Positions 1 through 64,000 of a DNA stretch of 64,000 nt are shown here, in pieces. Under the pieces are notes generated by a model. The model ran no database searches, had not been told where the DNA came from, and saw nothing but the letters and a program-made list of their open reading frames with translations. This DNA is from Scardovia inopinata JCM 12537 (GTDB taxonomy: Bacteria > Actinomycetota > Actinomycetes > Actinomycetales > Bifidobacteriaceae). The translations under genes and the position numbers were made by a program. Each line of letters opens with the position of its first letter. Positions within the stretch are counted from its first letter, which is position 1. The stretch spans positions 1,426,001-1,490,000 of the forward strand of contig NZ_AP012334.1 in assembly GCF_001042695.1 (NCBI RefSeq), given 5' to 3'.

Positions 1-138
1 CTCTTCCTGCCAGCTGACCCCATCAAGGAACATATTTCCAGCTCCATTGTTAAGGATGTTGCCCGTCATGGAGGAGACATTTCAGGTATGGTTCCTGACA
101 ATGTTATTGATCCCCTGATGACTGCCCTGCAAATTTAG
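1..138 (+). CDS. coaD: Phosphopantetheine adenylyltransferase, C-terminal end (partial)
   Basis: The window opens inside a reading frame that stops at 136-138. The 45 residues visible end in [20 protein letters not shown] followed by a short tail, which is the conserved C-terminal helix of CoaD (the SSS-V-E-A-GG-V-VP pattern). CoaD transfers AMP from ATP to 4'-phosphopantetheine in coenzyme A synthesis. The nucleotide-binding N-terminal part lies outside the window. The position directly before a DivIVA-like gene, DUF177 and rpmF is the usual actinobacterial order and supports the call. Family assignment rests on this short tail only. Confidence 0.8.
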
Positions 139-274
139 CAGGAGAACAGAGGGATCTTTTAAGCCGCTATAAAACCTGGATTATCAGGCAAGAGAAGTAC
201 CATACAATAAGAATAAACCTTACAAATTTTTTACAAGAGACATAGACACCACAGACACCATAAGGAGGGTCATT

Positions 275-1132
275 ATGGAAGACGAGCTTTCCAGGGAGAA
301 TCCGACTCCGGCTTCCGATGGCTACGATGACGACGCCACCAGTCAAAACCCTGCAAGGAACAAAGTCGAAGCCGATTCTACCTACCAGCCTGACGCCCAG
401 GGATCCGAAGACAGATCAGGCCAGGAGGATCAGGAAGGCAGCAGCCAAGCAGGCCATCAGACAGACCAGACGGATAATGATCCGACCGATGCCGCTTTAC
501 GGGCTGTCAAACAATATATACCCGAAACGTACAATCAGCAGACCGAAGGCAACGATGACCCGGCAGATGATCGGATTGGGGATGAGCAGTTCACTACCGC
601 TTACGACATTATCGAACACATGGAGCAGTTGATAGAGGACGCCAAAACCAGTATTTTCAACACTGATGTGGTAAAAATCAGCAAGTCAGAGTTCCTGAGC
701 CTTCTGCATGATCTGAAGAAAGGTCTGCCGGTCCAGCTGGAACGGGCCTCCGCCCTTATGCGGGAGGCAGAACGCCGTCTGGAGAATGCTCAGACACAGT
801 CGAATTCCATTGTTTCTGATGCTCACAGTCGGGCTGAGGGAATTGTACGCGAGGCTAATGAACAGGCTCAGTTCCTTGCCGGCCAGGAGAATGTGGTCTC
901 TATTGCCACCGAAAAGGCTCGAGATATTCTGGACAGGGCGCAGGAGAAGGCCAATCAGCTGACCCGAGGTGCGAACGATTATGCATCCAAATCTATGCGG
1001 GATCTGGACGAGCAGATCACGGAAGTGCATAAGAGCATTCAATCCGGATTGCAGGTTCTTCACCAGCGACAGGAAGACAGGGAGCAGGATATTCCCCGCC
1101 TGTCAGCTGAAGATTATCCCGACCATCACTAA
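275..1132 (+). CDS. DivIVA-like coiled-coil cell-division/ATPase-type protein
   Basis: This 285-residue protein begins with an acidic, low-complexity region (about residues 1-110, rich in D, Q, E, S) followed by a long heptad-like helical region (about 115-275, e.g. LMREAERRLENAQTQ, then AHSRAEGIVREANEQAQ and EKARDILDRAQEKANQL) typical of actinobacterial DivIVA-related proteins encoded next to coaD. No signal peptide or membrane segment is seen. Start chosen from the strong site AAGGAGG 7-8 bases before ATG 275. In related genomes this protein is linked with the cell division/envelope scaffold; that role is inferred from shape and position. It precedes the DUF177 gene by 25 bases and is probably co-transcribed with it and rpmF. 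Confidence 0.75.
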   Translation: MEDELSRENPTPASDGYDDDATSQNPARNKVEADSTYQPDAQGSEDRSGQEDQEGSSQAGHQTDQTDNDPTDAALRAVKQYIPETYNQQTEGNDDPADDRIGDEQFTTAYDIIEHMEQLIEDAKTSIFNTDVVKISKSEFLSLLHDLKKGLPVQLERASALMREAERRLENAQTQSNSIVSDAHSRAEGIVREANEQAQFLAGQENVVSIATEKARDILDRAQEKANQLTRGANDYASKSMRDLDEQITEVHKSIQSGLQVLHQRQEDREQDIPRLSAEDYPDHH

Positions 1133-1157
1133 AACTCAATAAGGACTGTATATTTTT

Positions 1158-1769
1158 ATGACCCGTGAACACCCTACTGACTGGTCTTTGTCTATCTCTT
1201 CCCTCTCTCATAGGAGCGGCCAGACCCTTATGGTTGACACTACTATGCCAGCTCCCAGTGGAATTGGCGATGACATTGTAGGAATCCACGAGGGAGCACC
1301 TGTTACCATCACTGCCCGGCTGGAGAGCCTGTCGTCAGGCCTGCTTTTTACCGGAACTGTCAGCGCAGATCTGACTGGCCAGTGCACCCGCTGCCTGACC
1401 GATGTGGAAGATACATTGGATTTGCCCGTTTCCGCCTTTTTCTCCTATCAGGACCAGGGGGAAAGAAAAGCAGACAAAGAAGCTGAAGAGGAGATAGAGG
1501 TGACAGATCTGGATGAAAACTCTCAAGATGTATATTCTCTGGATCCTTCAGCCAGCTTGATCAACCTGGAATCCCTCCTCAGGGACAATCTGGTTCAGGC
1601 TCTCCCCCTGCAGCTTCTGTGCAAACCGGATTGCCTGGGCCTGTGCTCTCAATGCGGAATTAATCTCAACGATAATCCCGACCACCACCATCAGGTAACT
1701 GATCTGAGGTGGGCTGATCTGGAAGCTTTCAAGCAGCAGCTGGGCAAGGAAACGTCTGGAAAAGACTAA
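1158..1769 (+). CDS. DUF177 (YceD) family protein
   Basis: The 203-residue product has the DUF177/YceD layout: an N-terminal domain, a CTRC pair near residue 75, an acidic linker, and a C-terminal CKPDCLGLCSQCG cluster around residues 155-167 that could bind zinc. YceD-family proteins are nearly always encoded just before rpmF (L32), as here, and have been linked to 23S rRNA accumulation in bacteria and plants. The gene sits 25 bases after the coiled-coil gene and about 80 bases before rpmF on the same strand, consistent with one operon. The family is clear; its biochemical activity is not known. Confidence 0.85.
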   Translation: MTREHPTDWSLSISSLSHRSGQTLMVDTTMPAPSGIGDDIVGIHEGAPVTITARLESLSSGLLFTGTVSADLTGQCTRCLTDVEDTLDLPVSAFFSYQDQGERKADKEAEEEIEVTDLDENSQDVYSLDPSASLINLESLLRDNLVQALPLQLLCKPDCLGLCSQCGINLNDNPDHHHQVTDLRWADLEAFKQQLGKETSGKD

Positions 1770-1847
1770 CGCATACAGTTTTCGAGGGGTTGCACTAAAC
1801 TCACCTATGCTTAAGCAAATTTATATCGATCGAAAAAGAGGATAACT

Positions 1848-2045
1848 ATGGCATTGCCCAAGTACAGGACTTCCCGCGCTAATACGCATACCCGCCGCGC
1901 TGCTTGGAAGGCACAGGCTACTACCACTATTGCCTGCCCCAACTGCGGGGCTCCCACTCTGTCACACATGGCCTGCCCCAACTGCGGCTCTTTCCGTGGC
2001 CGCACCTACAGGGCAGCAGTCAAGCGGACTTTGGCTAATAACTAA
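1848..2045 (+). CDS. rpmF: 50S ribosomal protein L32
   Basis: The 65-residue product is L32: basic N-terminus with [20 protein letters not shown], then two CPNCG pairs (about residues 30-33 and 43-46) that form a zinc ribbon, then a basic tail. Having all four cysteines makes this the zinc-binding (C+) form. A GAGG site precedes ATG 1848. It lies downstream of DUF177, the usual partner, and is followed by a good hairpin terminator at 2083-2119. Confidence 0.97.
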
Positions 2046-2082
2046 GCTAATCCCTAATAAGTAGTTTGGGAATAAATGATGA

Positions 2083-2119
2083 ATCCTTGCAACCGACGGG
2101 TTGCAGGGATTTGTTTTTC
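2083..2119 (+). terminator. Rho-independent terminator after rpmF
   Basis: TCCTTGCAACC pairs with GGTTGCAGGGA around a short loop (one G-T type mismatch), followed by TTTGTTTTT. It closes the coaD-rpmF operon 38 bases after the rpmF stop. Confidence 0.8.
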
Positions 2120-2178
2120 TAATATTTAGTTTGTACAACTACACAAACGCTTTTATACACAGGTTTTATACATAGCTT

Positions 2179-2802
2179 TTATACACCGTTTCTGCAGTGT
2201 CCTAAATAATCCACTCTTGTTTCCCCATAAAGCCGACTGTCCGTTATTTCCCAACCCTGGGGAGCCATTACAGCCTCACTCCTGGCCGACCTCTCCACTA
2301 TCAGAACTGCATCATCTGCCATCCAGCCTCTTTCAGCCAGCAAGGCCACCATATGACTGCAGTCCTGACTGCTGACTGCGTAAGGAGGATCCATAAAGAC
2401 CACAGTGGCGGGAAGAAGAGAGGCCTTATGGCTCCCGGCTCCCTGTAAGGAACTGTGATCAGGGCCGGCGGCAAGGTACAATTCAGCTTTTTTCTTAATA
2501 ATTCTGATGTTCAGACTCCCATCCTTGGCAAGTAAATCGCCGGCAGTTCTGCGAATACAGGAGACAACCTGACCATGAGCTTCCACCGCTGTCAAAGCCT
2601 GAGCACCACGGGACAGGGCCTCAAAACCTAAGGCTCCAGTCCCGGCAAAGAGATCCAGAACCCGGGCCTGGTCAAGAATACCCCAAGAATCCAAACGGGA
2701 AAAAATTGCCTCTTTGGTCCGGTCAGTGGTAGGCCTGGTAATGCTCCCGTCTTTAGGGGTATATATGTGACTGTTTTTAAATCGTCCGGCTATTATGCGC
2801 AT
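2179..2802 (-). CDS. rsmD: 16S rRNA (guanine(966)-N2)-methyltransferase
   Basis: RsmD methylates G966 of 16S rRNA using S-adenosylmethionine. The 207-residue protein starts MRIIAGRFK as in the family, carries the SAM-binding motif DLFAGTGALGFEALSRGA (about residues 49-66) and the catalytic motif FMDPPYAV (about 135-142), a DPPY-type amino-methyltransferase signature. Length is usual for RsmD. It lies on the minus strand downstream of recG, the common actinobacterial order, separated from it by about 215 bases without a convincing gene. Confidence 0.95.
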   Translation of the reverse strand: MRIIAGRFKNSHIYTPKDGSITRPTTDRTKEAIFSRLDSWGILDQARVLDLFAGTGALGFEALSRGAQALTAVEAHGQVVSCIRRTAGDLLAKDGSLNIRIIKKKAELYLAAGPDHSSLQGAGSHKASLLPATVVFMDPPYAVSSQDCSHMVALLAERGWMADDAVLIVERSARSEAVMAPQGWEITDSRLYGETRVDYLGHCRNGV

Positions 2803-3018
2803 GCTCTCATTATCCTGACGGGTCTGACAGGAGGCCCCATACTTGTCGTGCCAGCCACCATCGGGGTCAATCAGCCAGGAATGCGATCTGATAAAAGATT
2901 TGATTGTTTTCCATCCTGGGTTTTCGGCTTATTGCAGTCTTCAACCCAATGGCGACTATATCATTTTTTGGAAGGAGAAGCGCTCTCCGGGGCTAACAAT
3001 AAGTAATTTCTATGATAA

Positions 3019-5292
3019 TCAGGTTGAAATCAGCAGATTCCCTTTACCCCGGGTAAAATCGAGAACTGCCCCAGCCAGCTGTAGATGTCCCTCCTGGCTC
3101 AGGTTCGGATCAGACACAAGCACGTTGTCTGCATCCTTTCTGGCGGAAGAAATGATATCGGCATCCTTAACCACTCGCAGGAGCTTGAAGGAGGTGCGTC
3201 CGCCCGACTGAGCGTCTCCCAAAACATCTCCGGCTCCGCGTAGCTCCAAATCAGCCTGGGCAATTTTTGCCCCGTCAGATGTTGAACGAATGACTTCCAG
3301 CCTCTGAGCAGCCAAAGAATCTTGGGGAGCCCGACTTATAAAGAAAGCCCAACTGCGGGATTTCCCCCTCCCCACCCGGCCCCGCAGCTGATGCAGCTGG
3401 GAGAGTCCAAAACGGTCGGCATCAAAAACAACAATGCAGCTGGCTTCAGGAACATCCACTCCTACTTCAATAACTGTTGTAGCAACAAGCAGAGGGGAGG
3501 TGCCGGAAGAAAAATCTTTCATCACCTGGTCTTTGGTTTCATCGTCATCACGGCCAGTAAGGGTAGCAATCTGAATACCTGAGAACTGGGGCAATCCCGC
3601 CAGCCGGGCTGCAATTTCTGATACGGAATGCAGGGGCCTTTCCCTTTCCTGATCGTCTGCCAGCATGCCATCCGCATCATAGCTCAGCAGGTCTATCGTA
3701 TCCGTTTCCTCAGTACCGTCCCTTCCACCATTAGCAGAATCAGCATCCTGACTGTCATCAATGCGGGGACAAATCACATAGGCCCTCTCCCCTGCATCCA
3801 GACGATGCCTGATGTGAGCAAACATCTGTCCCATAATTTGCGAGTCATTTTCTTCAATTACCACAGATGTAATCGGCTGTCTGCCCTGGGGAAGCTCAGT
3901 AAGCCAGGAAATATCAAGATTGCCGAACCAGGTCATGGCTGCTGAACGGGGAATAGGGGTGGCGGTCATCACCAGCAGATGAGGAATGGCAGATGATTCT
4001 TCCCGCATTTTCTCTCTCTGTTCAACCCCAAACCTATGCTGTTCGTCAATAACTTCCAGGGCCACATGAGGAGCTTGAAAAGTGGAAGAAAAGGCTGCAT
4101 GGGTAGCTACTACTATGCAGGGAACCCCACTAGCAGGAATAGCCAGGGCCTGGCGCCGATCAGCCAGATGCATACCTCCGGTCAGCAAAACAAGGGGCAG
4201 ATCAATTTCCGCTTTCTGAAGCATGGAGGCGATCACCTGATAGTGTTGCCGGGCCAAAACCTGAGTTGGAGCAACCAAAACTGCTTGATATCCGGAACTC
4301 GCCGCCTGCAGCAGAGCAGCTAGAGCAACCACAGTTTTTCCTGAGCCAACTTCCCCCTGGAGCAACCGGCTCATGGGATAGTCTCGACCCATGTCAGTCT
4401 GAATCTGACTTATCACTTCTTCCTGGCCTGAAGTCAAGTCAAAGGGAAGGGAGTGAATAAATTTCTCTGTCAGGCTGGTTTCTGTGCAGATATAAGAATC
4501 GCTGGATTGCATTTTCTCCCGCTCCTGCAGGAGGGCGGTTTGCGACACCAGGGCCTCTTCATAACGCATAGTAGAAATTCCCCGCCAGAATTCGTCAATG
4601 CTGTGTGGATTATGGATAGCCATCAGCGCCTGGGAACGATGCATAAAAGTTCCTGACAGTTCCTCAGGTATGACATCAGGAATAGGATCTTGCAGCGACT
4701 GTAAAATTCCCAGAATAGATTCATGGATATGAGCGGAAGAAATTCGGGAATTGGCATGGTAAATTGGCTGAGGTCTTGATAGCTGATGTATGCCTTCCTC
4801 AAGAGAAGCCACATCTGCTGAATCTTCTTGCCCAGGTTCTGCTACTGTTAAGATTTCCGGGTGAGTAAACTGAAGATTGTTTCCGTATAGGCTGGCTTCT
4901 CCGCTGGCAACAAGGGTTCTCCCCTTTTTCAGCCGGCTTAACAGCCAATCGGCATAATGTTTTTTATAGGTGAAGAAGGTAAAAGTAGCATACCCCTCAT
5001 ATTGACCCGCAGATGGATTAACCAGATCTGCATCGTCTACCTGGACCTCTACCCGGTACCCCCGTCTAGCGTTCATGGGAACAACTCTGATCCGACGCAC
5101 AGTGGCAGCAAAAGCTGCCTTTTGCCCAATCTTTACCTGTCGCAGAGTACAGCACTTCACAGGGTCAGTAACCCTAAAAGGATAATAAAACAGGGCGTCG
5201 GCTACAGTTGTAAGGCCCAGACTTTTGAATGCACTTACCCGACGCTTGTTAGAGATTACCGATGACAATGACGAGTTGAGACTAAGAGCCAT
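3019..5292 (-). CDS. recG: ATP-dependent DNA helicase RecG
   Basis: RecG remodels stalled replication forks and branched DNA. The 757-residue protein has the N-terminal wedge/OB region (to about residue 160), then a superfamily 2 helicase core with Walker A GEVGSGKT (about 313-320), the DEQHRFGV box (Walker B, about 417-424), motif III VMTATPIPR, and motif VI QLRGRVGRGK near residue 660. Length is a little above the typical ~690-700. It follows rpmB on the minus strand, beyond a terminator, as in many actinobacteria. The catalytic motifs are intact. Confidence 0.97.
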   Translation of the reverse strand: MALSLNSSLSSVISNKRRVSAFKSLGLTTVADALFYYPFRVTDPVKCCTLRQVKIGQKAAFAATVRRIRVVPMNARRGYRVEVQVDDADLVNPSAGQYEGYATFTFFTYKKHYADWLLSRLKKGRTLVASGEASLYGNNLQFTHPEILTVAEPGQEDSADVASLEEGIHQLSRPQPIYHANSRISSAHIHESILGILQSLQDPIPDVIPEELSGTFMHRSQALMAIHNPHSIDEFWRGISTMRYEEALVSQTALLQEREKMQSSDSYICTETSLTEKFIHSLPFDLTSGQEEVISQIQTDMGRDYPMSRLLQGEVGSGKTVVALAALLQAASSGYQAVLVAPTQVLARQHYQVIASMLQKAEIDLPLVLLTGGMHLADRRQALAIPASGVPCIVVATHAAFSSTFQAPHVALEVIDEQHRFGVEQREKMREESSAIPHLLVMTATPIPRSAAMTWFGNLDISWLTELPQGRQPITSVVIEENDSQIMGQMFAHIRHRLDAGERAYVICPRIDDSQDADSANGGRDGTEETDTIDLLSYDADGMLADDQERERPLHSVSEIAARLAGLPQFSGIQIATLTGRDDDETKDQVMKDFSSGTSPLLVATTVIEVGVDVPEASCIVVFDADRFGLSQLHQLRGRVGRGKSRSWAFFISRAPQDSLAAQRLEVIRSTSDGAKIAQADLELRGAGDVLGDAQSGGRTSFKLLRVVKDADIISSARKDADNVLVSDPNLSQEGHLQLAGAVLDFTRGKGNLLIST

Positions 5293-5304
5293 AGTGCCTT
5301 CTTA

Positions 5305-5333
5305 AACAACAAAACCCCGCACAAGGCGGGGTA
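5305..5333 (-). terminator. Rho-independent terminator after rpmB
   Basis: On the minus strand ACCCCGC and GCGGGGT pair around a 5-base loop (ACAAG on the plus strand) and are followed by TTTTGTTGTTT. It lies between the rpmB stop and the recG start, so recG probably needs its own promoter or read-through. Confidence 0.8.
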
Positions 5334-5355
5334 AAGTCTTTATGCTCATCACTTA

Positions 5356-5550
5356 CTAAGCAACGCGGCGCTGAACCTTGCCAGCCTTGAGGCAGGAAGT
5401 GCACACACGCAGACGGACGTTCCTGCCGTCAACAGTAGTGTGGACTGCCTGCAGGTTAGGCAGGAAACGACGCTTATTGCGAATATGTGAATGAGATACG
5501 GAATATCCGACCTGTGGGCCTTTACCGCATACATCGCAGCGAGCTGCCAT
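5356..5550 (-). CDS. rpmB: 50S ribosomal protein L28
   Basis: The 64-residue product matches L28: [20 protein letters not shown] at the start, then [10 protein letters not shown] and [11 protein letters not shown]. Four cysteines in two CxxC pairs (residues 5/8 and 49/52) mark the zinc-binding form. The start is chosen as the ATG giving the family N-terminus, with AGGAG a few bases upstream. It is a single-gene unit with a terminator just behind it. Confidence 0.97.
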
Positions 5551-5734
5551 ATTAACTCCTCATTAGTTTCACGTCTGGCCGTACCACAGCAGCCTTGTAC
5601 ATTCCGGGCGCACAAAACCTTTGCAGATACGCAACGTGTTCATAGTAGCGTAACGCCCATACATGAGCAAGGATTGAGTGTTTTTCAGCGCCAGGCAAAA
5701 ACCAGGGCTGAATGATCAAATTTCAGTATCACCT

Positions 5735-6958
5735 TTATAGGTTGGGGTTGGCGGTGAATCCTCCGTCGTATACGTAGGGTTTTGTGTAGCCTTTCATGAG
5801 TTTGGTTAGGGTTTGATTCAGGGTGATGGTTATCTCGGTTTTTCGTGTTGTCTTGTTAATAAAAAACAGTTGAACCGGGCGGAATTTTCCTCCACTTCCA
5901 TACTGAATACGTAGGATACTATAATAGTGGCGGGTCGAAGAAAAATCATTATGATGCTGCAGAAGATCATTATCCGATATGGTGCGGGGTAGGGGCTTCG
6001 GGTTGAACCGGTGGAGGATACGACCGGTATGCGTATTTACCTGGATCAGGTCCCCCGTCTCATAGGACACAAAAACCAGGGTTGACCCATCAGGGCTGAA
6101 ACTTCCTCTATCGTAGCTTTGTGACTGATCGTAAGGGACAGTAAGAGGATGGTTGTTCTTATCCCTGATAGGGATAAGAGTGGGTTTACCGGTGTGAATA
6201 TTCCACCTAAGGATCTGAGGTTGAGAAATATCCTCCCGAGGGTTATAAGACGCGACAGAAACATACTCCCCACGATCACAATAAGTAGTCCATATGCCAC
6301 CAGCAGACAGTTTCTTACTGGCGCTGTCTATAAGAAACTTTTTCGAGGAGAACGGTGCTATCTGACGAAGCATGAAATAGCTTAACCCTTTTTCCTCATC
6401 TACCGGCCCCTCCCGTAATCCCCATAAGTGCGTGCCACAAAAAGCACTGGACGACATAATCTCTGAGGTGATGGTGTGTAAGTTCTTGGAGGATAGGGGG
6501 ATGAGTTGGAGGGTGTTTTTAATATCAGCTGTAAACCCGACATCAAAAATACCCACAGCTTCTCCTTGAGGATCTTCTATAATCGTGTTCTGGAAGAGGG
6601 TTTTCGGGCTAGCTACTTCTCGATGCTGGTAAGGAGATGACGAGCTAATAAAATAGTTTGTCCGATAGTCAGCAAAAAACACTCCCCTCCTCGTCCACAG
6701 GGGCTTTTGATAGGCCATGCCGGCGGTTTTGATTGTCTGGTAGGAGCCATCTTTCCTGATGAACACCACCATCCCACCAGACTTACGCACCTCCTCCTCA
6801 TACTGAGGGTTCAAGGAAATAACAGCCACCACATCCCTCAAGGACACCTCCTGGAAGGGTATCATCTTCACCCGGGGAGAACACGCCGACAAGAAAACCA
6901 TACACCAGACAAGACACACGAGAACACACCACCTGACCCACCGCCGAAGAAAAAACAC
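5735..6958 (-). CDS. Putative secreted lipoprotein with beta-propeller-like repeats
   Basis: I do not recognise a named family. The frame is open to ATG 7084, but the N-terminus fits a lipoprotein signal best if translation starts at GTG 6958: short basic region (FFLRRWVRW), hydrophobic core, then a lipobox FLSAC. The mature part has strands such as FSPDGSTLVFVSYETGDLIQVNTHTGRI, which resemble TolB/WD40-like propeller blades. The product is expected to be anchored on the outer face of the membrane. The upstream half of the frame is unusually rich in G and T on the coding strand, and an 11-G run lies about 170 bases upstream of the chosen start. No clear ribosome site was found for either start, so the start is uncertain. 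Confidence 0.6.
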   Translation of the reverse strand: MFFLRRWVRWCVLVCLVWCMVFLSACSPRVKMIPFQEVSLRDVVAVISLNPQYEEEVRKSGGMVVFIRKDGSYQTIKTAGMAYQKPLWTRRGVFFADYRTNYFISSSSPYQHREVASPKTLFQNTIIEDPQGEAVGIFDVGFTADIKNTLQLIPLSSKNLHTITSEIMSSSAFCGTHLWGLREGPVDEEKGLSYFMLRQIAPFSSKKFLIDSASKKLSAGGIWTTYCDRGEYVSVASYNPREDISQPQILRWNIHTGKPTLIPIRDKNNHPLTVPYDQSQSYDRGSFSPDGSTLVFVSYETGDLIQVNTHTGRILHRFNPKPLPRTISDNDLLQHHNDFSSTRHYYSILRIQYGSGGKFRPVQLFFINKTTRKTEITITLNQTLTKLMKGYTKPYVYDGGFTANPNL

Positions 6959-7316
6959 GGGACTACAAGAAACAAGATAAGCTCTACAATCAGCAGACAC
7001 CCTACCAGACTCACCCACCAGACACCCCCATCGGCGTACCAGAAAACATGAAAAACAGAACAATAACATTCTTTCTTGCCACACACTCTACACCACCATT
7101 CCATAGCCTGCAAGAAACACTCCATCATTCCCCCCCCCCCACTAACCTCCCAAAAAAAACAAAACCCACACTAACCAGTCCAACAAAACCACACCACCCA
7201 ACAAAAACACGCCACCCACCCCAACCAGCAGCCACACACCACCCACAATGCAAAAACTCAGAAAATTATCCAGTTTACTCATAGTTTTCTTCATAAAAAT
7301 GTGCAAAAATACAGGT
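6959..7316. other. Strand-asymmetric, G-poor intergenic region with an 11-base C run
   Basis: Between the divergent lipoprotein and MscS genes the plus strand is almost free of G, especially about 7136-7246, and consists of C/A tracts. It holds an uninterrupted run of 11 C at 7130-7140. On the minus strand this reads as clustered GGG/GGGG tracts with G-quadruplex potential upstream of the lipoprotein gene. I see no RNA gene or convincing protein frame here. Confidence 0.7.
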
Positions 7317-8630
7317 ATGAATACAGTCGGACTTACCTTCCCTACCAAATGGAGCACTATTGAAGCCTGGTTTTCTGCCCGGTCCTCCAGAATCATCTAT
7401 CTTGTCGTCACTTTTGTTGTCGCCTTTTTTCTTATAAAGTGGGTTACCCGCCTTACTCAAACAGCTTTTAACCGGACCAAACTCCCCAGCGCCACCCTGT
7501 TCATCAACATCCTCCGCATTTTCCTCTGGTTCATAGCTGTTTTAATTGTTCTTAAACCTGTTTTTGGCATTACTCCCAGTACCTTCATCGCTGCTCTGGG
7601 AGTTGGTGGTCTTGCCGTATCCCTCGGTTTGCAGGATACTATTTCAAATCTGGTCGGAGGATTCACTCTTATGATGGGAAAGGTTATTTCCCCAGGAGAC
7701 ACCATTAAAATCAACGATTCTGTGGGAACTGTTAAAGACATTACCTGGCGTCACACCATAATTCGCGAGCGCACAGGCAGCGAAATCTGGATCCCCAACT
7801 CGGTTCTTAACTCCACACAGTTGGAAAAACTGCCCACCACCAACGCTGCTTTCACTACCGTTCCCTTTGTTATGAGAGGCGACACCAATGTTTCTATGGC
7901 CAGCAAACGAATTCTGGAATTAGTTGGCCGTGCAACTTCTCAGTTAAGTCTGAAGAAAACTAACCCGTCAGTGCGTTTTACTGGCTTCAGTCCTTATGGG
8001 ATTACTGGCGAAATAGTACTCTATGCTGCCCACGGAGTAAGTTTTGCCCAGATCGCTGATGCAGCGTCCCGGGCCATTGCCGGAGAAGATTACATAGTTC
8101 AGAATGGCAGTGAAGAGCCTCTGGCTGGGCCGGTACCAGTAGAAGATAATCAGGAAACAATAGCTTTTAAGCCTTCCAAGCAACTCAAGCAGGGCGAAAT
8201 CGCGCCGCAAGCCGTGGTGCAGGAGCGGTCCAGGGAAAACTTAAAACAACCTTCCATGGTGAACCCTCCAAGAAATCAAGACAAAGATCGTGGCCAGACT
8301 TTAAGCAAAAATTCTCAGGAGGCACAGGGGAACCCCTATGTTAACAGAATCCTGAAAAAACTGGTATCAGCAACAGAATCGCGGGAAAACCGTAAAAAAA
8401 GAAGGAACCGTTCTTCAGGCGCAGTTGGTGGTAAAAATGAAAGAAAGCCATCGGATATATCAGCATCTCCAACCAATCCCGAAGTCATCCGCCAAATTGG
8501 GGTGGTAGCTAATCCAGATAAGGTGGAAGCAATTTCGACCACCCAGATGCGACGATTCAATAAACCTCGTCATTCTGGAAGCCTCCGCCGGATTGGCAGT
8601 ACGCGCTCGGGAAAACAGACAAAGGATTAG
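7317..8630 (+). CDS. MscS-family mechanosensitive ion channel with long C-terminal tail
   Basis: The protein belongs to the small-conductance mechanosensitive channel family, which releases solutes when membrane tension rises. Membrane segments lie at about residues 20-45 and 65-90, followed by the pore helix pattern ALGVGGLAVSLGLQDTISNLVGGF and the beta domain with MGKVISPGDTIKINDSVGTVKDI and IPNSVL. After the family core (about 250 residues) there is an unusual hydrophilic, charged, probably disordered tail of about 170 residues rich in K, R, N, Q and S. ATG 7317 was preferred because it gives a typical short N-terminus; ATG 7248 in the same frame is an alternative. No operon partner is evident. 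Confidence 0.85.
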   Translation: MNTVGLTFPTKWSTIEAWFSARSSRIIYLVVTFVVAFFLIKWVTRLTQTAFNRTKLPSATLFINILRIFLWFIAVLIVLKPVFGITPSTFIAALGVGGLAVSLGLQDTISNLVGGFTLMMGKVISPGDTIKINDSVGTVKDITWRHTIIRERTGSEIWIPNSVLNSTQLEKLPTTNAAFTTVPFVMRGDTNVSMASKRILELVGRATSQLSLKKTNPSVRFTGFSPYGITGEIVLYAAHGVSFAQIADAASRAIAGEDYIVQNGSEEPLAGPVPVEDNQETIAFKPSKQLKQGEIAPQAVVQERSRENLKQPSMVNPPRNQDKDRGQTLSKNSQEAQGNPYVNRILKKLVSATESRENRKKRRNRSSGAVGGKNERKPSDISASPTNPEVIRQIGVVANPDKVEAISTTQMRRFNKPRHSGSLRRIGSTRSGKQTKD

Positions 8631-8657
8631 CGCCGAACCCAATCAGCACAAATTCAC

Positions 8658-9827
8658 CTAATTCAGCGCCCCGTCGATCAGCCGGGAAATAAGCTCCCTG
8701 TATGACAGTCCCATAGCTTCCCACGCCTTGGCATACATGGAAATTGGTGTAAATCCAGGCATGGTATTGATTTCGTTGACCAGCACCTGACCGTCGGCAG
8801 TAACAAAAGTATCTACCCTGCTCAATCCCTGGCCATCCACAGCCAGAAAAGCCTGACCTGCTGTCTGACGAACCTTTTCCAGAAGCTTCTGGGGCAAATG
8901 AGCTGGAACTTCCACATGAGAAGCCTGCGAGTCCATGTACTTACTATCAAAATCATAGAATGTATCATCATCCGGAGCGTCCAGCACAACCTCGCCAGGA
9001 AGGGACGTTTCAGGCAGACTTCCCGGCCGGGCAGCCAGGACAGCACATTCAATCTCGCGGCCGTCAATCCCCTGCTCAATCAGGACTCGCCAATCGTGAT
9101 TAGCTGCCTCAAACACTGCGGCAGAAAGCCGATTCATCAGGAGGGACTTGTCCTGACTGAAGTCGACTTTTGTCACTCCAAAACTGGAACCTGCTCGAGA
9201 AGGCTTCACAAAAAGCGGGTACTGTAGACCAGCCCGATCCACAGCCTGAAGCAAACTTTCTCCATCTGCAACAAAGTGGCTGTCCCTATGGTAAGAACGC
9301 GTGTCGAGAGTAATGCCTGGGGCAACCTGAATACCAGCCTGAGACAAGAGAACTTTAGTATAGTGTTTGTCCATGCAAGCGGCAGAAGCAAAAACCCCGC
9401 AGCCAACATAGGGAATTCCCATCATCTCCAGCAGGCCCTGAATAGTTCCATCTTCCCCATAAGGCCCATGAAGCACGGGGAAAACGGCATCGATATGGCC
9501 CAAAGACTCGTTCTTTCCTGTCTGCCTGTTGAAGACCAGGAATCCCTCAGAGCCGGCAGAAGGATCCAAAACAACCCGCCGGGATGACGCAGTTTCTTCC
9601 ACAGCAGGCAGGGCACCTGATCCCAAATTCCATTCACGAGGGTCTACCCCATCTGTAATCCAGGTACCATTCTTCGTAATCCCAATGGGCACCGGCTCAA
9701 ACTTGCTGGTATCAAGTGCCCGCAGAACACTTCCGGCAGAAATACAGGAAATAGGGTGTTCATCTGCCCTTCCCCCATAAAGAATCGCAATACGCTTTCG
9801 CTTAGAATCAGACAGATTATCAGACAT
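8658..9827 (-). CDS. ddl: D-alanine--D-alanine ligase
   Basis: Ddl joins two D-alanines with ATP for the peptidoglycan stem peptide. The protein has the ATP-grasp layout: IAILYGGRADEHPIS at the N-terminus, PVLHGPYGEDGTIQGLLEMMGIPYVG (about residues 100-125), lysine-containing PLFVKPSRAGSSFGV, and the metal-binding end VNEINTMPGFTPISMYAKAWEAMG. The frame extends 15 codons upstream, but ATG 9827 is chosen because GAAGGG sits about 8 bases before it and the product then begins like relatives. It lies 67 bases after gpsA, in the same direction as murA-plsC-gpsA, forming an envelope precursor cluster. Confidence 0.96.
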   Translation of the reverse strand: MSDNLSDSKRKRIAILYGGRADEHPISCISAGSVLRALDTSKFEPVPIGITKNGTWITDGVDPREWNLGSGALPAVEETASSRRVVLDPSAGSEGFLVFNRQTGKNESLGHIDAVFPVLHGPYGEDGTIQGLLEMMGIPYVGCGVFASAACMDKHYTKVLLSQAGIQVAPGITLDTRSYHRDSHFVADGESLLQAVDRAGLQYPLFVKPSRAGSSFGVTKVDFSQDKSLLMNRLSAAVFEAANHDWRVLIEQGIDGREIECAVLAARPGSLPETSLPGEVVLDAPDDDTFYDFDSKYMDSQASHVEVPAHLPQKLLEKVRQTAGQAFLAVDGQGLSRVDTFVTADGQVLVNEINTMPGFTPISMYAKAWEAMGLSYRELISRLIDGALN

Positions 9828-9894
9828 GATGCATCCCTTCCCAGATATATGACTATCTATCACTATGCTCATCCATCATTATGATTATTTGTGA

Positions 9895-10899
9895 TTATTC
9901 ATCAATAATGTCGTCGCCAAAGAGATCTTCCAGCATCTCTCCGCAATCAATACCTTCGTTCAGGACCCGCAGCATAGCAGAGGCCAAAGGTGTGGGGACC
10001 CCATATTTCTCGCCCAGGGCGACAACTGCTGCAGTAGTAGGAACTCCTTCGGCTACCCCATTGCTGACCTTGGTAGCCTGATCCACACTCATGCCCTTTC
10101 CCAGATTGGAGCCAAAAGTATAGTTACGGCTTAAGGGGGATCCGCAAGTAGCAACCAGGTCACCCACCCCAGCCAGACCGGCGAAAGTCTGTGCCTGAGC
10201 GCCGGCAGCAACTCCCAGCTGAGTCAGTTCAGCCAGCCCCCGGGTTTCAATCATGGCAGCTGTGTTTTCACCAAAACCTGCTCCCCGGGACATGCCAACA
10301 GCCAAAGCTACCACATTCTTCAAAGATCCACACATCTCTACCCCAATGACATCGGTAGAGGAGAAAATCTTAAAATACTTGGACGTTGCCACCGTAGCCA
10401 CTTTTACAGCCGTGTCATGATCCTGGCTGGCAACTACAGCAGCAGCCGGCTGACGGAGGGCAACTTCCTTGCTGAGATTAGGACCAGACAGGCAGGCAAA
10501 ACGGGAGGCAGGGAGGTGCAGGGTTTCCATCACCACCTGGTCCATCCGCTTATCTGTTGACCGCTCAATTCCCTTCATCAGGGAGACAACAATAGCCTGA
10601 TCAGGAATCAGATCACGGAATTCTTCCAAAGCTTGGCGGGCAAACTGGGCTGCAATGGTTACAATAATGATTTCTGCATTTTTCACAGCCTCTCCCCGAT
10701 CCAGCGTGGCATGCATGGAATCGGGCAACCGTTTTACAACGGGCAGGCGAACCGGATTCTGATGCAGAGTATTAATGGCATCCACAATCTCCGGCTCAAT
10801 GGCCCACATAGTCACCTGATTTCCTGCATCAGCAAGAACCTGGCCAAAAGCTGTTCCCCAAGCACCTGCACCTAAAACTGTTACTGCTGCCATCCTCAT
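9895..10899 (-). CDS. gpsA: Glycerol-3-phosphate dehydrogenase [NAD(P)+]
   Basis: GpsA reduces dihydroxyacetone phosphate to sn-glycerol 3-phosphate, the backbone of phospholipids. The 334-residue protein opens with a Rossmann motif (VTVLGAGAWGTAFGQVLADAG), has LKNVVALAVGMSRGAGFGENTAAM with the catalytic lysine near residue 190, and GLAGVGDLVATC as in the family. It lies between plsC (which uses acyl-glycerol phosphate downstream in the same pathway) and ddl on the minus strand; the pathway link with plsC is natural. Confidence 0.97.
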   Translation of the reverse strand: MRMAAVTVLGAGAWGTAFGQVLADAGNQVTMWAIEPEIVDAINTLHQNPVRLPVVKRLPDSMHATLDRGEAVKNAEIIIVTIAAQFARQALEEFRDLIPDQAIVVSLMKGIERSTDKRMDQVVMETLHLPASRFACLSGPNLSKEVALRQPAAAVVASQDHDTAVKVATVATSKYFKIFSSTDVIGVEMCGSLKNVVALAVGMSRGAGFGENTAAMIETRGLAELTQLGVAAGAQAQTFAGLAGVGDLVATCGSPLSRNYTFGSNLGKGMSVDQATKVSNGVAEGVPTTAAVVALGEKYGVPTPLASAMLRVLNEGIDCGEMLEDLFGDDIIDE

Positions 10900-11056
10900 T
10901 CCTTTATTGTTGAGGTCCTGGACTGGCTCCGGCTATGAGTCGGAGCAGCCTCGCGAATATGTTCCGCTTATAATTCTAATACAGAAGATGGGATTTATCT
11001 GAGAAAAACTTGTATCTGGCCCATAATGACACACAGCCTCTGGGCGAGTCGGTCTG

Positions 11057-11983
11057 TCAGTCTGGCAGAGCTTCCAGAGAGACATCAGCGGATAATTCAG
11101 GCCGGGGACGGCGCGACATAGTGCGGTAATCCCACAATCCCTCTGCTGGCGGTTCCTCCCCACGAATTTCTGCCATAATATTTTCCATCCGTTGACGAAT
11201 TCTGTTTGTCAGCTCCCTGACCAATTCCCTGGGAGGTTCCTGCCCCCAGGATTGAGCATCAGTCAACAGATCCGTATAAGGAAGGGGGTTATCAAAGCAC
11301 ATAACCACATTCTTCCGAGGCCAGGGCCAGAAGTGATTAATGCTGGCCGCCCCCCAGGTCACAGAACAGTGGAGAGGAACCATATAACCCAGGCGGCGGG
11401 AGGCTTCCAAAGCAATATGGGCAGGACCAGATTTCAAACTCATAGGCCAGCGGCCAGGATCCCGAGTGACAGTTCCCTCCGGCCAGACTGTCAACGGCCT
11501 GCCTGAGGTCAGTATTTCTATAGATTCTTCTTCAATCGCCTGAGCTTTGCCCTTATGCCTCTCCACTGGCTGCATACCAACCAGCTGAAACCATTTGCCA
11601 ATTACCGGCCAGTGAGCCATCTCTGCTTTGGCCATATAGCGGGGCCGTCTGCCCTGATGAAAAAGAGACATCATAGGAACAAAAACATCGAACTGGGTCA
11701 CATGGGTAGCAGCTGTAATGAAGACTCCATCTTCTGGCACTCTTTCCAGACCCCAAACCTTGAGTTTCATTCGGTGCCTGAGCACATGGGAAACTCCGGC
11801 CAGCAGTCGGGCTGTTGCTTTGGGATTCTGGGCATTAACCTCCCGGGTATTGATCCGTCGAGGGCCGGTAGGCAGATCATAGGTAGAATCCACACAGACA
11901 TGCCTGGCTGTCAGCTTTTGTACCTGCTCATTGCTTAAAGGTCTGACGTTTTTACGGGATGAAACTTTTCCAGCTGATACCAT
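11057..11983 (-). CDS. plsC: 1-acyl-sn-glycerol-3-phosphate acyltransferase (PlsC family)
   Basis: PlsC-type enzymes add the second acyl chain to lysophosphatidic acid at the membrane. The 308-residue protein has the HX4D catalytic motif in ATHVTQFDVF (about residues 93-102), the substrate-binding motif VWPEGTVTRDP (about 172-182), and a proline-containing motif further on. About 60 residues precede the acyltransferase core. It lies 43 bases after murA and 157 bases before gpsA in the same direction, so probably one operon for lipid and wall precursors. Confidence 0.9.
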   Translation of the reverse strand: MVSAGKVSSRKNVRPLSNEQVQKLTARHVCVDSTYDLPTGPRRINTREVNAQNPKATARLLAGVSHVLRHRMKLKVWGLERVPEDGVFITAATHVTQFDVFVPMMSLFHQGRRPRYMAKAEMAHWPVIGKWFQLVGMQPVERHKGKAQAIEEESIEILTSGRPLTVWPEGTVTRDPGRWPMSLKSGPAHIALEASRRLGYMVPLHCSVTWGAASINHFWPWPRKNVVMCFDNPLPYTDLLTDAQSWGQEPPRELVRELTNRIRQRMENIMAEIRGEEPPAEGLWDYRTMSRRPRPELSADVSLEALPD

Positions 11984-12026
11984 ACTTCCTATTGTGCCCG
12001 TTTGGCGGGAAAATCAATTTTTGTTC

Positions 12027-13358
12027 TTAGTCTATCCGGGCTCCCAGGGAAGTCAGCTTACCACGGAAATCAGCATACCCGCGGTCAATCAGGGAAATTC
12101 CATGGACATTGGAAGGGCCATCTGCAGCCAAGGCAGCGATCAGGTGGGAGAAGCCTCCGCGCAGATCCGGCACATCAATATCCCTGCCGATGAGAGGTGT
12201 GGGCCCAAAAATAACAGCAGAGTGCTCAAAATTGCGCTGCTTAAAACGGCAGGGAAGAGATCCCAGGCATTCCTTGTAAAGCTGAATAGTTGCCCCCATC
12301 TGTACCAGGGGTTTGGTGAAGCCAAAACGATTCTCATAAACCGTCTCATGAACAATACTCAAGCCTTTGGCCTGAGTTAGGGCAACCACCAGGGGCTGCT
12401 GCCAGTCGGTCATGAATCCAGGGTGAACATCAGTCTCAATAGCTACGGCGTGAAGGTCCCCGCCTGGATGCCAGAAATGAATCCCCTCATCAGTAACCTC
12501 AAACTCGCCCCCGACCTTTCGGTAAACGTTGAGGAAAGTCATCATTTCGGGCTGGGTGGCTCCCTTGATGAAGACATCACCACGAGTAGCCAGGGCAGCA
12601 GAAGCCCAAGAAGCAACTTCGATCCGGTCAGTCAGGGCTGTATGAGTGTAGCCTTTGAGTTCCTTTACTCCTTCAATGCGGATGGTCCGGTCTACATCTA
12701 CGGAGATGACGGCTCCCATCTTCTGCAGGATAGCAATCAAATCCATGATCTCCGGCTCAACCGCTGCCCCAGACAGTTCAGTCTTGCCATCAGCCAGGAC
12801 TGCAGCCAGGATGGTCTGTTCTGTGGCGCCAACCGAGGGGTAGGGGAGATGGATCTTCGCCCCGGTTAATCCATCAGGAGCCGTGATATGAATTCCATCT
12901 TCATGCTCCTTATCTACATTAGCTCCCAGCTTTCGCAGGGTTTCCAGATGGAAATCAATAGGCCTGTCCCCAATCCGGCAGCCACCCAGGGTGGGAATAA
13001 AAGCCTCTCCCAGACGGTGAAGGAGGGGGCCGGAGAAAAGAATAGGAATGCGGGAAGCACCCGATAGGGTCTCCACATCAGACACGGCTGGCATCTCTAC
13101 ATGATGGGCATCGATGGTTACTATCCCCGTGCTGCCATTAACATCAACATCGACTCCATGCAGACGAAGAAGATCGGATACCACCTGAACATCGCGAATT
13201 TCCGGAACATTTTTCAGCACTGAGTTACCCGGGGCCAGGAGGGCAGCAACCATAGCCTTGCTGACCAGGTTTTTGGCTCCCCTTACTTTGATAGTACCAT
13301 TCAGTGGCTTGCCACCTTCAACATGCAAAACATCGTTCTCTGGCCTTACAGCGCTCAC
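12027..13358 (-). CDS. murA: UDP-N-acetylglucosamine 1-carboxyvinyltransferase
   Basis: MurA transfers enolpyruvate to UDP-GlcNAc, the first committed step of peptidoglycan synthesis. The 443-residue protein has the EPT fold with LNGTIKVRGAKNLVSKAMVAALL at the start and the flexible active-site loop TLGGCRIGDRPIDFHL. The catalytic cysteine (residue 127) is present; mycobacteria and some others have Asp there, so this enzyme is of the fosfomycin-sensitive type by sequence. A UDP-GlcNAc motif LTDRIEVASWASAALATRGDV follows. It is the first gene of the minus-strand cluster murA-plsC-gpsA-ddl. Confidence 0.97.
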   Translation of the reverse strand: MSAVRPENDVLHVEGGKPLNGTIKVRGAKNLVSKAMVAALLAPGNSVLKNVPEIRDVQVVSDLLRLHGVDVDVNGSTGIVTIDAHHVEMPAVSDVETLSGASRIPILFSGPLLHRLGEAFIPTLGGCRIGDRPIDFHLETLRKLGANVDKEHEDGIHITAPDGLTGAKIHLPYPSVGATEQTILAAVLADGKTELSGAAVEPEIMDLIAILQKMGAVISVDVDRTIRIEGVKELKGYTHTALTDRIEVASWASAALATRGDVFIKGATQPEMMTFLNVYRKVGGEFEVTDEGIHFWHPGGDLHAVAIETDVHPGFMTDWQQPLVVALTQAKGLSIVHETVYENRFGFTKPLVQMGATIQLYKECLGSLPCRFKQRNFEHSAVIFGPTPLIGRDIDVPDLRGGFSHLIAALAADGPSNVHGISLIDRGYADFRGKLTSLGARID

Positions 13359-13655
13359 TACTACTCCTTAAAACAGATCCATCCCGCACCAAAGCACGCT
13401 TATGGCTAATCCAACACGCACAGCAGAGCCGTATTCCATCTTAGTCTCGAGACAATCTGAGAGCGAAATGTTAAGAAAACGGCTGCACATAGTCCCTTTC
13501 ATTATTCCATATAGGCTGTGCATACTTAGTGAAAGTCATCAACGAGTCTGTACTTACACTGAGAGAAGAAACACTCGGGTCCATTTCAATGTCCGGATTA
13601 TGAGACACTATAAAAAGTACCATACACATATCCAGGTTTGTAGGGTGAGGTAGCG
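13359..13655. promoter_or_regulatory. Divergent promoter region between murA and the IclR regulator
   Basis: About 300 bases with no credible gene. It contains a perfect 10-base palindrome GTCTCGAGAC (13444-13453), a possible IclR operator, and an AT-rich ACTATAAAAAG stretch near 13610 that could be part of the iclR promoter. Assignments are by inspection only. Confidence 0.3.
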
Positions 13656-14927
13656 ATGAGCGCAGACGAATCTTCTCAACACAGGGAGGGCCTCGATTCC
13701 CTGTCTTCAGCACACCCAGGCGAGCAGAAAATGCGAAATCTCAGGCCCAACACCACCAGCTGGACCATTCCTTCTACTTTCGTGCCCGTCTATGAACTTC
13801 ATTTCGCTTCAGAAAATCGCCAGCGCGAGCAGGATGAAGCCCAAAAACACTCCCAGTCTGCGGATTCCTCAGCAAAGGACGCTCGAACAGACCAGAACCC
13901 TGAGACTACACCAGTTATCAGGACGGATACACTCGAGGATGATTATTCCTACACCAGTGACCTCCACTTTCCCCCCGGAACAGAAATAACTGCCGGAAAA
14001 CGTACAGCCGCTGCCCTAAACCAGGATTCTTCCCATACCGGTCGAGAAGGATGGAGCAAGACTGGCAGCCATGGCGCTGAACGTAGTTCCCTGCAGCAAT
14101 CCCGGACAGCTTTGTCAATCTTTCAGGATCCTCAGCAGGTAGCTCATTCTGAGAGCATATCAGCTGTTTCCATTGCTCCTTTGAACAAAGACAGCATAAG
14201 CCGCGAGAAAGCCCTGCACTCTAATGTTGGTGTTATAGACAAGGCAGCTATAGTTATGGCATCCCTGGAAGCCGGGCCAGCAACCCTGGTGGAACTGACA
14301 AATCGTTCCGGACTCTCCCGCCCAACAGCTCACAGAATTGCCACCGCATTGGAAATCCATCATTTTGTTGACCGGGATTCGGAGGGCAGGTTTGTTCTGG
14401 GAACCCGTTTCGCCGAGCTCGCTGTTGCTGCAGGCAATGACCATCTGCTGGCAGCGGGCATGCCTATTCTGCAGTCCCTCCACGATAGGACTGGCGAATC
14501 GGCGCAAATCTATCGCCGCCAGGGAGACCAGAGAGTCTGCATTGCCTCTGTGGAAAAAACCACCGGCCTGCGGGACAGTGTCCCTGTTGGCACTTGTCTG
14601 TCTTTAACAGCCGGAGCAGCTTCTCACATACTTCTTGCCTGGGAGCCTTCCGATACCTGGAGGGATCTTATGGTAACCGCTCATTTCAGCAGCAAAACCC
14701 TGTCCGATGTTCGCCGCAGAGACTGGGCAGAATCAGTCAATGAAAGAGAAATCGGGGTTTCCTCAGTTTCCGCCCCCATCCGCAGCGCTTCCGGCCAGGT
14801 TATCGCAGCCATTAATCTGTCTGGGCCTTCCGAACGGATGGGTGTCCATCCGGGGCATCTTTATGCCCCCATTGTTCTGAGCGCTGCCAAACATCTGAGC
14901 GATGCTATCTCCCACACTGGCCTGTGA
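13656..14927 (+). CDS. IclR-family transcriptional regulator with a ~190-residue N-terminal extension
   Basis: The C-terminal 230 residues are a complete IclR regulator: winged helix from about residue 190 (IDKAAIVMASLEAGPATLVELTNRSGLSRPTAHRIATAL), then the effector domain with GESAQIYRRQGDQRVCIASVE and ISSVSAPIR-like strands. The first ~190 residues are hydrophilic, rich in S, Q, T and E, without recognisable domain, and nearly double the usual family length (~250). The start ATG 13656 has GTGAGGT upstream. In actinobacteria a close IclR protein (NdgR/LtbR type) usually sits beside leuCD and controls leucine and tryptophan-related genes; leuCD is not here, so any such role is inference. Confidence 0.85.
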   Translation: MSADESSQHREGLDSLSSAHPGEQKMRNLRPNTTSWTIPSTFVPVYELHFASENRQREQDEAQKHSQSADSSAKDARTDQNPETTPVIRTDTLEDDYSYTSDLHFPPGTEITAGKRTAAALNQDSSHTGREGWSKTGSHGAERSSLQQSRTALSIFQDPQQVAHSESISAVSIAPLNKDSISREKALHSNVGVIDKAAIVMASLEAGPATLVELTNRSGLSRPTAHRIATALEIHHFVDRDSEGRFVLGTRFAELAVAAGNDHLLAAGMPILQSLHDRTGESAQIYRRQGDQRVCIASVEKTTGLRDSVPVGTCLSLTAGAASHILLAWEPSDTWRDLMVTAHFSSKTLSDVRRRDWAESVNEREIGVSSVSAPIRSASGQVIAAINLSGPSERMGVHPGHLYAPIVLSAAKHLSDAISHTGL

Positions 14928-14963
14928 GAAAGCCTAGTTACCAGATTACCAGTTAATGGGATT

Positions 14964-16286
14964 TCATCTAAACCAGGTGCGCAGCCTCTGAATCAGCCTG
15001 CCCCACAATGATTTCTTCTTGATCAGATCGTAGGACTCCTCCCCTGACCTGGGAACATAGTTAGATCCAAAGGAATATGCCTTTTTCGATGAAGGCTTAC
15101 CCACAATCTCACCAAATTCCAACAGTTGAGTGCGGGGCTGGAAAGGATGACGAATATCAAACTCAAAAAGTCGGGCAGCCCTTTTGGCAGGAGCCGGACC
15201 ATATGAGCCGAAGCCACAGGTAGGGGTAGCTACCAGCAGCAGATTGTCCACTTGCCCGGCAAATCCATTGCGGTGATCATGGCCTGCCGCCAGGGCAAAA
15301 TAATTGCCGGACGAAGAAAGAATGTCAAACTCCCCCGAATCCTTATCCGGGCAAGAAATCCCCTCTCCTAAGTAGCTGCCGGAAACAGTAGCATCAGGAT
15401 CAATTTCGTAGTAAGAACCGTCAAAGGTCCTATACCCCTGAACAGCATGAGCCCGGGTAGAAGGAACAGGTCTTAAAAGACGGTAATACTGGGGAACAGG
15501 AATGTTTTGGAAAACCATAGATTGGGCCTGAATAAAAGCAGGAAGGCTGCGCAGAAATTCGAGCGCGTCCAGAGAGGGAGATCCACAGCCGCCGGACAAA
15601 GCATACGTCCCGGAATTCAAAAGAACAATTCCCAAGACATTCTCAGAACCATCATTATTGGCCACCGGCAGGGCAAAAGTACCTGGCTCGCAGGCGTATA
15701 TTTTTTGATCAGTCAGATCAGAAGACATCAATAGCTGGGGATTTTTAGGATCGCAGGCAACGGCCTTGGGGTTCAGACAACCAGGGAATTCCCTATATAT
15801 GGCATCCAGAGTAGCAATATCGAGGCCACACTGAGTATCATGATTCCCATAAGTCACAGCAAAAGGTATGCATCGGTCAATCAGGGGTTTGAGAAACTGC
15901 TCGATTCCTGCCCGTACCAGTCTGGCAGTTTGATCGAGATTCTTCTGCCTGTCCCGGTCAGACAGGGACGAATCCGCCCAGTTGGCCGACCAGGGTCGTT
16001 TAAGAAAAGTAGAGGCATAAGCAGGATCATATCCAGCTACCTGATTGCCGGAAAAAACTACCAGATCAGGCCGGGCAGCATCACAAGCAGCGGAAATCAG
16101 GGCTATGGTATCTTTGCTGACCCTAGGCCCGTCCTGAATATCGGCCAGCTGAAGAAGGCGAAACTTGCCCGACTTATGAAACTGAAGCCTACCCAGCTGA
16201 GCGGAAACCGACACATGAGTTGCATCGCACAAGACCCCGTCTGCGTTACGCTGAGACAGATCCGGAGTGTGAGTCGTCATTGTCAT
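14964..16286 (-). CDS. Calcineurin-like metallophosphoesterase
   Basis: The protein carries the metallophosphoesterase metal ligands in order: LLQLADIQDGP (about residue 40, D-x-Q variant of D-x-H), VFSGNQVAG in place of the usual GD-x-x-D, YGNHDTQCG (GNHD box, about 145), and a C-terminal AAGHDHRNGF (GHDH). Such intact GNHD and GHDH boxes suggest a functional di-metal site. No signal peptide is evident, so it is probably cytosolic; substrate unknown (purple acid phosphatase/Dcr2-like type). The frame extends to 16325 through a terminator hairpin, so ATG 16286 (protein begins MTMTTHTPD) is preferred. Confidence 0.85.
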   Translation of the reverse strand: MTMTTHTPDLSQRNADGVLCDATHVSVSAQLGRLQFHKSGKFRLLQLADIQDGPRVSKDTIALISAACDAARPDLVVFSGNQVAGYDPAYASTFLKRPWSANWADSSLSDRDRQKNLDQTARLVRAGIEQFLKPLIDRCIPFAVTYGNHDTQCGLDIATLDAIYREFPGCLNPKAVACDPKNPQLLMSSDLTDQKIYACEPGTFALPVANNDGSENVLGIVLLNSGTYALSGGCGSPSLDALEFLRSLPAFIQAQSMVFQNIPVPQYYRLLRPVPSTRAHAVQGYRTFDGSYYEIDPDATVSGSYLGEGISCPDKDSGEFDILSSSGNYFALAAGHDHRNGFAGQVDNLLLVATPTCGFGSYGPAPAKRAARLFEFDIRHPFQPRTQLLEFGEIVGKPSSKKAYSFGSNYVPRSGEESYDLIKKKSLWGRLIQRLRTWFR

Positions 16287-16312
16287 ATTGCCAGCTATCG
16301 GTAGGAGAAAAC

Positions 16313-16333
16313 AAAAAGCCTCCACATGGAGGC
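16313..16333 (-). terminator. Rho-independent terminator after tRNA-Gln
   Basis: On the minus strand GCCTCCA pairs perfectly with TGGAGGC around a 2-base loop, followed by TTTTTG. It ends the tRNA-Glu/tRNA-Gln transcript 23 bases after the tRNA-Gln CCA end. Confidence 0.85.
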
Positions 16334-16355
16334 CTTCTCGCTGTTTATTCTTTTA

Positions 16356-16430
16356 TGGCTGGGGTACCTGGACTCGAACCAAGAATGGATGAACCAGAAT
16401 CACCTGTGTTGCCAATTACACCATACCCCA
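16356..16430 (-). tRNA. tRNA-Gln (anticodon CTG)
   Basis: Minus-strand cloverleaf with acceptor TGGGGTA/TACCCCA, D arm, anticodon stem GGTGA/TCATC around loop TTCTGGT (anticodon CTG), T arm with TTCGAGT and an encoded CCA end (16356-16358). The T arm and acceptor pair fully. It lies 44 bases after tRNA-Glu in the same direction. Confidence 0.95.
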
Positions 16431-16474
16431 ATTGTTTGCACTACCAATTTTAGAACAAGGCCTGTACAAACCAG

Positions 16475-16547
16475 TACCCCCGACCGGATTTGAACCGGTG
16501 TTAATGCCGTGAGAGGGCAACGTACTAGACCGCTATACGACAGGGGC
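16475..16547 (-). tRNA. tRNA-Glu (anticodon CTC)
   Basis: Minus-strand cloverleaf: acceptor GCCCCTG pairs with CGGGGGT (G1-U72 and one more wobble), anticodon loop CTCTCAC gives anticodon CTC, T arm ACCGG-TTCAAAT-CCGGT pairs fully, discriminator A. CCA is not encoded. It lies 49 bases downstream of gltX, whose product charges this tRNA. Confidence 0.93.
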
Positions 16548-16596
16548 GTATTCACTTTTGCCGCTTTTTTAAGCAACAAAAAGCGAGTATACACAA

Positions 16597-18162
16597 CTAG
16601 AGGTATTTCCGCAACTGGGCGAGTCGCGCCAAAGTTAGATCTTTGCCAATAATTTCAGCAGATTCAAACAGTGGCGGAGACACCCGTCTGCCGGACAAGG
16701 CCACGCGGACTGGACCAAAAGCCAGGCGGGGTTTATAGCCAGCGTCTTCGATGAGGACCTTGTTCAAGGTTTCATGAATTGTCTGCGCCTTCCAAGATTC
16801 GTTATCAATATTCTGCAGAGCTTCCAAGGCTTTATCCAGAACATCAGGAGCTGAATCCTTAAGCTGCTTGCGGGCGGCTGCATCAGGCTCCAGAAACTCT
16901 TCCCGGCTCAGAAGGCTAGAAACCATACCAGACACCTCGCCTAGAAGGCGAACCCGGGTTTGAACCAAAGGACCAGCCGCAGTCAGTATCCGCTTCTCCC
17001 GGTCAGTCAGCCCATCCCACGTATCGGCGCTGACTATTTTGTCCCGGAAAAGGTAGGGAACGCTGCGATTGAGGAAGTCCTGTCCGTCCAGCATCCGAAT
17101 ATGCTCTGCATTGATGGCAATTGCCTTATCCAGATCGAAATGAGCCGGATTGGCCTTTACATCCCGAACATCAAAATTCTCTACCAGTTCATCCATGGAG
17201 AAAACATCCCGATCTGGGGCTAGAGACCAGCCCAAGAGAGCCAGGTAGTTTAAAAGACCCTCTGGGATAAAGCCATGATCCCGGTGGAGGAAGAGGTTGG
17301 ATTCCGGATCCCTCTTCGACAGCTTTTTCTTGCCCTCTCCCATCACATAGGGCATGTGTCCAAAGAGGGGCATCTGCTTGGCTATCCCCAGCTCCATCAG
17401 GTAACGATAGAGAACAATCTGTCGGGGTGTAGAACTCAGCAAATCTTCTCCCCGCAAGACCATATTAATATCCATCAAAGCATCATCAACAGGATTGGTC
17501 AGAGTATAGAGAGGATCGCCGTTGGGACGAACAACCACATAGTCAGGAACTGACCCAGCTTTGAAGGTAATTTCGCCTCGAATCAGATCAGTAAAAGTAA
17601 TATCCTCATCAGGCATTTTTATGCGAAGGGCAGGCTTACGACCCTCCTGACGGAAGGCTTCCTTCTGCTCGTCTGTTAAAGTACGGTCATATCCGTCATA
17701 ACCAAATTCAGCCGGTCTGCCTGCAGCCAGGTTGCGTTTCTTGGTCTCTTCTGCTGTAGAGAAGGATTCATAAGCATAACCTGCTTTGAGGAGCTTAGCG
17801 GCGACATCAGCATAAATATCCATTCTTTCTGACTGCCGATAGGGGCCATGCGGTCCTCCTACCCTGATGCCTTCATCCCACGTAATTCCCAGCCAATCCA
17901 AAGATTCAACAATCTGGTTGAAGCTGTCTTCTGTATCTCTGGCAGCATCGGTATCTTCGATGCGAAATACCAGAGTTCCCTTGGTATGCCGGGCTTCAGC
18001 CCAGTTAAAAAGAGCTGTGCGGATCATCCCCACATGAGGAATCCCGGTAGGTGAAGGGCAAAACCTCAAGCGAACATTATGCGGTAGATGAATAGGGCTG
18101 TCTTCTTTCTGCTGCCGGGCGGTCTTAGTATTTTCTTGCATTTTCCTCTGATTATCTTTCAT
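16597..18162 (-). CDS. gltX: Glutamate--tRNA ligase
   Basis: GltX attaches glutamate to tRNA-Glu. The 521-residue class I synthetase has the HIGH-box region [26 protein letters not shown] (about residues 33-58; H-V-G-M form), FRIEDTD, and the KMSKS-type motif KKLSKRD near residue 284. Length fits the family. The first ~25 residues are hydrophilic and not conserved; an internal ATG (codon 8) could be the start. tRNA-Glu and tRNA-Gln genes follow on the same strand, a fitting neighbourhood. Confidence 0.97.
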
Positions 18163-18306
18163 CCGTAGCTTTTTGCCATTCGGATGCTTGGTGTTCAGTA
18201 TAACAACTTAACCATTGTGCCCTTGCGTTAAGACGAATGTTGGACACTTTATATATAATGTACATGTCAATTTAATACGAAAAGTAACAGATCAGTAGAA
18301 GGTACC

Positions 18307-19341
18307 ATGACTTATCAGCAACAGCCCGACCACTCTTCCTACACTCCAGCTATTTCACCCACAGGGCACACACAGCCTCCCCTGGGCCTGCCTTGGTATG
18401 GGATCTCGCTTCCCAAGGCATTCTCCCGATTTTTTAAAAAATACGCCACTTTCAACGGTCGGGCTTCCAGATCAGAATTCTGGTTCGCATTCCTGACTAC
18501 CCGTATTCTTATCCCACTTGCCTGGCTATTTATTATCGTCACCCTTACAGCACTAGCAGGAAGCGAATCTCCCAGTGCTGTTGGCGGTTTTGGGACTTTT
18601 GTCGTCACTATTTATAACTTGATCCTTATTGTTCCTTCGCTGGCAATTGAAACCCGCCGTCTGCATGACAGTAATCATAGCGGTTGGTGGCTTCTCGGCT
18701 ATTATATATGCCAGCTAATTTTAGGAGTTATCCTAGCGGGTGTTTTTTTCTCTTCCCTGGTAGACATCGCAGAATCATACAATTATTCACTCTCATATAT
18801 AACCCCCTCGGATATTGCAGAGAACATATTTGAAATATTCGGCGGATCCTTCGCTTTCATAATTATCAGTCTGGGACTTAACATTGCTTTTCTTGTTTTC
18901 ATGTGTCTGGGACCCAAGTTTGCCGGCCAGCGCTTTGACAAACCCGAAGATAATCCACAGTTCTTTGTGTCTCAACTACGGCGGAGCCAGGCTTCTGCCC
19001 AGAGGCAAGCCCAATCCTACGGTCAGATTTTTACTCAGGCACCTGTTTACGGCCAAAGCCAGAACCAGCAGCCGTATAACCCATATAACCAGAATTCATT
19101 CCCAAGCCAATCACCCTATTCACCTTATTATAACCAGGCTTATTCAGCTCAACAGGCACCACAGGCAGGACAAGAGGCGCCATACGGCCAAGCTCCTGCC
19201 GGGCAAACAGCCGATACCTCTGATGCGCAGCAACCCTATCAGCCTTACCAGCCCGGGCAGGCTGATCAGACCTCTGAGAATAGTCACCCTGATCAGAATC
19301 AGTCTAATCCAAATCAGCCAGATTCGGATTACACAAGCTGA
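18307..19341 (+). CDS. DUF805 membrane protein with Gln/Pro/Tyr-rich tail (first of a tandem pair)
   Basis: The 344-residue protein has a DUF805 domain (about residues 40-210): FSRFFKKYATFNGRASRSEFWFAFL, several membrane helices, and the hallmark ETRRLHDSNHSGWWLL. The last ~130 residues are low-complexity Q, P, Y, S and N (e.g. QQPYNPYNQNSFPSQSPYSP), presumably disordered and cytosolic. DUF805 proteins are inner-membrane proteins of unknown function. It is followed 29 bases later by a paralogue. TATAAT at 18254-18259 could be its -10 box. Confidence 0.85.
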   Translation: MTYQQQPDHSSYTPAISPTGHTQPPLGLPWYGISLPKAFSRFFKKYATFNGRASRSEFWFAFLTTRILIPLAWLFIIVTLTALAGSESPSAVGGFGTFVVTIYNLILIVPSLAIETRRLHDSNHSGWWLLGYYICQLILGVILAGVFFSSLVDIAESYNYSLSYITPSDIAENIFEIFGGSFAFIIISLGLNIAFLVFMCLGPKFAGQRFDKPEDNPQFFVSQLRRSQASAQRQAQSYGQIFTQAPVYGQSQNQQPYNPYNQNSFPSQSPYSPYYNQAYSAQQAPQAGQEAPYGQAPAGQTADTSDAQQPYQPYQPGQADQTSENSHPDQNQSNPNQPDSDYTS

Positions 19342-19370
19342 CAGCAGATAGAGACGAGGGACGCATCACC

Positions 19371-20270
19371 ATGACATACCAGAACCAAACATACACGATG
19401 ACTGGTTATTCAGCCCCGTACCCATCACCAGGCTACCCGGCAGCGGCTTACCCAGTCCAGGGTTCGCCTCTCCCAAACTCCAGGAATCGGGAGAACAGCC
19501 AGAAGAATGATGATATTCCTCAGGAACCACCGAAAGGCCAGGCCTGGAAATCAATCCCCTTCTTTTATGCAGCTAAACGGCTCTTTACCCAGTATGCAGT
19601 TTTTTCAGGCAGAGCTTCCCGGTCCGAGTTCTGGTATGCATATCTTTTCAATTATCTAGCAGGCCTGGCCGTCGCTCTTTTCCCCCTCTTATGTATGCAG
19701 GTCTTCGGAGCGAACACGAATGCTCAGGTAACTGTAGGGGTTATGATCAGTGGTATTTTTAGTAGTGCCTACAGTCTCGCCAGTCTAGTTCCCATGATCT
19801 CAATTTCATGCAGGCGCCTCCACGACAGCAACCATAGCAGTTGGTGGATGGCTGGTTATTGTCTGCTTAAAGTTATAGTAAGAGCGATCATTGTGGGGAC
19901 TATATTTGCTTCCATCGCTGATCTTTGGAATAAGTATGGCGAATATTTTCCGAATTCACAGGAAGAATATTTCAACAATAAAACTAGGATCTCACAGTTA
20001 CTCCAACAGGAAATTGTCCCTTACCTAATCCACCACGTCCTACCCATACTACTTATTGTCTGCACTCTTTCCCTTCTTCTTTCCATAGCATATTTCGTTT
20101 TTATGGCTTTGCCATCCGCACCGCCTACACCACAATCTGCGGCCAGCCAGCCTCCAGCCTCCCCGTGGGGGCCGCAGCAAGCAGCATATCCTACTGCATC
20201 GGCCCATCAAGTAGCGTATCCTGCTTACCCATCACCTAGCTATCCTTATCCACCTGCTGCCCGCCAATGA
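19371..20270 (+). CDS. DUF805 membrane protein (second of a tandem pair)
   Basis: The 299-residue protein repeats the architecture of its upstream neighbour: a DUF805 domain (about residues 65-245) with FTQYAVFSGRASRSEFWYAYL and SCRRLHDSNHSSWWMAG, four or so hydrophobic helices, and short Pro/Tyr/Ala-rich ends at both termini (PYPSPGYPAAAYP; YPAYPSPSYPYPP). Clearly a tandem duplication that has diverged. Its stop overlaps the start of the next gene (ATGA, 4 bases), so the downstream ABC permease is probably translationally coupled. Function unknown. Confidence 0.85.
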   Translation: MTYQNQTYTMTGYSAPYPSPGYPAAAYPVQGSPLPNSRNRENSQKNDDIPQEPPKGQAWKSIPFFYAAKRLFTQYAVFSGRASRSEFWYAYLFNYLAGLAVALFPLLCMQVFGANTNAQVTVGVMISGIFSSAYSLASLVPMISISCRRLHDSNHSSWWMAGYCLLKVIVRAIIVGTIFASIADLWNKYGEYFPNSQEEYFNNKTRISQLLQQEIVPYLIHHVLPILLIVCTLSLLLSIAYFVFMALPSAPPTPQSAASQPPASPWGPQQAAYPTASAHQVAYPAYPSPSYPYPPAARQ

Positions 20271-21079
20271 GATCGAATCTGCAGTCCCCAGGAAAATTAT
20301 CAGCCACAAAAAACAAAAAGAATCATCTGGCTGCTGCCCTGCCTTCTCTTATAACTCTGCTTCTCCTTCTCTTGGTCTGGCAAATTCTGGTATCCGTCAG
20401 CCACACTTCTGCCCGGATCATCTCTTCCCCCTGGGGAATCTGGCAAGCAATGGTAGTCAACAGATCCTCTCTCCTGACTGCCGCCTATACCACTTCCTGT
20501 GAAGCCTTCATAGGATTTATACTTGCCATTGGAGCAGGAATTCTTCTTGGCGTAGGCCTGTACGTGTCCCATACATTTTATGCTTCCTTCTACCCCCTGC
20601 TGGTTGGGGCACAAACTTTACCTATTATTACCATTGCCCCTCTCTTTGTTATCTGGTTCGGCTATGGATCCCTGGGAAAAATCGTTCTGGTAGCTGTTTT
20701 CAGCCTCTTTCCCATTGCCATCCAGACCTGCCGGGGGCTGATAGCTGTTCCTCGCTACTTTAGGGACGTGGCCCTGACCTGCGGAGCAACTTCACCCTGG
20801 GAGCTCTGGCATGTACACATAAGAGTGGCAGCCAGACAGATTTTCAGCGGAATTCGGATTTCAGCCACCTACATTTTTGCTACAGCCGCTACAGCCGAAT
20901 ATATTGGAGCCCGGAATGGAATAGGAGTCTGGATGCAGGCCGCTTATAATTCCTTCCAAACCCCTATGGTTTTTGCTGCCACAGTTGTTATTATTATCCT
21001 GACCGGCTTGGTTATGGCCTTGGTTTCCCTAGCGGAAAGACTTATGCTCGGACCGGCAGAGGAAGACAGCATAGATTAA
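20267..21079 (+). CDS. ABC transporter permease, nitrate/sulfonate/thiamine-precursor type
   Basis: The 270-residue membrane protein has about six hydrophobic segments and the EAA loop typical of SsuC/TauC/ThiX permeases (VALTCGATSPWELWHVHIRVAARQIFSGIRI, about residues 166-196). Family members pair with a periplasmic-type binding protein and an ATPase to import sulfonates, taurine or hydroxymethylpyrimidine. Neither partner is encoded nearby; the gene instead overlaps a DUF805 gene by 4 bases. The substrate cannot be told from sequence. The partners may be elsewhere, or the gene may be a leftover. Confidence 0.8.
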   Translation: MRSNLQSPGKLSATKNKKNHLAAALPSLITLLLLLLVWQILVSVSHTSARIISSPWGIWQAMVVNRSSLLTAAYTTSCEAFIGFILAIGAGILLGVGLYVSHTFYASFYPLLVGAQTLPIITIAPLFVIWFGYGSLGKIVLVAVFSLFPIAIQTCRGLIAVPRYFRDVALTCGATSPWELWHVHIRVAARQIFSGIRISATYIFATAATAEYIGARNGIGVWMQAAYNSFQTPMVFAATVVIIILTGLVMALVSLAERLMLGPAEEDSID

Positions 21080-21099
21080 AGATAGCCGGCAGAGAGATC

Positions 21100-21132
21100 A
21101 CCTACGCGCAGGCTAAAGTTCTGCGCGCAGGT
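21100..21132. terminator. Possible bidirectional hairpin between convergent genes
   Basis: ACCTACGCGCAG (21100-21111) pairs with CTGCGCGCAGGT (21121-21132), 11 of 12 positions, between the ABC permease stop and the convergent hypothetical gene. There is no clear T run, so termination is inferred from position. Confidence 0.45.
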
Positions 21133-21199
21133 GAAGTTTCTGTGTGCAGGCCGATCGGCGTGAAGCCAGATTTTGCAAATGAATGAGTTATTCTCAATG

Positions 21200-22153
21200 C
21201 TAAAGCTCCACATGGGGTTTATTTGGATCATCCGTGACATGCTCAAATTTCTTTGCCAAAGCTGCCTTGCTCTTCTTCTCATCTTCTTCCTTGGCCAATC
21301 GTTTAGCCTCAGCAGGATTCCAAAGCACATCCTCAGCATGCTTATTCCACTCAGCCTCAGCAGCCTGGCTCAAAGCATTCCAGGAATCCTGAGAATGCAT
21401 AAAAGGAATCATCAAATATTCATACCGAACAAAAAGACGGGGCAAAGACCAGCGCTCATGAAACTCGTTCAGATAAAGAACCGACACTATTCGGGCACTA
21501 TTATCAGCCGAGAAGCTGGCAACACACTGACGAATCCGGGTATAGGCATACAGACTGACGGCAAGGCGCAGGGCAAGATCAGAGGATCCGGACTTGTCTT
21601 TAGCCACAGATTCCATGAGGCGGTCACAGTCTTTAGTTAAAGCTTCAAAATCCTCCTTATTTTTCCTGATGTACAACCCTCCCATACGCTCAATTACTTT
21701 CCCAAAAACAGCCGGGTCCTTCTCCTGGCTGAAATCAGCCACGTCATCATAAACATCATTAGCCAGCATAAGGGCATCGACGATTTCCTGAGGGCGGCCA
21801 GGAATAGTCTCAGCCCCTTCATAAACATAATCCGCATCCGCGCTGGTAACATCGAAGTTCTTGACCAGAAGCCGGGCAAACTCACGAGTTTGGCGAACCC
21901 GCAGGGTTTCATTATATTTCACATCATTATCCAGCTGAATACTGTCAGTCAAAGGCCACAGATCGATCAGTTTTCTGCCGCTGTCTGCGGCGGCTTTAAG
22001 GGCAGGATCCTGGCTTAAGTCACGGATAACTTCCTGCGGGTCCTTGTTTGTCAGGTCTTTGTTTGTCAGGTCTTCAGCTGGCAAATCTGTGGCGGATTTA
22101 TTATCATTATTGGTGTTATTCGCATAATTCGTTGTATTTTCATTATTATCCAT
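21200..22153 (-). CDS. Hypothetical protein, mostly helical
   Basis: I do not recognise this 317-residue protein. It begins with an Asn-rich, low-complexity stretch (MDNNENTTNYANNTNND) and a small internal duplication (LTNKD twice, from a DNA repeat near 22043-22070), then a soluble, charged, probably all-helical body of about 250 residues with aromatic patches (RWSLPRLFVRYEYLMIPFM) and a Lys/Glu-rich end. No signal peptide or membrane segment. It is on the minus strand just after the histidine phosphatase gene but about 120 bases apart. Confidence 0.6.
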   Translation of the reverse strand: MDNNENTTNYANNTNNDNKSATDLPAEDLTNKDLTNKDPQEVIRDLSQDPALKAAADSGRKLIDLWPLTDSIQLDNDVKYNETLRVRQTREFARLLVKNFDVTSADADYVYEGAETIPGRPQEIVDALMLANDVYDDVADFSQEKDPAVFGKVIERMGGLYIRKNKEDFEALTKDCDRLMESVAKDKSGSSDLALRLAVSLYAYTRIRQCVASFSADNSARIVSVLYLNEFHERWSLPRLFVRYEYLMIPFMHSQDSWNALSQAAEAEWNKHAEDVLWNPAEAKRLAKEEDEKKSKAALAKKFEHVTDDPNKPHVEL

Positions 22154-22243
22154 TATTATTTCCTCGATTTATCTACTATCAGTTCCCTATCAGTTTCTGC
22201 ATAATTTTGCTTTATAGACCGGCAACCTTACCAGATTTAATTA

Positions 22244-22279
22244 GACTTATCAGACTTACTTGACTTATCAGATTTATTT
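22244..22279. repeat. 18-bp tandem repeat, two units
   Basis: Two adjacent 18-base units (22244-22261 and 22262-22279) of the form GACTTATCAGAyTTAyTT, differing at two positions, at the 3' end of the histidine phosphatase gene. No function is evident. Confidence 0.7.
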
Positions 22280-22927
22280 AACTTCAGCAGCAGGATCAAC
22301 ATAATTAATATTCATCAGCTTATGAGTTCCGGTCTCAAAAGTCAGAGAAGTGACTGAGGCCAATGCAGTATGGTGCAAGAGCATGTTGTGCTCAGCTCTG
22401 CCGGTTTCCAGCAAGTGACGGAAGGTCCAAATGGGAGACTCATGAGTCACTGCAATAACCTGCTGGCCCGGGTACTGGTCTACCTTCTCATAGACAAAAG
22501 CACCTACGCGACAGGCGATGGATCGGTAACTTTCACCCCAGCTGGGCTTCCATAGATTCAAGACCAGCCGCCAGTTGCCATTTCGCCAGAGAGCACCTTC
22601 CCCGTAGCCAATTCGCCTGCCCCGAAAATTATTCCCTGCCTCAATAATCCGTTGATCTGTCAGAATTTCCAGGGAATTATCCGATTCTCGCCGGTTGTTG
22701 AGCGCAGACTGAATAACCTGAGCAGTTTCCTGGGTTCTCTCCAAGGGAGATGAATACAAGGCAACGGCTTTCTTCATCTGGGGATCGGCAGCAATATATT
22801 CCGCTGTCGCTGCTGCCATGCGGCGCCCACGGCTGGACAGGTGGAAACCGGGCAGTCTTTCATACAAAAGATGTTGGGGATTATCTACTTGCCCGTGACG
22901 GACCAGATGAATAGTTGTGTAAGCCAT
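22274..22927 (-). CDS. Histidine phosphatase family protein (phosphoglycerate-mutase-like)
   Basis: The 217-residue protein has the family catalytic motif LVRHGQ (about residues 8-13) with the phospho-accepting histidine, a second arginine in YSSPLERTQETAQ (about 58-70), and the second catalytic histidine in VTHESPIW (about 160-167). Members dephosphorylate a wide range of small metabolites; length and motifs fit a broad-specificity phosphatase rather than glycolytic mutase, but the substrate is not decided. It lies upstream of the hypothetical gene and downstream of the tautomerase on the same strand. Confidence 0.9.
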   Translation of the reverse strand: MAYTTIHLVRHGQVDNPQHLLYERLPGFHLSSRGRRMAAATAEYIAADPQMKKAVALYSSPLERTQETAQVIQSALNNRRESDNSLEILTDQRIIEAGNNFRGRRIGYGEGALWRNGNWRLVLNLWKPSWGESYRSIACRVGAFVYEKVDQYPGQQVIAVTHESPIWTFRHLLETGRAEHNMLLHHTALASVTSLTFETGTHKLMNINYVDPAAEVK

Positions 22928-22992
22928 AAAATCTGCCTAATACGACCAATCATTATAATCATTGTGTACTTGCTGCTGGCGGCTGATGTAGT

Positions 22993-23343
22993 CTAAAAAT
23001 TCCCGCCGTTCCAACCCCAATCGGGAGTCGCCGTATACCGTATATACATACGATCTTCCTCGATTCCCAGAGTATTGTGAATCGCCTGCATTATTGCCTG
23101 CCCCAGTTTTTCCCAGGTCTGAGATGCCACCGGAGAACGGCCAAAAACATTGACTTCCACATAGGCTGCCGGCTTGTCATCATCACCAGCAAAGTAGATA
23201 GGCATATTATCCTCGAAGGGGCACATCAGCCACCCTTCCGATTTGCCAGGAAGAATGGAGATTGCCTTGCCGTAAGCGACTTTCAAAGCCTCGCGCTCCT
23301 CAGCACTTGTGTGAACACTGACATGTGTATGGATTACTGGCAT
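22993..23343 (-). CDS. MIF-like tautomerase (phenylpyruvate tautomerase family)
   Basis: The 116-residue protein starts Met-Pro (MPVIHTHVSV), leaving the catalytic N-terminal proline after Met removal, and ends PDWGWNGGNF, the typical C-terminus of macrophage-migration-inhibitory-factor-like tautomerases. A conserved lysine lies about residue 34 (PGKSEGWLMC). Such enzymes are small trimers that tautomerise phenylpyruvate or similar enols in vitro; the natural bacterial role is mostly unknown. A GGAG-type site precedes the ATG. It lies between a GtrA gene and a phosphatase gene on the same strand. Confidence 0.88.
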   Translation of the reverse strand: MPVIHTHVSVHTSAEEREALKVAYGKAISILPGKSEGWLMCPFEDNMPIYFAGDDDKPAAYVEVNVFGRSPVASQTWEKLGQAIMQAIHNTLGIEEDRMYIRYTATPDWGWNGGNF

Positions 23344-23454
23344 ATTAACTCCTTTGTATCAAACCTATCAGGCATACAGACATAATTATAATCACTCTCA
23401 GCGATGCGACTTGCCAATCAGTCTGTCTGCGAATTCTGTAGGCTGGACAGGGAC

Positions 23455-24018
23455 TCAGAACGGCCCTCTTCCTCTGCCCTGGCCTGAGCCGCTCCTACCT
23501 TGAGGACCATGTTTGAGAGACCAGGATCCAATCCTATGGGCAACTGAATTCTCCTTGATTGGTTCCCCCTCTTTGGGAGCATCTAAGAGCCACTTGCGAA
23601 TAATAAAATTCCAAACCATCACAATAACTGTTGCTACCAGCTTACTGCCAATGGCATAAATCGTATAGGTGGTGTGATTGTTCTGACCAGCAGAAGGAGT
23701 AAGAATAACCTCAGTACCCAGCCAAATGATAAGTTCGTTAATTCCCAGTCCAATAACAGATGACACCAGGAAAATTAGGAATTCCATCCATCGGGCCATA
23801 TCTGGCCGATGAACAAAAACAAAACGCATACTGGCCAGATAATTAAAAATCAGTGAGATGCAGAATGACAGAGCCCCTGCCAAAACTGCGTTCCAGTGCA
23901 GATGCACCAAAAGAGTGTAGAGGCCAAAGTCGATGATAAAGGCGATGACGCCTACAATTCCAAATTTAATGATCTGCTCAAGAAGTCGTTTCACGTCTAT
24001 ATTCAAGCACGACCCCAT
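23455..24018 (-). CDS. GtrA family membrane protein
   Basis: The 187-residue protein has four hydrophobic helices in about residues 15-145 with the GtrA pattern (FGIVGVIAFIIDFGLYTLLVH; AGALSFCISLIFNYLASMRFVF) and a Gly/Arg-rich tail. GtrA proteins are thought to help flip polyprenyl-linked sugars for wall or teichoic/arabinogalactan-type glycan modification. A decayed family 2 glycosyltransferase of the kind that often pairs with GtrA lies 6 kb away at 30025-30966. The gene's upstream side is bounded by an IS element whose outer end is 117 bases before its start. Confidence 0.88.
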   Translation of the reverse strand: MGSCLNIDVKRLLEQIIKFGIVGVIAFIIDFGLYTLLVHLHWNAVLAGALSFCISLIFNYLASMRFVFVHRPDMARWMEFLIFLVSSVIGLGINELIIWLGTEVILTPSAGQNNHTTYTIYAIGSKLVATVIVMVWNFIIRKWLLDAPKEGEPIKENSVAHRIGSWSLKHGPQGRSGSGQGRGRGPF

Positions 24019-24232
24019 GAAAGACGGCTATTATATCCCTTTGAATTACTTTAAGAAAGGCCCGGAAGGATATCTAAAACCATTTCTCACAGCTATCTTT
24101 TTTGTTGCGGCCTGTTCAGGTACGCATTCGGGCGTATAGGCATGGGTGTGTTGCTGTTTTAGTTTTTATTCCTTGTGTTTATTGGGGTTGACTGTGTTTT
24201 AAATTTCTTGTTCTTTTTTACGTATAGGCATG

Positions 24233-24254
24233 AGAGTGTTGCTAGAAACACGTG
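24233..24254 (+). repeat. Second, internal copy of the IS left end
   Basis: TATAGGCATGAGAGTGTTGC-type sequence about 98 bases inside the outer left end; it differs from the outer end by a few bases (GAGA in place of GGGT). The element therefore has two candidate left ends. Confidence 0.65.
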
Positions 24255-24300
24255 TACCCCTCGCGATTGCGCGGGGTGTAACCCTGTTTAAAAACCATGC

Positions 24301-25437
24301 ATGCTAGGTGGTATGAAAACCATAGTCTGTGTTACTTGCCAGAGTACGAATATTAAAAAGAACGGGACAACCAGTAGCGGTAAACAACGCTATTACTGCA
24401 AAAACTGTAAAACGAGTTTCACACACGAGTATGATTCAACATTCAAAGATTTTGCCTTATTCCTGGACTATGTCACCCACACGCATAGCCAAAACGACTA
24501 CACGATAGCAGGAAGAACTCTCAGAGAAAAAACACGCCGTTTCTGGCAGTATTGGCCGCTGCCACCCTTAGTCAATGAATCCTACGATATTGTATTCATT
24601 GACGGTATTGACATCACTCGTAAAATCGTGGTATTAATCGCGTGCACGACCACGCATATTATTGGCTGGTACGTGGCTAGAAGCGAGACCACAGCCGCAT
24701 ACACAGCACTCCTATCACGGATAGCAGCTCCCACGATAGCCGTTTCTGATGGAGGAAGTGGTTTTAGAAAAGCCTGTAAAAACACGTGGCCTAACACGAA
24801 AATTCAACGCTGCCTGTTCCACATATACATGACCATACGCACAGCAACAACTCTGCACCCGCGTCTACTACCCGGTAAACAACTCCTTCGTATAGGAACA
24901 AGCCTATTGAAAGTAAAAACTCTTGACCATGCACGGCAATGGGTACACATGTATGCCCTATGGTATGAGACATGGCATGACTGGCTCGATGAGAAAACTC
25001 TCATCGATACCCGCTGGCAAGACACGCACGCGTGTCTTGCCAAAGCAGCCAGGAGCATCAACACGCTCATTCAACAAAACCAGTTATTCACCAACCTGCA
25101 TGACAAGTATTACTACACGTATAAGAATCACGTCATCGTAACAAATAACCAGATAGAAGGCGGTGTCAACACCCAGTTAAGAGCCCTGCTAGGCGCGCAT
25201 AGAGGAATGAAACTTGACCGGCAAATCAAAACAATTTTCTGGTACTGTTACACACATTCCACAGCAACCCAAAACCCTAAAGAATACTTACCCACCATGC
25301 CCACAGACACCGACATCACGCAGCTTTACCGGCACATCAACGAATACCAACAATGGAAAGCAACCATCCCGGGATGGGGAGACGCACTAGCCTACACAGA
25401 ATTCCATCACGGCACACCCTGGCACGAAACCTACTAA
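24301..25437 (+). CDS. IS1249-type transposase
   Basis: The 378-residue transposase has an N-terminal zinc-finger-like pair (CVTCQSTNIKKNG, then YYCKNCKTSF, about residues 10-40) that would bind the element ends, then a DDE core: first acid in VFIDGIDITRK (about 100), second in AVSDGGSGFRKA (about 150), and NNQIEGGVNTQLRALLGAHRGM (about 285-305) with the third acidic residue. Such proteins are annotated as IS1249-family transposases in corynebacteria and bifidobacteria. The reading frame is intact, so the element may be active. ATG 24301 or ATG 24313 could be the start. Confidence 0.85.
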   Translation: MLGGMKTIVCVTCQSTNIKKNGTTSSGKQRYYCKNCKTSFTHEYDSTFKDFALFLDYVTHTHSQNDYTIAGRTLREKTRRFWQYWPLPPLVNESYDIVFIDGIDITRKIVVLIACTTTHIIGWYVARSETTAAYTALLSRIAAPTIAVSDGGSGFRKACKNTWPNTKIQRCLFHIYMTIRTATTLHPRLLPGKQLLRIGTSLLKVKTLDHARQWVHMYALWYETWHDWLDEKTLIDTRWQDTHACLAKAARSINTLIQQNQLFTNLHDKYYYTYKNHVIVTNNQIEGGVNTQLRALLGAHRGMKLDRQIKTIFWYCYTHSTATQNPKEYLPTMPTDTDITQLYRHINEYQQWKATIPGWGDALAYTEFHHGTPWHETY

Positions 25438-25551
25438 CCAGCCAGCAACACACCCATGCCTATAAGCCAAAAACGCGGGCACTACATAATCAGGGAAAGA
25501 AAAACCCTAAAAACATTAATGTTTCCAGGGCTTCCGCATAGCTTACCGAAG

Positions 25552-25623
25552 TGCTCCCCAGGGATTCGAACCCTGAACCCACGACTTAAAAGGACGCTGC
25601 TCTGCCGTTGAGCTAGAGGGGCA
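25552..25623 (-). pseudogene. Degenerate tRNA-Lys-like sequence (anticodon TTT)
   Basis: On the minus strand D arm (GCTC/GAGC), anticodon loop CTTTTAA and T arm (CAGGG-TTCGAAT-CCCTG) are well formed, giving anticodon TTT. However the acceptor ends pair only if shifted by one base and then with an A-C mismatch, the anticodon stem has a T-T mismatch, and one base too many lies between acceptor and D stem. CCA is not encoded. It could be a real divergent tRNA, a chimera, or a tRNA remnant left by an integrated element; it lies 87 bases beyond the IS right end and just before a GC-richer gene block. Confidence 0.45.
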
Positions 25624-25812
25624 ACGGAAAAACATTATACATCGCACTTGCGATTTTTGCCACTATGGCGAGTTGGGCATGCCAATAATCATCGGCTCAG
25701 GCATTGTTGCGCTGCTATATAGTCATTATTCCTGCTGTATTTGAGTAAGCCGCAGTCCCCCCTCCCCCTAAGAAATAGAGCACGACACGCCGGCAGCATC
25801 TGTATCGGGACT

Positions 25813-25861
25813 ATCGATGTTAACATCGTTAACTGCATAAGTTAACACTGTAAACATCGAT
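25813..25861. promoter_or_regulatory. Nested palindromes, probable operator of the TetR regulator
   Basis: An outer inverted repeat ATCGATGTT...AACATCGAT spans the site. Inside are a perfect 14-base palindrome CGATGTTAACATCG (25815-25828) and a pair GTTAACT/AGTTAAC with a 5-base spacer (25828-25846). The site ends 14 bases before the ABC ATPase start codon and overlaps where a promoter or leader would be. Binding by the TetR protein encoded three genes on is inferred from layout. Confidence 0.6.
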
Positions 25862-25875
25862 TGGAGGCCAAACAC

Positions 25876-26820
25876 ATGGATACAGATCCATCGGACGAAG
25901 CCATAAGCCTTACAGACGCACAGAAGTCATACGGGAGCACAAAGGTCCTGCGCGGCGTGGACCTGAAAGTCCGCCCCGGACAGATACTCGGCCTGCTGGG
26001 GAAAAACGGCGCCGGCAAATCCACGCTGATCACCATTATGTGCGGGATGCTCCGCCCCAACTCGGGGCAGGTCCGCATCTGCGGCAAAGACCCTTCCCGC
26101 AGGAGTATCGGACGGTATATCGGCTACGCCCCGCAGGACATCGCCGTTTATCCCCATCTTTCTGTTGAACAGAACCTCACCAGCATAGGCCGGATACAGG
26201 GGATATCCGCCGCAAAATCAGTGCAGCGGGCCCATGAGATCATCGAGGCGCTGGGGCTGGAAAACCAGACGAAGCAAAGCGCGGGGGACCTGTCCGGCGG
26301 CCAGAAACGGCGGCTGCACACAGGTATGGCATTAATGCACCATCCCCGCGTTGCCTTCCTTGACGAGCCTACAGTAGGCGCTGATGTCGAAGCGCGCAAC
26401 AGGATATTGCACATGGTCCGCTCCCTTGCAGATGAAGGTACGGCTGTCGTGTACACGTCGCATTACCTGACCGAATTTGAAAAGCTCAACGCTACTATCG
26501 CCATCCTCAATGAAGGTACGATAGCTGCTTCAGGCACTATCCCCGACCTCATCAGCAGGCATTCGGATTCTTCGATACACGTTTCCTTCGCTTCCGGCAC
26601 TCTGCCTAATGTCAACGGATGGCGCGAAGAAGAAGGGCATTTGTCATTGGAAGGGCCGGCAGAGGATCCCGGGCGCGCCATCGCCAGGCTGCTCGCAGAC
26701 CCTCAGGTGGACGATTCCGCAGTCAGCGACATCCGTATAGTCCGCCCTTCACTGGAAAGCGTGTATCTGAATATCGTCGGTACAGAAAAAACTGCAGACG
26801 AAGAAATAAAGGAGAAATAA
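25876..26820 (+). CDS. ABC transporter ATP-binding protein, drug-export (DrrA-like) type
   Basis: The 314-residue ATPase has Walker A GKNGAGKST, a Q loop in YAPQDIAVYPHLS, signature LSGGQKRR, Walker B VAFLDEPTVGADVE, and the H loop VYTSHYLTE, followed by a C-terminal extension of ~90 residues as in DrrA-type exporters of drugs and small amphipathic molecules. ATG 25876 is chosen because GGAGG lies 8 bases before it; the frame is open from a TTG at 25861. It overlaps the permease gene by one base. GC and codon choice look clearly higher than in the surrounding housekeeping genes, suggesting transfer. Confidence 0.92.
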   Translation: MDTDPSDEAISLTDAQKSYGSTKVLRGVDLKVRPGQILGLLGKNGAGKSTLITIMCGMLRPNSGQVRICGKDPSRRSIGRYIGYAPQDIAVYPHLSVEQNLTSIGRIQGISAAKSVQRAHEIIEALGLENQTKQSAGDLSGGQKRRLHTGMALMHHPRVAFLDEPTVGADVEARNRILHMVRSLADEGTAVVYTSHYLTEFEKLNATIAILNEGTIAASGTIPDLISRHSDSSIHVSFASGTLPNVNGWREEEGHLSLEGPAEDPGRAIARLLADPQVDDSAVSDIRIVRPSLESVYLNIVGTEKTADEEIKEK

Positions 26821-27593
26821 TGAAAATCAAACGTTTTATGGCTATAGCCAGGCTCAACCTGCTGATCCAGCTGCGCGATCCCACACCTACAATCCTAATG
26901 ACTATAATACCGCTGATACTTACACCGTTCATGATACCTTCTTTCAAAACCCTGCTTATTTCAGAGGGGTATGCCTCGGCAACAGGCGCGGAACAGGTAG
27001 TCCCCGGGATGGCGGTCCTGTTCTCTTTCCTCTCTGTGCAGTTCATCGTCCAGTCATTCTTTGATGAACACACCTGGGGGACATGGCCCCGGCTCCGATC
27101 GACCGCAGCAACACCGGCAGATATCATCATGGGGAAAACGGCAGTCATTTATCTGATCCAGGCTGTACAGCTTATTGTAGTGCTGGCTGCGGGAAGCCTC
27201 CTGTATGGTTACCGCCCCAACGGGAGCATAGCAGCGCTTGTCATAGTGGCACTTGTATTCTCTGCAGTCCTTACCGCATTCGGAGTGGTGCTGTCCCTGT
27301 GGATCCGGTCCGAAAACACAGCACTAGCTCTGGCAAGCCTTGTCGGGATGCTGATGGCAGGGATCGGCGGCGCTATCGGCTCGACCTCAGGGTTCCCCGG
27401 CTGGGCCCGGCCTGTGTCAAAAATATCCCCTGCACACTGGGCGCTTGACGCAGTCCATAAGGTCAGCCTGGATTCGGCGGGAATAGGCGACGTTGGCGGA
27501 CAGATCGGGATACTGCTGATATTCCTTGCCGTCCTCGTAGCTGTCTGTATAATAAGATGCATTATGGGGGTAGATACCAGGAAAATGGAATAG
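26820..27593 (+). CDS. ABC-2 type transporter permease (DrrB-like)
   Basis: Start ATG 26820 overlaps the ATPase stop (TAATG), typical of coupled translation; a GGAGAAA site sits just before it. The 257-residue protein has about six membrane segments and the ABC-2 layout (PTILMTIIPLILTPFMIPSF near the N-terminus; WGTWPRLRSTAATPADIIMGK; ISPAHWALDAVHKV near residue 205). Together with the ATPase it makes a two-component exporter; substrate unknown. Confidence 0.9.
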   Translation: MKIKRFMAIARLNLLIQLRDPTPTILMTIIPLILTPFMIPSFKTLLISEGYASATGAEQVVPGMAVLFSFLSVQFIVQSFFDEHTWGTWPRLRSTAATPADIIMGKTAVIYLIQAVQLIVVLAAGSLLYGYRPNGSIAALVIVALVFSAVLTAFGVVLSLWIRSENTALALASLVGMLMAGIGGAIGSTSGFPGWARPVSKISPAHWALDAVHKVSLDSAGIGDVGGQIGILLIFLAVLVAVCIIRCIMGVDTRKME

Positions 27594-27603
27594 GAGCGTA
27601 GGC

Positions 27604-28308
27604 ATGGGCGATACAGGGGAAAGAAAGGGCAGCGGTTTAAAACGCGGGCATCTGACGCGTGAAAGCATCCTCCGCGAGGCGCTCACCCTCGTTGATGAGA
27701 AAGGTTTTGATGCCCTTTCCCTCCGCACGCTCGGCAAGCGGCTCGGTGTTTCCCAGGCCGCTTTTTACCGCCATATCCCGGATAAAGCCGCTCTGCTGGA
27801 TGGGGTTGCAGAAATCATCTGGCAGGAAGTTTTCGACCGATGCACATCCGCCTTGTCAGAGGAGAGCTTTACTGCCGGGAACACGGACTGGAAAACAGTT
27901 TTCAGCCTGTATGCCCATTGTCTCATGGATATCCTGCACAGCCATCCTAACGCAGTTATCCTTGTCCTGACACATCCGATGAGTACAGCGAACGAGTTCG
28001 CATCCGCGGCCCGGCTGCTGGTACAGATAGCCGATCTGGGGATCCCCCTGCCGAGCAACGCACTCGGAATGATCAATATGGTCACTATGTACGTGGGAGG
28101 CGTTGCTGCCGCTGAAGTCGCCCCTCCTGCGGGCGGCGCTGCAAAGGACATAGACGAAGGCATTGCCGGGATGCTCGCCGCTGCCGGCCCGCGTGAAAAG
28201 GAAACCCTTACAGATCTGCTGAGACCCATGGGTACAGCCGGATGGTCCTTCTCCCACCTGTTTGAGACCGGCCTCAATGCCCTGCTGCACGGCTGGGATA
28301 CAGTGTAA
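27604..28308 (+). CDS. TetR/AcrR family regulator
   Basis: The 234-residue protein has an N-terminal TetR helix-turn-helix (about residues 18-65: RESILREALTLVDEKGFDALSLRTLGKRLGVSQAAFYRHIPDKAALLDGV) and a C-terminal ligand domain resembling TetR_C. GGAGCG precedes ATG 27604, 10 bases after the permease stop, so it is the third gene of the ABC operon. Its likely target is the nested palindrome at 25813-25861, giving a self-regulated, drug-inducible export cassette; this is inference. Confidence 0.9.
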   Translation: MGDTGERKGSGLKRGHLTRESILREALTLVDEKGFDALSLRTLGKRLGVSQAAFYRHIPDKAALLDGVAEIIWQEVFDRCTSALSEESFTAGNTDWKTVFSLYAHCLMDILHSHPNAVILVLTHPMSTANEFASAARLLVQIADLGIPLPSNALGMINMVTMYVGGVAAAEVAPPAGGAAKDIDEGIAGMLAAAGPREKETLTDLLRPMGTAGWSFSHLFETGLNALLHGWDTV

Positions 28309-28326
28309 CTTACCTAAGCTCCTGCA

Positions 28327-29652
28327 TCAGGCCGCAAAAAGATCGTTGAAATTCTCAGCCATCGTAGGATGGGTGAACACCTGATTGGCGAGATACTTTG
28401 CCGGTATGTTGTTGTCCATCGCCATCTTGACGAGGTTAATAAGTTCATGCGCCTGGCTGCCGAAAAGCGTTGCGCCGAGGATGCGCCCGTCTCCCCTGCT
28501 GATAATAACTTTGAATATTCCCCTGAGATCATTATTGACGTGCGCGCGCGGCATAGATGCAACAGGAAGCGTTTTTGCCCTGTAATCAAGCCCCTGTCCC
28601 TGCGCCTGCGCTTCGGTAAGGCCTATCTGTGCCAGCGGAGGAGTAATAAATGTAGCTGTGGGGATATTCTTCCGGTCAGCAAGGCTGTACGTCTGCCCGT
28701 CCTGCCCTGCCCGGCTGAGATAAGCGTTGATTATCCGGAAATCATCAAGGGATATGTACGTAAACTGCGGGCCTCCATTGACATCCCCAGCGGCAAACAC
28801 CCCGGGAACAGCTGTCTGGAGGAACCTGTCAGTTTTGATCGCCCCGCTGTCAGTCAGTTCAATATCTGTAGCCTCAAGCCCGAGCCCGTCAATATTAGGA
28901 CGCCGGCCGACCGCATAAAGCACAGCATCAAACGTAAAATCGCCTTTGTTGGTTGAGAGCACAGCGGCACCCCGTGAGTCTTCCACAGATGCAACAGCGG
29001 AGTCCAGTTCAAAGCGGATTCCGTCTTCCTTCATATACGAATATGCGAGATCGGCGAATTCAGGCTCAGTCCCCCTGAGGATACTGGGACCGTTAACAAA
29101 CACCGTTACATCGGTCCCAAGCTTATTGAAAATGCCTGCAAACTCAAGGCCGATATGCCCTCCGCCGATGATCCCCAGCCTGCCGGGACGTGAGCTGAGG
29201 CCCTGTATCCCAGTGGAATCGTAAGCATACGCGGATCCTGCCAGTCCCGGGATATCTGGTATCACAGGGACAGCGCCAGTATCGATGACGATATCCGCAG
29301 CAGTGAGCAGCTCTGTATCTGCCCCTGCGGAGACCTCAACCACCTTGTTGGATACGAACCGCGCCCGTGCATCAATGACGTCAGCAGTACCGGATACTGC
29401 GGCATAATTCTTCTTATTGAGACGGGAAACCACAGCAGACTTCTGGGCCATCACCTCATCAAACCCCAGCCCCTTCTCGGCAGCAACAAGCATAGTTTTA
29501 GTCGGGATGCAGGCAATGTTGATGCACGTCCCGCCATACATCGCAGGGCTTTTTTCAATGAGGGCAACCTTCTTGCCGGTTGCAGCCTGTCTGGCAGCCA
29601 GTGTTTTACCTGCTTTGCCAAACCCTATGACGATGAGGTCGTATTCACGCAT
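28327..29652 (-). CDS. RclA-like pyridine nucleotide-disulfide oxidoreductase
   Basis: The 441-residue flavoprotein begins YDLIVIGFGKAGKTLA (FAD site) and has the redox pair CINIACIPTK with cysteines 43 and 48, an NAD(P)H site GRLGIIGGGHIGLEFAGIF near residue 165, and HPTMAENFNDLF at the C-terminus with the His-Glu dyad. The MYGGTCINI-CIPTK region is that of RclA (reactive chlorine resistance) and of hypothiocyanous acid reductases rather than lipoamide dehydrogenase or glutathione reductase. A role in resisting HOCl/HOSCN at mucosal or oral sites is inferred. It converges with the TetR gene with an 18-base gap and shares the higher GC of that block. Confidence 0.85.
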   Translation of the reverse strand: MREYDLIVIGFGKAGKTLAARQAATGKKVALIEKSPAMYGGTCINIACIPTKTMLVAAEKGLGFDEVMAQKSAVVSRLNKKNYAAVSGTADVIDARARFVSNKVVEVSAGADTELLTAADIVIDTGAVPVIPDIPGLAGSAYAYDSTGIQGLSSRPGRLGIIGGGHIGLEFAGIFNKLGTDVTVFVNGPSILRGTEPEFADLAYSYMKEDGIRFELDSAVASVEDSRGAAVLSTNKGDFTFDAVLYAVGRRPNIDGLGLEATDIELTDSGAIKTDRFLQTAVPGVFAAGDVNGGPQFTYISLDDFRIINAYLSRAGQDGQTYSLADRKNIPTATFITPPLAQIGLTEAQAQGQGLDYRAKTLPVASMPRAHVNNDLRGIFKVIISRGDGRILGATLFGSQAHELINLVKMAMDNNIPAKYLANQVFTHPTMAENFNDLFAA

Positions 29653-29808
29653 AGCACAAGTACCTTTCTATGGTTTTATCAGTATCTGGTTTTATCAGTA
29701 GCGGGCGAAATGCCGCAATACAGTCAACTTTCCCGGCACAGCATATATTGCAGTGTTCGCTGCCGCCGAAATTGGGACTTGCCGTTTTAAGCCACAGGGA
29801 CCCTGGTA

Positions 29809-29880
29809 GTAAAACACGCAGATACAAAAATGGAAATTGTGGAAAATCGGGAAAATCGAGTTTGTATCTGCGTGTTTTAC
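29809..29880. repeat. Perfect 20-bp inverted repeat with tandem 9-bp units in its loop
   Basis: The arms 29809-29828 and 29861-29880 are exact reverse complements of 20 bases (starting GTAAAACACGCAG) and continue outward for five more matching bases after one mismatch. The 32-base loop contains three tandem 9-base units of the form GGAAAATCG (first unit diverged). A transcript on either strand would form a long hairpin. Confidence 0.85.
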
Positions 29881-29967
29881 CACCAGAAGGCCAGGAAGTA
29901 GACCACAGCGATGCAGAAAAATATGGAGAGGGATCCTGGCCTGCACCCCTATGGGCCATTAACCCAC

Positions 29968-29992
29968 AAAAAGATCTCCTAGATAGGAGACC
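29968..29992 (-). terminator. Rho-independent terminator after the glycosyltransferase
   Basis: TCTCCTA pairs with TAGGAGA (29975-29990) around a 2-base loop; on the minus strand this is followed by five T. It lies 33 bases past the end of the glycosyltransferase frame. Confidence 0.75.
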
Positions 29993-30024
29993 TTTTATGA
30001 AATTCAACAAAAATTCTTAAACAG

Positions 30025-30966
30025 CTACTTTCTGCGTATATATTCCAGTACATTCATGGTAGAGATGAACTCCTTGCGCCCGTTCTTAGCAATAATGTCC
30101 AGAATGATTCCCGTAATGCCAAGAAGCAGCCCAGCCAAAATTAAGAAGAAACACCCAAAAAGTGTAGGGAACTGCAAAACCTGCCCAGTCTGCCAGAACT
30201 TGATGAAGATAGGAATCATCAGCCCAATACCCACGACTCCGAGCAAACCACCGAGCGTACTGAAAAATGGCAGCGGTTTGTACTCGCGAATCATACGGAA
30301 GATTGTTGAGAGAACTCGAATACCGTCTCCCACAGTATCCAGCTTAGAGACAGAGCCTTCCGGACGGTCACGGTACTGAATAGGCATCTCTTAGAGTTTC
30401 ATATTTTTATCGAGACTGTGAATAGTCATCTCAGTCTCAAACTCAAAGCCCTTCGAGAGAATTGGATAGCTTTTCACGAAAGCGAAGGAGAAAGCACGAT
30501 AACCCGTCATAATGTCCTTCACGTTCGACTGGAAAAGGAAGTTAATAGAATCCCGTACCAAAGAGTTGCCAAAATTATGGAATGGTCGTTTATTTTCCTC
30601 AAAATATGTGGAGCTTAAACGGTCTCCGATAACCATGTCATAGCCTTCGAGAATCTTCTCCACCATTTCCGGCGCAGATTCTGCCGGGTAAGTATCGTCT
30701 CCATCCACCATAATGTATGCGTCCGCGTCCACTTCGTTGAACATTGCACGAATGACGTTTCCTTTTCCTTGGCGAGGTTCATGCCGAACAACAGCGCCAA
30801 GTGAGGCAGCGATTTGAGCAGTATGGTCCGAGGAGTTATTGTCATACACATAAATCACAGCATCAGGAAGAGACTGCTGAAAATCTGCTACGACTTTGCC
30901 AATAGTAACTTCCTCGTTGTAGCACGGAATAAGAACAGCAACCTTTGGCTTCTGGATTTCACTCAT
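30025..30966 (-). pseudogene. Family 2 glycosyltransferase (dolichyl-phosphate-mannose-synthase-like), split by an in-frame TAA
   Basis: Two frames in the same phase make one protein. The first (30391-30966) is a complete GT2 catalytic domain: VAVLIPCYNEEVTIGKVV, YVYDNNSSDHT, MVDGDDTYPAE (metal-binding DxD) and MTGYRAFS. It stops at TAA 30391-30393 after NMKL; the next codons continue EMPIQYRDRPEGSVSKL, the normal linker, then two membrane helices (to 30025). Intact homologues read through this point. So a single nonsense codon removes the membrane part; alternatively the catalytic domain works alone, or the stop is suppressed. Enzymes of this type transfer sugars to polyprenyl phosphate and often work with GtrA. 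Confidence 0.8.
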
Positions 30967-30989
30967 AGTTGTAGTATAACCTACCTATC

Positions 30990-31619
30990 CTATTGCAATT
31001 TCCACTGCTGCGCGTTAGAGCCATTCGCCTTGTAAAGCACAATATTCGTAAAGTTTGCAGTAGCGTCTGCAGCCACATCAATGGCATACTGTGTATTCAA
31101 CTTTGAGAAGAATGTATACGTACCGTTACTGTTCTTCACTGCAACCCATTTCTGAACATCAGATGAGTTATAGGTGTATTGCTGAATATTCTGACCATCC
31201 TGAGCAATACCAGCAGCAACGTCTAAGGCCTTGCCAGACTCTTTATTGCGAATAATGACATATCCGGCACTGTCATGAGTGATAACCCATTTTTGCGCAT
31301 CGGACTTATTCCTCGCAAAGAGGCGGATATTTGCCCCGTTCGCATGCGACCCCGCCTCAAGATCCATCACAGATGACGCGAACTGCGGGCGAGCAAAAGT
31401 ATACGTGCCGTCTGCCAAATTATCCTTGTGGAGCGCAACGAAAGTTGCGGACTGGATATCCCACTTCTGCCCATTGCTCTTGTTCGCGCTGTATAGCTGA
31501 ACATTCGTAGAATTTGTAGTCTTATCCCCATCTACGTCAAGCGCATATGAAGTATTAACCTTGGAGTAAAAGGTGTAAGAACCATCGGAATTCTTGACGG
31601 CCACCCATTTCTGAGCCAT
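30990..31619 (-). pseudogene. Ricin-type beta-trefoil lectin, 5'-truncated
   Basis: About 210 residues of ricin-B-like repeats (QxW motifs: AQKWVAVKN, GQKWDIQSA, AQKWVITHD, VQKWVAVKN, AQQWKLQ; with ALDVDGD, VMDLEAG, ALDVAAG, AIDVAAD strands) form at least one and a half trefoils that would bind glycans. No signal peptide or catalytic domain is present. The first methionine consistent with lectin sequence is at 31619; the frame further upstream runs through a terminator hairpin and a tRNA fragment. The gene therefore looks like the distal part of a larger secreted enzyme (such lectin tails follow lysozyme or glycosidase domains in bifidobacteria). Only 23 bases separate it from the glycosyltransferase start. 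Confidence 0.7.
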
Positions 31620-31652
31620 AAAATGAACAATAGACTTCAGTGGAAAGCTGAA

Positions 31653-31696
31653 GATATTGAAAAAGCCGCGGAGTTCTTTAGCGTCGAACCCGCGGC
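31653..31696 (-). terminator. Terminator downstream of the tRNA-fMet fragment
   Basis: On the minus strand GCCGCGGGTTC pairs with GAACTCCGCGGC (one unpaired/mismatched base) and is followed by TTTTTC. It begins right after the CCA of the tRNA fragment, as expected for a native tRNA terminator. Confidence 0.75.
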
Positions 31697-31698
31697 AT

Positions 31699-31743
31699 TG
31701 GTAGCGGGGCATGGATTTGAACCATGGACCTCTGGGTATTATG
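31699..31743 (-). pseudogene. 3' half of initiator tRNA (tRNA-fMet), truncated
   Basis: Reading the minus strand: anticodon CAT, then AATACCCAG, variable loop, a perfect T arm (CATGG-TTCAAAT-CCATG), acceptor CCCCGCT, A and CCA. This is the 3' half of an initiator tRNA. The acceptor 5' strand, D arm and 5' anticodon strand are missing: the sequence upstream of the anticodon is unrelated and reaches the rplI stop within 36 bases. It is a remnant left by recombination or integration at a tRNA-fMet gene. Confidence 0.75.
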
Positions 31744-31778
31744 CCGTCCTCAAATTGATCGCTTCTGGCGGATCGTAG

Positions 31779-32240
31779 TTATTCAGCAACCACCTTAACA
31801 GTAAACTGAGCAGAAATTTCAGGGTGAAGCTTCACAGTCACAGGGTAGGTACCTGTAGTCTTGATAGCTTCCACAGTGATGTTCCTTGCTTCCACGGATC
31901 CAGCCTCAGCAACCTGAGCTGCCAGGGCCTTGGCCACGGACTCGGCACTGATTCCACCGAAGAGCTTGCCAGATTCAGAAACCCGGGCAGCAATTTCCAC
32001 GGTGGTACCCTCAATAGCAGTCTTTGCTGCTACTGCATCTTCACGAGTCTTCAGAGCCTGAGCCCTGCGGGCACGCTGCATCTGCTCAATCTGCCTGCCT
32101 GCACGCTCAGTCCACAGCATGGCTTCGCCCTGAGGAATAAGGAAATTACGGGCATACCCAGCCTTGACTTCAACAGTGTCGCCAGGCTGACCCAGAGTAG
32201 AGACTTCCTTGCGGAGAATAACTTTTACATTCTTTGCCAT
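31779..32240 (-). CDS. rplI: 50S ribosomal protein L9
   Basis: The 153-residue product matches L9: [37 protein letters not shown] at the N-terminal RNA-binding domain, a connecting helix rich in Arg/Gln/Ala, and the C-terminal domain ending [15 protein letters not shown]. It is the last gene of the operon rpsF-ssb-rpsR-rplI on the minus strand, 20 bases after rpsR. Its downstream side ends abruptly at the tRNA-fMet remnant. Confidence 0.98.
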
Positions 32241-32260
32241 TATCAGTACCTCGCCTCGTG

Positions 32261-32518
32261 TTATTTGGAAGAACGGCCGGTAGAGCTGTAAGGAAGGAGG
32301 GCCATCTCACGGGCGTTTTTAATCGCACGTGCGATAGTACGCTGTTCCTGGACAGTCACACCAGTGATGCGGCGGGACCGGATTTTGCCGCGGTCAGAAA
32401 TGAATTTGCGCAGCAAAGCAACATCCTTATAATCAATTTCTGTAATCTTAGCCGTCTTCAGCGGATTCGGCTTCTTCTTAAAAGGCTTTACTGGAGGCTG
32501 TGGCCTTTTGCGTGACAT
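32261..32518 (-). CDS. rpsR: 30S ribosomal protein S18
   Basis: The product begins [16 protein letters not shown] and contains [27 protein letters not shown], the signature of S18, then [15 protein letters not shown] 32518 is chosen over a GTG two codons upstream because AAGGAAG lies at the right distance and the product then matches relatives. No zinc cysteines (C- form). It lies between ssb and rplI. Confidence 0.98.
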
Positions 32519-32589
32519 ATGCACACTTCCTTTTTTGTATAAATTTTGATAATTCTTATATCTGTATATCTATATGAAATAAATTCTGA

Positions 32590-33258
32590 TTAAAACTCAG
32601 GATCAGCAAACTCATCGTCAGAACCGAAGTCAGCGTTGGAACCAAAGGCTGTAGACGAATTGAAGGCACCTGAATCAGAGGAATTAGCCCAGGGATCGGT
32701 TCCCTGTGAGGCATAACCGCCACCGCCGTTCTGCCCATTGGTATTCTGACCACCGGCAGCACCATTCCCGTTACCACCAAATCCGCGGGATGCCCCTGCC
32801 TGGCTGGCTCCACCGCGATAGCCTCCGCGGCCGGCAGCAGAACCATTATTGCTGTATCCCCCTGAGCCAGTCCCGGAAACGTTAGCGTTGCGCTGAACCT
32901 GGGCTGTATTGCGGCTCAGTGCAGGACCAATCTCATTGACACGCAGCTCTACCACTGTGCGGCTTTCGCCGGACTGGGTCTGGTAAGAACGCTGAGTCAG
33001 ATTCCCCTGAGCAATAACCCTCATCCCCTTAGATAGGGACTGGGAAATATTGGTAGCCATGGGAGAATACTGAGAATCCCAGCAGGAGCAGCGCAGGAAG
33101 AGAGCTTCGCCGTCTTCCCACTGGCCGCTGTTGCGATTATAGGTACGGGGAGTGGAAGCAATGGTGAAATTCACCACTGTGCCACCATTGCCTGTCGTCC
33201 GAAGTTCCGGATCAGCAGTGAGATTGCCAATTATTGTAACCGGTGTTTCTCCAGCCAT
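32590..33258 (-). CDS. ssb: Single-stranded DNA-binding protein
   Basis: The 222-residue protein has an OB-fold N-terminus (about residues 1-115: GETPVTIIGNLTADPELRTTGNGGTVVNFTIAST, then FLRCSCWDSQYSPMATNISQSLSKGMRVIAQG), a long Gly/Asn/Gln-rich linker, and an acidic C-terminal tip SDDEFADPEF that recruits partner proteins. It is longer than E. coli SSB because of the linker, as usual in actinobacteria. It lies between rpsF and rpsR; the location in the ribosomal operon is conserved. Confidence 0.97.
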   Translation of the reverse strand: MAGETPVTIIGNLTADPELRTTGNGGTVVNFTIASTPRTYNRNSGQWEDGEALFLRCSCWDSQYSPMATNISQSLSKGMRVIAQGNLTQRSYQTQSGESRTVVELRVNEIGPALSRNTAQVQRNANVSGTGSGGYSNNGSAAGRGGYRGGASQAGASRGFGGNGNGAAGGQNTNGQNGGGGYASQGTDPWANSSDSGAFNSSTAFGSNADFGSDDEFADPEF

Positions 33259-33372
33259 GATGCTCTGCCTACTTACTTGACTGTGACTTACTCTGTCTGA
33301 TTATACTCTGATTCAGAGTCCATTTATCGTGGTGATGGTCTGATTTTTCTGATTCGTGAGTATTGTCAGAAT

Positions 33373-33669
33373 TTATTTGGCGTCCTTACGAAGGATTTTC
33401 GTACGAACAATGGATTCGTTAAGATTAAGAAGACGATCCAGCTCTGCACTGGTCGCGGGTTCACTGGAGTATTCGACAACGGCATAAGCGCCTTCAGTTT
33501 TGCCATTAATCTCGTAAGCGAGCTTGCGGCGGCCCCAAATGTCGACCTTCTCTACAGTACCCTTTTCATTGGTGACTGTTTCCATGTACTGATCAACCAG
33601 CTTCTTCAAAGCGCGGTCATCCAATTCCGGATCAGCGATCAGCATGAGCTCATATTTATGCGCAGACAT
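33373..33669 (-). CDS. rpsF: 30S ribosomal protein S6
   Basis: The 98-residue product has the S6 pattern: KYELMLIADPELDDRALKKL, GRRKLAYEINGKTEGAYAVVEY and LNLNESIVRTKILR. ATG 33669 is chosen (one codon inside a GTG) because GGAGGT lies directly upstream at good spacing. It is the first gene of rpsF-ssb-rpsR-rplI. Confidence 0.98.
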   Translation of the reverse strand: MSAHKYELMLIADPELDDRALKKLVDQYMETVTNEKGTVEKVDIWGRRKLAYEINGKTEGAYAVVEYSSEPATSAELDRLLNLNESIVRTKILRKDAK

Positions 33670-33854
33670 CACCCACCTCCTTCGGACTATAGGCTACAGA
33701 CTTTCTGCAGCAGAAGATGTGTTTACGCTCGCTGCTTCCACCAGGTTTCAGCCTGATTTTGGCAACTTGTCTACTATATCGAAGGGGGCAGATATCTCCA
33801 CTTATCCCTGACCAACCCCTGCCGCACCTCTGACTCACCTATAATTCGCTGCTT

Positions 33855-34775
33855 CTAATCCAGGAGAGGATTACCAAACCAGGTCTTATACAAAAGGAAA
33901 AAATTCCGATTTCCATAGCTAGAACAGGAATCTCCTGTTCCCAGGCCGGCTTTAAGAGCAGCAGCGTTGGGCTGATAAGGAGTATAAGTATACAACAAGG
34001 CCGTTGCATCGTTATAAATATAGACAGTAGATCCCCCACAGCTAGTCTTGGGATTATAGCGAATATAGTTAAGGCTGTGAGAATGATAGGGATATCGAGA
34101 GGGATGAGCCGCATAATATTTAAACCGATGAGCAGCCCCGTAAACCTGTTTAAAAAATCCTAAATAATCGCTGTCACATTTACCATTGTCCGGGCAGGAC
34201 AAGCCCAAGGCTGTATTAACCTGAGTCCTGGTCGGTCCTGAAGAGGTGACCAAACCTTGCTCTTTCTCCAGCATAACCACCAAAACCTTCTGACTAATTC
34301 CGCAACTGCGGGCGGCGGCATCGATGATCCGGGCAGCAGTGGCAGTGTTTCCGGAATTTTTCTTATCTCCGCTTCCACTGTCATATCCCTTGCATAAATC
34401 ATCAGCCTTCTGCGGGAAAGTTCTGAAAGAATAGGAACTCAAGCAAAATTTGCCCCTGCAATTCTTTCCCCTTGCCGTAAGAAAAGTCTGAATTTGAGAA
34501 ACAGTCAGAGAGTTAGAATCATAAAAAGCTGAATCTGTAATAATATACCCAGGATCAAAATGATACTGCTGGTAGAGAACCTTTTGCTCAGATTGAGCTG
34601 CGGCAATTTCCTGCCTCTGTATACGGTAATTATTTCCCTGCCAGATCAGAGCAATAATCAGACCAGCAATAATAATCCACAAAAGTACCGTCTTTGCTGA
34701 AACCGCTTTCAAAGAGGACGTGATTCGTGCGATTACAGCCGTGCCTCTACTGTTTCTCCTCTTCTTACCTGCCAT
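33855..34775 (-). CDS. Secreted/membrane-anchored protein with lysozyme-like (hemagglutinin-type) domain
   Basis: The 306-residue protein has a basic N-terminus, one membrane segment (about residues 28-46: TVLLWIIIAGLIIALIWQG), and an extracellular part containing SLTVSQIQTFLTARG, then ARIIDAAARSCGISQKVLVVMLEKEQGLVTSSGPT, ALGLSCPDNGKCDSDYLGFFKQVYGAA, and a C-terminal NFFLLYKTWFGNP. This pattern occurs in actinobacterial surface proteins annotated as hemagglutinin-like, and the KEQGLV helix is reminiscent of the catalytic Glu region of lysozyme-like folds. Paired cysteines suggest disulfides. Enzymatic activity is not proven. It is 14 bases downstream of rfbB. Confidence 0.65.
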   Translation of the reverse strand: MAGKKRRNSRGTAVIARITSSLKAVSAKTVLLWIIIAGLIIALIWQGNNYRIQRQEIAAAQSEQKVLYQQYHFDPGYIITDSAFYDSNSLTVSQIQTFLTARGKNCRGKFCLSSYSFRTFPQKADDLCKGYDSGSGDKKNSGNTATAARIIDAAARSCGISQKVLVVMLEKEQGLVTSSGPTRTQVNTALGLSCPDNGKCDSDYLGFFKQVYGAAHRFKYYAAHPSRYPYHSHSLNYIRYNPKTSCGGSTVYIYNDATALLYTYTPYQPNAAALKAGLGTGDSCSSYGNRNFFLLYKTWFGNPLLD

Positions 34776-34789
34776 GCCCGTCTCCTGTC

Positions 34790-35911
34790 TTATAAGCCAT
34801 ACTTATCTCTTCTTTCCGCCTGCAAACGATACCGACTTTCAGCAGCTTCCTTTGCAGCCAACCACCAGGAGCAATGATCCCTGTACCAGGCAATAGTTCG
34901 GCGCAATCCCTGGTAAAAGTCAGTATATTCAGGCTCCCATCCCAGTTCTGCCCTGATTTTTGAGGCATTGAGCGCATAACGTCTGTCAGCTCCAGGCCTG
35001 TCAGGAACAAACTCAATGCTGTCAGCCGGAGCCCCCATCAGCGACATGATATCGTGAGCAATCTGAATATTGGATCTTTCCCCCCGAGAACTGATAACAT
35101 ATGTTTCCCCAATGGTCCCTGCCTCCAGGATCTTCCAGACAGCTGAACACTGATCTTCTACGGCAATCCAGTCTCTTACTGCCAATCCATCACTATAAAT
35201 CTTTATAGGTTTGCCTTGAAGAATATTGGTAATTTGGCGAGGGATAAATTTCTCCACATGCTGATAAGGCCCATAATTATTGGAGCAGGTGGAAATTGTG
35301 GCCTGAAGCCCGTAAGTCCGAACCCAGGAGCGGACCAGATGATCCGAGGCCGCCTTGGAAGCAGCATAGGGGCTTGAAGGCCTGTAGGGACTGTCCTCAG
35401 TGAATTCTTCCTGGCTGTCTAAAGGCAAATCACCAAAAACCTCATCAGTGGATACATGATGAAAACGGACCCCATAGCGGCGTGCTGCCTGAAGCATAGT
35501 GAAAGTCCCCATAATATTGGTTTTCATAACAGGATCGGGATCATAAATGGCATTATCATTATGAGATTCTGCGGCGAAATGAACAATGGCATCGGCCTGT
35601 GAGACCACAGAATCCACCAGTGAATCATCGCAGATTGAGCCGTGCATAAAGGTTACTGGGACTGATGGCCTGGCTGCTGCCGAAGCTCCAGCTCCCTGCA
35701 CATGTCTGGGCTGAGCCTGCCCGGATTCTTCCTCAGAACCGCTTGTTGTCTGAGCAATCAGACCATCAAGGTTATGAATATTGCCTGCATAAGTCAGCGC
35801 ATCCAAAACAGTCACTGAAACTTCAGGATGATTGTGGACAAGATAACGCACAAAGTTCGAACCAATAAAACCTGCCCCGCCCGTGACCAGAATGCGTGAA
35901 TATTTTCCCAT
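34790..35911 (-). CDS. rfbB: dTDP-glucose 4,6-dehydratase
   Basis: RfbB/RmlB makes dTDP-4-keto-6-deoxyglucose, the branch point to rhamnose and other deoxysugars of surface polysaccharides. The protein has the Rossmann start RILVTGGAGFIGSNFVRYLV, VHFAAESHNDNA, VSTDEVFGDL, the catalytic YAASKAASDHLVRSW, and NNYGPYQHVEKFIP. ATG 35911 is chosen because the protein then begins MGKYSRILVTGG; the 27 upstream codons do not look conserved. About 30 extra residues (GSEEESGQAQPRHVQGAGASAAARPSV region, about 50-80) interrupt the usual sequence. The rest of the rhamnose pathway is not in this window. Confidence 0.93.
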   Translation of the reverse strand: MGKYSRILVTGGAGFIGSNFVRYLVHNHPEVSVTVLDALTYAGNIHNLDGLIAQTTSGSEEESGQAQPRHVQGAGASAAARPSVPVTFMHGSICDDSLVDSVVSQADAIVHFAAESHNDNAIYDPDPVMKTNIMGTFTMLQAARRYGVRFHHVSTDEVFGDLPLDSQEEFTEDSPYRPSSPYAASKAASDHLVRSWVRTYGLQATISTCSNNYGPYQHVEKFIPRQITNILQGKPIKIYSDGLAVRDWIAVEDQCSAVWKILEAGTIGETYVISSRGERSNIQIAHDIMSLMGAPADSIEFVPDRPGADRRYALNASKIRAELGWEPEYTDFYQGLRRTIAWYRDHCSWWLAAKEAAESRYRLQAERRDKYGL

Positions 35912-36109
35912 CTGTAAATCTTTCTGTATTTTTCTGTATTCTTCTGTAGCTTCCGTGTTTCTTACACTGTCTATAATTCTTATAATTTGCATGCAGAAAT
36001 GTATGCCTCCCTTCTATTTTGGCATATCAAGGCAACAAAAATCCTTCTCCATACACGTTCAGCGATAGAATAGGAAATGTTAACTTCCCACCCACGAAAG
36101 GTGATATTT

Positions 36110-37300
36110 ATGGCAAACGAGCAAACGGCAGCCACTAACGAAATCGATGCTGACGTTGTTATTGTTGGAGCTGGTCTCTTTGGATTGACCATTGCCCAGC
36201 AGGTTGTTGAACACACCGGCAAGAAAGTTCATATCATTGACATCCGTGACCATATTGGCGGGAACGCATATTCTTATTTTGATCCCGCAACCGGTGCGGA
36301 AATTCATAAGTACGGGGCTCACCTCTTCCATACCAGCAATGAACGGGTATGGAAGTATGTCAACAGATTCACTAAATTCACCAATTATGTGCATCGGGTA
36401 TACACAACTCATGACGGCGAGGTTTTCCCCCTGCCTGTCAACTTGGGAACTATCAATCAGTTCTTTCATGCAGCCTACACTCCTACTGAAGCTAAGGCTC
36501 TGATAGAGAAGCAGGCAGGCGAGTACGCAGATATTGAGCCGAAAAATCTGGATGAACAGGGTAAAAAATTAATCGGCCAGCCCTTATACGATGCCTTTAT
36601 TCGCAATTACACAGCCAAGCAGTGGCAGACAGATCCCTCTGACCTTCCAGCCTCAATAATCCGCCGGCTCCCTGTACGATTTACCTATAACAACCGCTAT
36701 TTTAAGGACACCTGGGAGGGACTGCCAGTAGATGGTTACACGGCCTGGTTCCAGAGGATGATTGACGATCCCCGCATTACCGTTTCCCTGGGAGTTGACT
36801 TCTTCGATGACAGCCAGCCTTACAACAAGAAGAACCTGGTTGGCCGCCTCCCCGTTATTTATACAGGCCCGGTGGATCGCTACTTTGATTACCAACTGGG
36901 TGAGCTCAAGTGGAGAACCGTTGATTTCAAAGAAAAGCGATATCACGAAGACGACCATTTCGGTTGCCCTGTGATGAATTATGCAGATGCTGATGTTCCT
37001 TACACTCGGGCAATTGAATACAAAAATTTCAATCCCGAGCGCTACGATCAGCAGAACCATAATGAAACTGTGGTCTGGGAAGAGTATTCTCGCTTCGCGA
37101 AAAAGGGCGATGAACCATATTACCCCATCAACACCGATGAGGATCGGGCCCTTTACGCCCAATATAAGGCCAAAGCAGCTGAAGAGCCACAGGTTATTTT
37201 TGGCGGTCGGTTGGGAACCTATGCTTATTACGATATGCATCAGGTCATTAACAGTGCCCTCATCGCTTATGAGACGGAAGTTGCTCCTCTTTTAGACTAG
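36110..37300 (+). CDS. glf: UDP-galactopyranose mutase
   Basis: Glf converts UDP-galactopyranose to UDP-galactofuranose, a building block of surface galactans. The 396-residue flavoprotein has the FAD motif VVIVGAGLFGLTIAQQV, the conserved DIRDHIGGNAYSY and YGAHLFHTSNERVW, then KQWQTDPSDLPASIIRRLPVRF, and AYYDMHQVI near the C-terminus. ATG 36110 is chosen with GAAAGGTGAT upstream; the frame opens 11 codons earlier. It diverges from rfbB; both feed envelope polysaccharide synthesis. Confidence 0.96.
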   Translation: MANEQTAATNEIDADVVIVGAGLFGLTIAQQVVEHTGKKVHIIDIRDHIGGNAYSYFDPATGAEIHKYGAHLFHTSNERVWKYVNRFTKFTNYVHRVYTTHDGEVFPLPVNLGTINQFFHAAYTPTEAKALIEKQAGEYADIEPKNLDEQGKKLIGQPLYDAFIRNYTAKQWQTDPSDLPASIIRRLPVRFTYNNRYFKDTWEGLPVDGYTAWFQRMIDDPRITVSLGVDFFDDSQPYNKKNLVGRLPVIYTGPVDRYFDYQLGELKWRTVDFKEKRYHEDDHFGCPVMNYADADVPYTRAIEYKNFNPERYDQQNHNETVVWEEYSRFAKKGDEPYYPINTDEDRALYAQYKAKAAEEPQVIFGGRLGTYAYYDMHQVINSALIAYETEVAPLLD

Positions 37301-37541
37301 TACAAGCTCGGGTAGGCCCGGAAGGCCAGCTAGCCGGAAGGTCAGATAGAAAATGCGATAAGGAAGAAATTCGCCATTCTCATTTTTGTATCTGCCCCTC
37401 CGGACCCATATCCCATATATGTGATGCGATGTAATCAAAAAGTCTCATAAAGAGCCAGCGACACGTCAATAAAGGGTCATGCTTCCTAATTCGATAGGCT
37501 GTGTTACAGTTTAGGGGTTGTCTGATGTTGGGTCAGAACAC

Positions 37542-37626
37542 GGAGGATTCGCCTAGTGGTCTATGGCGCACGCTTGGAAAGCGTGTTGGGTGCAAACCCT
37601 CACGAGTTCGAATCTCGTATCCTCCG
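37542..37626 (+). tRNA. tRNA-Ser (anticodon GGA)
   Basis: Acceptor GGAGGAT pairs with ATCCTCC, anticodon stem CACGC/GCGTG holds loop TTGGAAA (anticodon GGA), a long variable arm (TTGGGTGCAAACCCTC region) marks a class II tRNA, and the T arm has TTCGAAT. Discriminator G as expected for serine. CCA is not encoded. Confidence 0.96.
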
Positions 37627-37746
37627 CTCAGGTTTTATTTGTCCCCTATCCCATCCCCTATCATTGTCGAAGTTCTGTCGCAGGTTTTGTCATAGGGGTG
37701 TATATACTAAAGGTATATTAATTAAATACGGAAAAGGTATTTAAAG

Positions 37747-37782
37747 ATGCACCATTTTATTGTTTCTGAATTTCGATGGTAA
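37747..37782 (+). CDS. Putative 11-residue leader peptide ending in Trp
   Basis: ATG 37747 opens an 11-codon frame, MHHFIVSEFRW, with the tryptophan codon directly before TAA. AAAAGG lies about 8-10 bases upstream. The Trp codon and stop fall at the 5' foot of the hairpin set at 37777-37813, as in ribosome-controlled attenuators. It is the only short frame here with this context. Only one Trp codon is present, so a stalling or release-based mechanism (TnaC-like) would fit better than simple codon starvation. It is too short for standard gene finding; function is inference. Confidence 0.45.
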   Translation: MHHFIVSEFRW

Positions 37783-37813
37783 CGCTCACCAATAGCGAGC
37801 GCAGTTTTTGGTG
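37777..37813 (+). terminator. Mutually exclusive hairpins with T run (candidate trp attenuator)
   Basis: CGCTC (37783-37787) pairs with GAGCG (37797-37801), followed by TTTTT at 37805-37809: a terminator-like structure. CACCAA (37787-37792) can instead pair with TTGGTG (from 37808), and TGGT of the Trp codon can pair with ACCA (37788-37791). The three pairings exclude each other, the usual logic of an attenuator. Stems are short, so stability must be computed. Confidence 0.45.
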
Positions 37814-37820
37814 CTTTCAA

Positions 37821-37860
37821 ACTGATCACGACTGATTATGACTTATTCTGACTGATCAAT
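37821..37860. repeat. Four tandem 10-bp repeats
   Basis: Units ACTGATCACG, ACTGATTATG, ACTTATTCTG and ACTGATCAAT follow one another with a period of exactly 10 bases, one helical turn. The location is just past the attenuator-like hairpin and 324 bases before trpD. A binding array for a regulator is possible. Confidence 0.7.
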
Positions 37861-38183
37861 GCAGCTGTAATTGATTACACAGTAGTATCAGAGCAGTCTT
37901 TATCCATGGTGTTGTGGTTTTATCAGTTGCGGAAGTATACCAGCTCCACACCTATAAGAATCCCTAGCACTAATAAATTAATAATAAGAATATAGATAAT
38001 TCTCAGTCAACTGTCCTTAATCTGAATTTATCAAGTGTATTTTTATTATCCCTATTTATTATCATCCTTCGGACGACCAGGTATAGATTTCATTGCTGAG
38101 CTCGGCGGAATCAAGCATAATCATAATAAGCATAACCACAATAAACACAAGCCCAATAACCACAGCAGAAAGAATTAAGAACA

Positions 38184-39206
38184 ATGATTAAAGAAGCCAT
38201 TGCAACCATCGTATCTCACGGCGATCTGACCTATCAGCAAGCTTATGATGTGATGAATGAAATCATGAGCGGCCAGACTTCACCCACACAAAATGCAGCA
38301 TTTCTGGCAGCGCTTTCTACAAAAAGCACCCGAGCAGAGACAATCGAAGAGATTTCAGGATGCGCTGCCGCCATGCGAAGTCATGCCACCCCCGTCCCCC
38401 ACCCGGGTATGAAAGTCCTTGACATCGTGGGAACCGGCGGAGATAAAGCCAGCTCTTTCAATATCTCCACCACAGCAGCCATGATCATAGCAGCTGCCGG
38501 AATTAAGGTGGCTAAACACGGAAATCGAGCAGCCTCCTCTCAATCCGGGACTGCAGACTGTCTGGAAGCACTGGGAGTCACTATTCAGCAGGATCCACAG
38601 AAAGCGCTCGATTTGCTTGAATCTGTGGGGATCTGCTTTCTTTTTGCTCAAAAATATCACACATCCATGAAGTATGTAGGAGCAATTCGTAAAGAGCTGG
38701 GTTTTCGGACGGTTTTTAATATTCTTGGCCCTCTCACCAACCCTGCGAAGCCTGAATATTTTGTGCTGGGCGTCTATGATGAATATCTGGTTGAGCCCAT
38801 TGCCCAGGTTCTCTCTCATATAGGAGTTGAACGTGCTCTGGTAGTTTATGGACAGGATAAGCTTGATGAGATTTCTATCAGCGCTCCCACAACTGTCTGC
38901 GAGTTAAAAGACGGAGATTATGAGACCAGCCAGATTAAGCCTGAGGATTTTGGCTTAGCCCGCAGGAAGAAGACTGACATTGTTGGCGGAACTCCCCAGG
39001 AAAATGCCGAAATTACCAGAAATATACTTGCTGGGGAACTACGCGGGGCTAAAAGAGACATTGCCGTCCTGAATGCTGCTGCCGGAATCTATACAGCTGG
39101 AAAGTCGGACAGTATGAAAGAAGCCTGCCAATTGGCGGAACAGCTGATTGATGATGGTTCAGCCATGAATGTACTTACTTCCTTCATAACCGCTTCTGGC
39201 GATTAG
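38184..39206 (+). CDS. trpD: Anthranilate phosphoribosyltransferase
   Basis: TrpD joins anthranilate to PRPP, the second step of tryptophan synthesis. The 340-residue protein has the PRPP-binding [19 protein letters not shown] (about residues 76-94), [21 protein letters not shown], and [39 protein letters not shown]. Length is typical. First gene of the trpDCFBA run; trpE and trpG, which supply anthranilate, are not in the window. Confidence 0.97.
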
Positions 39207-39225
39207 CCCAGGTAAGGAACCGATT

Positions 39226-40080
39226 ATGACAATTTTGGATGATTTGGCGGATTATGCCAGACTGCGATCACTTCATGATCAGGAAACTATTCCCTATTCG
39301 CAAATGCGGCAAACGGCGGAAGCTCTGGCAGACGGTGCTGGCAGCGGCCACTTCGCTTTTGAAGATGCTTTGCGGGGTCCGGGTATTCACTTTATCTGCG
39401 AGTGCAAGAAGGCTTCCCCCTCGAAAGGCTTGATTTCTCCCGATTTTCCTTACAAACAGATTGCCCGTGACTATGAGGAAGCCGGTGCTGATGCCATTTC
39501 TTGTTTGACCGAGCCCCGGTGGTTTCAAGGGAAGGACAGCTATGTGACTGATATTTCACAGACCGTATCGATTCCCATTCTGCGCAAGGATTTCACCGTA
39601 GACGATTACATGATCTATCAGGCCAAAGTGATTGGGGCTTCCGCAGTCCTGTTGATCTGTTCTCTCCTGGATGGCAGAACTCTCACTGCTTACCGTCAGC
39701 TGGCTGAATCATTGGGAATGTCAGCCCTGATTGAAGCGCACGATGCGGACGAAGTTAAACAAGCCGTCGCCTGTGGCGGGCGAATAATTGGTGTGAATAA
39801 TCGTGATCTGAGAACTTTCACCGTGGATATTGCCAATTCCGTGCGGTATAGGGATCTGGTCCCGGCTAATGCTGTATATGTATCAGAAAGCGGAATTCAT
39901 ACTGCCGATGATATTCGAGCAGTGTATAGTGCCGGGGTTAATGCCGTTCTCATTGGGGAGAGTCTCATGAGAAGTGCCAACAAAAAAGGGATGATAGCAG
40001 GACTACGTCAGGCTTGTGAGCCCGTGGCTGACGATGCAACAAGGCTGAGCAGATCCACAGTGGAGGTAGAAAATGACTGA
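39226..40080 (+). CDS. trpC: Indole-3-glycerol-phosphate synthase
   Basis: TrpC closes the indole ring of CdRP to indole-3-glycerol phosphate. The 284-residue TIM barrel has FICECKKASPSKGLI (catalytic lysine), ISCLTEPRWFQG, IPILRKDFTVDDYMIYQAKVIGASAVLLI, IIGVNNRDLRTF, and YVSESGIHTADDI. It starts 19 bases after trpD and overlaps trpF by 8 bases. Confidence 0.97.
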   Translation: MTILDDLADYARLRSLHDQETIPYSQMRQTAEALADGAGSGHFAFEDALRGPGIHFICECKKASPSKGLISPDFPYKQIARDYEEAGADAISCLTEPRWFQGKDSYVTDISQTVSIPILRKDFTVDDYMIYQAKVIGASAVLLICSLLDGRTLTAYRQLAESLGMSALIEAHDADEVKQAVACGGRIIGVNNRDLRTFTVDIANSVRYRDLVPANAVYVSESGIHTADDIRAVYSAGVNAVLIGESLMRSANKKGMIAGLRQACEPVADDATRLSRSTVEVEND

Positions 40081-40789
40081 TGATTATGTTCAGACATCAA
40101 CCAAAATCAAAATCTGTGGGATGAGTCGAGAGGAAGACATGGAAGCTATTAATACCTATCCGCCGGATTTCTGCGGTTTCGTTTTTGCTCCCGGAAGCCG
40201 GCGCCGGGTCAGTCTGAGCCAGGCGGGCAAACTGTCCGCCATGAGGAAAAAGGGCATTACTGCTGTGGGAGTTTTTGTTGATGCCCCAGTGGACTTGATA
40301 GGGCAGGCGGCAGATTCGAAGGTTATTGACATGATCCAGCTGCATGGGCATGAAGATGAATCCTACCTGACCCGCCTGAGAAAGATCACTACGTGCAAAA
40401 TTATTCAGGCTGTCACCATTCGTACTCTCAATGATATTATCCGGGCAAGATCTAGTTCAGCTGATTATATTCTCCTGGATAACGGCAGCGGCAGCGGACA
40501 AACCTTTCAGTGGGATTTGCTAGAGAAGGCTGAGAAAACATTAGGAAACGGCATAGGAAGAAAGTATTTTTTGGCCGGTGGGTTGAGTCCGGAGAATCTG
40601 ACAGAAGCTATCAGCCGCTTCCATCCTTACGCAGTGGATATAAGCAGCGGAGTTGAATCCTATCTGGAGCGCCAGGGAGCAGAACCAGTGAGGGTAAAAG
40701 ATCCACTCAAGATCCGGAGGTGCGTGGAGATTGCCAGAAGTTCGCCCGGACAAAGCAGAAATAGTATAAACAAAATCACCCCATTATAA
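40073..40789 (+). CDS. trpF: Phosphoribosylanthranilate isomerase
   Basis: TrpF isomerises phosphoribosylanthranilate to CdRP. The 238-residue barrel has KICGMSREEDM (catalytic Cys, about residues 13-23), YPPDFCGFVFAPGSRRRVS, GVFVDAP, IQLHGHEDESYL, YILLDN and LAGGLSPENL. It overlaps trpC by 8 bases, so translation is probably coupled. In Bifidobacterium and some other actinobacteria TrpF function can be taken over by PriA; here a dedicated TrpF is kept. A ~80-base gap follows before trpB. Confidence 0.95.
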   Translation: MTDDYVQTSTKIKICGMSREEDMEAINTYPPDFCGFVFAPGSRRRVSLSQAGKLSAMRKKGITAVGVFVDAPVDLIGQAADSKVIDMIQLHGHEDESYLTRLRKITTCKIIQAVTIRTLNDIIRARSSSADYILLDNGSGSGQTFQWDLLEKAEKTLGNGIGRKYFLAGGLSPENLTEAISRFHPYAVDISSGVESYLERQGAEPVRVKDPLKIRRCVEIARSSPGQSRNSINKITPL

Positions 40790-40870
40790 ACAAGAAGTAC
40801 CCGGTCAAAGAAATACCAGACCAAGCTCAACCTCCATAACACATAACTATCCGTAAAAGAAAGGAACCAC

Positions 40871-42055
40871 ATGTCGCAAGGACGATTTGGACAGTTCGGT
40901 GGGCAATACGTCCCGGAAACCCTGATGGGCGAACTAATCAAACTGGAAAAAGCTTATAAATATTACAGTCAGAACCCAGAATTTCAGAATGAGCTGACGG
41001 ATCTTCTCAATAATTATGCAGGAAGACCGTCTCTCCTCTACTATGCGCAAAAAATGACAGAGGACTTACAGGGTCCCAAAATCTATCTCAAGAGGGAAGA
41101 TCTCAATCACACCGGAGCTCATAAAATCAATAATTGCCTGGGGCAGGTGCTCTTAGCAAAAAAGATGGGGAAAACTCGGGTCATAGCCGAAACTGGAGCA
41201 GGTCAGCATGGAGTCGCCACCGCGACCGTTGCTGCGCTTCTGGGTCTGGAATGCGAAATATTCATGGGAGAAATTGACTGTCAGCGCCAAAAACTCAACG
41301 TATACCGGATGGAATTATTGGGGGCCAAGGTCCATCATGTGAAAACAGGATCCCAGGTGTTGAAGGATGCTGTTAATGAGGCAATGAGGGAATGGGCCAG
41401 CCGGGTGGAAGACACTCATTATGTGCTGGGATCGGTAATGGGCCCCCACCCCTTCCCCACTATGGTCAGGGACTTCCAATCAGTCATTTCTCAGGAAGCC
41501 CGCAGACAGATTCTTGACCAGGAAGGCCGGCTGCCAACCGCTGTCATTGCCTGCGTGGGAGGAGGCTCCAACGCCATAGGAGCCTTCTACCACTTCATCC
41601 CAGATAAACAAGTCCGTTTGATTGGATGTGAAGCTGCCGGCCGCGGAATAGGCAGCGGGTTTTCCGCTGCCACCATTGCTACCGGAAAACCCGGCGTTTT
41701 TCACGGTATGAAATCCCTTTTCTGCCAGAATGAGTACGGACAGATTGACAAGGTCTATTCCATATCCGCCGGACTGGATTATCCCGGTATTGGTCCCGAG
41801 CATGCATATCTGAACCAGACAGGCAGAGCGGAATATGTATCTATCACCGATGACGAGGCGGTTGATGCCTTTGAATACCTCTCCCGAATGGAGGGAATTA
41901 TTCCGGCAATAGAAAGCGCTCATGCCGTGGCTTATGCCCGTAAGATTGCACCAACTATGAGTAGAGATCAGATAATCATCATCTGCCTGTCAGGCAGGGG
42001 CGACAAGGATGTAGCTTCCATCGCCAAATACAGAGGAGTTGATATTGATGAATAG
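40871..42055 (+). CDS. trpB: Tryptophan synthase beta chain
   Basis: TrpB condenses indole with serine using PLP. The 394-residue protein starts [16 protein letters not shown], has the PLP lysine in [18 protein letters not shown] (about residues 80-93), [20 protein letters not shown], and the phosphate-binding [15 protein letters not shown]. An AAAGGA site precedes ATG 40871. It overlaps trpA by 8 bases, matching the alpha-beta complex. Confidence 0.98.
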
Positions 42056-42839
42056 AACAGACACCATGGCACCGCCCATCTCTGATGCTTTCGCAGACGG
42101 CAAGGCCTTCATCCCCTTTATCACTGCCGGCGATCCCAGCCTGGACAAAACTGAAGAGTTCATCCTTGACCTAGACCGGGCCGGGGCTGATCTAATTGAG
42201 GTTGGTATCCCCTTCTCAGACCCAATTGCTGAGGGCCCAATTATTCAGGAAGCAGATATTCGATCTCTGGCTGCCGGAACAACAACTGATGATGTTTTTG
42301 CTGCAATCGGGCATGTCCGCAGCAAGACCACTATTCCCCTCGTCTTCATGACTTATCTGAATATCGTTTTTTACTATGGCTATGATCGCTTTTTCCGTCG
42401 CTGCCAACAGGTGGGGATCAGCGGAATCATTATTCCTGATCTCCCTTTTGAAGAAAAAAACGAATGCAGCAGCATCGCGTCCCGGTACGGAGTTGATATC
42501 ATCTCCATGATTGCCCCGACTTCTCAAGAGCGAATTCATGCCATTGCTTCAAAGGCTCGTGGCTTTATTTATCTGGTGTCCTCTCTAGGAGTCACCGGGG
42601 AACGCTCCGAAATCACCACAGATTTACGATCCCTTATTGATTCTATCCATCAGACTAGCGACCTTCCTGTAGCTATTGGTTTTGGGATCAATACTCCTGA
42701 ACAGGCTCATCAGATGGCAGAACTTGCTGATGGGGTCATAGTAGGCAGTGCTTTAGTAAGAATTATCGGTGACCATGGCGGGGACGCCGGCCCCCTCATC
42801 ACCACCTATGTCCAGAAAATGAAAGACAGCTTAGATTAA
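42048..42839 (+). CDS. trpA: Tryptophan synthase alpha chain
   Basis: TrpA cleaves indole-3-glycerol phosphate to indole, which is channelled to TrpB. The 263-residue barrel has the catalytic Glu/Asp region [49 protein letters not shown], and [15 protein letters not shown] 42048 is chosen with GAGGAG 9 bases upstream; the frame opens at a TTG three codons earlier. It ends the trp operon and converges with the ABC exporter genes. Confidence 0.97.
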
Positions 42840-42888
42840 AACAGGCTGAAGCAAGCAGGGGGCGACATGAGGATGATGAGAGGGGGAT

Positions 42889-44697
42889 TTATATGTCCCC
42901 ATCCCCGTGACCAGCGCGAATCATGGCGTACTGCGATTCGTATAAACGGTAGTAGGCCCCCTTCTGTCTGAGAAGATCAGTGTGGCTGCCATGTTCGATA
43001 ATCTGCCCATGATCCACATAAAAAATCTCATCAGAATTCTCAATAGTAGACAAGCGGTGAGCAATAATAAAGGATGTCCGCCCTTTCAACAGATGGGCCA
43101 GCCCAGCCTGGAGAGCTTCCTCGGTTCGAGTATCAATGTTGGACGTGGCTTCATCCAAAATCAGGATCCTGGGATCGGCCAGAAGAACCCGAGCAAAGGC
43201 AATCAACTGTCTCTGTCCGGCAGATAAGGTAGATCCCCTCTCCTCTACGACCGTGTCATATCCTTGAGGAAGTCCCATGATGAAGTCATGAGCGTGAACG
43301 GCTTTGGCAGCAGCCACAATCTCCTCGTCGCTGGCGTCCAGCTTTCCATAACGGATATTGTCTTTAATATTCCCAGAAAAGATGAAAGTATCCTGAAGCA
43401 TAACCCCCATTTGTCTCCGCAAAGACTGAAGGGTCACATTCCGCACGTCATGGCCGTCAATAGTGACTGATCCTTCCGCCACATCATAAAAGCGGGAAAG
43501 AAGATTGATAATGGTTGTCTTTCCTGCTCCAGTTGGTCCAACCAAGGCAACTGTTGTAGCGGGCTGAATATGGAAATCCACCAGATTGAGAATATTGCGC
43601 CCATCCGGTTCATATCGGAAAACAACATTATTGAAATCCACCCAACCTTCAATCGGGGGCAGCTGAATGGCTTCAGGCTTGTTAGCTATGGAAGGCTTGG
43701 TATCAAGGGTTTCGAAAATCCTCTCCAGGTAAGCTGAGCAGGTGACCAGCTGATTATAAAAATTACCAATGCTGATTACCGGATCCCAGAAGGTATTCGC
43801 ATAGCCAATGAAAGCAATCAGGACTCCGGTCGTCACATGAACGCCGCCCAGGCTCATAATGCCAATGTAATAGATAAGGGCAATCGTAGATGTGGAAATA
43901 ATCTGAATACCTGGCCAGAAGAGAAACTGAATATGAACGGCCTTCATGTAGGAAGTCCGCACGTTATTTTGTTGTTCCTGGAATGTATGGTATTTAGCCT
44001 TTTCCTGAGCAAAGGTTTGCGTGGTCTTAACTCCGGCAATAGATTCGTGGATATAAGCGTTAAGATTGCTCTGCTTGCTGGATAGCTCCTGATAGGCCTT
44101 TTTCTGCTTGACTTTCAAAACAATAACCCAGACTATCAAAAGCGGAAAGAGGACCAGGGCCCACAGAGTCAGACGCCAATCCACAAGAAACATAACAATC
44201 AAGGTAACCAGGAAGGTAAAAACATCAACAATAACCTCGATGAGTCCGTCAGACAGGGTGTCAGAGAGAGTATTGACATAATTGACCACCCTGGTCAGGA
44301 TTTTTCCATGGGGCCTGGAATCAAAATAATCGAAAGACAAGGTTTGAATATGAGTGAAGATATCCCGCCGTATATCCTTCAGCATCAGCTGCCCTACCCG
44401 GGTGATGGATACGGTCCGGTATCTGAGCCCAAACTCATAGACAATAATGAGCAGACTGAACAGAAGAACCAAACGCCACAAGAGAGTAAAATCCTTGTGA
44501 GGAATGGCGCTGTCGATAACAATTTTAGTCAGATAGGGCACAGCAACCAATATGCAGCTCATGCCCATGAGAACAAGTACAATCGCTAGGATCTGCTTGC
44601 GATAGGGCCTGAGATAGACCCCTACCCTGGCTAGGTCATGAAAGTTGATTTTCTCTTCAAGCTCTTCATCATCGCGATAGGTATTGCGTCCTGCCAT
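42889..44697 (-). CDS. ABC exporter half-transporter with canonical catalytic Glu
   Basis: The 602-residue protein is a six-helix ABC export domain (to about residue 330) fused to an ATPase with Walker A GPTGAGKTT, Q loop MLQDTFIFSGNI, signature LSAGQRQ (Ala instead of Gly) and Walker B ILILDEATSNID with the catalytic Glu. Its partner, encoded just upstream with a one-base overlap, has the reciprocal defects, so the two form an asymmetric heterodimer such as BmrCD or TM287/288, which export drugs or lipids. Substrate unknown. Confidence 0.93.
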   Translation of the reverse strand: MAGRNTYRDDEELEEKINFHDLARVGVYLRPYRKQILAIVLVLMGMSCILVAVPYLTKIVIDSAIPHKDFTLLWRLVLLFSLLIIVYEFGLRYRTVSITRVGQLMLKDIRRDIFTHIQTLSFDYFDSRPHGKILTRVVNYVNTLSDTLSDGLIEVIVDVFTFLVTLIVMFLVDWRLTLWALVLFPLLIVWVIVLKVKQKKAYQELSSKQSNLNAYIHESIAGVKTTQTFAQEKAKYHTFQEQQNNVRTSYMKAVHIQFLFWPGIQIISTSTIALIYYIGIMSLGGVHVTTGVLIAFIGYANTFWDPVISIGNFYNQLVTCSAYLERIFETLDTKPSIANKPEAIQLPPIEGWVDFNNVVFRYEPDGRNILNLVDFHIQPATTVALVGPTGAGKTTIINLLSRFYDVAEGSVTIDGHDVRNVTLQSLRRQMGVMLQDTFIFSGNIKDNIRYGKLDASDEEIVAAAKAVHAHDFIMGLPQGYDTVVEERGSTLSAGQRQLIAFARVLLADPRILILDEATSNIDTRTEEALQAGLAHLLKGRTSFIIAHRLSTIENSDEIFYVDHGQIIEHGSHTDLLRQKGAYYRLYESQYAMIRAGHGDGDI

Positions 44698-46544
44698 TAC
44701 TCACCTGCCTCTGCTCTAGATCCCACCTGATAGTCAAAGCCCTGAGATTGCCCTGACTGCAGGCCTAATTGCTTACGATAGATTTCCCAGTACCGTCCAT
44801 GCATGGACACCAGTTGATCGTGGGTTCCTCTCTCTACAATTTTCCCGCCTTCAAGAACCAGGATTAGATCAGAATCCTTGATGGAAGAAATTCGATGAGC
44901 AATAGTTACCATGGTTCTGTTCCCATCCAGCGAGCGCAGATGTTTCTGAATTTGCGCTTCGGTCTCCATGTCTACTGCTGATGTAGTGTCATCCATAATC
45001 AAGATAGCAGGATTATCGGCCAGAGACCGGGCCAGGCTCAGTCTCTGCTTCTGACCGCCAGACAGGCCAACCCCCCGTTCTCCAACTACGGTGTCATAAC
45101 CTTCTGGCATGGCGCTGATGAAGCTGTCAGCTCCAGCAATTTGGGCCATTTTGCGAATATACGCTTCGTCGGAAGTACCCGGAACAGACTCGTTTGCTCC
45201 CACGCCGGCTCCAAAGCCGATATTCTCGCTGATGGTGTCGGAAAAGAGGAAAGTATCCTGAGCAACTATGTTCACCTTGCTGCGCAGGGTTTTCAACGGC
45301 CATTCTTTGACATCTTTCCCGTCAATAAGAACCCTGCCCGAGGTGGGATCATAGAAGCGGGCAATCAGATTAACCAGGGTAGACTTGCCTGCTCCAGTCT
45401 CCCCCAAAATGCCCAGTTTGGAACCTGCTGGAACCGAGAAATTCAAATCTTTCAATACAAAGGTCTCTGGTTCATCTGGAAAGGCAAAGTTTACATGATC
45501 AAACTGAATAGCTCCCCTCATGGGCAGCTGGGCGGCTGCATTCCCGGCAGGATCCACAATCCTCGATTTGGCAGTCAACAGACGGCGGATTTTTACGCAG
45601 CTGGCATTGAAACGCTGCCAATCATTAATCAGCCAGCCTGATTGGCGGACAGGGCCTTCCACCATCCACAGGAAGCTGTTGAAGGTGACCAAATTCCCCA
45701 AAGTCATAAAACCTCGAATGACCAGGAAACCGCCTAGTCCCAAGGTAACGAGCTCCAAACCAAAACCCAGACCATCCAGCCAGGGCATGTATTTGCGGCT
45801 ATTGTAAGCCAGATCCATGTTACGCTGCATGTAATCGTTGTTGCGCTCATCAAAAACTGCTGTCTCATGCTCCTCGCGGACGAAGGCTTTGACAACCCGG
45901 TTGCCTTCAATATTTTCTTCCACCATAGAATTGAGGTCTGCCAGGGAATTACGGATGGCAAAAAAGAGTGGGTGAGCATGTGAGGCCAGGGCCCGGGCGA
46001 GCAGAAAGAGGGGCGGAGTTAAGACAGCCAAGGCCAAGGCCAGCCGCCAGTCCACGGCAAACATGATGCACAGGGCTCCCACAAACATAACAACGCAGTC
46101 CAGCACCTGATAACTGACCCAGCTCAGGCAGTGGCGAATGGCATCGGTGTCGGACGTCATTCGACTCATAATATCACCGTTGCGCGTGTGATTAAAATAG
46201 GTGAAATCCAGGCTATGCAGCTTCTCATACTGATCGCTGACCAGGCGGTAGATGGAATTCTGTCCAAACCGTTCCATCCACATTTGGTAGCCATACCGGG
46301 TTCCCACTCGAGCAATGGTCAAGATAACCATCAGCCAGCAGAGGGGGGCCAGGAGAGAATAGCGTTTTCCTGTGATGACCTGATCCACGATCACTCCGGC
46401 AAGCAGAGGCATAATCATGGCAATTGCATCGTTAGCAATAAAAAGCACAAGCGACCCCGCTACCCGCGGCCAATCGGGCCGGCAATATGGCAGAATCCAT
46501 TTCAGGTTGCTTGCCTCTTGATTCTTCGTCGGATCTACATACAT
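44697..46544 (-). CDS. ABC exporter half-transporter with degenerate catalytic site
   Basis: The 615-residue protein has the same fold: membrane domain to about residue 340, then Walker A GETGAGKST, VAQDTFLFSDTISENIGFG, a canonical signature LSGGQKQ, and Walker B AILIMDDTTSAVD in which Asp replaces the catalytic Glu. So one ATP site is non-hydrolysing, as in heterodimeric exporters. The stop and the next gene's start share one base (44697). The ATG is chosen from the frame and typical start MYVDPTKNQEASNLKWILPYC. Confidence 0.93.
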   Translation of the reverse strand: MYVDPTKNQEASNLKWILPYCRPDWPRVAGSLVLFIANDAIAMIMPLLAGVIVDQVITGKRYSLLAPLCWLMVILTIARVGTRYGYQMWMERFGQNSIYRLVSDQYEKLHSLDFTYFNHTRNGDIMSRMTSDTDAIRHCLSWVSYQVLDCVVMFVGALCIMFAVDWRLALALAVLTPPLFLLARALASHAHPLFFAIRNSLADLNSMVEENIEGNRVVKAFVREEHETAVFDERNNDYMQRNMDLAYNSRKYMPWLDGLGFGLELVTLGLGGFLVIRGFMTLGNLVTFNSFLWMVEGPVRQSGWLINDWQRFNASCVKIRRLLTAKSRIVDPAGNAAAQLPMRGAIQFDHVNFAFPDEPETFVLKDLNFSVPAGSKLGILGETGAGKSTLVNLIARFYDPTSGRVLIDGKDVKEWPLKTLRSKVNIVAQDTFLFSDTISENIGFGAGVGANESVPGTSDEAYIRKMAQIAGADSFISAMPEGYDTVVGERGVGLSGGQKQRLSLARSLADNPAILIMDDTTSAVDMETEAQIQKHLRSLDGNRTMVTIAHRISSIKDSDLILVLEGGKIVERGTHDQLVSMHGRYWEIYRKQLGLQSGQSQGFDYQVGSRAEAGE

Positions 46545-46668
46545 GATGACAGCTGTGACCTATCCCTGTGTCCTTCATAATCAGCACAATTGCTATATTT
46601 ATACACTATAATGTCTGATTATGTTTCATTTCTCGTCTACTACGGAATTTATGCTACACAAGGTCTCC

Positions 46669-46695
46669 CCCAAGAATACAGGCGGTATTCTTGGG
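46669..46695. terminator. Hairpin after the GH31 gene
   Basis: CCCAAGAATAC and GTATTCTTGGG pair perfectly around a 5-base loop, between the divergently placed ABC exporter start and the GH31 stop, 60 bases past the latter. The T run is poor on both strands. Confidence 0.55.
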
Positions 46696-46756
46696 CGTGT
46701 TTCACGCTTTGTTCATTATATGAGACAAATCAGGTGACGGTATCAGGAAGATCGCG

Positions 46757-49369
46757 TCAGGATCGCAGAAGCACCTCTTCCAGCGCAGCCAGCACAGTCT
46801 GAGGCAAAGACGAGTAGAGAATACTCGAAGGATCAGCTCTGCTTGAGGTCAAGGTTCGCAAAGCAGGAATAGCTCCTGCCCCATCCCGATCAATAGCATC
46901 CATAGCCTTGTCCTTTGTCAGGAATGGAATTTGAGCATCGTAGAGGATTGTGAAACAGTCAGATTGATAAGGATTGTCTGCAATTTTCTCTGCCGTCCGG
47001 GGCACAGCAAGAGTAATCTCCCCGTCTCTTGGCAACGGCGGCAGAACCAGACTCAGGCTAAGGTTATCGTCATCATAGGAAATACCAATCTGAGATGAAG
47101 ACAGATTTGCAGCAGCCTTGCCTGGCTGCTTGCAGGAGAGAGTTATATCCTTCCAGATTTCAGGATTAGAGGGAGCCACCCCCCTTACAATAAGGGTCCA
47201 CTGCCTCTGCTCAGGCAGGGAAGAGAGCTGGCCTTCGGGTCTGTGAATAGTGAAGACTGCCCGGCTGGAATCCGCCCGATCAGACCAGGTCATCACCGTT
47301 TTCGCCAAACCTTCCGCCTTGCCTTCAGAACCCAGAAGACCGGAATCCTCCATCATGGCAAATTCACCCGATCTACCGGGGAAAACCAGCAGTGACAGGG
47401 ACTGGGGATTACCCAAGGTGTTTAAGTTGGCATCGCTGCCATTGTTACTGGCAGATTCAGGAAGATTGGCCAAGGGGATAATGGCCCCGGCAGGAGCAAA
47501 AACAGGAATCTGCTCAAGACTCCTCCAGGCTTCAAAGCTCCTGCCCCATTCCGACCGAACCGAATACCGGCGGCCGGTGAAAGCATCAAACCAGTCTCCC
47601 TGGGGGAGCCAAAGGTTAGCCTTTGCCCGCCGTGACTCCGGATCAGTTGGGTTGACTACCGGAGACACCACCAGCTGACTGCCAAAGTAGTACTCATCCC
47701 GAACCGAATAAGAGTCTTCCTTGTCCGGATCTGCCCAATACATGGGTTCTACCAAAGGCAGACCCCCATAGGCTGATCTGTAATTCATAGTATAAAGGTA
47801 CGGTACCAGGCGATGGCGCAGCCGCAGGGCCTGAACCATAGCCTGCCGGGCTGGGGCATGAAAATTCCAGGGTTCTTTACCCATAAAGCGGGAAGCAGAA
47901 GAATGCAGGCGGTTGATAGGGCTGAAGGCTCCCAGCTGATACCAGCGGGCTTCCAGTTCCTCGTCCCTGGTTCCCAGCATATGGCCACCAATATCATGGC
48001 TCCACCAGCCGTAGCCAATATTGGAAGCAGTAGCTGTGAAATAAGGCTGAAATTGCAGTGATTTCCAGGAAATAACGGTATCGCCGGAAAATCCGACCGG
48101 ATACCGGTGAGAACCCGGTCCTGCATATCGGGAGAAAGTTAGAGGCCATTTTCCCTTCCGGGAAGAATCCAGGAAGTGCATATGATTAAGCATCCACAAG
48201 GGATCCAGCCCCCTCATCCTGGTCACCCCTCCCTGCTGCCAGTCAAGCCACCAAAAATCAATTCCATCGTGTTCCAAATCGTGATGAAGATCAAAATATG
48301 CTCCCATGAAACGGGGAGAAGTAGCATCAAACTCGACTGTTTTCCCGCTGGCAGGATCAATGCCAACTTTTTCTGCAGTCTGCCGGTAGCCATCTTCAAA
48401 GGCTCTGATTCCATCCCGGGGATGATCATTAACCGCAACCCGTAAAGACCTGCGGTGAAGCTCTTTCAGGAACTGTTTGTGATCGGGGAAAAGCTCACGA
48501 TTCCAGGTATAACCAGTCCAGCCGGATCCATACTTTTTATCAATATCGGTCAGATGCCAATCCATATCTATGACCGATACGCTCAGAGGAATTCCCTCCC
48601 GGGAAAACCGGTCCATCAGCTGCAGATATTCTTCCTGGCTGTACCGGTAGAAACGGCTCCACCAGTTGCCTAAAGCCCAGCGGGGAATGAGGGGAACGGG
48701 GCCGGTCAGACGGTAGAAATCCTGCACAGCCTGACGGAAGCGATGACCATACCCGAAGAAATAAAAATCCTGACTTTGACAGTCAGAACGGGGCTGAAGC
48801 CAGGTTCCAAAAGGATTGAAATCTGCAGGATTCCGGTCCAAAGGCTTCCGGTCCTTTTCCGCCTGAAGGCGATCCTGGTCAGACCGTACTAACTCCAGGG
48901 ATTGAGAATCATCAATAATCGCCCAACCATCAGCAGAAAGCAGGCCATTCTCCAGAGGAAGATCCCCATTGGCGTTATCCAGAGTCCTGGCTGTTCCCCC
49001 CAGGTTACCTCGCGCCGTGTCCCCGTACCGCCAGGTATTGAACTGAGTGTTCACTCCCTTGACGAAAACAGATAATCCCTGCCGGCTGTATTTTTTTCCA
49101 TCGAAACTAATTCTCAGCTTTTCTGTCTCAATGGTATGGATTCCGTCCTGAACGGTATGAGTAAAAGGAACCGGGTCAAAATTCCGGTTCAGGATTATCT
49201 GGGTAGGCTTATCCTCAAACTTTCCGGTCTGTGACCACTCAAATCTCACCAGGGAATCGGTCAGGAGACCAATACGCCACCCCGATCCCTCAATCACAGA
49301 CTGGGGATTCATAAGCGGTCTGGATGGCAAGCTGTCAAATGGCACATACTCGGTGCTGGTTTTACTCAT
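46757..49369 (-). CDS. Glycoside hydrolase family 31 (alpha-glucosidase/alpha-xylosidase type)
   Basis: GH31 enzymes release alpha-linked glucose or xylose from the non-reducing end. The 870-residue protein has an N-terminal beta domain, a barrel with VIDMDWHLTDIDKKYGSGWTGYTW, the nucleophile region DFWWLDWQQGGVTRM (Asp about residue 376), FSRYAGPGSHRYPVGFSGDT, and WWSHDIGGHMLG with the acid/base region. No signal peptide: cytosolic, acting on imported sugars. ATG 49369 has AAGGAG upstream. It closes the operon of binding protein and two permeases, so its substrate is probably what that transporter brings in. Confidence 0.94.
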   Translation of the reverse strand: MSKTSTEYVPFDSLPSRPLMNPQSVIEGSGWRIGLLTDSLVRFEWSQTGKFEDKPTQIILNRNFDPVPFTHTVQDGIHTIETEKLRISFDGKKYSRQGLSVFVKGVNTQFNTWRYGDTARGNLGGTARTLDNANGDLPLENGLLSADGWAIIDDSQSLELVRSDQDRLQAEKDRKPLDRNPADFNPFGTWLQPRSDCQSQDFYFFGYGHRFRQAVQDFYRLTGPVPLIPRWALGNWWSRFYRYSQEEYLQLMDRFSREGIPLSVSVIDMDWHLTDIDKKYGSGWTGYTWNRELFPDHKQFLKELHRRSLRVAVNDHPRDGIRAFEDGYRQTAEKVGIDPASGKTVEFDATSPRFMGAYFDLHHDLEHDGIDFWWLDWQQGGVTRMRGLDPLWMLNHMHFLDSSRKGKWPLTFSRYAGPGSHRYPVGFSGDTVISWKSLQFQPYFTATASNIGYGWWSHDIGGHMLGTRDEELEARWYQLGAFSPINRLHSSASRFMGKEPWNFHAPARQAMVQALRLRHRLVPYLYTMNYRSAYGGLPLVEPMYWADPDKEDSYSVRDEYYFGSQLVVSPVVNPTDPESRRAKANLWLPQGDWFDAFTGRRYSVRSEWGRSFEAWRSLEQIPVFAPAGAIIPLANLPESASNNGSDANLNTLGNPQSLSLLVFPGRSGEFAMMEDSGLLGSEGKAEGLAKTVMTWSDRADSSRAVFTIHRPEGQLSSLPEQRQWTLIVRGVAPSNPEIWKDITLSCKQPGKAAANLSSSQIGISYDDDNLSLSLVLPPLPRDGEITLAVPRTAEKIADNPYQSDCFTILYDAQIPFLTKDKAMDAIDRDGAGAIPALRTLTSSRADPSSILYSSLPQTVLAALEEVLLRS

Positions 49370-49466
49370 TGAGTACTCCTTACAATATATATCCCTCAAG
49401 GATATCCCTGCAATGGCAGAGCAATTCCCCGCAAATCTCTTTTCAGCAGTTTTCTCTCTGCTTTAT

Positions 49467-50282
49467 CTATCCCTTGCTGCTGCCGGAAGCAATCCCTGCA
49501 ATAAACTGCTTTTGGAAAAGCAGATAGACAATCAGAACAGGGATAATTGCCAGGGATGTTGCTGCAAAAAGACCGCCATAATCCGTTCCAAACTGACCGT
49601 TGAAGGACTTCAGTCCTACAGACAGCATTTGCCGGTCGTCATCGGAGATCATCAGGAAGGGCCAGAGGTAGTCTTCCCAGTTCCAGAGGAAGACGAAAAT
49701 TCCCAGGGCAGCTATACTGTTGCGGCAGAGAGGGAGCATAATCTGGTGAAAAATGCGGGTCTCGCTGGCCCCATCTACTCTGGCAGCTTCCACAATCTCA
49801 TCGGGAATTTCACCCATTCCCTGTCTCAGCTGGAAAATGCCAAAACCATTGACCAGAGCAGGAAGAATCAGGGCCCAATATGAGTTGTAGAGACCAAAGT
49901 TCTGCATCATTTCATACTGGGGAATAATAGTTACAGCCCAGGGGATCATTATCGTTGCCAGAGTGATGCCAAACAGAATATTCCTGCCCCTAAAACGCAT
50001 TTTTGCAAAAATATACCCTAAGAGAGCACTGGTATAGAGCGCAATGATTGTTTTCACCACACTGATAAAAATAGAGTTGGCAAAAAGGCGCATAAAGTTA
50101 AATTTCTGCTGAATGCCTACATAGTTTGCCACGGTGCTGGGTTTGGGGAAAAACCCTCCGTTTATGCTCACAATGTCACTGTTGGGGGCAAAGGAAGAAA
50201 TAAACATCCACACAAAGGGAATAATTGTGATCAGGGCAAGAATCCACAGAAAGATATTAAAAAGCAGCTTCTTGATTTTCAT
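49467..50282 (-). CDS. Sugar ABC transporter permease, MalG type
   Basis: The 271-residue membrane protein has about six helices and the EAA loop EIPDEIVEAARVDGASETRIFHQIMLPLCRN (about residues 157-187), with PFVWMFISSF at the N-terminus, as in MalG-type (carbohydrate uptake family 1) permeases. Its start overlaps the stop of the MalF-type gene by one base. An ATPase is not in the cluster; such systems often share a common MsmK/MsiK ATPase. Confidence 0.93.
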   Translation of the reverse strand: MKIKKLLFNIFLWILALITIIPFVWMFISSFAPNSDIVSINGGFFPKPSTVANYVGIQQKFNFMRLFANSIFISVVKTIIALYTSALLGYIFAKMRFRGRNILFGITLATIMIPWAVTIIPQYEMMQNFGLYNSYWALILPALVNGFGIFQLRQGMGEIPDEIVEAARVDGASETRIFHQIMLPLCRNSIAALGIFVFLWNWEDYLWPFLMISDDDRQMLSVGLKSFNGQFGTDYGGLFAATSLAIIPVLIVYLLFQKQFIAGIASGSSKG

Positions 50283-51163
50283 TATTCTTCACTTTCCGAG
50301 GTCAGACGGAACATAAGCAGAGTAAGTAGTCCGGTTATAAGGAAGAGGATGATGCTCATGGCCGAAGCCTCACCAAAGTTATATTTCACAAACGCTGTGT
50401 CATAAATCAGATAGCTGATGGTATAGGTAGAAGTTCCCGGCCCTCCTGAGGTCATCATCAGGATCTGCACATATGCCTGCATATAGGTAATGATGGATGT
50501 AATAAGAATGAAAATGGTGGTAGGCCTGATCATGGGCAGGGTGATCCGCCAGAATATCTGATTGCTGTTAGCTCCGTCAATTTCAGCAGCCTCATAAAGA
50601 TCGGAGGGAACATTCATCAAAGCTGCCAGGTAGAGGACGGTGGCGTAGCCAAAATCTTTCCAGATCGTCATGATGATAATGGCAGGCATAGCCCAGGTTG
50701 AGCTGTGAAGCCAGTTGATATCAAGGTGGGTGACTTTGTCTACCAGCCCAAATTGGGGATCGAACATCCAGACCCAGACCAGGGAAACAGCAACCAATGG
50801 AGTTACCGTGGGCATATAGAATAAGCCCCTCAGGACTGTCTTGTATTTTGCCAACTTGGAGTATAGGAGCAGGGCAATGGCAAGACCCAGAGCAATTCGA
50901 AAAACAACTGCAAAAGCAGAGAAATAGAAAGTATTCCAAATCGATTGCCAGAAAAGATGATCGGTCAGAATGGTCTTAAAATTCTTCAATCCGACCCAGG
51001 AATAAGCCCCAGTCAGAGGGTTCCATTGATGGAGGCTTCCGGCAAAAGCCTTGCCAATAGGGTAGACGGTAAAAATCGCAAGGTTAGCAACCAGGAAAAA
51101 CACTGCAATATTGCGCAGGTTAAGCCATGTGGAAAAAGAGGAAAATCGTTGTCGCGCTGTCAT
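50282..51163 (-). CDS. Sugar ABC transporter permease, MalF type
   Basis: The 293-residue protein has six helices and the EAA loop VPSDLYEAAEIDGANSNQIFWRITLPMIRPT (about residues 188-218). It forms the channel together with the MalG-type permease. It lies about 140 bases downstream of the binding-protein gene, with a strong hairpin in between that could lower its expression relative to that gene. Confidence 0.93.
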   Translation of the reverse strand: MTARQRFSSFSTWLNLRNIAVFFLVANLAIFTVYPIGKAFAGSLHQWNPLTGAYSWVGLKNFKTILTDHLFWQSIWNTFYFSAFAVVFRIALGLAIALLLYSKLAKYKTVLRGLFYMPTVTPLVAVSLVWVWMFDPQFGLVDKVTHLDINWLHSSTWAMPAIIIMTIWKDFGYATVLYLAALMNVPSDLYEAAEIDGANSNQIFWRITLPMIRPTTIFILITSIITYMQAYVQILMMTSGGPGTSTYTISYLIYDTAFVKYNFGEASAMSIILFLITGLLTLLMFRLTSESEE

Positions 51164-51246
51164 AATTCACATATCTTTCTTAAGACCAAATCTTTCATTT
51201 GCCTACACGGTCATGCCTTATAGATGAGAACAGATGAGGACAGATC

Positions 51247-51286
51247 CGGCGCAGATGCAGAAAGGAGAAACCTGTATGCTGCGCCG
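51247..51286. promoter_or_regulatory. Intercistronic hairpin between binding protein and permease genes
   Basis: CGGCGCAG (51247-51254) pairs with CTGCGCCG (51279-51286), and inner bases TGCAG/CTGTA extend the stem. No T run. Such stems protect the upstream message and attenuate the downstream genes; role inferred. Confidence 0.6.
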
Positions 51287-51304
51287 AATCAGGTGTTTGG
51301 TAGG

Positions 51305-52708
51305 TTACTCGGATTTAGCCTCGTCAAAATACTTGTACTGGCTTTCCAGCGAGGTAAACTTGCTGGACAAATTGTTCAAATCAGTCTGCATAGTCTGCTG
51401 ACCGCTGGCAACAGCCTCATTGATAGACTTCTTGTTGTAGAAGATGTTCTCGAACACCTTCTGGGAAGTGCTCTCCAGAGTCGAAGGAACAGGACCGGGC
51501 CAAATCAGACGATTAACAATAGGGTGTATAACCTTGTACGCCGGCATAGCCTGAATCTGCTTGTCTGAGTCCAGAGTCCTCTTAGCAGGAACAGAGCCAA
51601 AGTTCAGGGCAGTTGTTTTGCACAGATCATCGGAAGCCAGCAGATACTTCATGATATCCTGGGCAACAGCCTGCTGATCTGGACGGGCATTCTTATTGAT
51701 ACCAGGAGTAGATTCTCCGTTGTAGCGATCATAAGCCATGGGAGTCGTTCCCTTGGTTACCAGCGGAGGAGCAAACTGGCCCCACTTAATCTTGGGATAC
51801 TTTTGCTTGAGGTCAATGGCAAAATGACCCCACTGGTAGATCATAGCTGTCTGTCCATTACCGAAACTCTTCTGGGCATCAGTTCCAAAGTTGGCAGAAC
51901 CTGACTTATCTTCCTCATAGAAGGCCTTGATCATATTCAAAGTCTTCTTGGTAGCCGCATTGTTGTAATTGACCGTAGTTCCGTCCTTCTTGAAAAGGAG
52001 TACGCCCTGCTGATAGTTCATTCCCTGCCACATGGCATTGTATTCGCCGGTTCCATTGAAGTTAATTCCGGCCTGAACAATCTTTCCGCTGGCGTTGGTC
52101 TTGGTCAGCTTCTTGGCAACAACCCGCATATCATCCCATGTCTTGGGGATATCGGAATCAGTCAGACCTGCTTTCTTCCATAAATCCGTGTTGTAATACC
52201 AGATGCCGGTATTAATAATGGAATCTATGTAATAAATCTTCCCGTCTTTTACATGCTGCTTGACCCCAATATAATCCTTCTGGAGATCCTTGACAGGAAT
52301 GTCATAGGCAGCCATATAAGGACTAAGAACAGAATCATAGGAATTGTGAACTGCAAAGAGGGCAGGACCATTCTTGCCTCTCAGCTGAAGGGGAAGCTTG
52401 GTAAAGTAATCATCCCAGGTAGCATCGTGACGTTTTATAGTGACATTGGGATGGATTTTACTGTACTTTTTGAAGCTTGGCAGGGCTGTGTCTCCTGTAC
52501 CATTCCAGGTCCAGTAATCAATGGTGATGGGTTTGCCCCCGTTGACCAAATGATTAGGGTTGTACTTTACCGTGGTTCCAATAGTGGACAAACCTTTGTT
52601 GGCTTTAGTATCTGTGACGCCGGTCTCAGCCTGTCCAGAACCGCAGGCAGCCAGTCCAGCAATGCAAACGGTTGCAATTGCCGCTGACAGTAATTGCTTA
52701 ATTCTCAT
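51305..52708 (-). CDS. Extracellular sugar-binding lipoprotein of an ABC transporter
   Basis: The 467-residue protein has a lipoprotein signal (MRIKQLLSAAIATVCIAGLAAC, lipidated Cys 22) and a family 1 solute-binding fold: ITIDYWTWNGTGDTALPSFKKYSKIHPNVTIK, a central FNGTGEYNAMWQGMNYQQGVLLF, and FGNGQTAMIYQWGHFAIDL. It captures an oligosaccharide outside the membrane. ATG 52708 has AGGAGGT at good spacing; 13 upstream codons in frame are not coding-like. First gene of the sugar operon, controlled by the divergent LacI regulator. Confidence 0.94.
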   Translation of the reverse strand: MRIKQLLSAAIATVCIAGLAACGSGQAETGVTDTKANKGLSTIGTTVKYNPNHLVNGGKPITIDYWTWNGTGDTALPSFKKYSKIHPNVTIKRHDATWDDYFTKLPLQLRGKNGPALFAVHNSYDSVLSPYMAAYDIPVKDLQKDYIGVKQHVKDGKIYYIDSIINTGIWYYNTDLWKKAGLTDSDIPKTWDDMRVVAKKLTKTNASGKIVQAGINFNGTGEYNAMWQGMNYQQGVLLFKKDGTTVNYNNAATKKTLNMIKAFYEEDKSGSANFGTDAQKSFGNGQTAMIYQWGHFAIDLKQKYPKIKWGQFAPPLVTKGTTPMAYDRYNGESTPGINKNARPDQQAVAQDIMKYLLASDDLCKTTALNFGSVPAKRTLDSDKQIQAMPAYKVIHPIVNRLIWPGPVPSTLESTSQKVFENIFYNKKSINEAVASGQQTMQTDLNNLSSKFTSLESQYKYFDEAKSE

Positions 52709-52797
52709 ACCCACTACCTCCTCGTATGTCTTGGGTACTATTATCATAGCAAAATTCTCTCTTTATTTCATCTCTTTCGTACACTTTTCTCGATTCT

Positions 52798-52925
52798 TGC
52801 AAACGGTTTCATTGCAAACGTTTGCATTTGCCTCAGTAAAATTCTTGGTCAGCTTCGCTCTTCGGCGTGTCGCAATCTCAATTAGAAAAAAACACACATC
52901 ATATTCTGAACTGCAAACCTTTTCA
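52798..52925. promoter_or_regulatory. Three LacI-type operators between the sugar operon and its regulator
   Basis: Three 14-base sites share one pattern: TGCAAACGGTTTCA (52798-52811), the perfect palindrome TGCAAACGTTTGCA (52813-52826), and TGCAAACCTTTTCA (52912-52925). The first two lie 90-119 bases before the binding-protein start; the third is 23 bases before the lacI start, suggesting autoregulation. The pattern is that of LacI/GalR operators. Confidence 0.8.
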
Positions 52926-52948
52926 TTTCCTGTATTAGAATATAAAGG

Positions 52949-53992
52949 GTGACACATCATAAAACAACGGCCAGCGACGTAGCCCGCAAAGCTCACGTCT
53001 CGGTCTCCACCGTTTCCAGAGCTTTTTCCCGACCTGACCAAGTTTCCGAAGCCACCAGGAACAAAATCCTGGCCATAGCTGACGATCTGAATTTTTCTAT
53101 CTCTCGTGCAGCCGGCAATCTTAAATCAGGCAAATCGCACAGGATCGCCCTCCTGGTGGGTGATGAAAAGATTGAGTGGTTCACGGCCTGTGTTTTCGAA
53201 GGACTTAACCACGTTCTTGCTCCCGAAGGTTATGATCTCATTTCCTATCCCATGAATGACAGCGAAAATCGAAACCTCTTTTTTGATAATCTTCCCGTTC
53301 GCAACAACACCGATGCTGTCATCGTGTCTTCTTTTGCTATTCGCAATAATGAAATTGAACGACTGCAAACGGCGGGGGTTCCCCTGATAGGCATTAACGT
53401 CCCCACACATCAGGGATTTTCTGCAACTGTAGGAACCAATGATGATACCGGCGTCAAGCTGGTTGTTCATCATCTTGCTTCTTTAGGGCACAGAAAAATC
53501 CTGTATATTTATCAAACTTTTCAATCGGATCTCAAATTCAGTTCGCAAAAACGTCTGAAAGTTTTTCAACGGGAATGCAGCAAATTAAAAACTGTTACCG
53601 GAGTCGTCGAGGCCTTCAACCCTCCTACTACATCCTGTGATGCCATCCTGACTGGTCTTCTGGCCCAAGATGATGCCCCAACAGCCGTCTTTCTGCATCA
53701 GGATTCCCAGGCAATCCCCTTCTTTTTCCGGGCCAGGGAGTGCGGCCTGGAGATTCCTCACGACTTGTCTATTATTGGTTATGATGACAGCACTTTTGCC
53801 GGTGAAGTGGGACTGACAACAATCCATCAGGACCCCCGGATTATGGCCCAGGAAGCAGCACGAAAAACCCTGGATCTTATCAACCGGCAGCCCCTGCAGA
53901 AGCCCTACGAAGAGTTCCCGGTTGAACTGACCGTCCGCAGCTCAACCGGAGCACCCAGGAAAAAATCACTGTACGCACGCTACGATGGGTGA
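52949..53992 (+). CDS. LacI family transcriptional regulator
   Basis: The 347-residue protein has the LacI HTH and hinge at the N-terminus (TTASDVARKAHVSVSTVSRAFSRPDQVSEATRNKI, about residues 6-40) and a periplasmic-binding-like effector domain (IALLVGDEKIEWFTACVFEGL; TVGTNDDTGVKLVVHHLASLGHRKILYI; LSIIGYDDSTFAGEVGLTTIHQDP). GTG 52949 gives the family N-terminus. It diverges from the alpha-glucoside operon, with three operators in between; so it probably represses that operon until its sugar is present. Confidence 0.95.
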   Translation: MTHHKTTASDVARKAHVSVSTVSRAFSRPDQVSEATRNKILAIADDLNFSISRAAGNLKSGKSHRIALLVGDEKIEWFTACVFEGLNHVLAPEGYDLISYPMNDSENRNLFFDNLPVRNNTDAVIVSSFAIRNNEIERLQTAGVPLIGINVPTHQGFSATVGTNDDTGVKLVVHHLASLGHRKILYIYQTFQSDLKFSSQKRLKVFQRECSKLKTVTGVVEAFNPPTTSCDAILTGLLAQDDAPTAVFLHQDSQAIPFFFRARECGLEIPHDLSIIGYDDSTFAGEVGLTTIHQDPRIMAQEAARKTLDLINRQPLQKPYEEFPVELTVRSSTGAPRKKSLYARYDG

Positions 53993-54155
53993 CCCTTGCT
54001 AGGGGCAAAGACTGCAAACCCCTCTACCCCATGACCTTGATCACGCCCGCCGAACAAACTATTTGCAGCGTTTACCTTTTCACGCCAATTTTCGCAATCA
54101 TTGCGTCTTGCTCTCAAATACTTCACTCCTGCTAGAGTAAAAGATACAATTATAT

Positions 54156-54162
54156 ACTTTAT
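54156..54162 (+). repeat. Left target-site duplication ACTTTAT
   Basis: The seven bases directly before the left end of the composite element are repeated directly after its right end (57041-57047). Confidence 0.85.
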
Positions 54163-55123
54163 ACTCGTGGTGCTAGTTAATTTCAAAATATCTTAAATTA
54201 TAAGCTAATACGATTTGCTCTATCCTCAATTGCAATCCTGTTTTTCCTCTAGCTAGTGTTTGTTCCATATCGAAAAGCGTACAAAGTTCTGAAAAACGTG
54301 TCTCAATAGTCCTTCTCATAGCCATTAGTTTCCAATGATTATGTTGCTTAGCCCCCGCCATATTTTGACGTAAGGGAGTCCAAAGATGATAACCTTTTTG
54401 CTCCAAATGATCTCTAAGCTCACGACTAAGATAGCCCAAATCGGCCAAAATGTAAGAGTGATGGCAGTTTTCTAATAAGTCCTCAACGGCTCTACTATCG
54501 TGCACAGATGCTGGTGTTACAACGTAGTTCAGAATATAGCCTGACAAAGTGACCAGCATATGTACTTTGACCCCATAGAACCATAAGCGTTTGGAAGCAT
54601 TATAACCAATGTCTGCCCATCCATCAAAAATACGAGCTCTATAATTACGGACAGGTTGACAAAGTGGTAAGGGAAAACTGTCTATGATAACAATGGTATC
54701 TAGAGAAATTCGAGTATTCATTGCTTGTCTAATGATTTGGACTAACCAAATCAGCTGTCGTGCCCGCCGATTAAAACGACTTCTTTCAAGGAGACGACCA
54801 CAAGGAAAGAGTTGACAGATACGATAGAAATGACGTTGTGACTTAATGCCTAGTTCAGCTTGCAAGAGAAGCAAGACTAATAGAGAGTGGTCTGAAACTT
54901 TAGATAGACTAATATTGCGACGATGTTTGAAAGGTTCAGGGCAATAATCACGATACAGCTGATAACAAAGTTTTGATAATTGTTTGATATTCCATTGTAA
55001 GTGATGGGATTTAGCGGTATACTGTAAGTGGCTCATTTGAACGTCCTCTCTGTTTGTTTGGTCACTTACAGTATAGTCCTTTTGGGCTTTTTATGGTATT
55101 TTGAAATTAACTAGCACCACGGG
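54163..55123 (-). mobile_element. IS982-family element, complete copy
   Basis: A 961-base element with matching ends (outer ACTCGTGG..., inner end ...CCACGGGT, one mismatch from perfect inversion) and one transposase gene on the minus strand. Confidence 0.9.
54173..55036 (-). CDS. IS982-family transposase
   Basis: The 287-residue transposase has the IS982 pattern: LLLLQAELGIKSQRHFYRICQLFPCGRLLERSRFNRRARQL, first acidic residue in TIVIIDSFPLPLC (about 112-124), YGVKVHMLVTLSGYI, SVHDSRAVEDL, second in ILADLGYLSRELRD, and RRTIETRFSELCTLFDMEQ with the third (Glu). The frame is intact, so it could supply transposase for both copies. AT-rich codon use unlike that of its neighbours. Confidence 0.92.
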   Translation of the reverse strand: MSHLQYTAKSHHLQWNIKQLSKLCYQLYRDYCPEPFKHRRNISLSKVSDHSLLVLLLLQAELGIKSQRHFYRICQLFPCGRLLERSRFNRRARQLIWLVQIIRQAMNTRISLDTIVIIDSFPLPLCQPVRNYRARIFDGWADIGYNASKRLWFYGVKVHMLVTLSGYILNYVVTPASVHDSRAVEDLLENCHHSYILADLGYLSRELRDHLEQKGYHLWTPLRQNMAGAKQHNHWKLMAMRRTIETRFSELCTLFDMEQTLARGKTGLQLRIEQIVLAYNLRYFEIN

Positions 55124-55158
55124 TATCAATTCAAAAAAAGAAAGAGCGGAGGTAAAAC

Positions 55159-56361
55159 ATGAAAGAAAGCGAAGTTATCCTAAAGCGGCAGTCAACTAGA
55201 TTATTTTTTAAAAATGGTGATACAGATTTTTTCTTTAATTGGTTACTAGGAATTGGCGAAGTGTTTGGTTTTTCACATGGGGAGCTTTATTACCTCGCAC
55301 AACGGCTAGGGAAATCTCCAAAACCAAGTACTTGGAAAAAGGTATTTCTATCTCATGCAGACTACCTTGCACAAAAGCTAGGTAATCCAGATTTAAGCAA
55401 ACAAAGTAAAGCCCAATATTACCTAGCACAAACCTATTCTATTCGTTCGGCTATCCAATTTATTAATCCCTTTTCCGAGGAGTATCTTCCCACTGTTCAA
55501 CGGATGGAAGAATCTTTTAAGAAAGCAACTTATTCATTAAAAGCACCTATTGAGGAGTTAACTATTCACTATCAAGAATCCTACTTACCCGGTTATTACC
55601 TCCATAGTGGTGATGATTGTCCAACACTAATTATGATTGGTGGTGGGGATACGTATCGGGAAGATCTGTTTTATTTTGCAGGATACCCTGGATGGAAACG
55701 AGGCTATAATGTTTTAATGATTGATCTCCCAGGTCAAGGCTCTAATCCAAGTAGAGAACTCACTTTTGATGTGAATGCTGCTACTCCAATTTCACTATGT
55801 ATTGATTGGTTAGAAAACAAGAATCCTAAATTGAATCATTTAGCTATTTATGGTGTTAGCGGAGGTGGCTATTTCACTGCACAAGCTGTTGAACAGGATA
55901 CAAGAATTCAGGCATGGATTGCTAGCACCCCAATTTATGATATTGCCGAACTATTTAAAAAAGAGTTTGGATCCAGTTTAAAAACTTCTAGTTGGTTAAT
56001 GAATGCTATTTTAAAACTGGTTGGAAATTTAAATGAGTCTGCCGATTTAAATCTTCAAAAATATGCGTGGCAATTTGGAACTACTGATTTTAAAAAAGCT
56101 ATTGATGAGGTTTTTAAGGGGGCAAAGGTTGTAAATTATCACAAAGTTCAGTGTCCCTGTTTATTTATCATGGGAGAAGGAGAGAGTGCAGAATTACAAC
56201 GTCAAGCAAAGGTAGTTTACGAAGCCGTTAAATCCAAAAATTCCCATACTAGACTTCAGATATTTGAAGCTGAAAGTGGAGCGGATGCCCATTGCCAAGT
56301 CAACAATTTGAGACTTGTCCATAATGTAGTTTTTGACTGGTTAAACACTATATTTGAATAA
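55159..56361 (+). CDS. Alpha/beta-hydrolase carried by the composite transposon
   Basis: The 400-residue protein has a helical N-terminal part (about 1-140) and an alpha/beta-hydrolase core: oxyanion region MIGGGDTYREDLF (about 158-170), MIDLPGQGSNP, nucleophile Ser 234 in YGVSGGGYF, and a C-terminal ADAHCQVNN with the catalytic His. This is the FrsA/DUF1100-like group of larger hydrolases with an N-terminal cap, which includes C-C and ester hydrolases. Macrolide esterases of the EstT kind are serine hydrolases of similar size and shape; kinship with them is a hypothesis I cannot test here. GGAGG lies 8 bases before ATG 55159. Codons are AT-rich, pointing to a Firmicutes source. Confidence 0.85.
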   Translation: MKESEVILKRQSTRLFFKNGDTDFFFNWLLGIGEVFGFSHGELYYLAQRLGKSPKPSTWKKVFLSHADYLAQKLGNPDLSKQSKAQYYLAQTYSIRSAIQFINPFSEEYLPTVQRMEESFKKATYSLKAPIEELTIHYQESYLPGYYLHSGDDCPTLIMIGGGDTYREDLFYFAGYPGWKRGYNVLMIDLPGQGSNPSRELTFDVNAATPISLCIDWLENKNPKLNHLAIYGVSGGGYFTAQAVEQDTRIQAWIASTPIYDIAELFKKEFGSSLKTSSWLMNAILKLVGNLNESADLNLQKYAWQFGTTDFKKAIDEVFKGAKVVNYHKVQCPCLFIMGEGESAELQRQAKVVYEAVKSKNSHTRLQIFEAESGADAHCQVNNLRLVHNVVFDWLNTIFE

Positions 56362-56378
56362 AGTAATAAAGTAAATAT

Positions 56379-57040
56379 ACTCGTGGTGCCAGTTAATCTC
56401 AAAATACCATAAAAAGCCCAAAAGGACTATACTGTAAGTGCCTAAACAAACAGGAGGTTAGTCCAAATCATTAGACAAGCAATGAATACTCGAATTTCTC
56501 TAGATACCATTGTTATCATAGACAGTTTTCCCTTACCACTTTGTCAACCTGTCCGTAATTATAGAGCTCGTATTTTTGATGGATGGGCAGACATTGGTTA
56601 TAATGCTTCCAAACGCTTATGGTTCTATGGGGTCAAAGTACATATGCTGGTCACTTTGTCAGGCTATATTCTGAACTACGTTGTAACACCAGCATCTGTG
56701 CACGATAGTAGAGCCGTTGAGGACTTATTAGAAAACTGCCATCACTCTTACATTTTGGCCGATTTGGGCTATCTTAGTCGTGAGCTTAGAGATCATTTGG
56801 AGCAAAAAGGTTATCATCTTTGGACTCCCTTACGTCAAAATATGGCGGGGGCTAAGCAACATAATCATTGGAAACTAATGGCTATGAGAAGGACTATTGA
56901 GACACGTTTTTCAGAACTTTGTACGCTTTTCGATATGGAACAAACACTAGCTAGAGGAAAAACAGGATTGCAATTGAGGATAGAGCAAATCGTATTAGCT
57001 TATAATTTAAGATATTTTGAAATTAACTAGCACCACGAGT
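56379..57040 (+). mobile_element. IS982-family element, copy with a 299-bp internal deletion
   Basis: Both ends match the complete copy (ACTCGTGGTGCCAG at the inner side, CTAGCACCACGAGT at the outer). Compared with it, about 299 bases are missing between AAACAAACAG and TTAGTCCAAATC, removing the transposase start and first ~105 codons. Confidence 0.9.
56482..57030 (+). pseudogene. IS982-family transposase, N-terminally deleted
   Basis: The 182 residues from internal Met 106 onward are identical to the complete transposase in this window, as far as can be read. The missing N-terminus includes the DNA-binding region and removes the normal start, so the product is probably inactive. The identity implies recent duplication. 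Confidence 0.9.
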
Positions 57041-57047
57041 ACTTTAT
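57041..57047 (+). repeat. Right target-site duplication ACTTTAT
   Basis: Direct repeat of 54156-54162, immediately after the composite element. Confidence 0.85.
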
Positions 57048-57077
57048 TTAGTCTTTATTGCTGGAGGGGGGGGTGGT

Positions 57078-57614
57078 ATGCAGGTGGATTTTCAGCAGGT
57101 TCTCTCCCAACTACGAGAAGAAAACCGGACCATAGAGGCGAGTAATCCTATTCTTAGTGATGGTGGAGCGGTTACTTTCACTTTCATTGACCTTCCCTAT
57201 GACTCTACACCGCAAGATGCTTCCCACCCTGATCGCTCAGAATTCCTCACCGACAAACGGCAAACAGCAGACCTCAAAAAAAACAATCACAGCGTTATCC
57301 ACGACCAAGACCATCTCTTCCACTACCTCATACACGTCACCTACAACACTTTCATGAAAGACATGAACACTATCCTGTCACTCACTAGCGGACACACCCA
57401 AAACTTCCTCAACTGGTTCAAGCGTAAAGCAGACCTAGTCTATAAGCATGATGTCGCTGACGCAGACGGAACCACCCACCACAAAGGAGAACCTGTGGCT
57501 GACTTGACAATTAGAAATTTTGATTTTCTCCGACAAACCCACTCACGAGCATTCCGTGATTATCAGCTTCGTTCCCAATATTTAGCAGAACAGAAAAGAC
57601 AGAATAATAAATAA
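57078..57614 (+). CDS. Hypothetical protein behind the composite transposon
   Basis: I do not recognise this 178-residue protein. It is soluble, charged and probably mostly helical (FQQVLSQLREENRTIEAS at the start; TYNTFMKDMNTILSLTSGHTQNFLNWFKRKADLVYK in the middle; RAFRDYQLRSQYLAEQKRQNNK at the end). The ribosome site is GGAGGGGGGGG, with a run of eight G, 5 bases before ATG 57078. Removing the transposon would place a TATACT box (54153-54158) about 35 bases upstream of this gene's ribosome site, so the insertion probably cut it off from its promoter. The reading frame itself is intact. Confidence 0.5.
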   Translation: MQVDFQQVLSQLREENRTIEASNPILSDGGAVTFTFIDLPYDSTPQDASHPDRSEFLTDKRQTADLKKNNHSVIHDQDHLFHYLIHVTYNTFMKDMNTILSLTSGHTQNFLNWFKRKADLVYKHDVADADGTTHHKGEPVADLTIRNFDFLRQTHSRAFRDYQLRSQYLAEQKRQNNK

Positions 57615-58226
57615 CATAATTATAAATAACTTATAGCAACACTCTGGATTTCCCGTCCAATCACCTGTTACCAGAGAGAAAGCAGCACAAATTCCCAGAT
57701 AGACCATGATTCTCTGAGGCGAAGTTGCAAGTTTCAGTCCCCTTGCTGCAATAAACAATGGAAATAACCCCTAATAACAGTCAAAATAAATCCATAAATT
57801 TACAACATTGTAATCACACAATATGTCAAGCCTCTATCGTTGATCAGATCGACTGATTTTGTGCCCATATGGAGCCTTGTGCTCACTAATTGCTATGCTG
57901 CTGACACCCACTCCGTGAAGAGGAAAAGTGGACTGCCTGATCACCAGGAAAGAGCTAACTTTGCGGAAAACATACTCCCCCTCGCCTATCTATTTCCAGT
58001 ATATCTAGGGTATCACATGTCTGTCCATGACAATTTCTTATTTATAAAGTCATAAATAAGAGATATCCTTATTGAGAAACAGATTAGCTCTATTCTTCGC
58101 ACTGTTGACATATAACGACACTAAACAGACAATAAGCTAAGATACGAGCAATCTTGTAAAGAAAACTCCAAACTTCTTACTCATCTCGACAGCCGCAATG
58201 CAGCGGATGAAAGGAAAAAGAATATT
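57615..58226. other. Intergenic region before the cellobiose phosphorylase gene
   Basis: About 610 bases. Short open frames are present but none has a good ribosome site or protein-like composition. The only readable signal is a promoter near its right end (58105-58133). Confidence 0.6.
58105..58133 (+). promoter_or_regulatory. Promoter of the cellobiose phosphorylase operon
   Basis: TTGACA (58105-58110) and GACAAT (58128-58133) are separated by exactly 17 bases, giving a predicted transcript start near 58140 and a leader of about 87 bases. Confidence 0.6.
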
Positions 58227-60806
58227 ATGCGATACGGGCACTTTGATGATAACGCCAGAGAATATGTTATCGACACTCCTACAACTCCGCTCCCCTGGAT
58301 CAATTATCTTGGAAATGAAAATTTTTTCTCTCTTATTTCGAATACCGGGGGAGGGTATTCATTTTATAAGGATGCCAAGCTACGACGCATTACACGTTAC
58401 CGGTATAATGGGGTACCCGCTGACAACGGAGCCCGCAGCTACTATATCAGTCTTATGAAAGACGACTGTCCGGATGATGAATATGCGGAGCCGATTGAAA
58501 CTTGGTCTCCGACTTTCCTCCCCGCTAAAAATACTTTAGATACTTACCGGTGCCGTCACGGTCTTGGATATTCAGTGTTTGAAACAACAAAAAAAGGAAT
58601 CAGCAGTAGTCTGACAGTTTTCGTTCCCCAAGGTGCGGACGCCGAGATCAATTTCCTGACAATTACGAATACCGAAAACTCCACTCGAACAATTGATATT
58701 ACAGCAGCGGTTGAATGGTGTCTGTGGAACGCAGCAGATGATTCCACCAACTACCAGCGCAATCTGTCTACGGGAGAAGTAGAGATAGAAAAAACTCCAG
58801 GATCTACATTTCTCTTCCACAAGACAGAATACAAAGAACGTCGTAATCATTACTCTTTCTTTGCTTCAAACCAGAATGACATAGGATTTGACACTGACCG
58901 AGATTCTTTCCTGGGCAAATTCAATGGCTGGGATAGCCCCCAAACTATTAAAACGGGAAAATCCACGAATTCTGTCGCTCATGGATGGGCTCCTATTGCA
59001 GCACATCATGTCCGCCTCAAGCTGGGACCAGGGCAAAAAGAAAATCTGGTCTTTTTATTAGGTTATATTGAACTGGAACAAGACGAAAAGTGGGAAGATC
59101 CTGATGATCCACGTAAAGTTGGAATTATCAATAAAATACCTGCTCATGATCTTTTCCACAAGTTTGATACGGAAGAAAAAGTTATCAAAGCATTACAGCA
59201 GCTCAAGGACTACTGGACCAACCTTCTCACTACTTTTCACCTTCATTCAGGCGATGCACAATTGGATAGAATGGTGAATGTTTGGCATCAATACCAATGC
59301 ATGGTGACTTTTAACATGTCGCGTTCAGCCTCTTATTTTGAATCTGGCGTTGGCCGCGGAATGGGATTCAGAGACTCCAACCAGGACATCCTGGGATTCG
59401 TCCATCTTATCCCCGAACGAGCCCGAGAGAGAATAATTGACATCGCATCGACCCAACTCGCCGATGGATCTGCCTGGCATCAATACCAGCCTCTAACCAA
59501 AAAAGGCAATGCCGATATTGGAGGAGGCTTCAATGATGACCCTCTTTGGCTGGTTGCCTCTACTTATGCTTATCTTGCGGAAACCGGTGACAGCAGTATT
59601 TTGTCTACTCCTACCCCTTTCAACAACCAGAAAGGAAGCCAGGTCAGTCTCTTGGAACATCTCAGACGATCAATCCACTTCACTCTATCTCACAGAGGAC
59701 CACATGGATTACCTCTCATCGGAAGAGCCGACTGGAATGATTGCCTCAATCTCAACTGCTTTTCTTCTCAGCCGGGAGAAAGTTTCCAGACTGTGGAAAA
59801 CAAAGATAGTAGTATTGCTGAAAGCGTCTTTATTGCTGGTATGTTCGTCTTATATGGAAATCAGTATCTGGATATTATTCAAACTTATCTATTAAACAGG
59901 AGCACATCTCTAAAGCATTTACCAAGTGGCTGGGATCAAGCACTTGCAAACAAAGAGGTACGGGAAGTGGGCCACGCTATTGATGAGATGAAGACGGCAA
60001 TTGAGACCTCAGGCTGGGATGGAGACTGGTTCCTGAGAGCTTACGATGCTCAGTCTCATCCGGTTGGATCGCACTTGAATAAGGAAGGCCAAATTTTCAT
60101 TGAGCCTCAGGGGATGTGCGTCATGGCAGGCATAGGTATTGAAAATGGAAAGGCGACTCAAGCTCTTAGTTCTGTATCCAATAAATTAACCAGTGAATGG
60201 GGAACTGCCATGCTGAAACCTGCGTACACGACTTATCACATTGAACTAGGAGAAATCAGCACCTATCCTTGCGGATATAAAGAGAATGGTGGAATCTTCT
60301 GCCATAATAACCCTTGGATATCCATTGCAAATGCACTTATCGGCAGAGATGCCGAAGCTTTTGCTGTCTACAAGAACAACTGCCCGGCCTATCTGGAAGA
60401 TAAATCAGATATTCGCAAGGTCGAGCCATATGTTTACTGTCAAATGGTTGCCGGGCCAGAGTCTTTTTGCCCCGGAGAGGGCAAAAATAGCTGGCTGACT
60501 GGAGCTGCGGCCTGGAATTTTCTGAATGTTTCTCAGTACTTATTGGGAATTCGACCAACTTTGCATGGTTTAACTATCGATCCTCATCTGCCTGAATCAT
60601 TTACATCTATATCTATCAACAGAACCTACCAAGGCCATATGTACAAAATCAACTTAAAACGAACAGGAAGCCGAAGCCTAAAAATCAACGGACAGAAGAT
60701 ACGAGGAAATACTATCCCTCTCTTTCCAACACTGTCTGAGTTTATGGCCCAGTCAGATTCTTCTCTACAAGCAAATTCTTCTCTTATGGTAGAAGCAACG
60801 TTCTAG
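58227..60806 (+). CDS. Glycoside hydrolase family 94, cellobiose-phosphorylase-like
   Basis: GH94 enzymes split beta-linked disaccharides with phosphate, saving ATP. The 859-residue protein opens MRYGHFDDNAREYVIDTPTTPLPWINYLGNENFFSLISNTGGGYSFYKDAKLRRITRYRYN as close relatives of clostridial cellobiose phosphorylase do, and has the catalytic Asp in GRADWNDCLN (about residue 505), RGMGFRDSNQDILG, and GPESFCPGEGKNSWLTGAAAW near the C-terminus. No signal peptide: cytosolic. ATG 58227 with GGAAAA upstream. It is followed by an esterase and a TetR regulator; a GH42 enzyme lies convergent, so the locus may use beta-glucan or plant-wall fragments. Exact disaccharide uncertain. Confidence 0.92.
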   Translation: MRYGHFDDNAREYVIDTPTTPLPWINYLGNENFFSLISNTGGGYSFYKDAKLRRITRYRYNGVPADNGARSYYISLMKDDCPDDEYAEPIETWSPTFLPAKNTLDTYRCRHGLGYSVFETTKKGISSSLTVFVPQGADAEINFLTITNTENSTRTIDITAAVEWCLWNAADDSTNYQRNLSTGEVEIEKTPGSTFLFHKTEYKERRNHYSFFASNQNDIGFDTDRDSFLGKFNGWDSPQTIKTGKSTNSVAHGWAPIAAHHVRLKLGPGQKENLVFLLGYIELEQDEKWEDPDDPRKVGIINKIPAHDLFHKFDTEEKVIKALQQLKDYWTNLLTTFHLHSGDAQLDRMVNVWHQYQCMVTFNMSRSASYFESGVGRGMGFRDSNQDILGFVHLIPERARERIIDIASTQLADGSAWHQYQPLTKKGNADIGGGFNDDPLWLVASTYAYLAETGDSSILSTPTPFNNQKGSQVSLLEHLRRSIHFTLSHRGPHGLPLIGRADWNDCLNLNCFSSQPGESFQTVENKDSSIAESVFIAGMFVLYGNQYLDIIQTYLLNRSTSLKHLPSGWDQALANKEVREVGHAIDEMKTAIETSGWDGDWFLRAYDAQSHPVGSHLNKEGQIFIEPQGMCVMAGIGIENGKATQALSSVSNKLTSEWGTAMLKPAYTTYHIELGEISTYPCGYKENGGIFCHNNPWISIANALIGRDAEAFAVYKNNCPAYLEDKSDIRKVEPYVYCQMVAGPESFCPGEGKNSWLTGAAAWNFLNVSQYLLGIRPTLHGLTIDPHLPESFTSISINRTYQGHMYKINLKRTGSRSLKINGQKIRGNTIPLFPTLSEFMAQSDSSLQANSSLMVEATF

Positions 60807-60843
60807 CGTTAAATTAATAGAGCTTATATAGATTGAATGCACC

Positions 60844-61665
60844 ATGCACTATATACACGAAAAAATTACAGGTATTGATAATACTCAAGCCGATTTATAT
60901 GGATATGTTCTTGATAACAGCCCCGAAATCGACATGAACAGACATCGGCCGGCAATTCTCATTCTTCCCGGTGGAGGCTATGAAATGACATCTGACAGGG
61001 AAGCAGAACCTATTGCTATTCAATTTGCAGCAGCCGGATACCAAGCATTTGTTCTGCGATATTCTGTTTATCCTTCGATCTATCCCACTTCCCTACTTCA
61101 AGTGGCAGATTCACTTGCTCTGATTCGGCGTAATGCCCAGATCTGGCACCTCAATCCAGATCACGTAGCTCTCATGGGTTTTTCAGCAGGAGGGCATCTT
61201 GCTGCTACCTTGGCTACATCTTCGGGCAACGAGGCTATCAGAGAGCACGCTCGAGATAACATCCAGGTAAAACCTAATGCCCTTCTTCTAGGATACCCAG
61301 TTATTACAACTGGCGCTCTAACTCATCAGGAAAGTATTAATCACCTCTTAGGTGCTCAGAAAACAAATAATCATCTGCTGGATATGCTCTCTATTGAAAA
61401 ACATGTCGATTCAAACACACCACCAATCTTTGTCTGGCATACCATGCCTGACGACACTGTTCCAGTAGAAAACACACTCAGCCTGATTCAGGCTTGCAAA
61501 AAGGCAGGAGCAAGCATCGAAGCACATTTATTCCCCGCTGGGGGACATGGTCTCGCTTTGGGAACAGAAGAGACAGCTTGGGGAGGGCAGGGTCCTCTGG
61601 TTCCTGCTATCCAGATCTGGCCACACTTGGCAATTGACTGGCTGAATCGCACTTTTGAATCGTAA
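60844..61665 (+). CDS. Alpha/beta-hydrolase esterase (acetylesterase-like)
   Basis: The 273-residue protein is an alpha/beta-hydrolase of the BD-FAE/acetyl-esterase kind: ILILPGGGYEMTSDREAEPIAIQFAAAGYQAFVLRYSV, nucleophile in MGFSAGGHLAATLAT (Ser about 115), acid in WHTMPDDTVPVEN, His in FPAGGHGLALG. No signal peptide. It lies 37 bases after the GH94 gene on the same strand, so probably removes acyl groups from imported oligosaccharides before phosphorolysis; that is inference from context. Confidence 0.88.
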   Translation: MHYIHEKITGIDNTQADLYGYVLDNSPEIDMNRHRPAILILPGGGYEMTSDREAEPIAIQFAAAGYQAFVLRYSVYPSIYPTSLLQVADSLALIRRNAQIWHLNPDHVALMGFSAGGHLAATLATSSGNEAIREHARDNIQVKPNALLLGYPVITTGALTHQESINHLLGAQKTNNHLLDMLSIEKHVDSNTPPIFVWHTMPDDTVPVENTLSLIQACKKAGASIEAHLFPAGGHGLALGTEETAWGGQGPLVPAIQIWPHLAIDWLNRTFES

Positions 61666-61718
61666 AAATCTTACCGCCTTGTTACCGTAGAGATGAATCT
61701 AGCAAAGGATTATTAGAA

Positions 61719-62516
61719 GTGGTAATCAGCGCTTGGCAGCCTTTTTTTGAAACATCAGCAGGAAAAGTAACAGACCCATCACTCATAGAAACAGTAAAGC
61801 CTCGCAAAATTCGTTCTTCCTCGACAAGAACGAAACGCAAAAGGATGAGCCCCAGCGAAAGACGTAAAAGAATCATCCAGGGAACCTTAAAAGTCGTTGC
61901 CCAAAAGGGTTTTTGGGGAATGTCCCTCCAAGATGTTGCGGATGAGGCAGGAATCACTGAAGCTGGGTTGTATCACTATATCAATACCAAGGATGATCTT
62001 CTGGAGATGCTGCTAACCGAAGCATACGATACCCCAGAAGCAGATAGATTCAATGCCCAGTCAGCATCAGCTACAGACTCCTGCGGTCACACCTCTTTTT
62101 ACTACCCACGCTACTGTCTGAACATCGTCATGTACAACACTAAAAGAGCCCAGATGGTTCAACTTTTCTCGACCTTGATGGGTGAAGCTTTGAATCCTCA
62201 GCATCCTGCCCATACTTATTTTATAAATCGTCACCAGAAATACTGGAAGTTAATAAAAACTATGACCTGGGCTTTGCCGGAAGGTTATACAGAGCGCAAA
62301 TTCTATGATTTGTATACCCTGGCAATGTCCGCAATGGATGGTCTTCAGTATCGGTGGCTGGCTGACAGCTCCATCAGTTTACTGGATGAATGGGCCCGAT
62401 TCAGTGATCTTATCTTTCCTGAAAGCGAATGGAAAGGCTGTCTTGATCCCAGCGAATTTTCCCCGGATCAGGGCTGTCTAGACAGTACAAGCCTTCACTT
62501 TGCTTCTGAAGAGTAA
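61719..62516 (+). CDS. TetR/AcrR family regulator
   Basis: The 265-residue protein has a ~45-residue basic N-terminal tail (KPRKIRSSSTRTKRKRMSPSE), then a TetR helix-turn-helix (RRKRIIQGTLKVVAQKGFWGMSLQDVADEAGITEAGLYHYINTKDDLLEML) and a C-terminal helical ligand domain. GTG 61719 has AAAGGA upstream at good spacing. It is 53 bases after the esterase gene and is the likely local regulator of the GH94 operon. TetR-family control of sugar genes is seen in bifidobacteria but LacI is more usual. Confidence 0.88.
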   Translation: MVISAWQPFFETSAGKVTDPSLIETVKPRKIRSSSTRTKRKRMSPSERRKRIIQGTLKVVAQKGFWGMSLQDVADEAGITEAGLYHYINTKDDLLEMLLTEAYDTPEADRFNAQSASATDSCGHTSFYYPRYCLNIVMYNTKRAQMVQLFSTLMGEALNPQHPAHTYFINRHQKYWKLIKTMTWALPEGYTERKFYDLYTLAMSAMDGLQYRWLADSSISLLDEWARFSDLIFPESEWKGCLDPSEFSPDQGCLDSTSLHFASEE

Positions 62517-62526
62517 AAGTAGTTTT

Positions 62527-62552
62527 CTTCAGCTGGTCTAAGCCAGCTGAAG
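62527..62552. terminator. Bidirectional terminator between the TetR gene and the GH42 gene
   Basis: CTTCAGCTGG and CCAGCTGAAG pair perfectly (10 bases) around a 6-base loop, between convergent genes. AT-rich flanks (AGTTTT and ATACTTTC) serve as weak T runs on each strand. Confidence 0.8.
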
Positions 62553-62596
62553 ATACTTTCTGCTTAACAGATCTCTGTTTCACGCAGATTCCTGCC

Positions 62597-64000
62597 TCAC
62601 TTCTGTGACGATAAGATCATCACCTGAAAGGGATCTAGATGTATGTCGCCCTGCTTATGGTTCTCATACCGGAAGTCTGATCTGCCAGAAGCATACTGAC
62701 CAACACCAGAGGCTTGATGACCAGTATCACAGGCTTGCTGGCCAGAATCAGGTTCTGCCCCGGCAGTCAGTATTTTGTATCCTTTTATCAGGTCCCCAGA
62801 TATCGAATTACTGTGATCACTGGTATTAATGACAAACAGGATATCCTCTCCCGTCTTGTCATGATACCTATGAGAAATCTCTATTCCAGGGCAGGAAGAC
62901 AGGTATGGCAGCTGCAGACGGTCAGCAATACCTTTTACAAAAGCATATGCTGAAGAGTCATCCAAAGCGGTGCCGACATAGTAAGCAGTTCCCTGTCCAT
63001 ATTTATTCTCAGTAACTGCAGGTGTTCCGGTATAAAAAGTGGTTCCTCCGTAAGCTGCCAGGCTCTGCGCAGTTTCTAGCTTAATGAGCGAGGCAACAGT
63101 TTTTCCTTTCCCGCTTTGCGGGAACTTGTCAGACGTACTCACCACAGCAACAGCCTCATCGGGAGCAAAAGCTTCCATTTCTTCAGCCCATATACCGGTC
63201 AGTCTCCTCAGGGGACCCGGATAACCGCCTGGTATTACCAGATCATCCTCATTGTGAATGCCAGACATATACGAGGTAATAAAAGTTCCCCCCTGGCTCA
63301 CATATTCTTCTATAGCCTCAGATACTCCCGGCTTCACCATTATTAAGCACGGGGCCAGAATCAGATCATACTTCTCCAAAGCTGATAGATCAGCCATACT
63401 GGGAATTATATCTGCCGATAGATTCAGCCGGTAAAGAGTCTTATAAAAACGATGCACCTCCTGAGGATAAGACAAGCCTGACGTTGGCCCTACGCAGGCT
63501 TCCAGAGACCAGTAATTGTCCCAGTCAAACATCACCGCAACACGGGAATGATTGACAGAACCGCTGATTACCGGGCTGATTCTGCCGACCTCGTCTCCCA
63601 GGCTGGCTATCTGCTTAAAAGTACGCGACTGATTCGTGCCATCATGCCCAATAACGGCACCATGGAAACGCTCACAGCCGCCCAAAGACTGTTTCAGCTG
63701 AAAAAATTGGACGCTATTCGCCCCATGGGCCACAGCTTGCCAGCTTAGAGCTCTAACCTCACCAGGTTTTTTCACTCTGCAGAAGGGAAACCAGTTTTGC
63801 TGATTGGGGGTTTGTTCCATTAAGAGAAAGGGCTTGCCTGCAGATACTCCCCTCATCAAGTCATGGCACATGGCCGTGTAGCTGGGCTCCATATCTGCTC
63901 CGGGATAATTGTCCCAGCTGACCAGATCCATCTGTGGCCCCCAGCTGAAGTAATCCAAGTCCTTGAATGATCCCATTAAGTTGGTGGTAACAGGGGTATA
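62597..64000 (-). CDS. Beta-galactosidase, glycoside hydrolase family 42 (partial, N-terminus beyond window)
   Basis: The frame continues off the right edge: upstream of the first internal Met the codons read YTPVTTNL, the conserved PVTTN-MG stretch of GH42. Visible parts are the end of the catalytic barrel (DLVSWDNYPGADMEP; nucleophile Glu in PFLLMEQTPNQQNW; RALSWQAVAHGANSVQFFQ), the trimerisation domain (SRVAVMFDWDNYWSLEAC; YDLILAPCLIMVKPG; GGTFITSYMSGIHNEDD) and a C-terminal beta domain. GH42 enzymes cleave beta-galactosides inside the cell. It converges with the TetR gene. Confidence 0.95.
   Translation of the reverse strand, partial: YTPVTTNLMGSFKDLDYFSWGPQMDLVSWDNYPGADMEPSYTAMCHDLMRGVSAGKPFLLMEQTPNQQNWFPFCRVKKPGEVRALSWQAVAHGANSVQFFQLKQSLGGCERFHGAVIGHDGTNQSRTFKQIASLGDEVGRISPVISGSVNHSRVAVMFDWDNYWSLEACVGPTSGLSYPQEVHRFYKTLYRLNLSADIIPSMADLSALEKYDLILAPCLIMVKPGVSEAIEEYVSQGGTFITSYMSGIHNEDDLVIPGGYPGPLRRLTGIWAEEMEAFAPDEAVAVVSTSDKFPQSGKGKTVASLIKLETAQSLAAYGGTTFYTGTPAVTENKYGQGTAYYVGTALDDSSAYAFVKGIADRLQLPYLSSCPGIEISHRYHDKTGEDILFVINTSDHSNSISGDLIKGYKILTAGAEPDSGQQACDTGHQASGVGQYASGRSDFRYENHKQGDIHLDPFQVMILSSQK

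Follow-up and report, generated by a model that had tools for sequence, protein, structure and literature searches.

The window, a stretch of 64,000 nucleotides from the chromosome of Scardovia inopinata JCM 12537, contains a 2,878-bp composite transposon (positions 54163 to 57040) in a 1.80-Mb Bifidobacteriaceae chromosome. Two inverted copies of one IS982-family IS enclose unrelated DNA that carries a hydrolase gene, and the outer ends appear usable by a transposase, as judged from their sequence. The insertion site is about 160 bp past a gene for a LacI-type regulator and precedes another reading frame by about 30 bp. On either side of the unit the heptamer ACTTTAT is present as an exact 7-of-7 match (54156 to 54162 on the left and 57041 to 57047 on the right), so that a target-site duplication encloses the unit as a whole; neither IS copy by itself has matching flanks. 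We estimated that an exact 7-bp duplication at a fixed place would occur by chance about once in 10^4. Because the matching bases flank the outer ends only, the last move must have used those ends. The outer arms are identical inverted repeats over 585 bp (586 nucleotides with 100% complementarity when one flanking base on each side is included), and the inner ends of the arms, 92 bp long, are 87% alike. The element is single-copy within its own genome. Its GC content is 37.7%, compared to 46.4% and 44.0% in the 5-kb flanks, and no other 2,878-bp stretch of the window fell below 43.0%. A first-pass annotation of this DNA had described the unit as much more AT-rich than its surroundings; it is indeed the lowest-GC stretch of the window, but the contrast on the right is smaller than was implied because the right flank is itself fairly AT-rich.

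The left arm (54163 to 55124, minus strand) is a complete IS982-family element of 962 bp with the ends ACTCGTGG...CCACGGGT. It encodes a full-length transposase of 287 amino acids (54173 to 55036, minus strand) that matched the curated NCBIfam IS982 model NF033520 with 276.5 bits over positions 1 to 242 of 243 and the Pfam DDE domain family DDE_Tnp_1. Both IS copies exceeded the cutoff of 130 bits for the NCBIfam model, with 276 bits for the left copy and 229 bits for the right copy. Members of the IS982 family are defined as elements of about 1 kb with terminal inverted repeats that start with 5'-AC (PMC7335449), and the 962-bp element described here has the tips ACTCGTGG and ACCCGTGG. A predicted DDE triad (D119, D199, and E245) falls at the expected places in the motifs IID119SFPL, AD199LGYL, and TIE245TRF. 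The left transposase thus reads as intact and is the candidate mover of the unit. The right arm (56379 to 57040, plus strand) is an inverted copy of 662 bp which, when aligned with the left arm, shows a net internal loss of 300 bp (previously given as 299 bp) that includes the transposase start. The deletion junction, AGGAGGTTA (56452 to 56460, plus strand), was also recorded as the sequence AAACAGGAGGTTAGTCC. The in-frame transposase remnant (56482 to 57030, plus strand) retains 182 amino acids, including the whole catalytic DDE part, and is missing the N-terminal 105 residues; as had been claimed, all 182 residues are identical in the left and right frames. The coordinates, the arms, and the IS982 model match all bore out the reading of this locus as a composite of two inverted IS982-family copies with exact outer inverted repeats.

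The size of the duplication was compared with those left by related elements by surveying 20 full-length single-copy relatives whose ends could be resolved, of which all except two came from whole genomes of Streptococcus. Exact duplications were present at the tips of eight of these, 7 bp long in 6 of the 20 and 8 bp long in 2 of the 20. Since single-copy relatives show duplications of 7 or 8 bp, the 7-bp repeat that the first-pass annotation had noticed around the unit is a product typical of this IS type. Among the streptococcal IS982-family elements tabulated in PMC7335449, ISScr1 and ISSpy2 match the left arm in size and gene position (962 bp, with a 287-amino-acid transposase at positions 89 to 952), and ISScr1, ISSpy2, and ISSa4 share its AC ends and produce duplications of 6 to 9 bp; this likeness is one of tabulated features, and the nearest full copies found were at most 92.5% identical. 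Unlike those three, the element described here resides within an actinobacterium and is part of a composite. There is a precedent for such composites in the putative IS982-family composite transposon that carries blaRAA-1 in Empedobacter and Riemerella (PMC10101081). That element also holds cargo between two IS982-family copies and occurs in more than one genus, a resemblance of description, but its hosts are different and its cargo is a named resistance gene.

The passenger gene (55159 to 56361, plus strand) encodes a 400-amino-acid alpha/beta hydrolase of the SMU_737 type with an N-terminal helical domain (Pfam Hydrolase_4/Peptidase_S9; PDB 3FNB, E = 1e-122), a gene on which the first-pass annotation was silent. 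It is preceded by an upstream remnant (55125 to 55158, plus strand) that aligned with the sequences of plasmids and of Catonella. Missing here is the native TATAAT-like box, which is located past the point where the IS inserted. Other IS982 members form hybrid promoters (PMC7335449). We do not claim one for the left IS end (TTGAAA-17-TATCAA, 55101 to 55129), as the match is weak and promoter-like sites were no more frequent in the region than in shuffled sequence. Rfam gave no match near the element.

In a structural model of the passenger (pLDDT of 82), the closest solved structure was that of SMU_737 of Streptococcus mutans (PDB 3FNB), with a VIA-align Z score of 49 and a root mean square deviation of 1.9 over 365 residues of the predicted fold. 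The two proteins are 46 to 48% identical and appear to share the same fold over their whole length, a relation confined to sequence and predicted fold. Farther full-length matches of the model, at Z scores of 26 to 32, included 2,6-dihydroxypseudooxynicotine (DHPON) hydrolase, AntI, FrsA, and Ayg1-type polyketide-shortening enzymes, with DHPON hydrolase and AntI both at about 32. The serine (Ser234) and the glycines of a GxSGGG motif, as well as His378, are invariant in 15 relatives. The fold suggests that the passenger is likely a hydrolase of an ester, lactone, or carbon-carbon bond. We found no assay supporting the title "acylaminoacyl peptidase" under which SMU_737 was deposited (PDB 3FNB), and a literature search for SMU.737 returned nothing. 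PADLOC had no match, and therefore a role in defense is not suggested. No relative of the passenger was found among viral contigs.

Together with its leader, the passenger is 98.6% identical at the DNA level to sequences on four plasmids, from Lactobacillus paragasseri, Limosilactobacillus fermentum, L. gastricus, and Lacticaseibacillus paracasei. On all four it lies beside genes for an MFS transporter and a TetR-type regulator, three also carry a resolvase, and an IS982 element of this type is absent beside the passenger on each of them. The protein is 99% identical to a homologue in Catonella morbi, and homologues that have diverged further are present in S. oralis, a Streptococcus metagenome-assembled genome (MAG), Lancefieldella rimae, a Saccharibacteria MAG, and a sister species, where the gene is located within an ICE-like region (genome G186, locus L010). 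The homologue in the Streptococcus MAG (L053, positions 6001 to 7197) resides in a Tn916-type integrative element, adjoins a TetR-type regulator gene, and has an internal stop. The homologue from the MAG of Candidatus Saccharibacteria, a very reduced organism (L046, positions 6001 to 7197; 58% identical), could reflect either transfer or a binning error.

Relatives of the passenger on conjugative or mobilizable plasmids and in the Tn916-type element would accord with import in a larger plasmid or conjugative element that entered the chromosome through recombination, either homologous or site-specific, the match of the two ACTTTAT copies then being fortuitous. However, the element has no plasmid or ICE genes as neighbors; it is flanked by the gene for the LacI-type regulator and by a reading frame that has relatives throughout the genus. 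The 7-bp match coincides exactly with the IS tips and is as long as the duplications that this IS type usually makes; we consider such an import highly improbable, the least credible of the explanations weighed here. A larger vehicle probably did bring the element into the cell, yet did not itself integrate at this site. The settings of the hydrolase gene (plasmids with an MFS exporter and a TetR regulator, a Tn916-type element, an ICE-like region, and the IS982 transposon described here) indicate that, among oral and vaginal bacteria, no fewer than four kinds of mobile DNA have acquired it, and this suggests a function under selection. That this function is detoxification or resistance, through which the enzyme is passed from one phylum to another in the oral and vaginal flora of humans because of a selectable advantage, is a possibility that we raise only tentatively.

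The history of the unit was clarified by Catonella morbi ATCC 51271, in which one locus (L038) matches element positions 963 to 2534 without a break; the match begins at the left end of the passenger, crosses the deletion junction, and extends into the right IS. The right IS copy of this locus is truncated at its outer end, and its deletion junction is the same base for base. There is no left IS; the upstream flank is uninterrupted plasmid-type sequence in which the left IS site is empty, as it likewise is in the plasmids. Since Catonella has the same deletion, the loss from the right arm is older than the arrival of the element in S. inopinata and is ancestral, contrary to the earlier implication that it had occurred within this unit. 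Moreover, because Catonella shares the junction and its left site is empty, it appears that the right IS was in place, and had already suffered its deletion, before the left IS joined it. A second hydrolase copy in C. morbi (L040, positions 6001 to 7203), 91% identical, lies directly beside a DDE transposase fragment, and the gene has therefore probably been acquired there more than once.

The same comparison bears on how the identity of the two arms should be read. The right IS differs from that of Catonella at 16 of 318 bp and the passenger at 6 of 1,200 bp, without any synonymous change. At positions 30, 36, 42, and 447 to 616 the right copy matches the left copy and differs from Catonella, and at positions 3, 12, 20, 63, 65, and 76 it matches Catonella and differs from the left copy; the majority of the Catonella differences are unique to Catonella. 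This mosaic fits gene conversion in which the left arm served as donor to the right one. Decay of the Catonella remnant is an alternative reading, against which stands the lack of any synonymous change in the passenger. Given that the inner ends are only 87% alike, the identity of the outer arms may owe something to gene conversion besides recency. A simple clock based on identical arms was rejected, as gene conversion is plausible, and since either process can explain the mosaic, we regard arm identity as only a soft sign of recency. The claim of a recent arrival was supported by the duplication size, the single copy, and the absence of the element from 188 other family genomes, and its argument from the arms is qualified by possible gene conversion.

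Two independent IS982 insertions around a hydrolase gene that was already resident or had arrived otherwise, and that never moved as a composite, would be consistent with the 87% likeness of the inner ends, which shows that the arms are more than a mere duplicate of a single insertion, and with the travels of the hydrolase without IS982 on plasmids and ICE-like regions. Against this, it is the two outer ends that the duplication joins, the single copies being without matching flanks; the passenger is foreign in composition; a close copy at this place is lacking in the two sister species; and in Catonella the same right IS, with its deletion, is already linked to the passenger. Independent insertion thus appears very unlikely.

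In a search of one genome from each of 284 Streptococcus species, the IS had matches in 106, the best full copy being 92.5% identical. A fragment in S. oralis subsp. dentisani was closer (97.5% identical over 243 bp and 93.9% over 423 bp). The IS was absent from 188 other Bifidobacteriaceae genomes, where the only relative of any part of the element was one 77% hydrolase, and from the 395 other genomes in a sample of 396 Actinomycetota. Among 299 genomes of the Catonella family, a substantial match was found in Catonella only. Relatives of the transposase in viral contigs were just 83 to 89% identical in protein. The complete composite was found in no genome but its own, and no candidate donor yielded a nearly identical full-length IS. 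The near-identical matches in Streptococcus or Lactobacillus proposed earlier as support for transfer were thus obtained for the passenger (98.6% on the Lactobacillaceae plasmids) but not for the full IS. Nevertheless, the abundance of the IS in Streptococcus and the 98 to 99% passenger alleles in Lactobacillaceae plasmids and Catonella agree with the suggestion of a Firmicutes origin, and comparison of the sequences supports transfer from Firmicutes (Bacillota) into an actinobacterium. Most likely the transposon was built stepwise elsewhere, in an oral bacterium of the Bacillota.

Together, these results make us highly confident that the locus is an IS982-family composite transposon that was assembled stepwise elsewhere and moved here as one unit. 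In the proposed order of events, an IS downstream of the hydrolase gene would first have undergone the internal deletion, a stage seen in Catonella morbi, after which a full IS would have inserted upstream of the hydrolase in inverted orientation. The transposase of the left copy could then act on the two identical outer ends so that the 2,878-bp unit moves in one piece, and the last such move would have brought it to the present chromosomal site, with duplication of 7 bp. The kind of element is ordinary; what is new is its cargo and the visible assembly intermediate. It clearly exemplifies the passage of a composite transposon from Firmicutes to an actinobacterium, with an intermediate of its assembly preserved in a third organism.

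The neighborhood to the right of the element was also inspected. The reading frame at 57078 to 57614 encodes 178 amino acids; its start, about 30 bp to the right of the insertion, follows eight consecutive G residues that resemble a ribosome-binding site. It had no Pfam match, and its C-terminal tail (DLVYKHD...GT.H..G.P...LRSQYLAEQK) is common to otherwise different tandem proteins in the same genome (L014) and in sister species. Farther right, at 58227 to 60806, a gene for a GH94-family phosphorylase, which had no match in the two sister species, is followed by one for a BD-FAE-type esterase.
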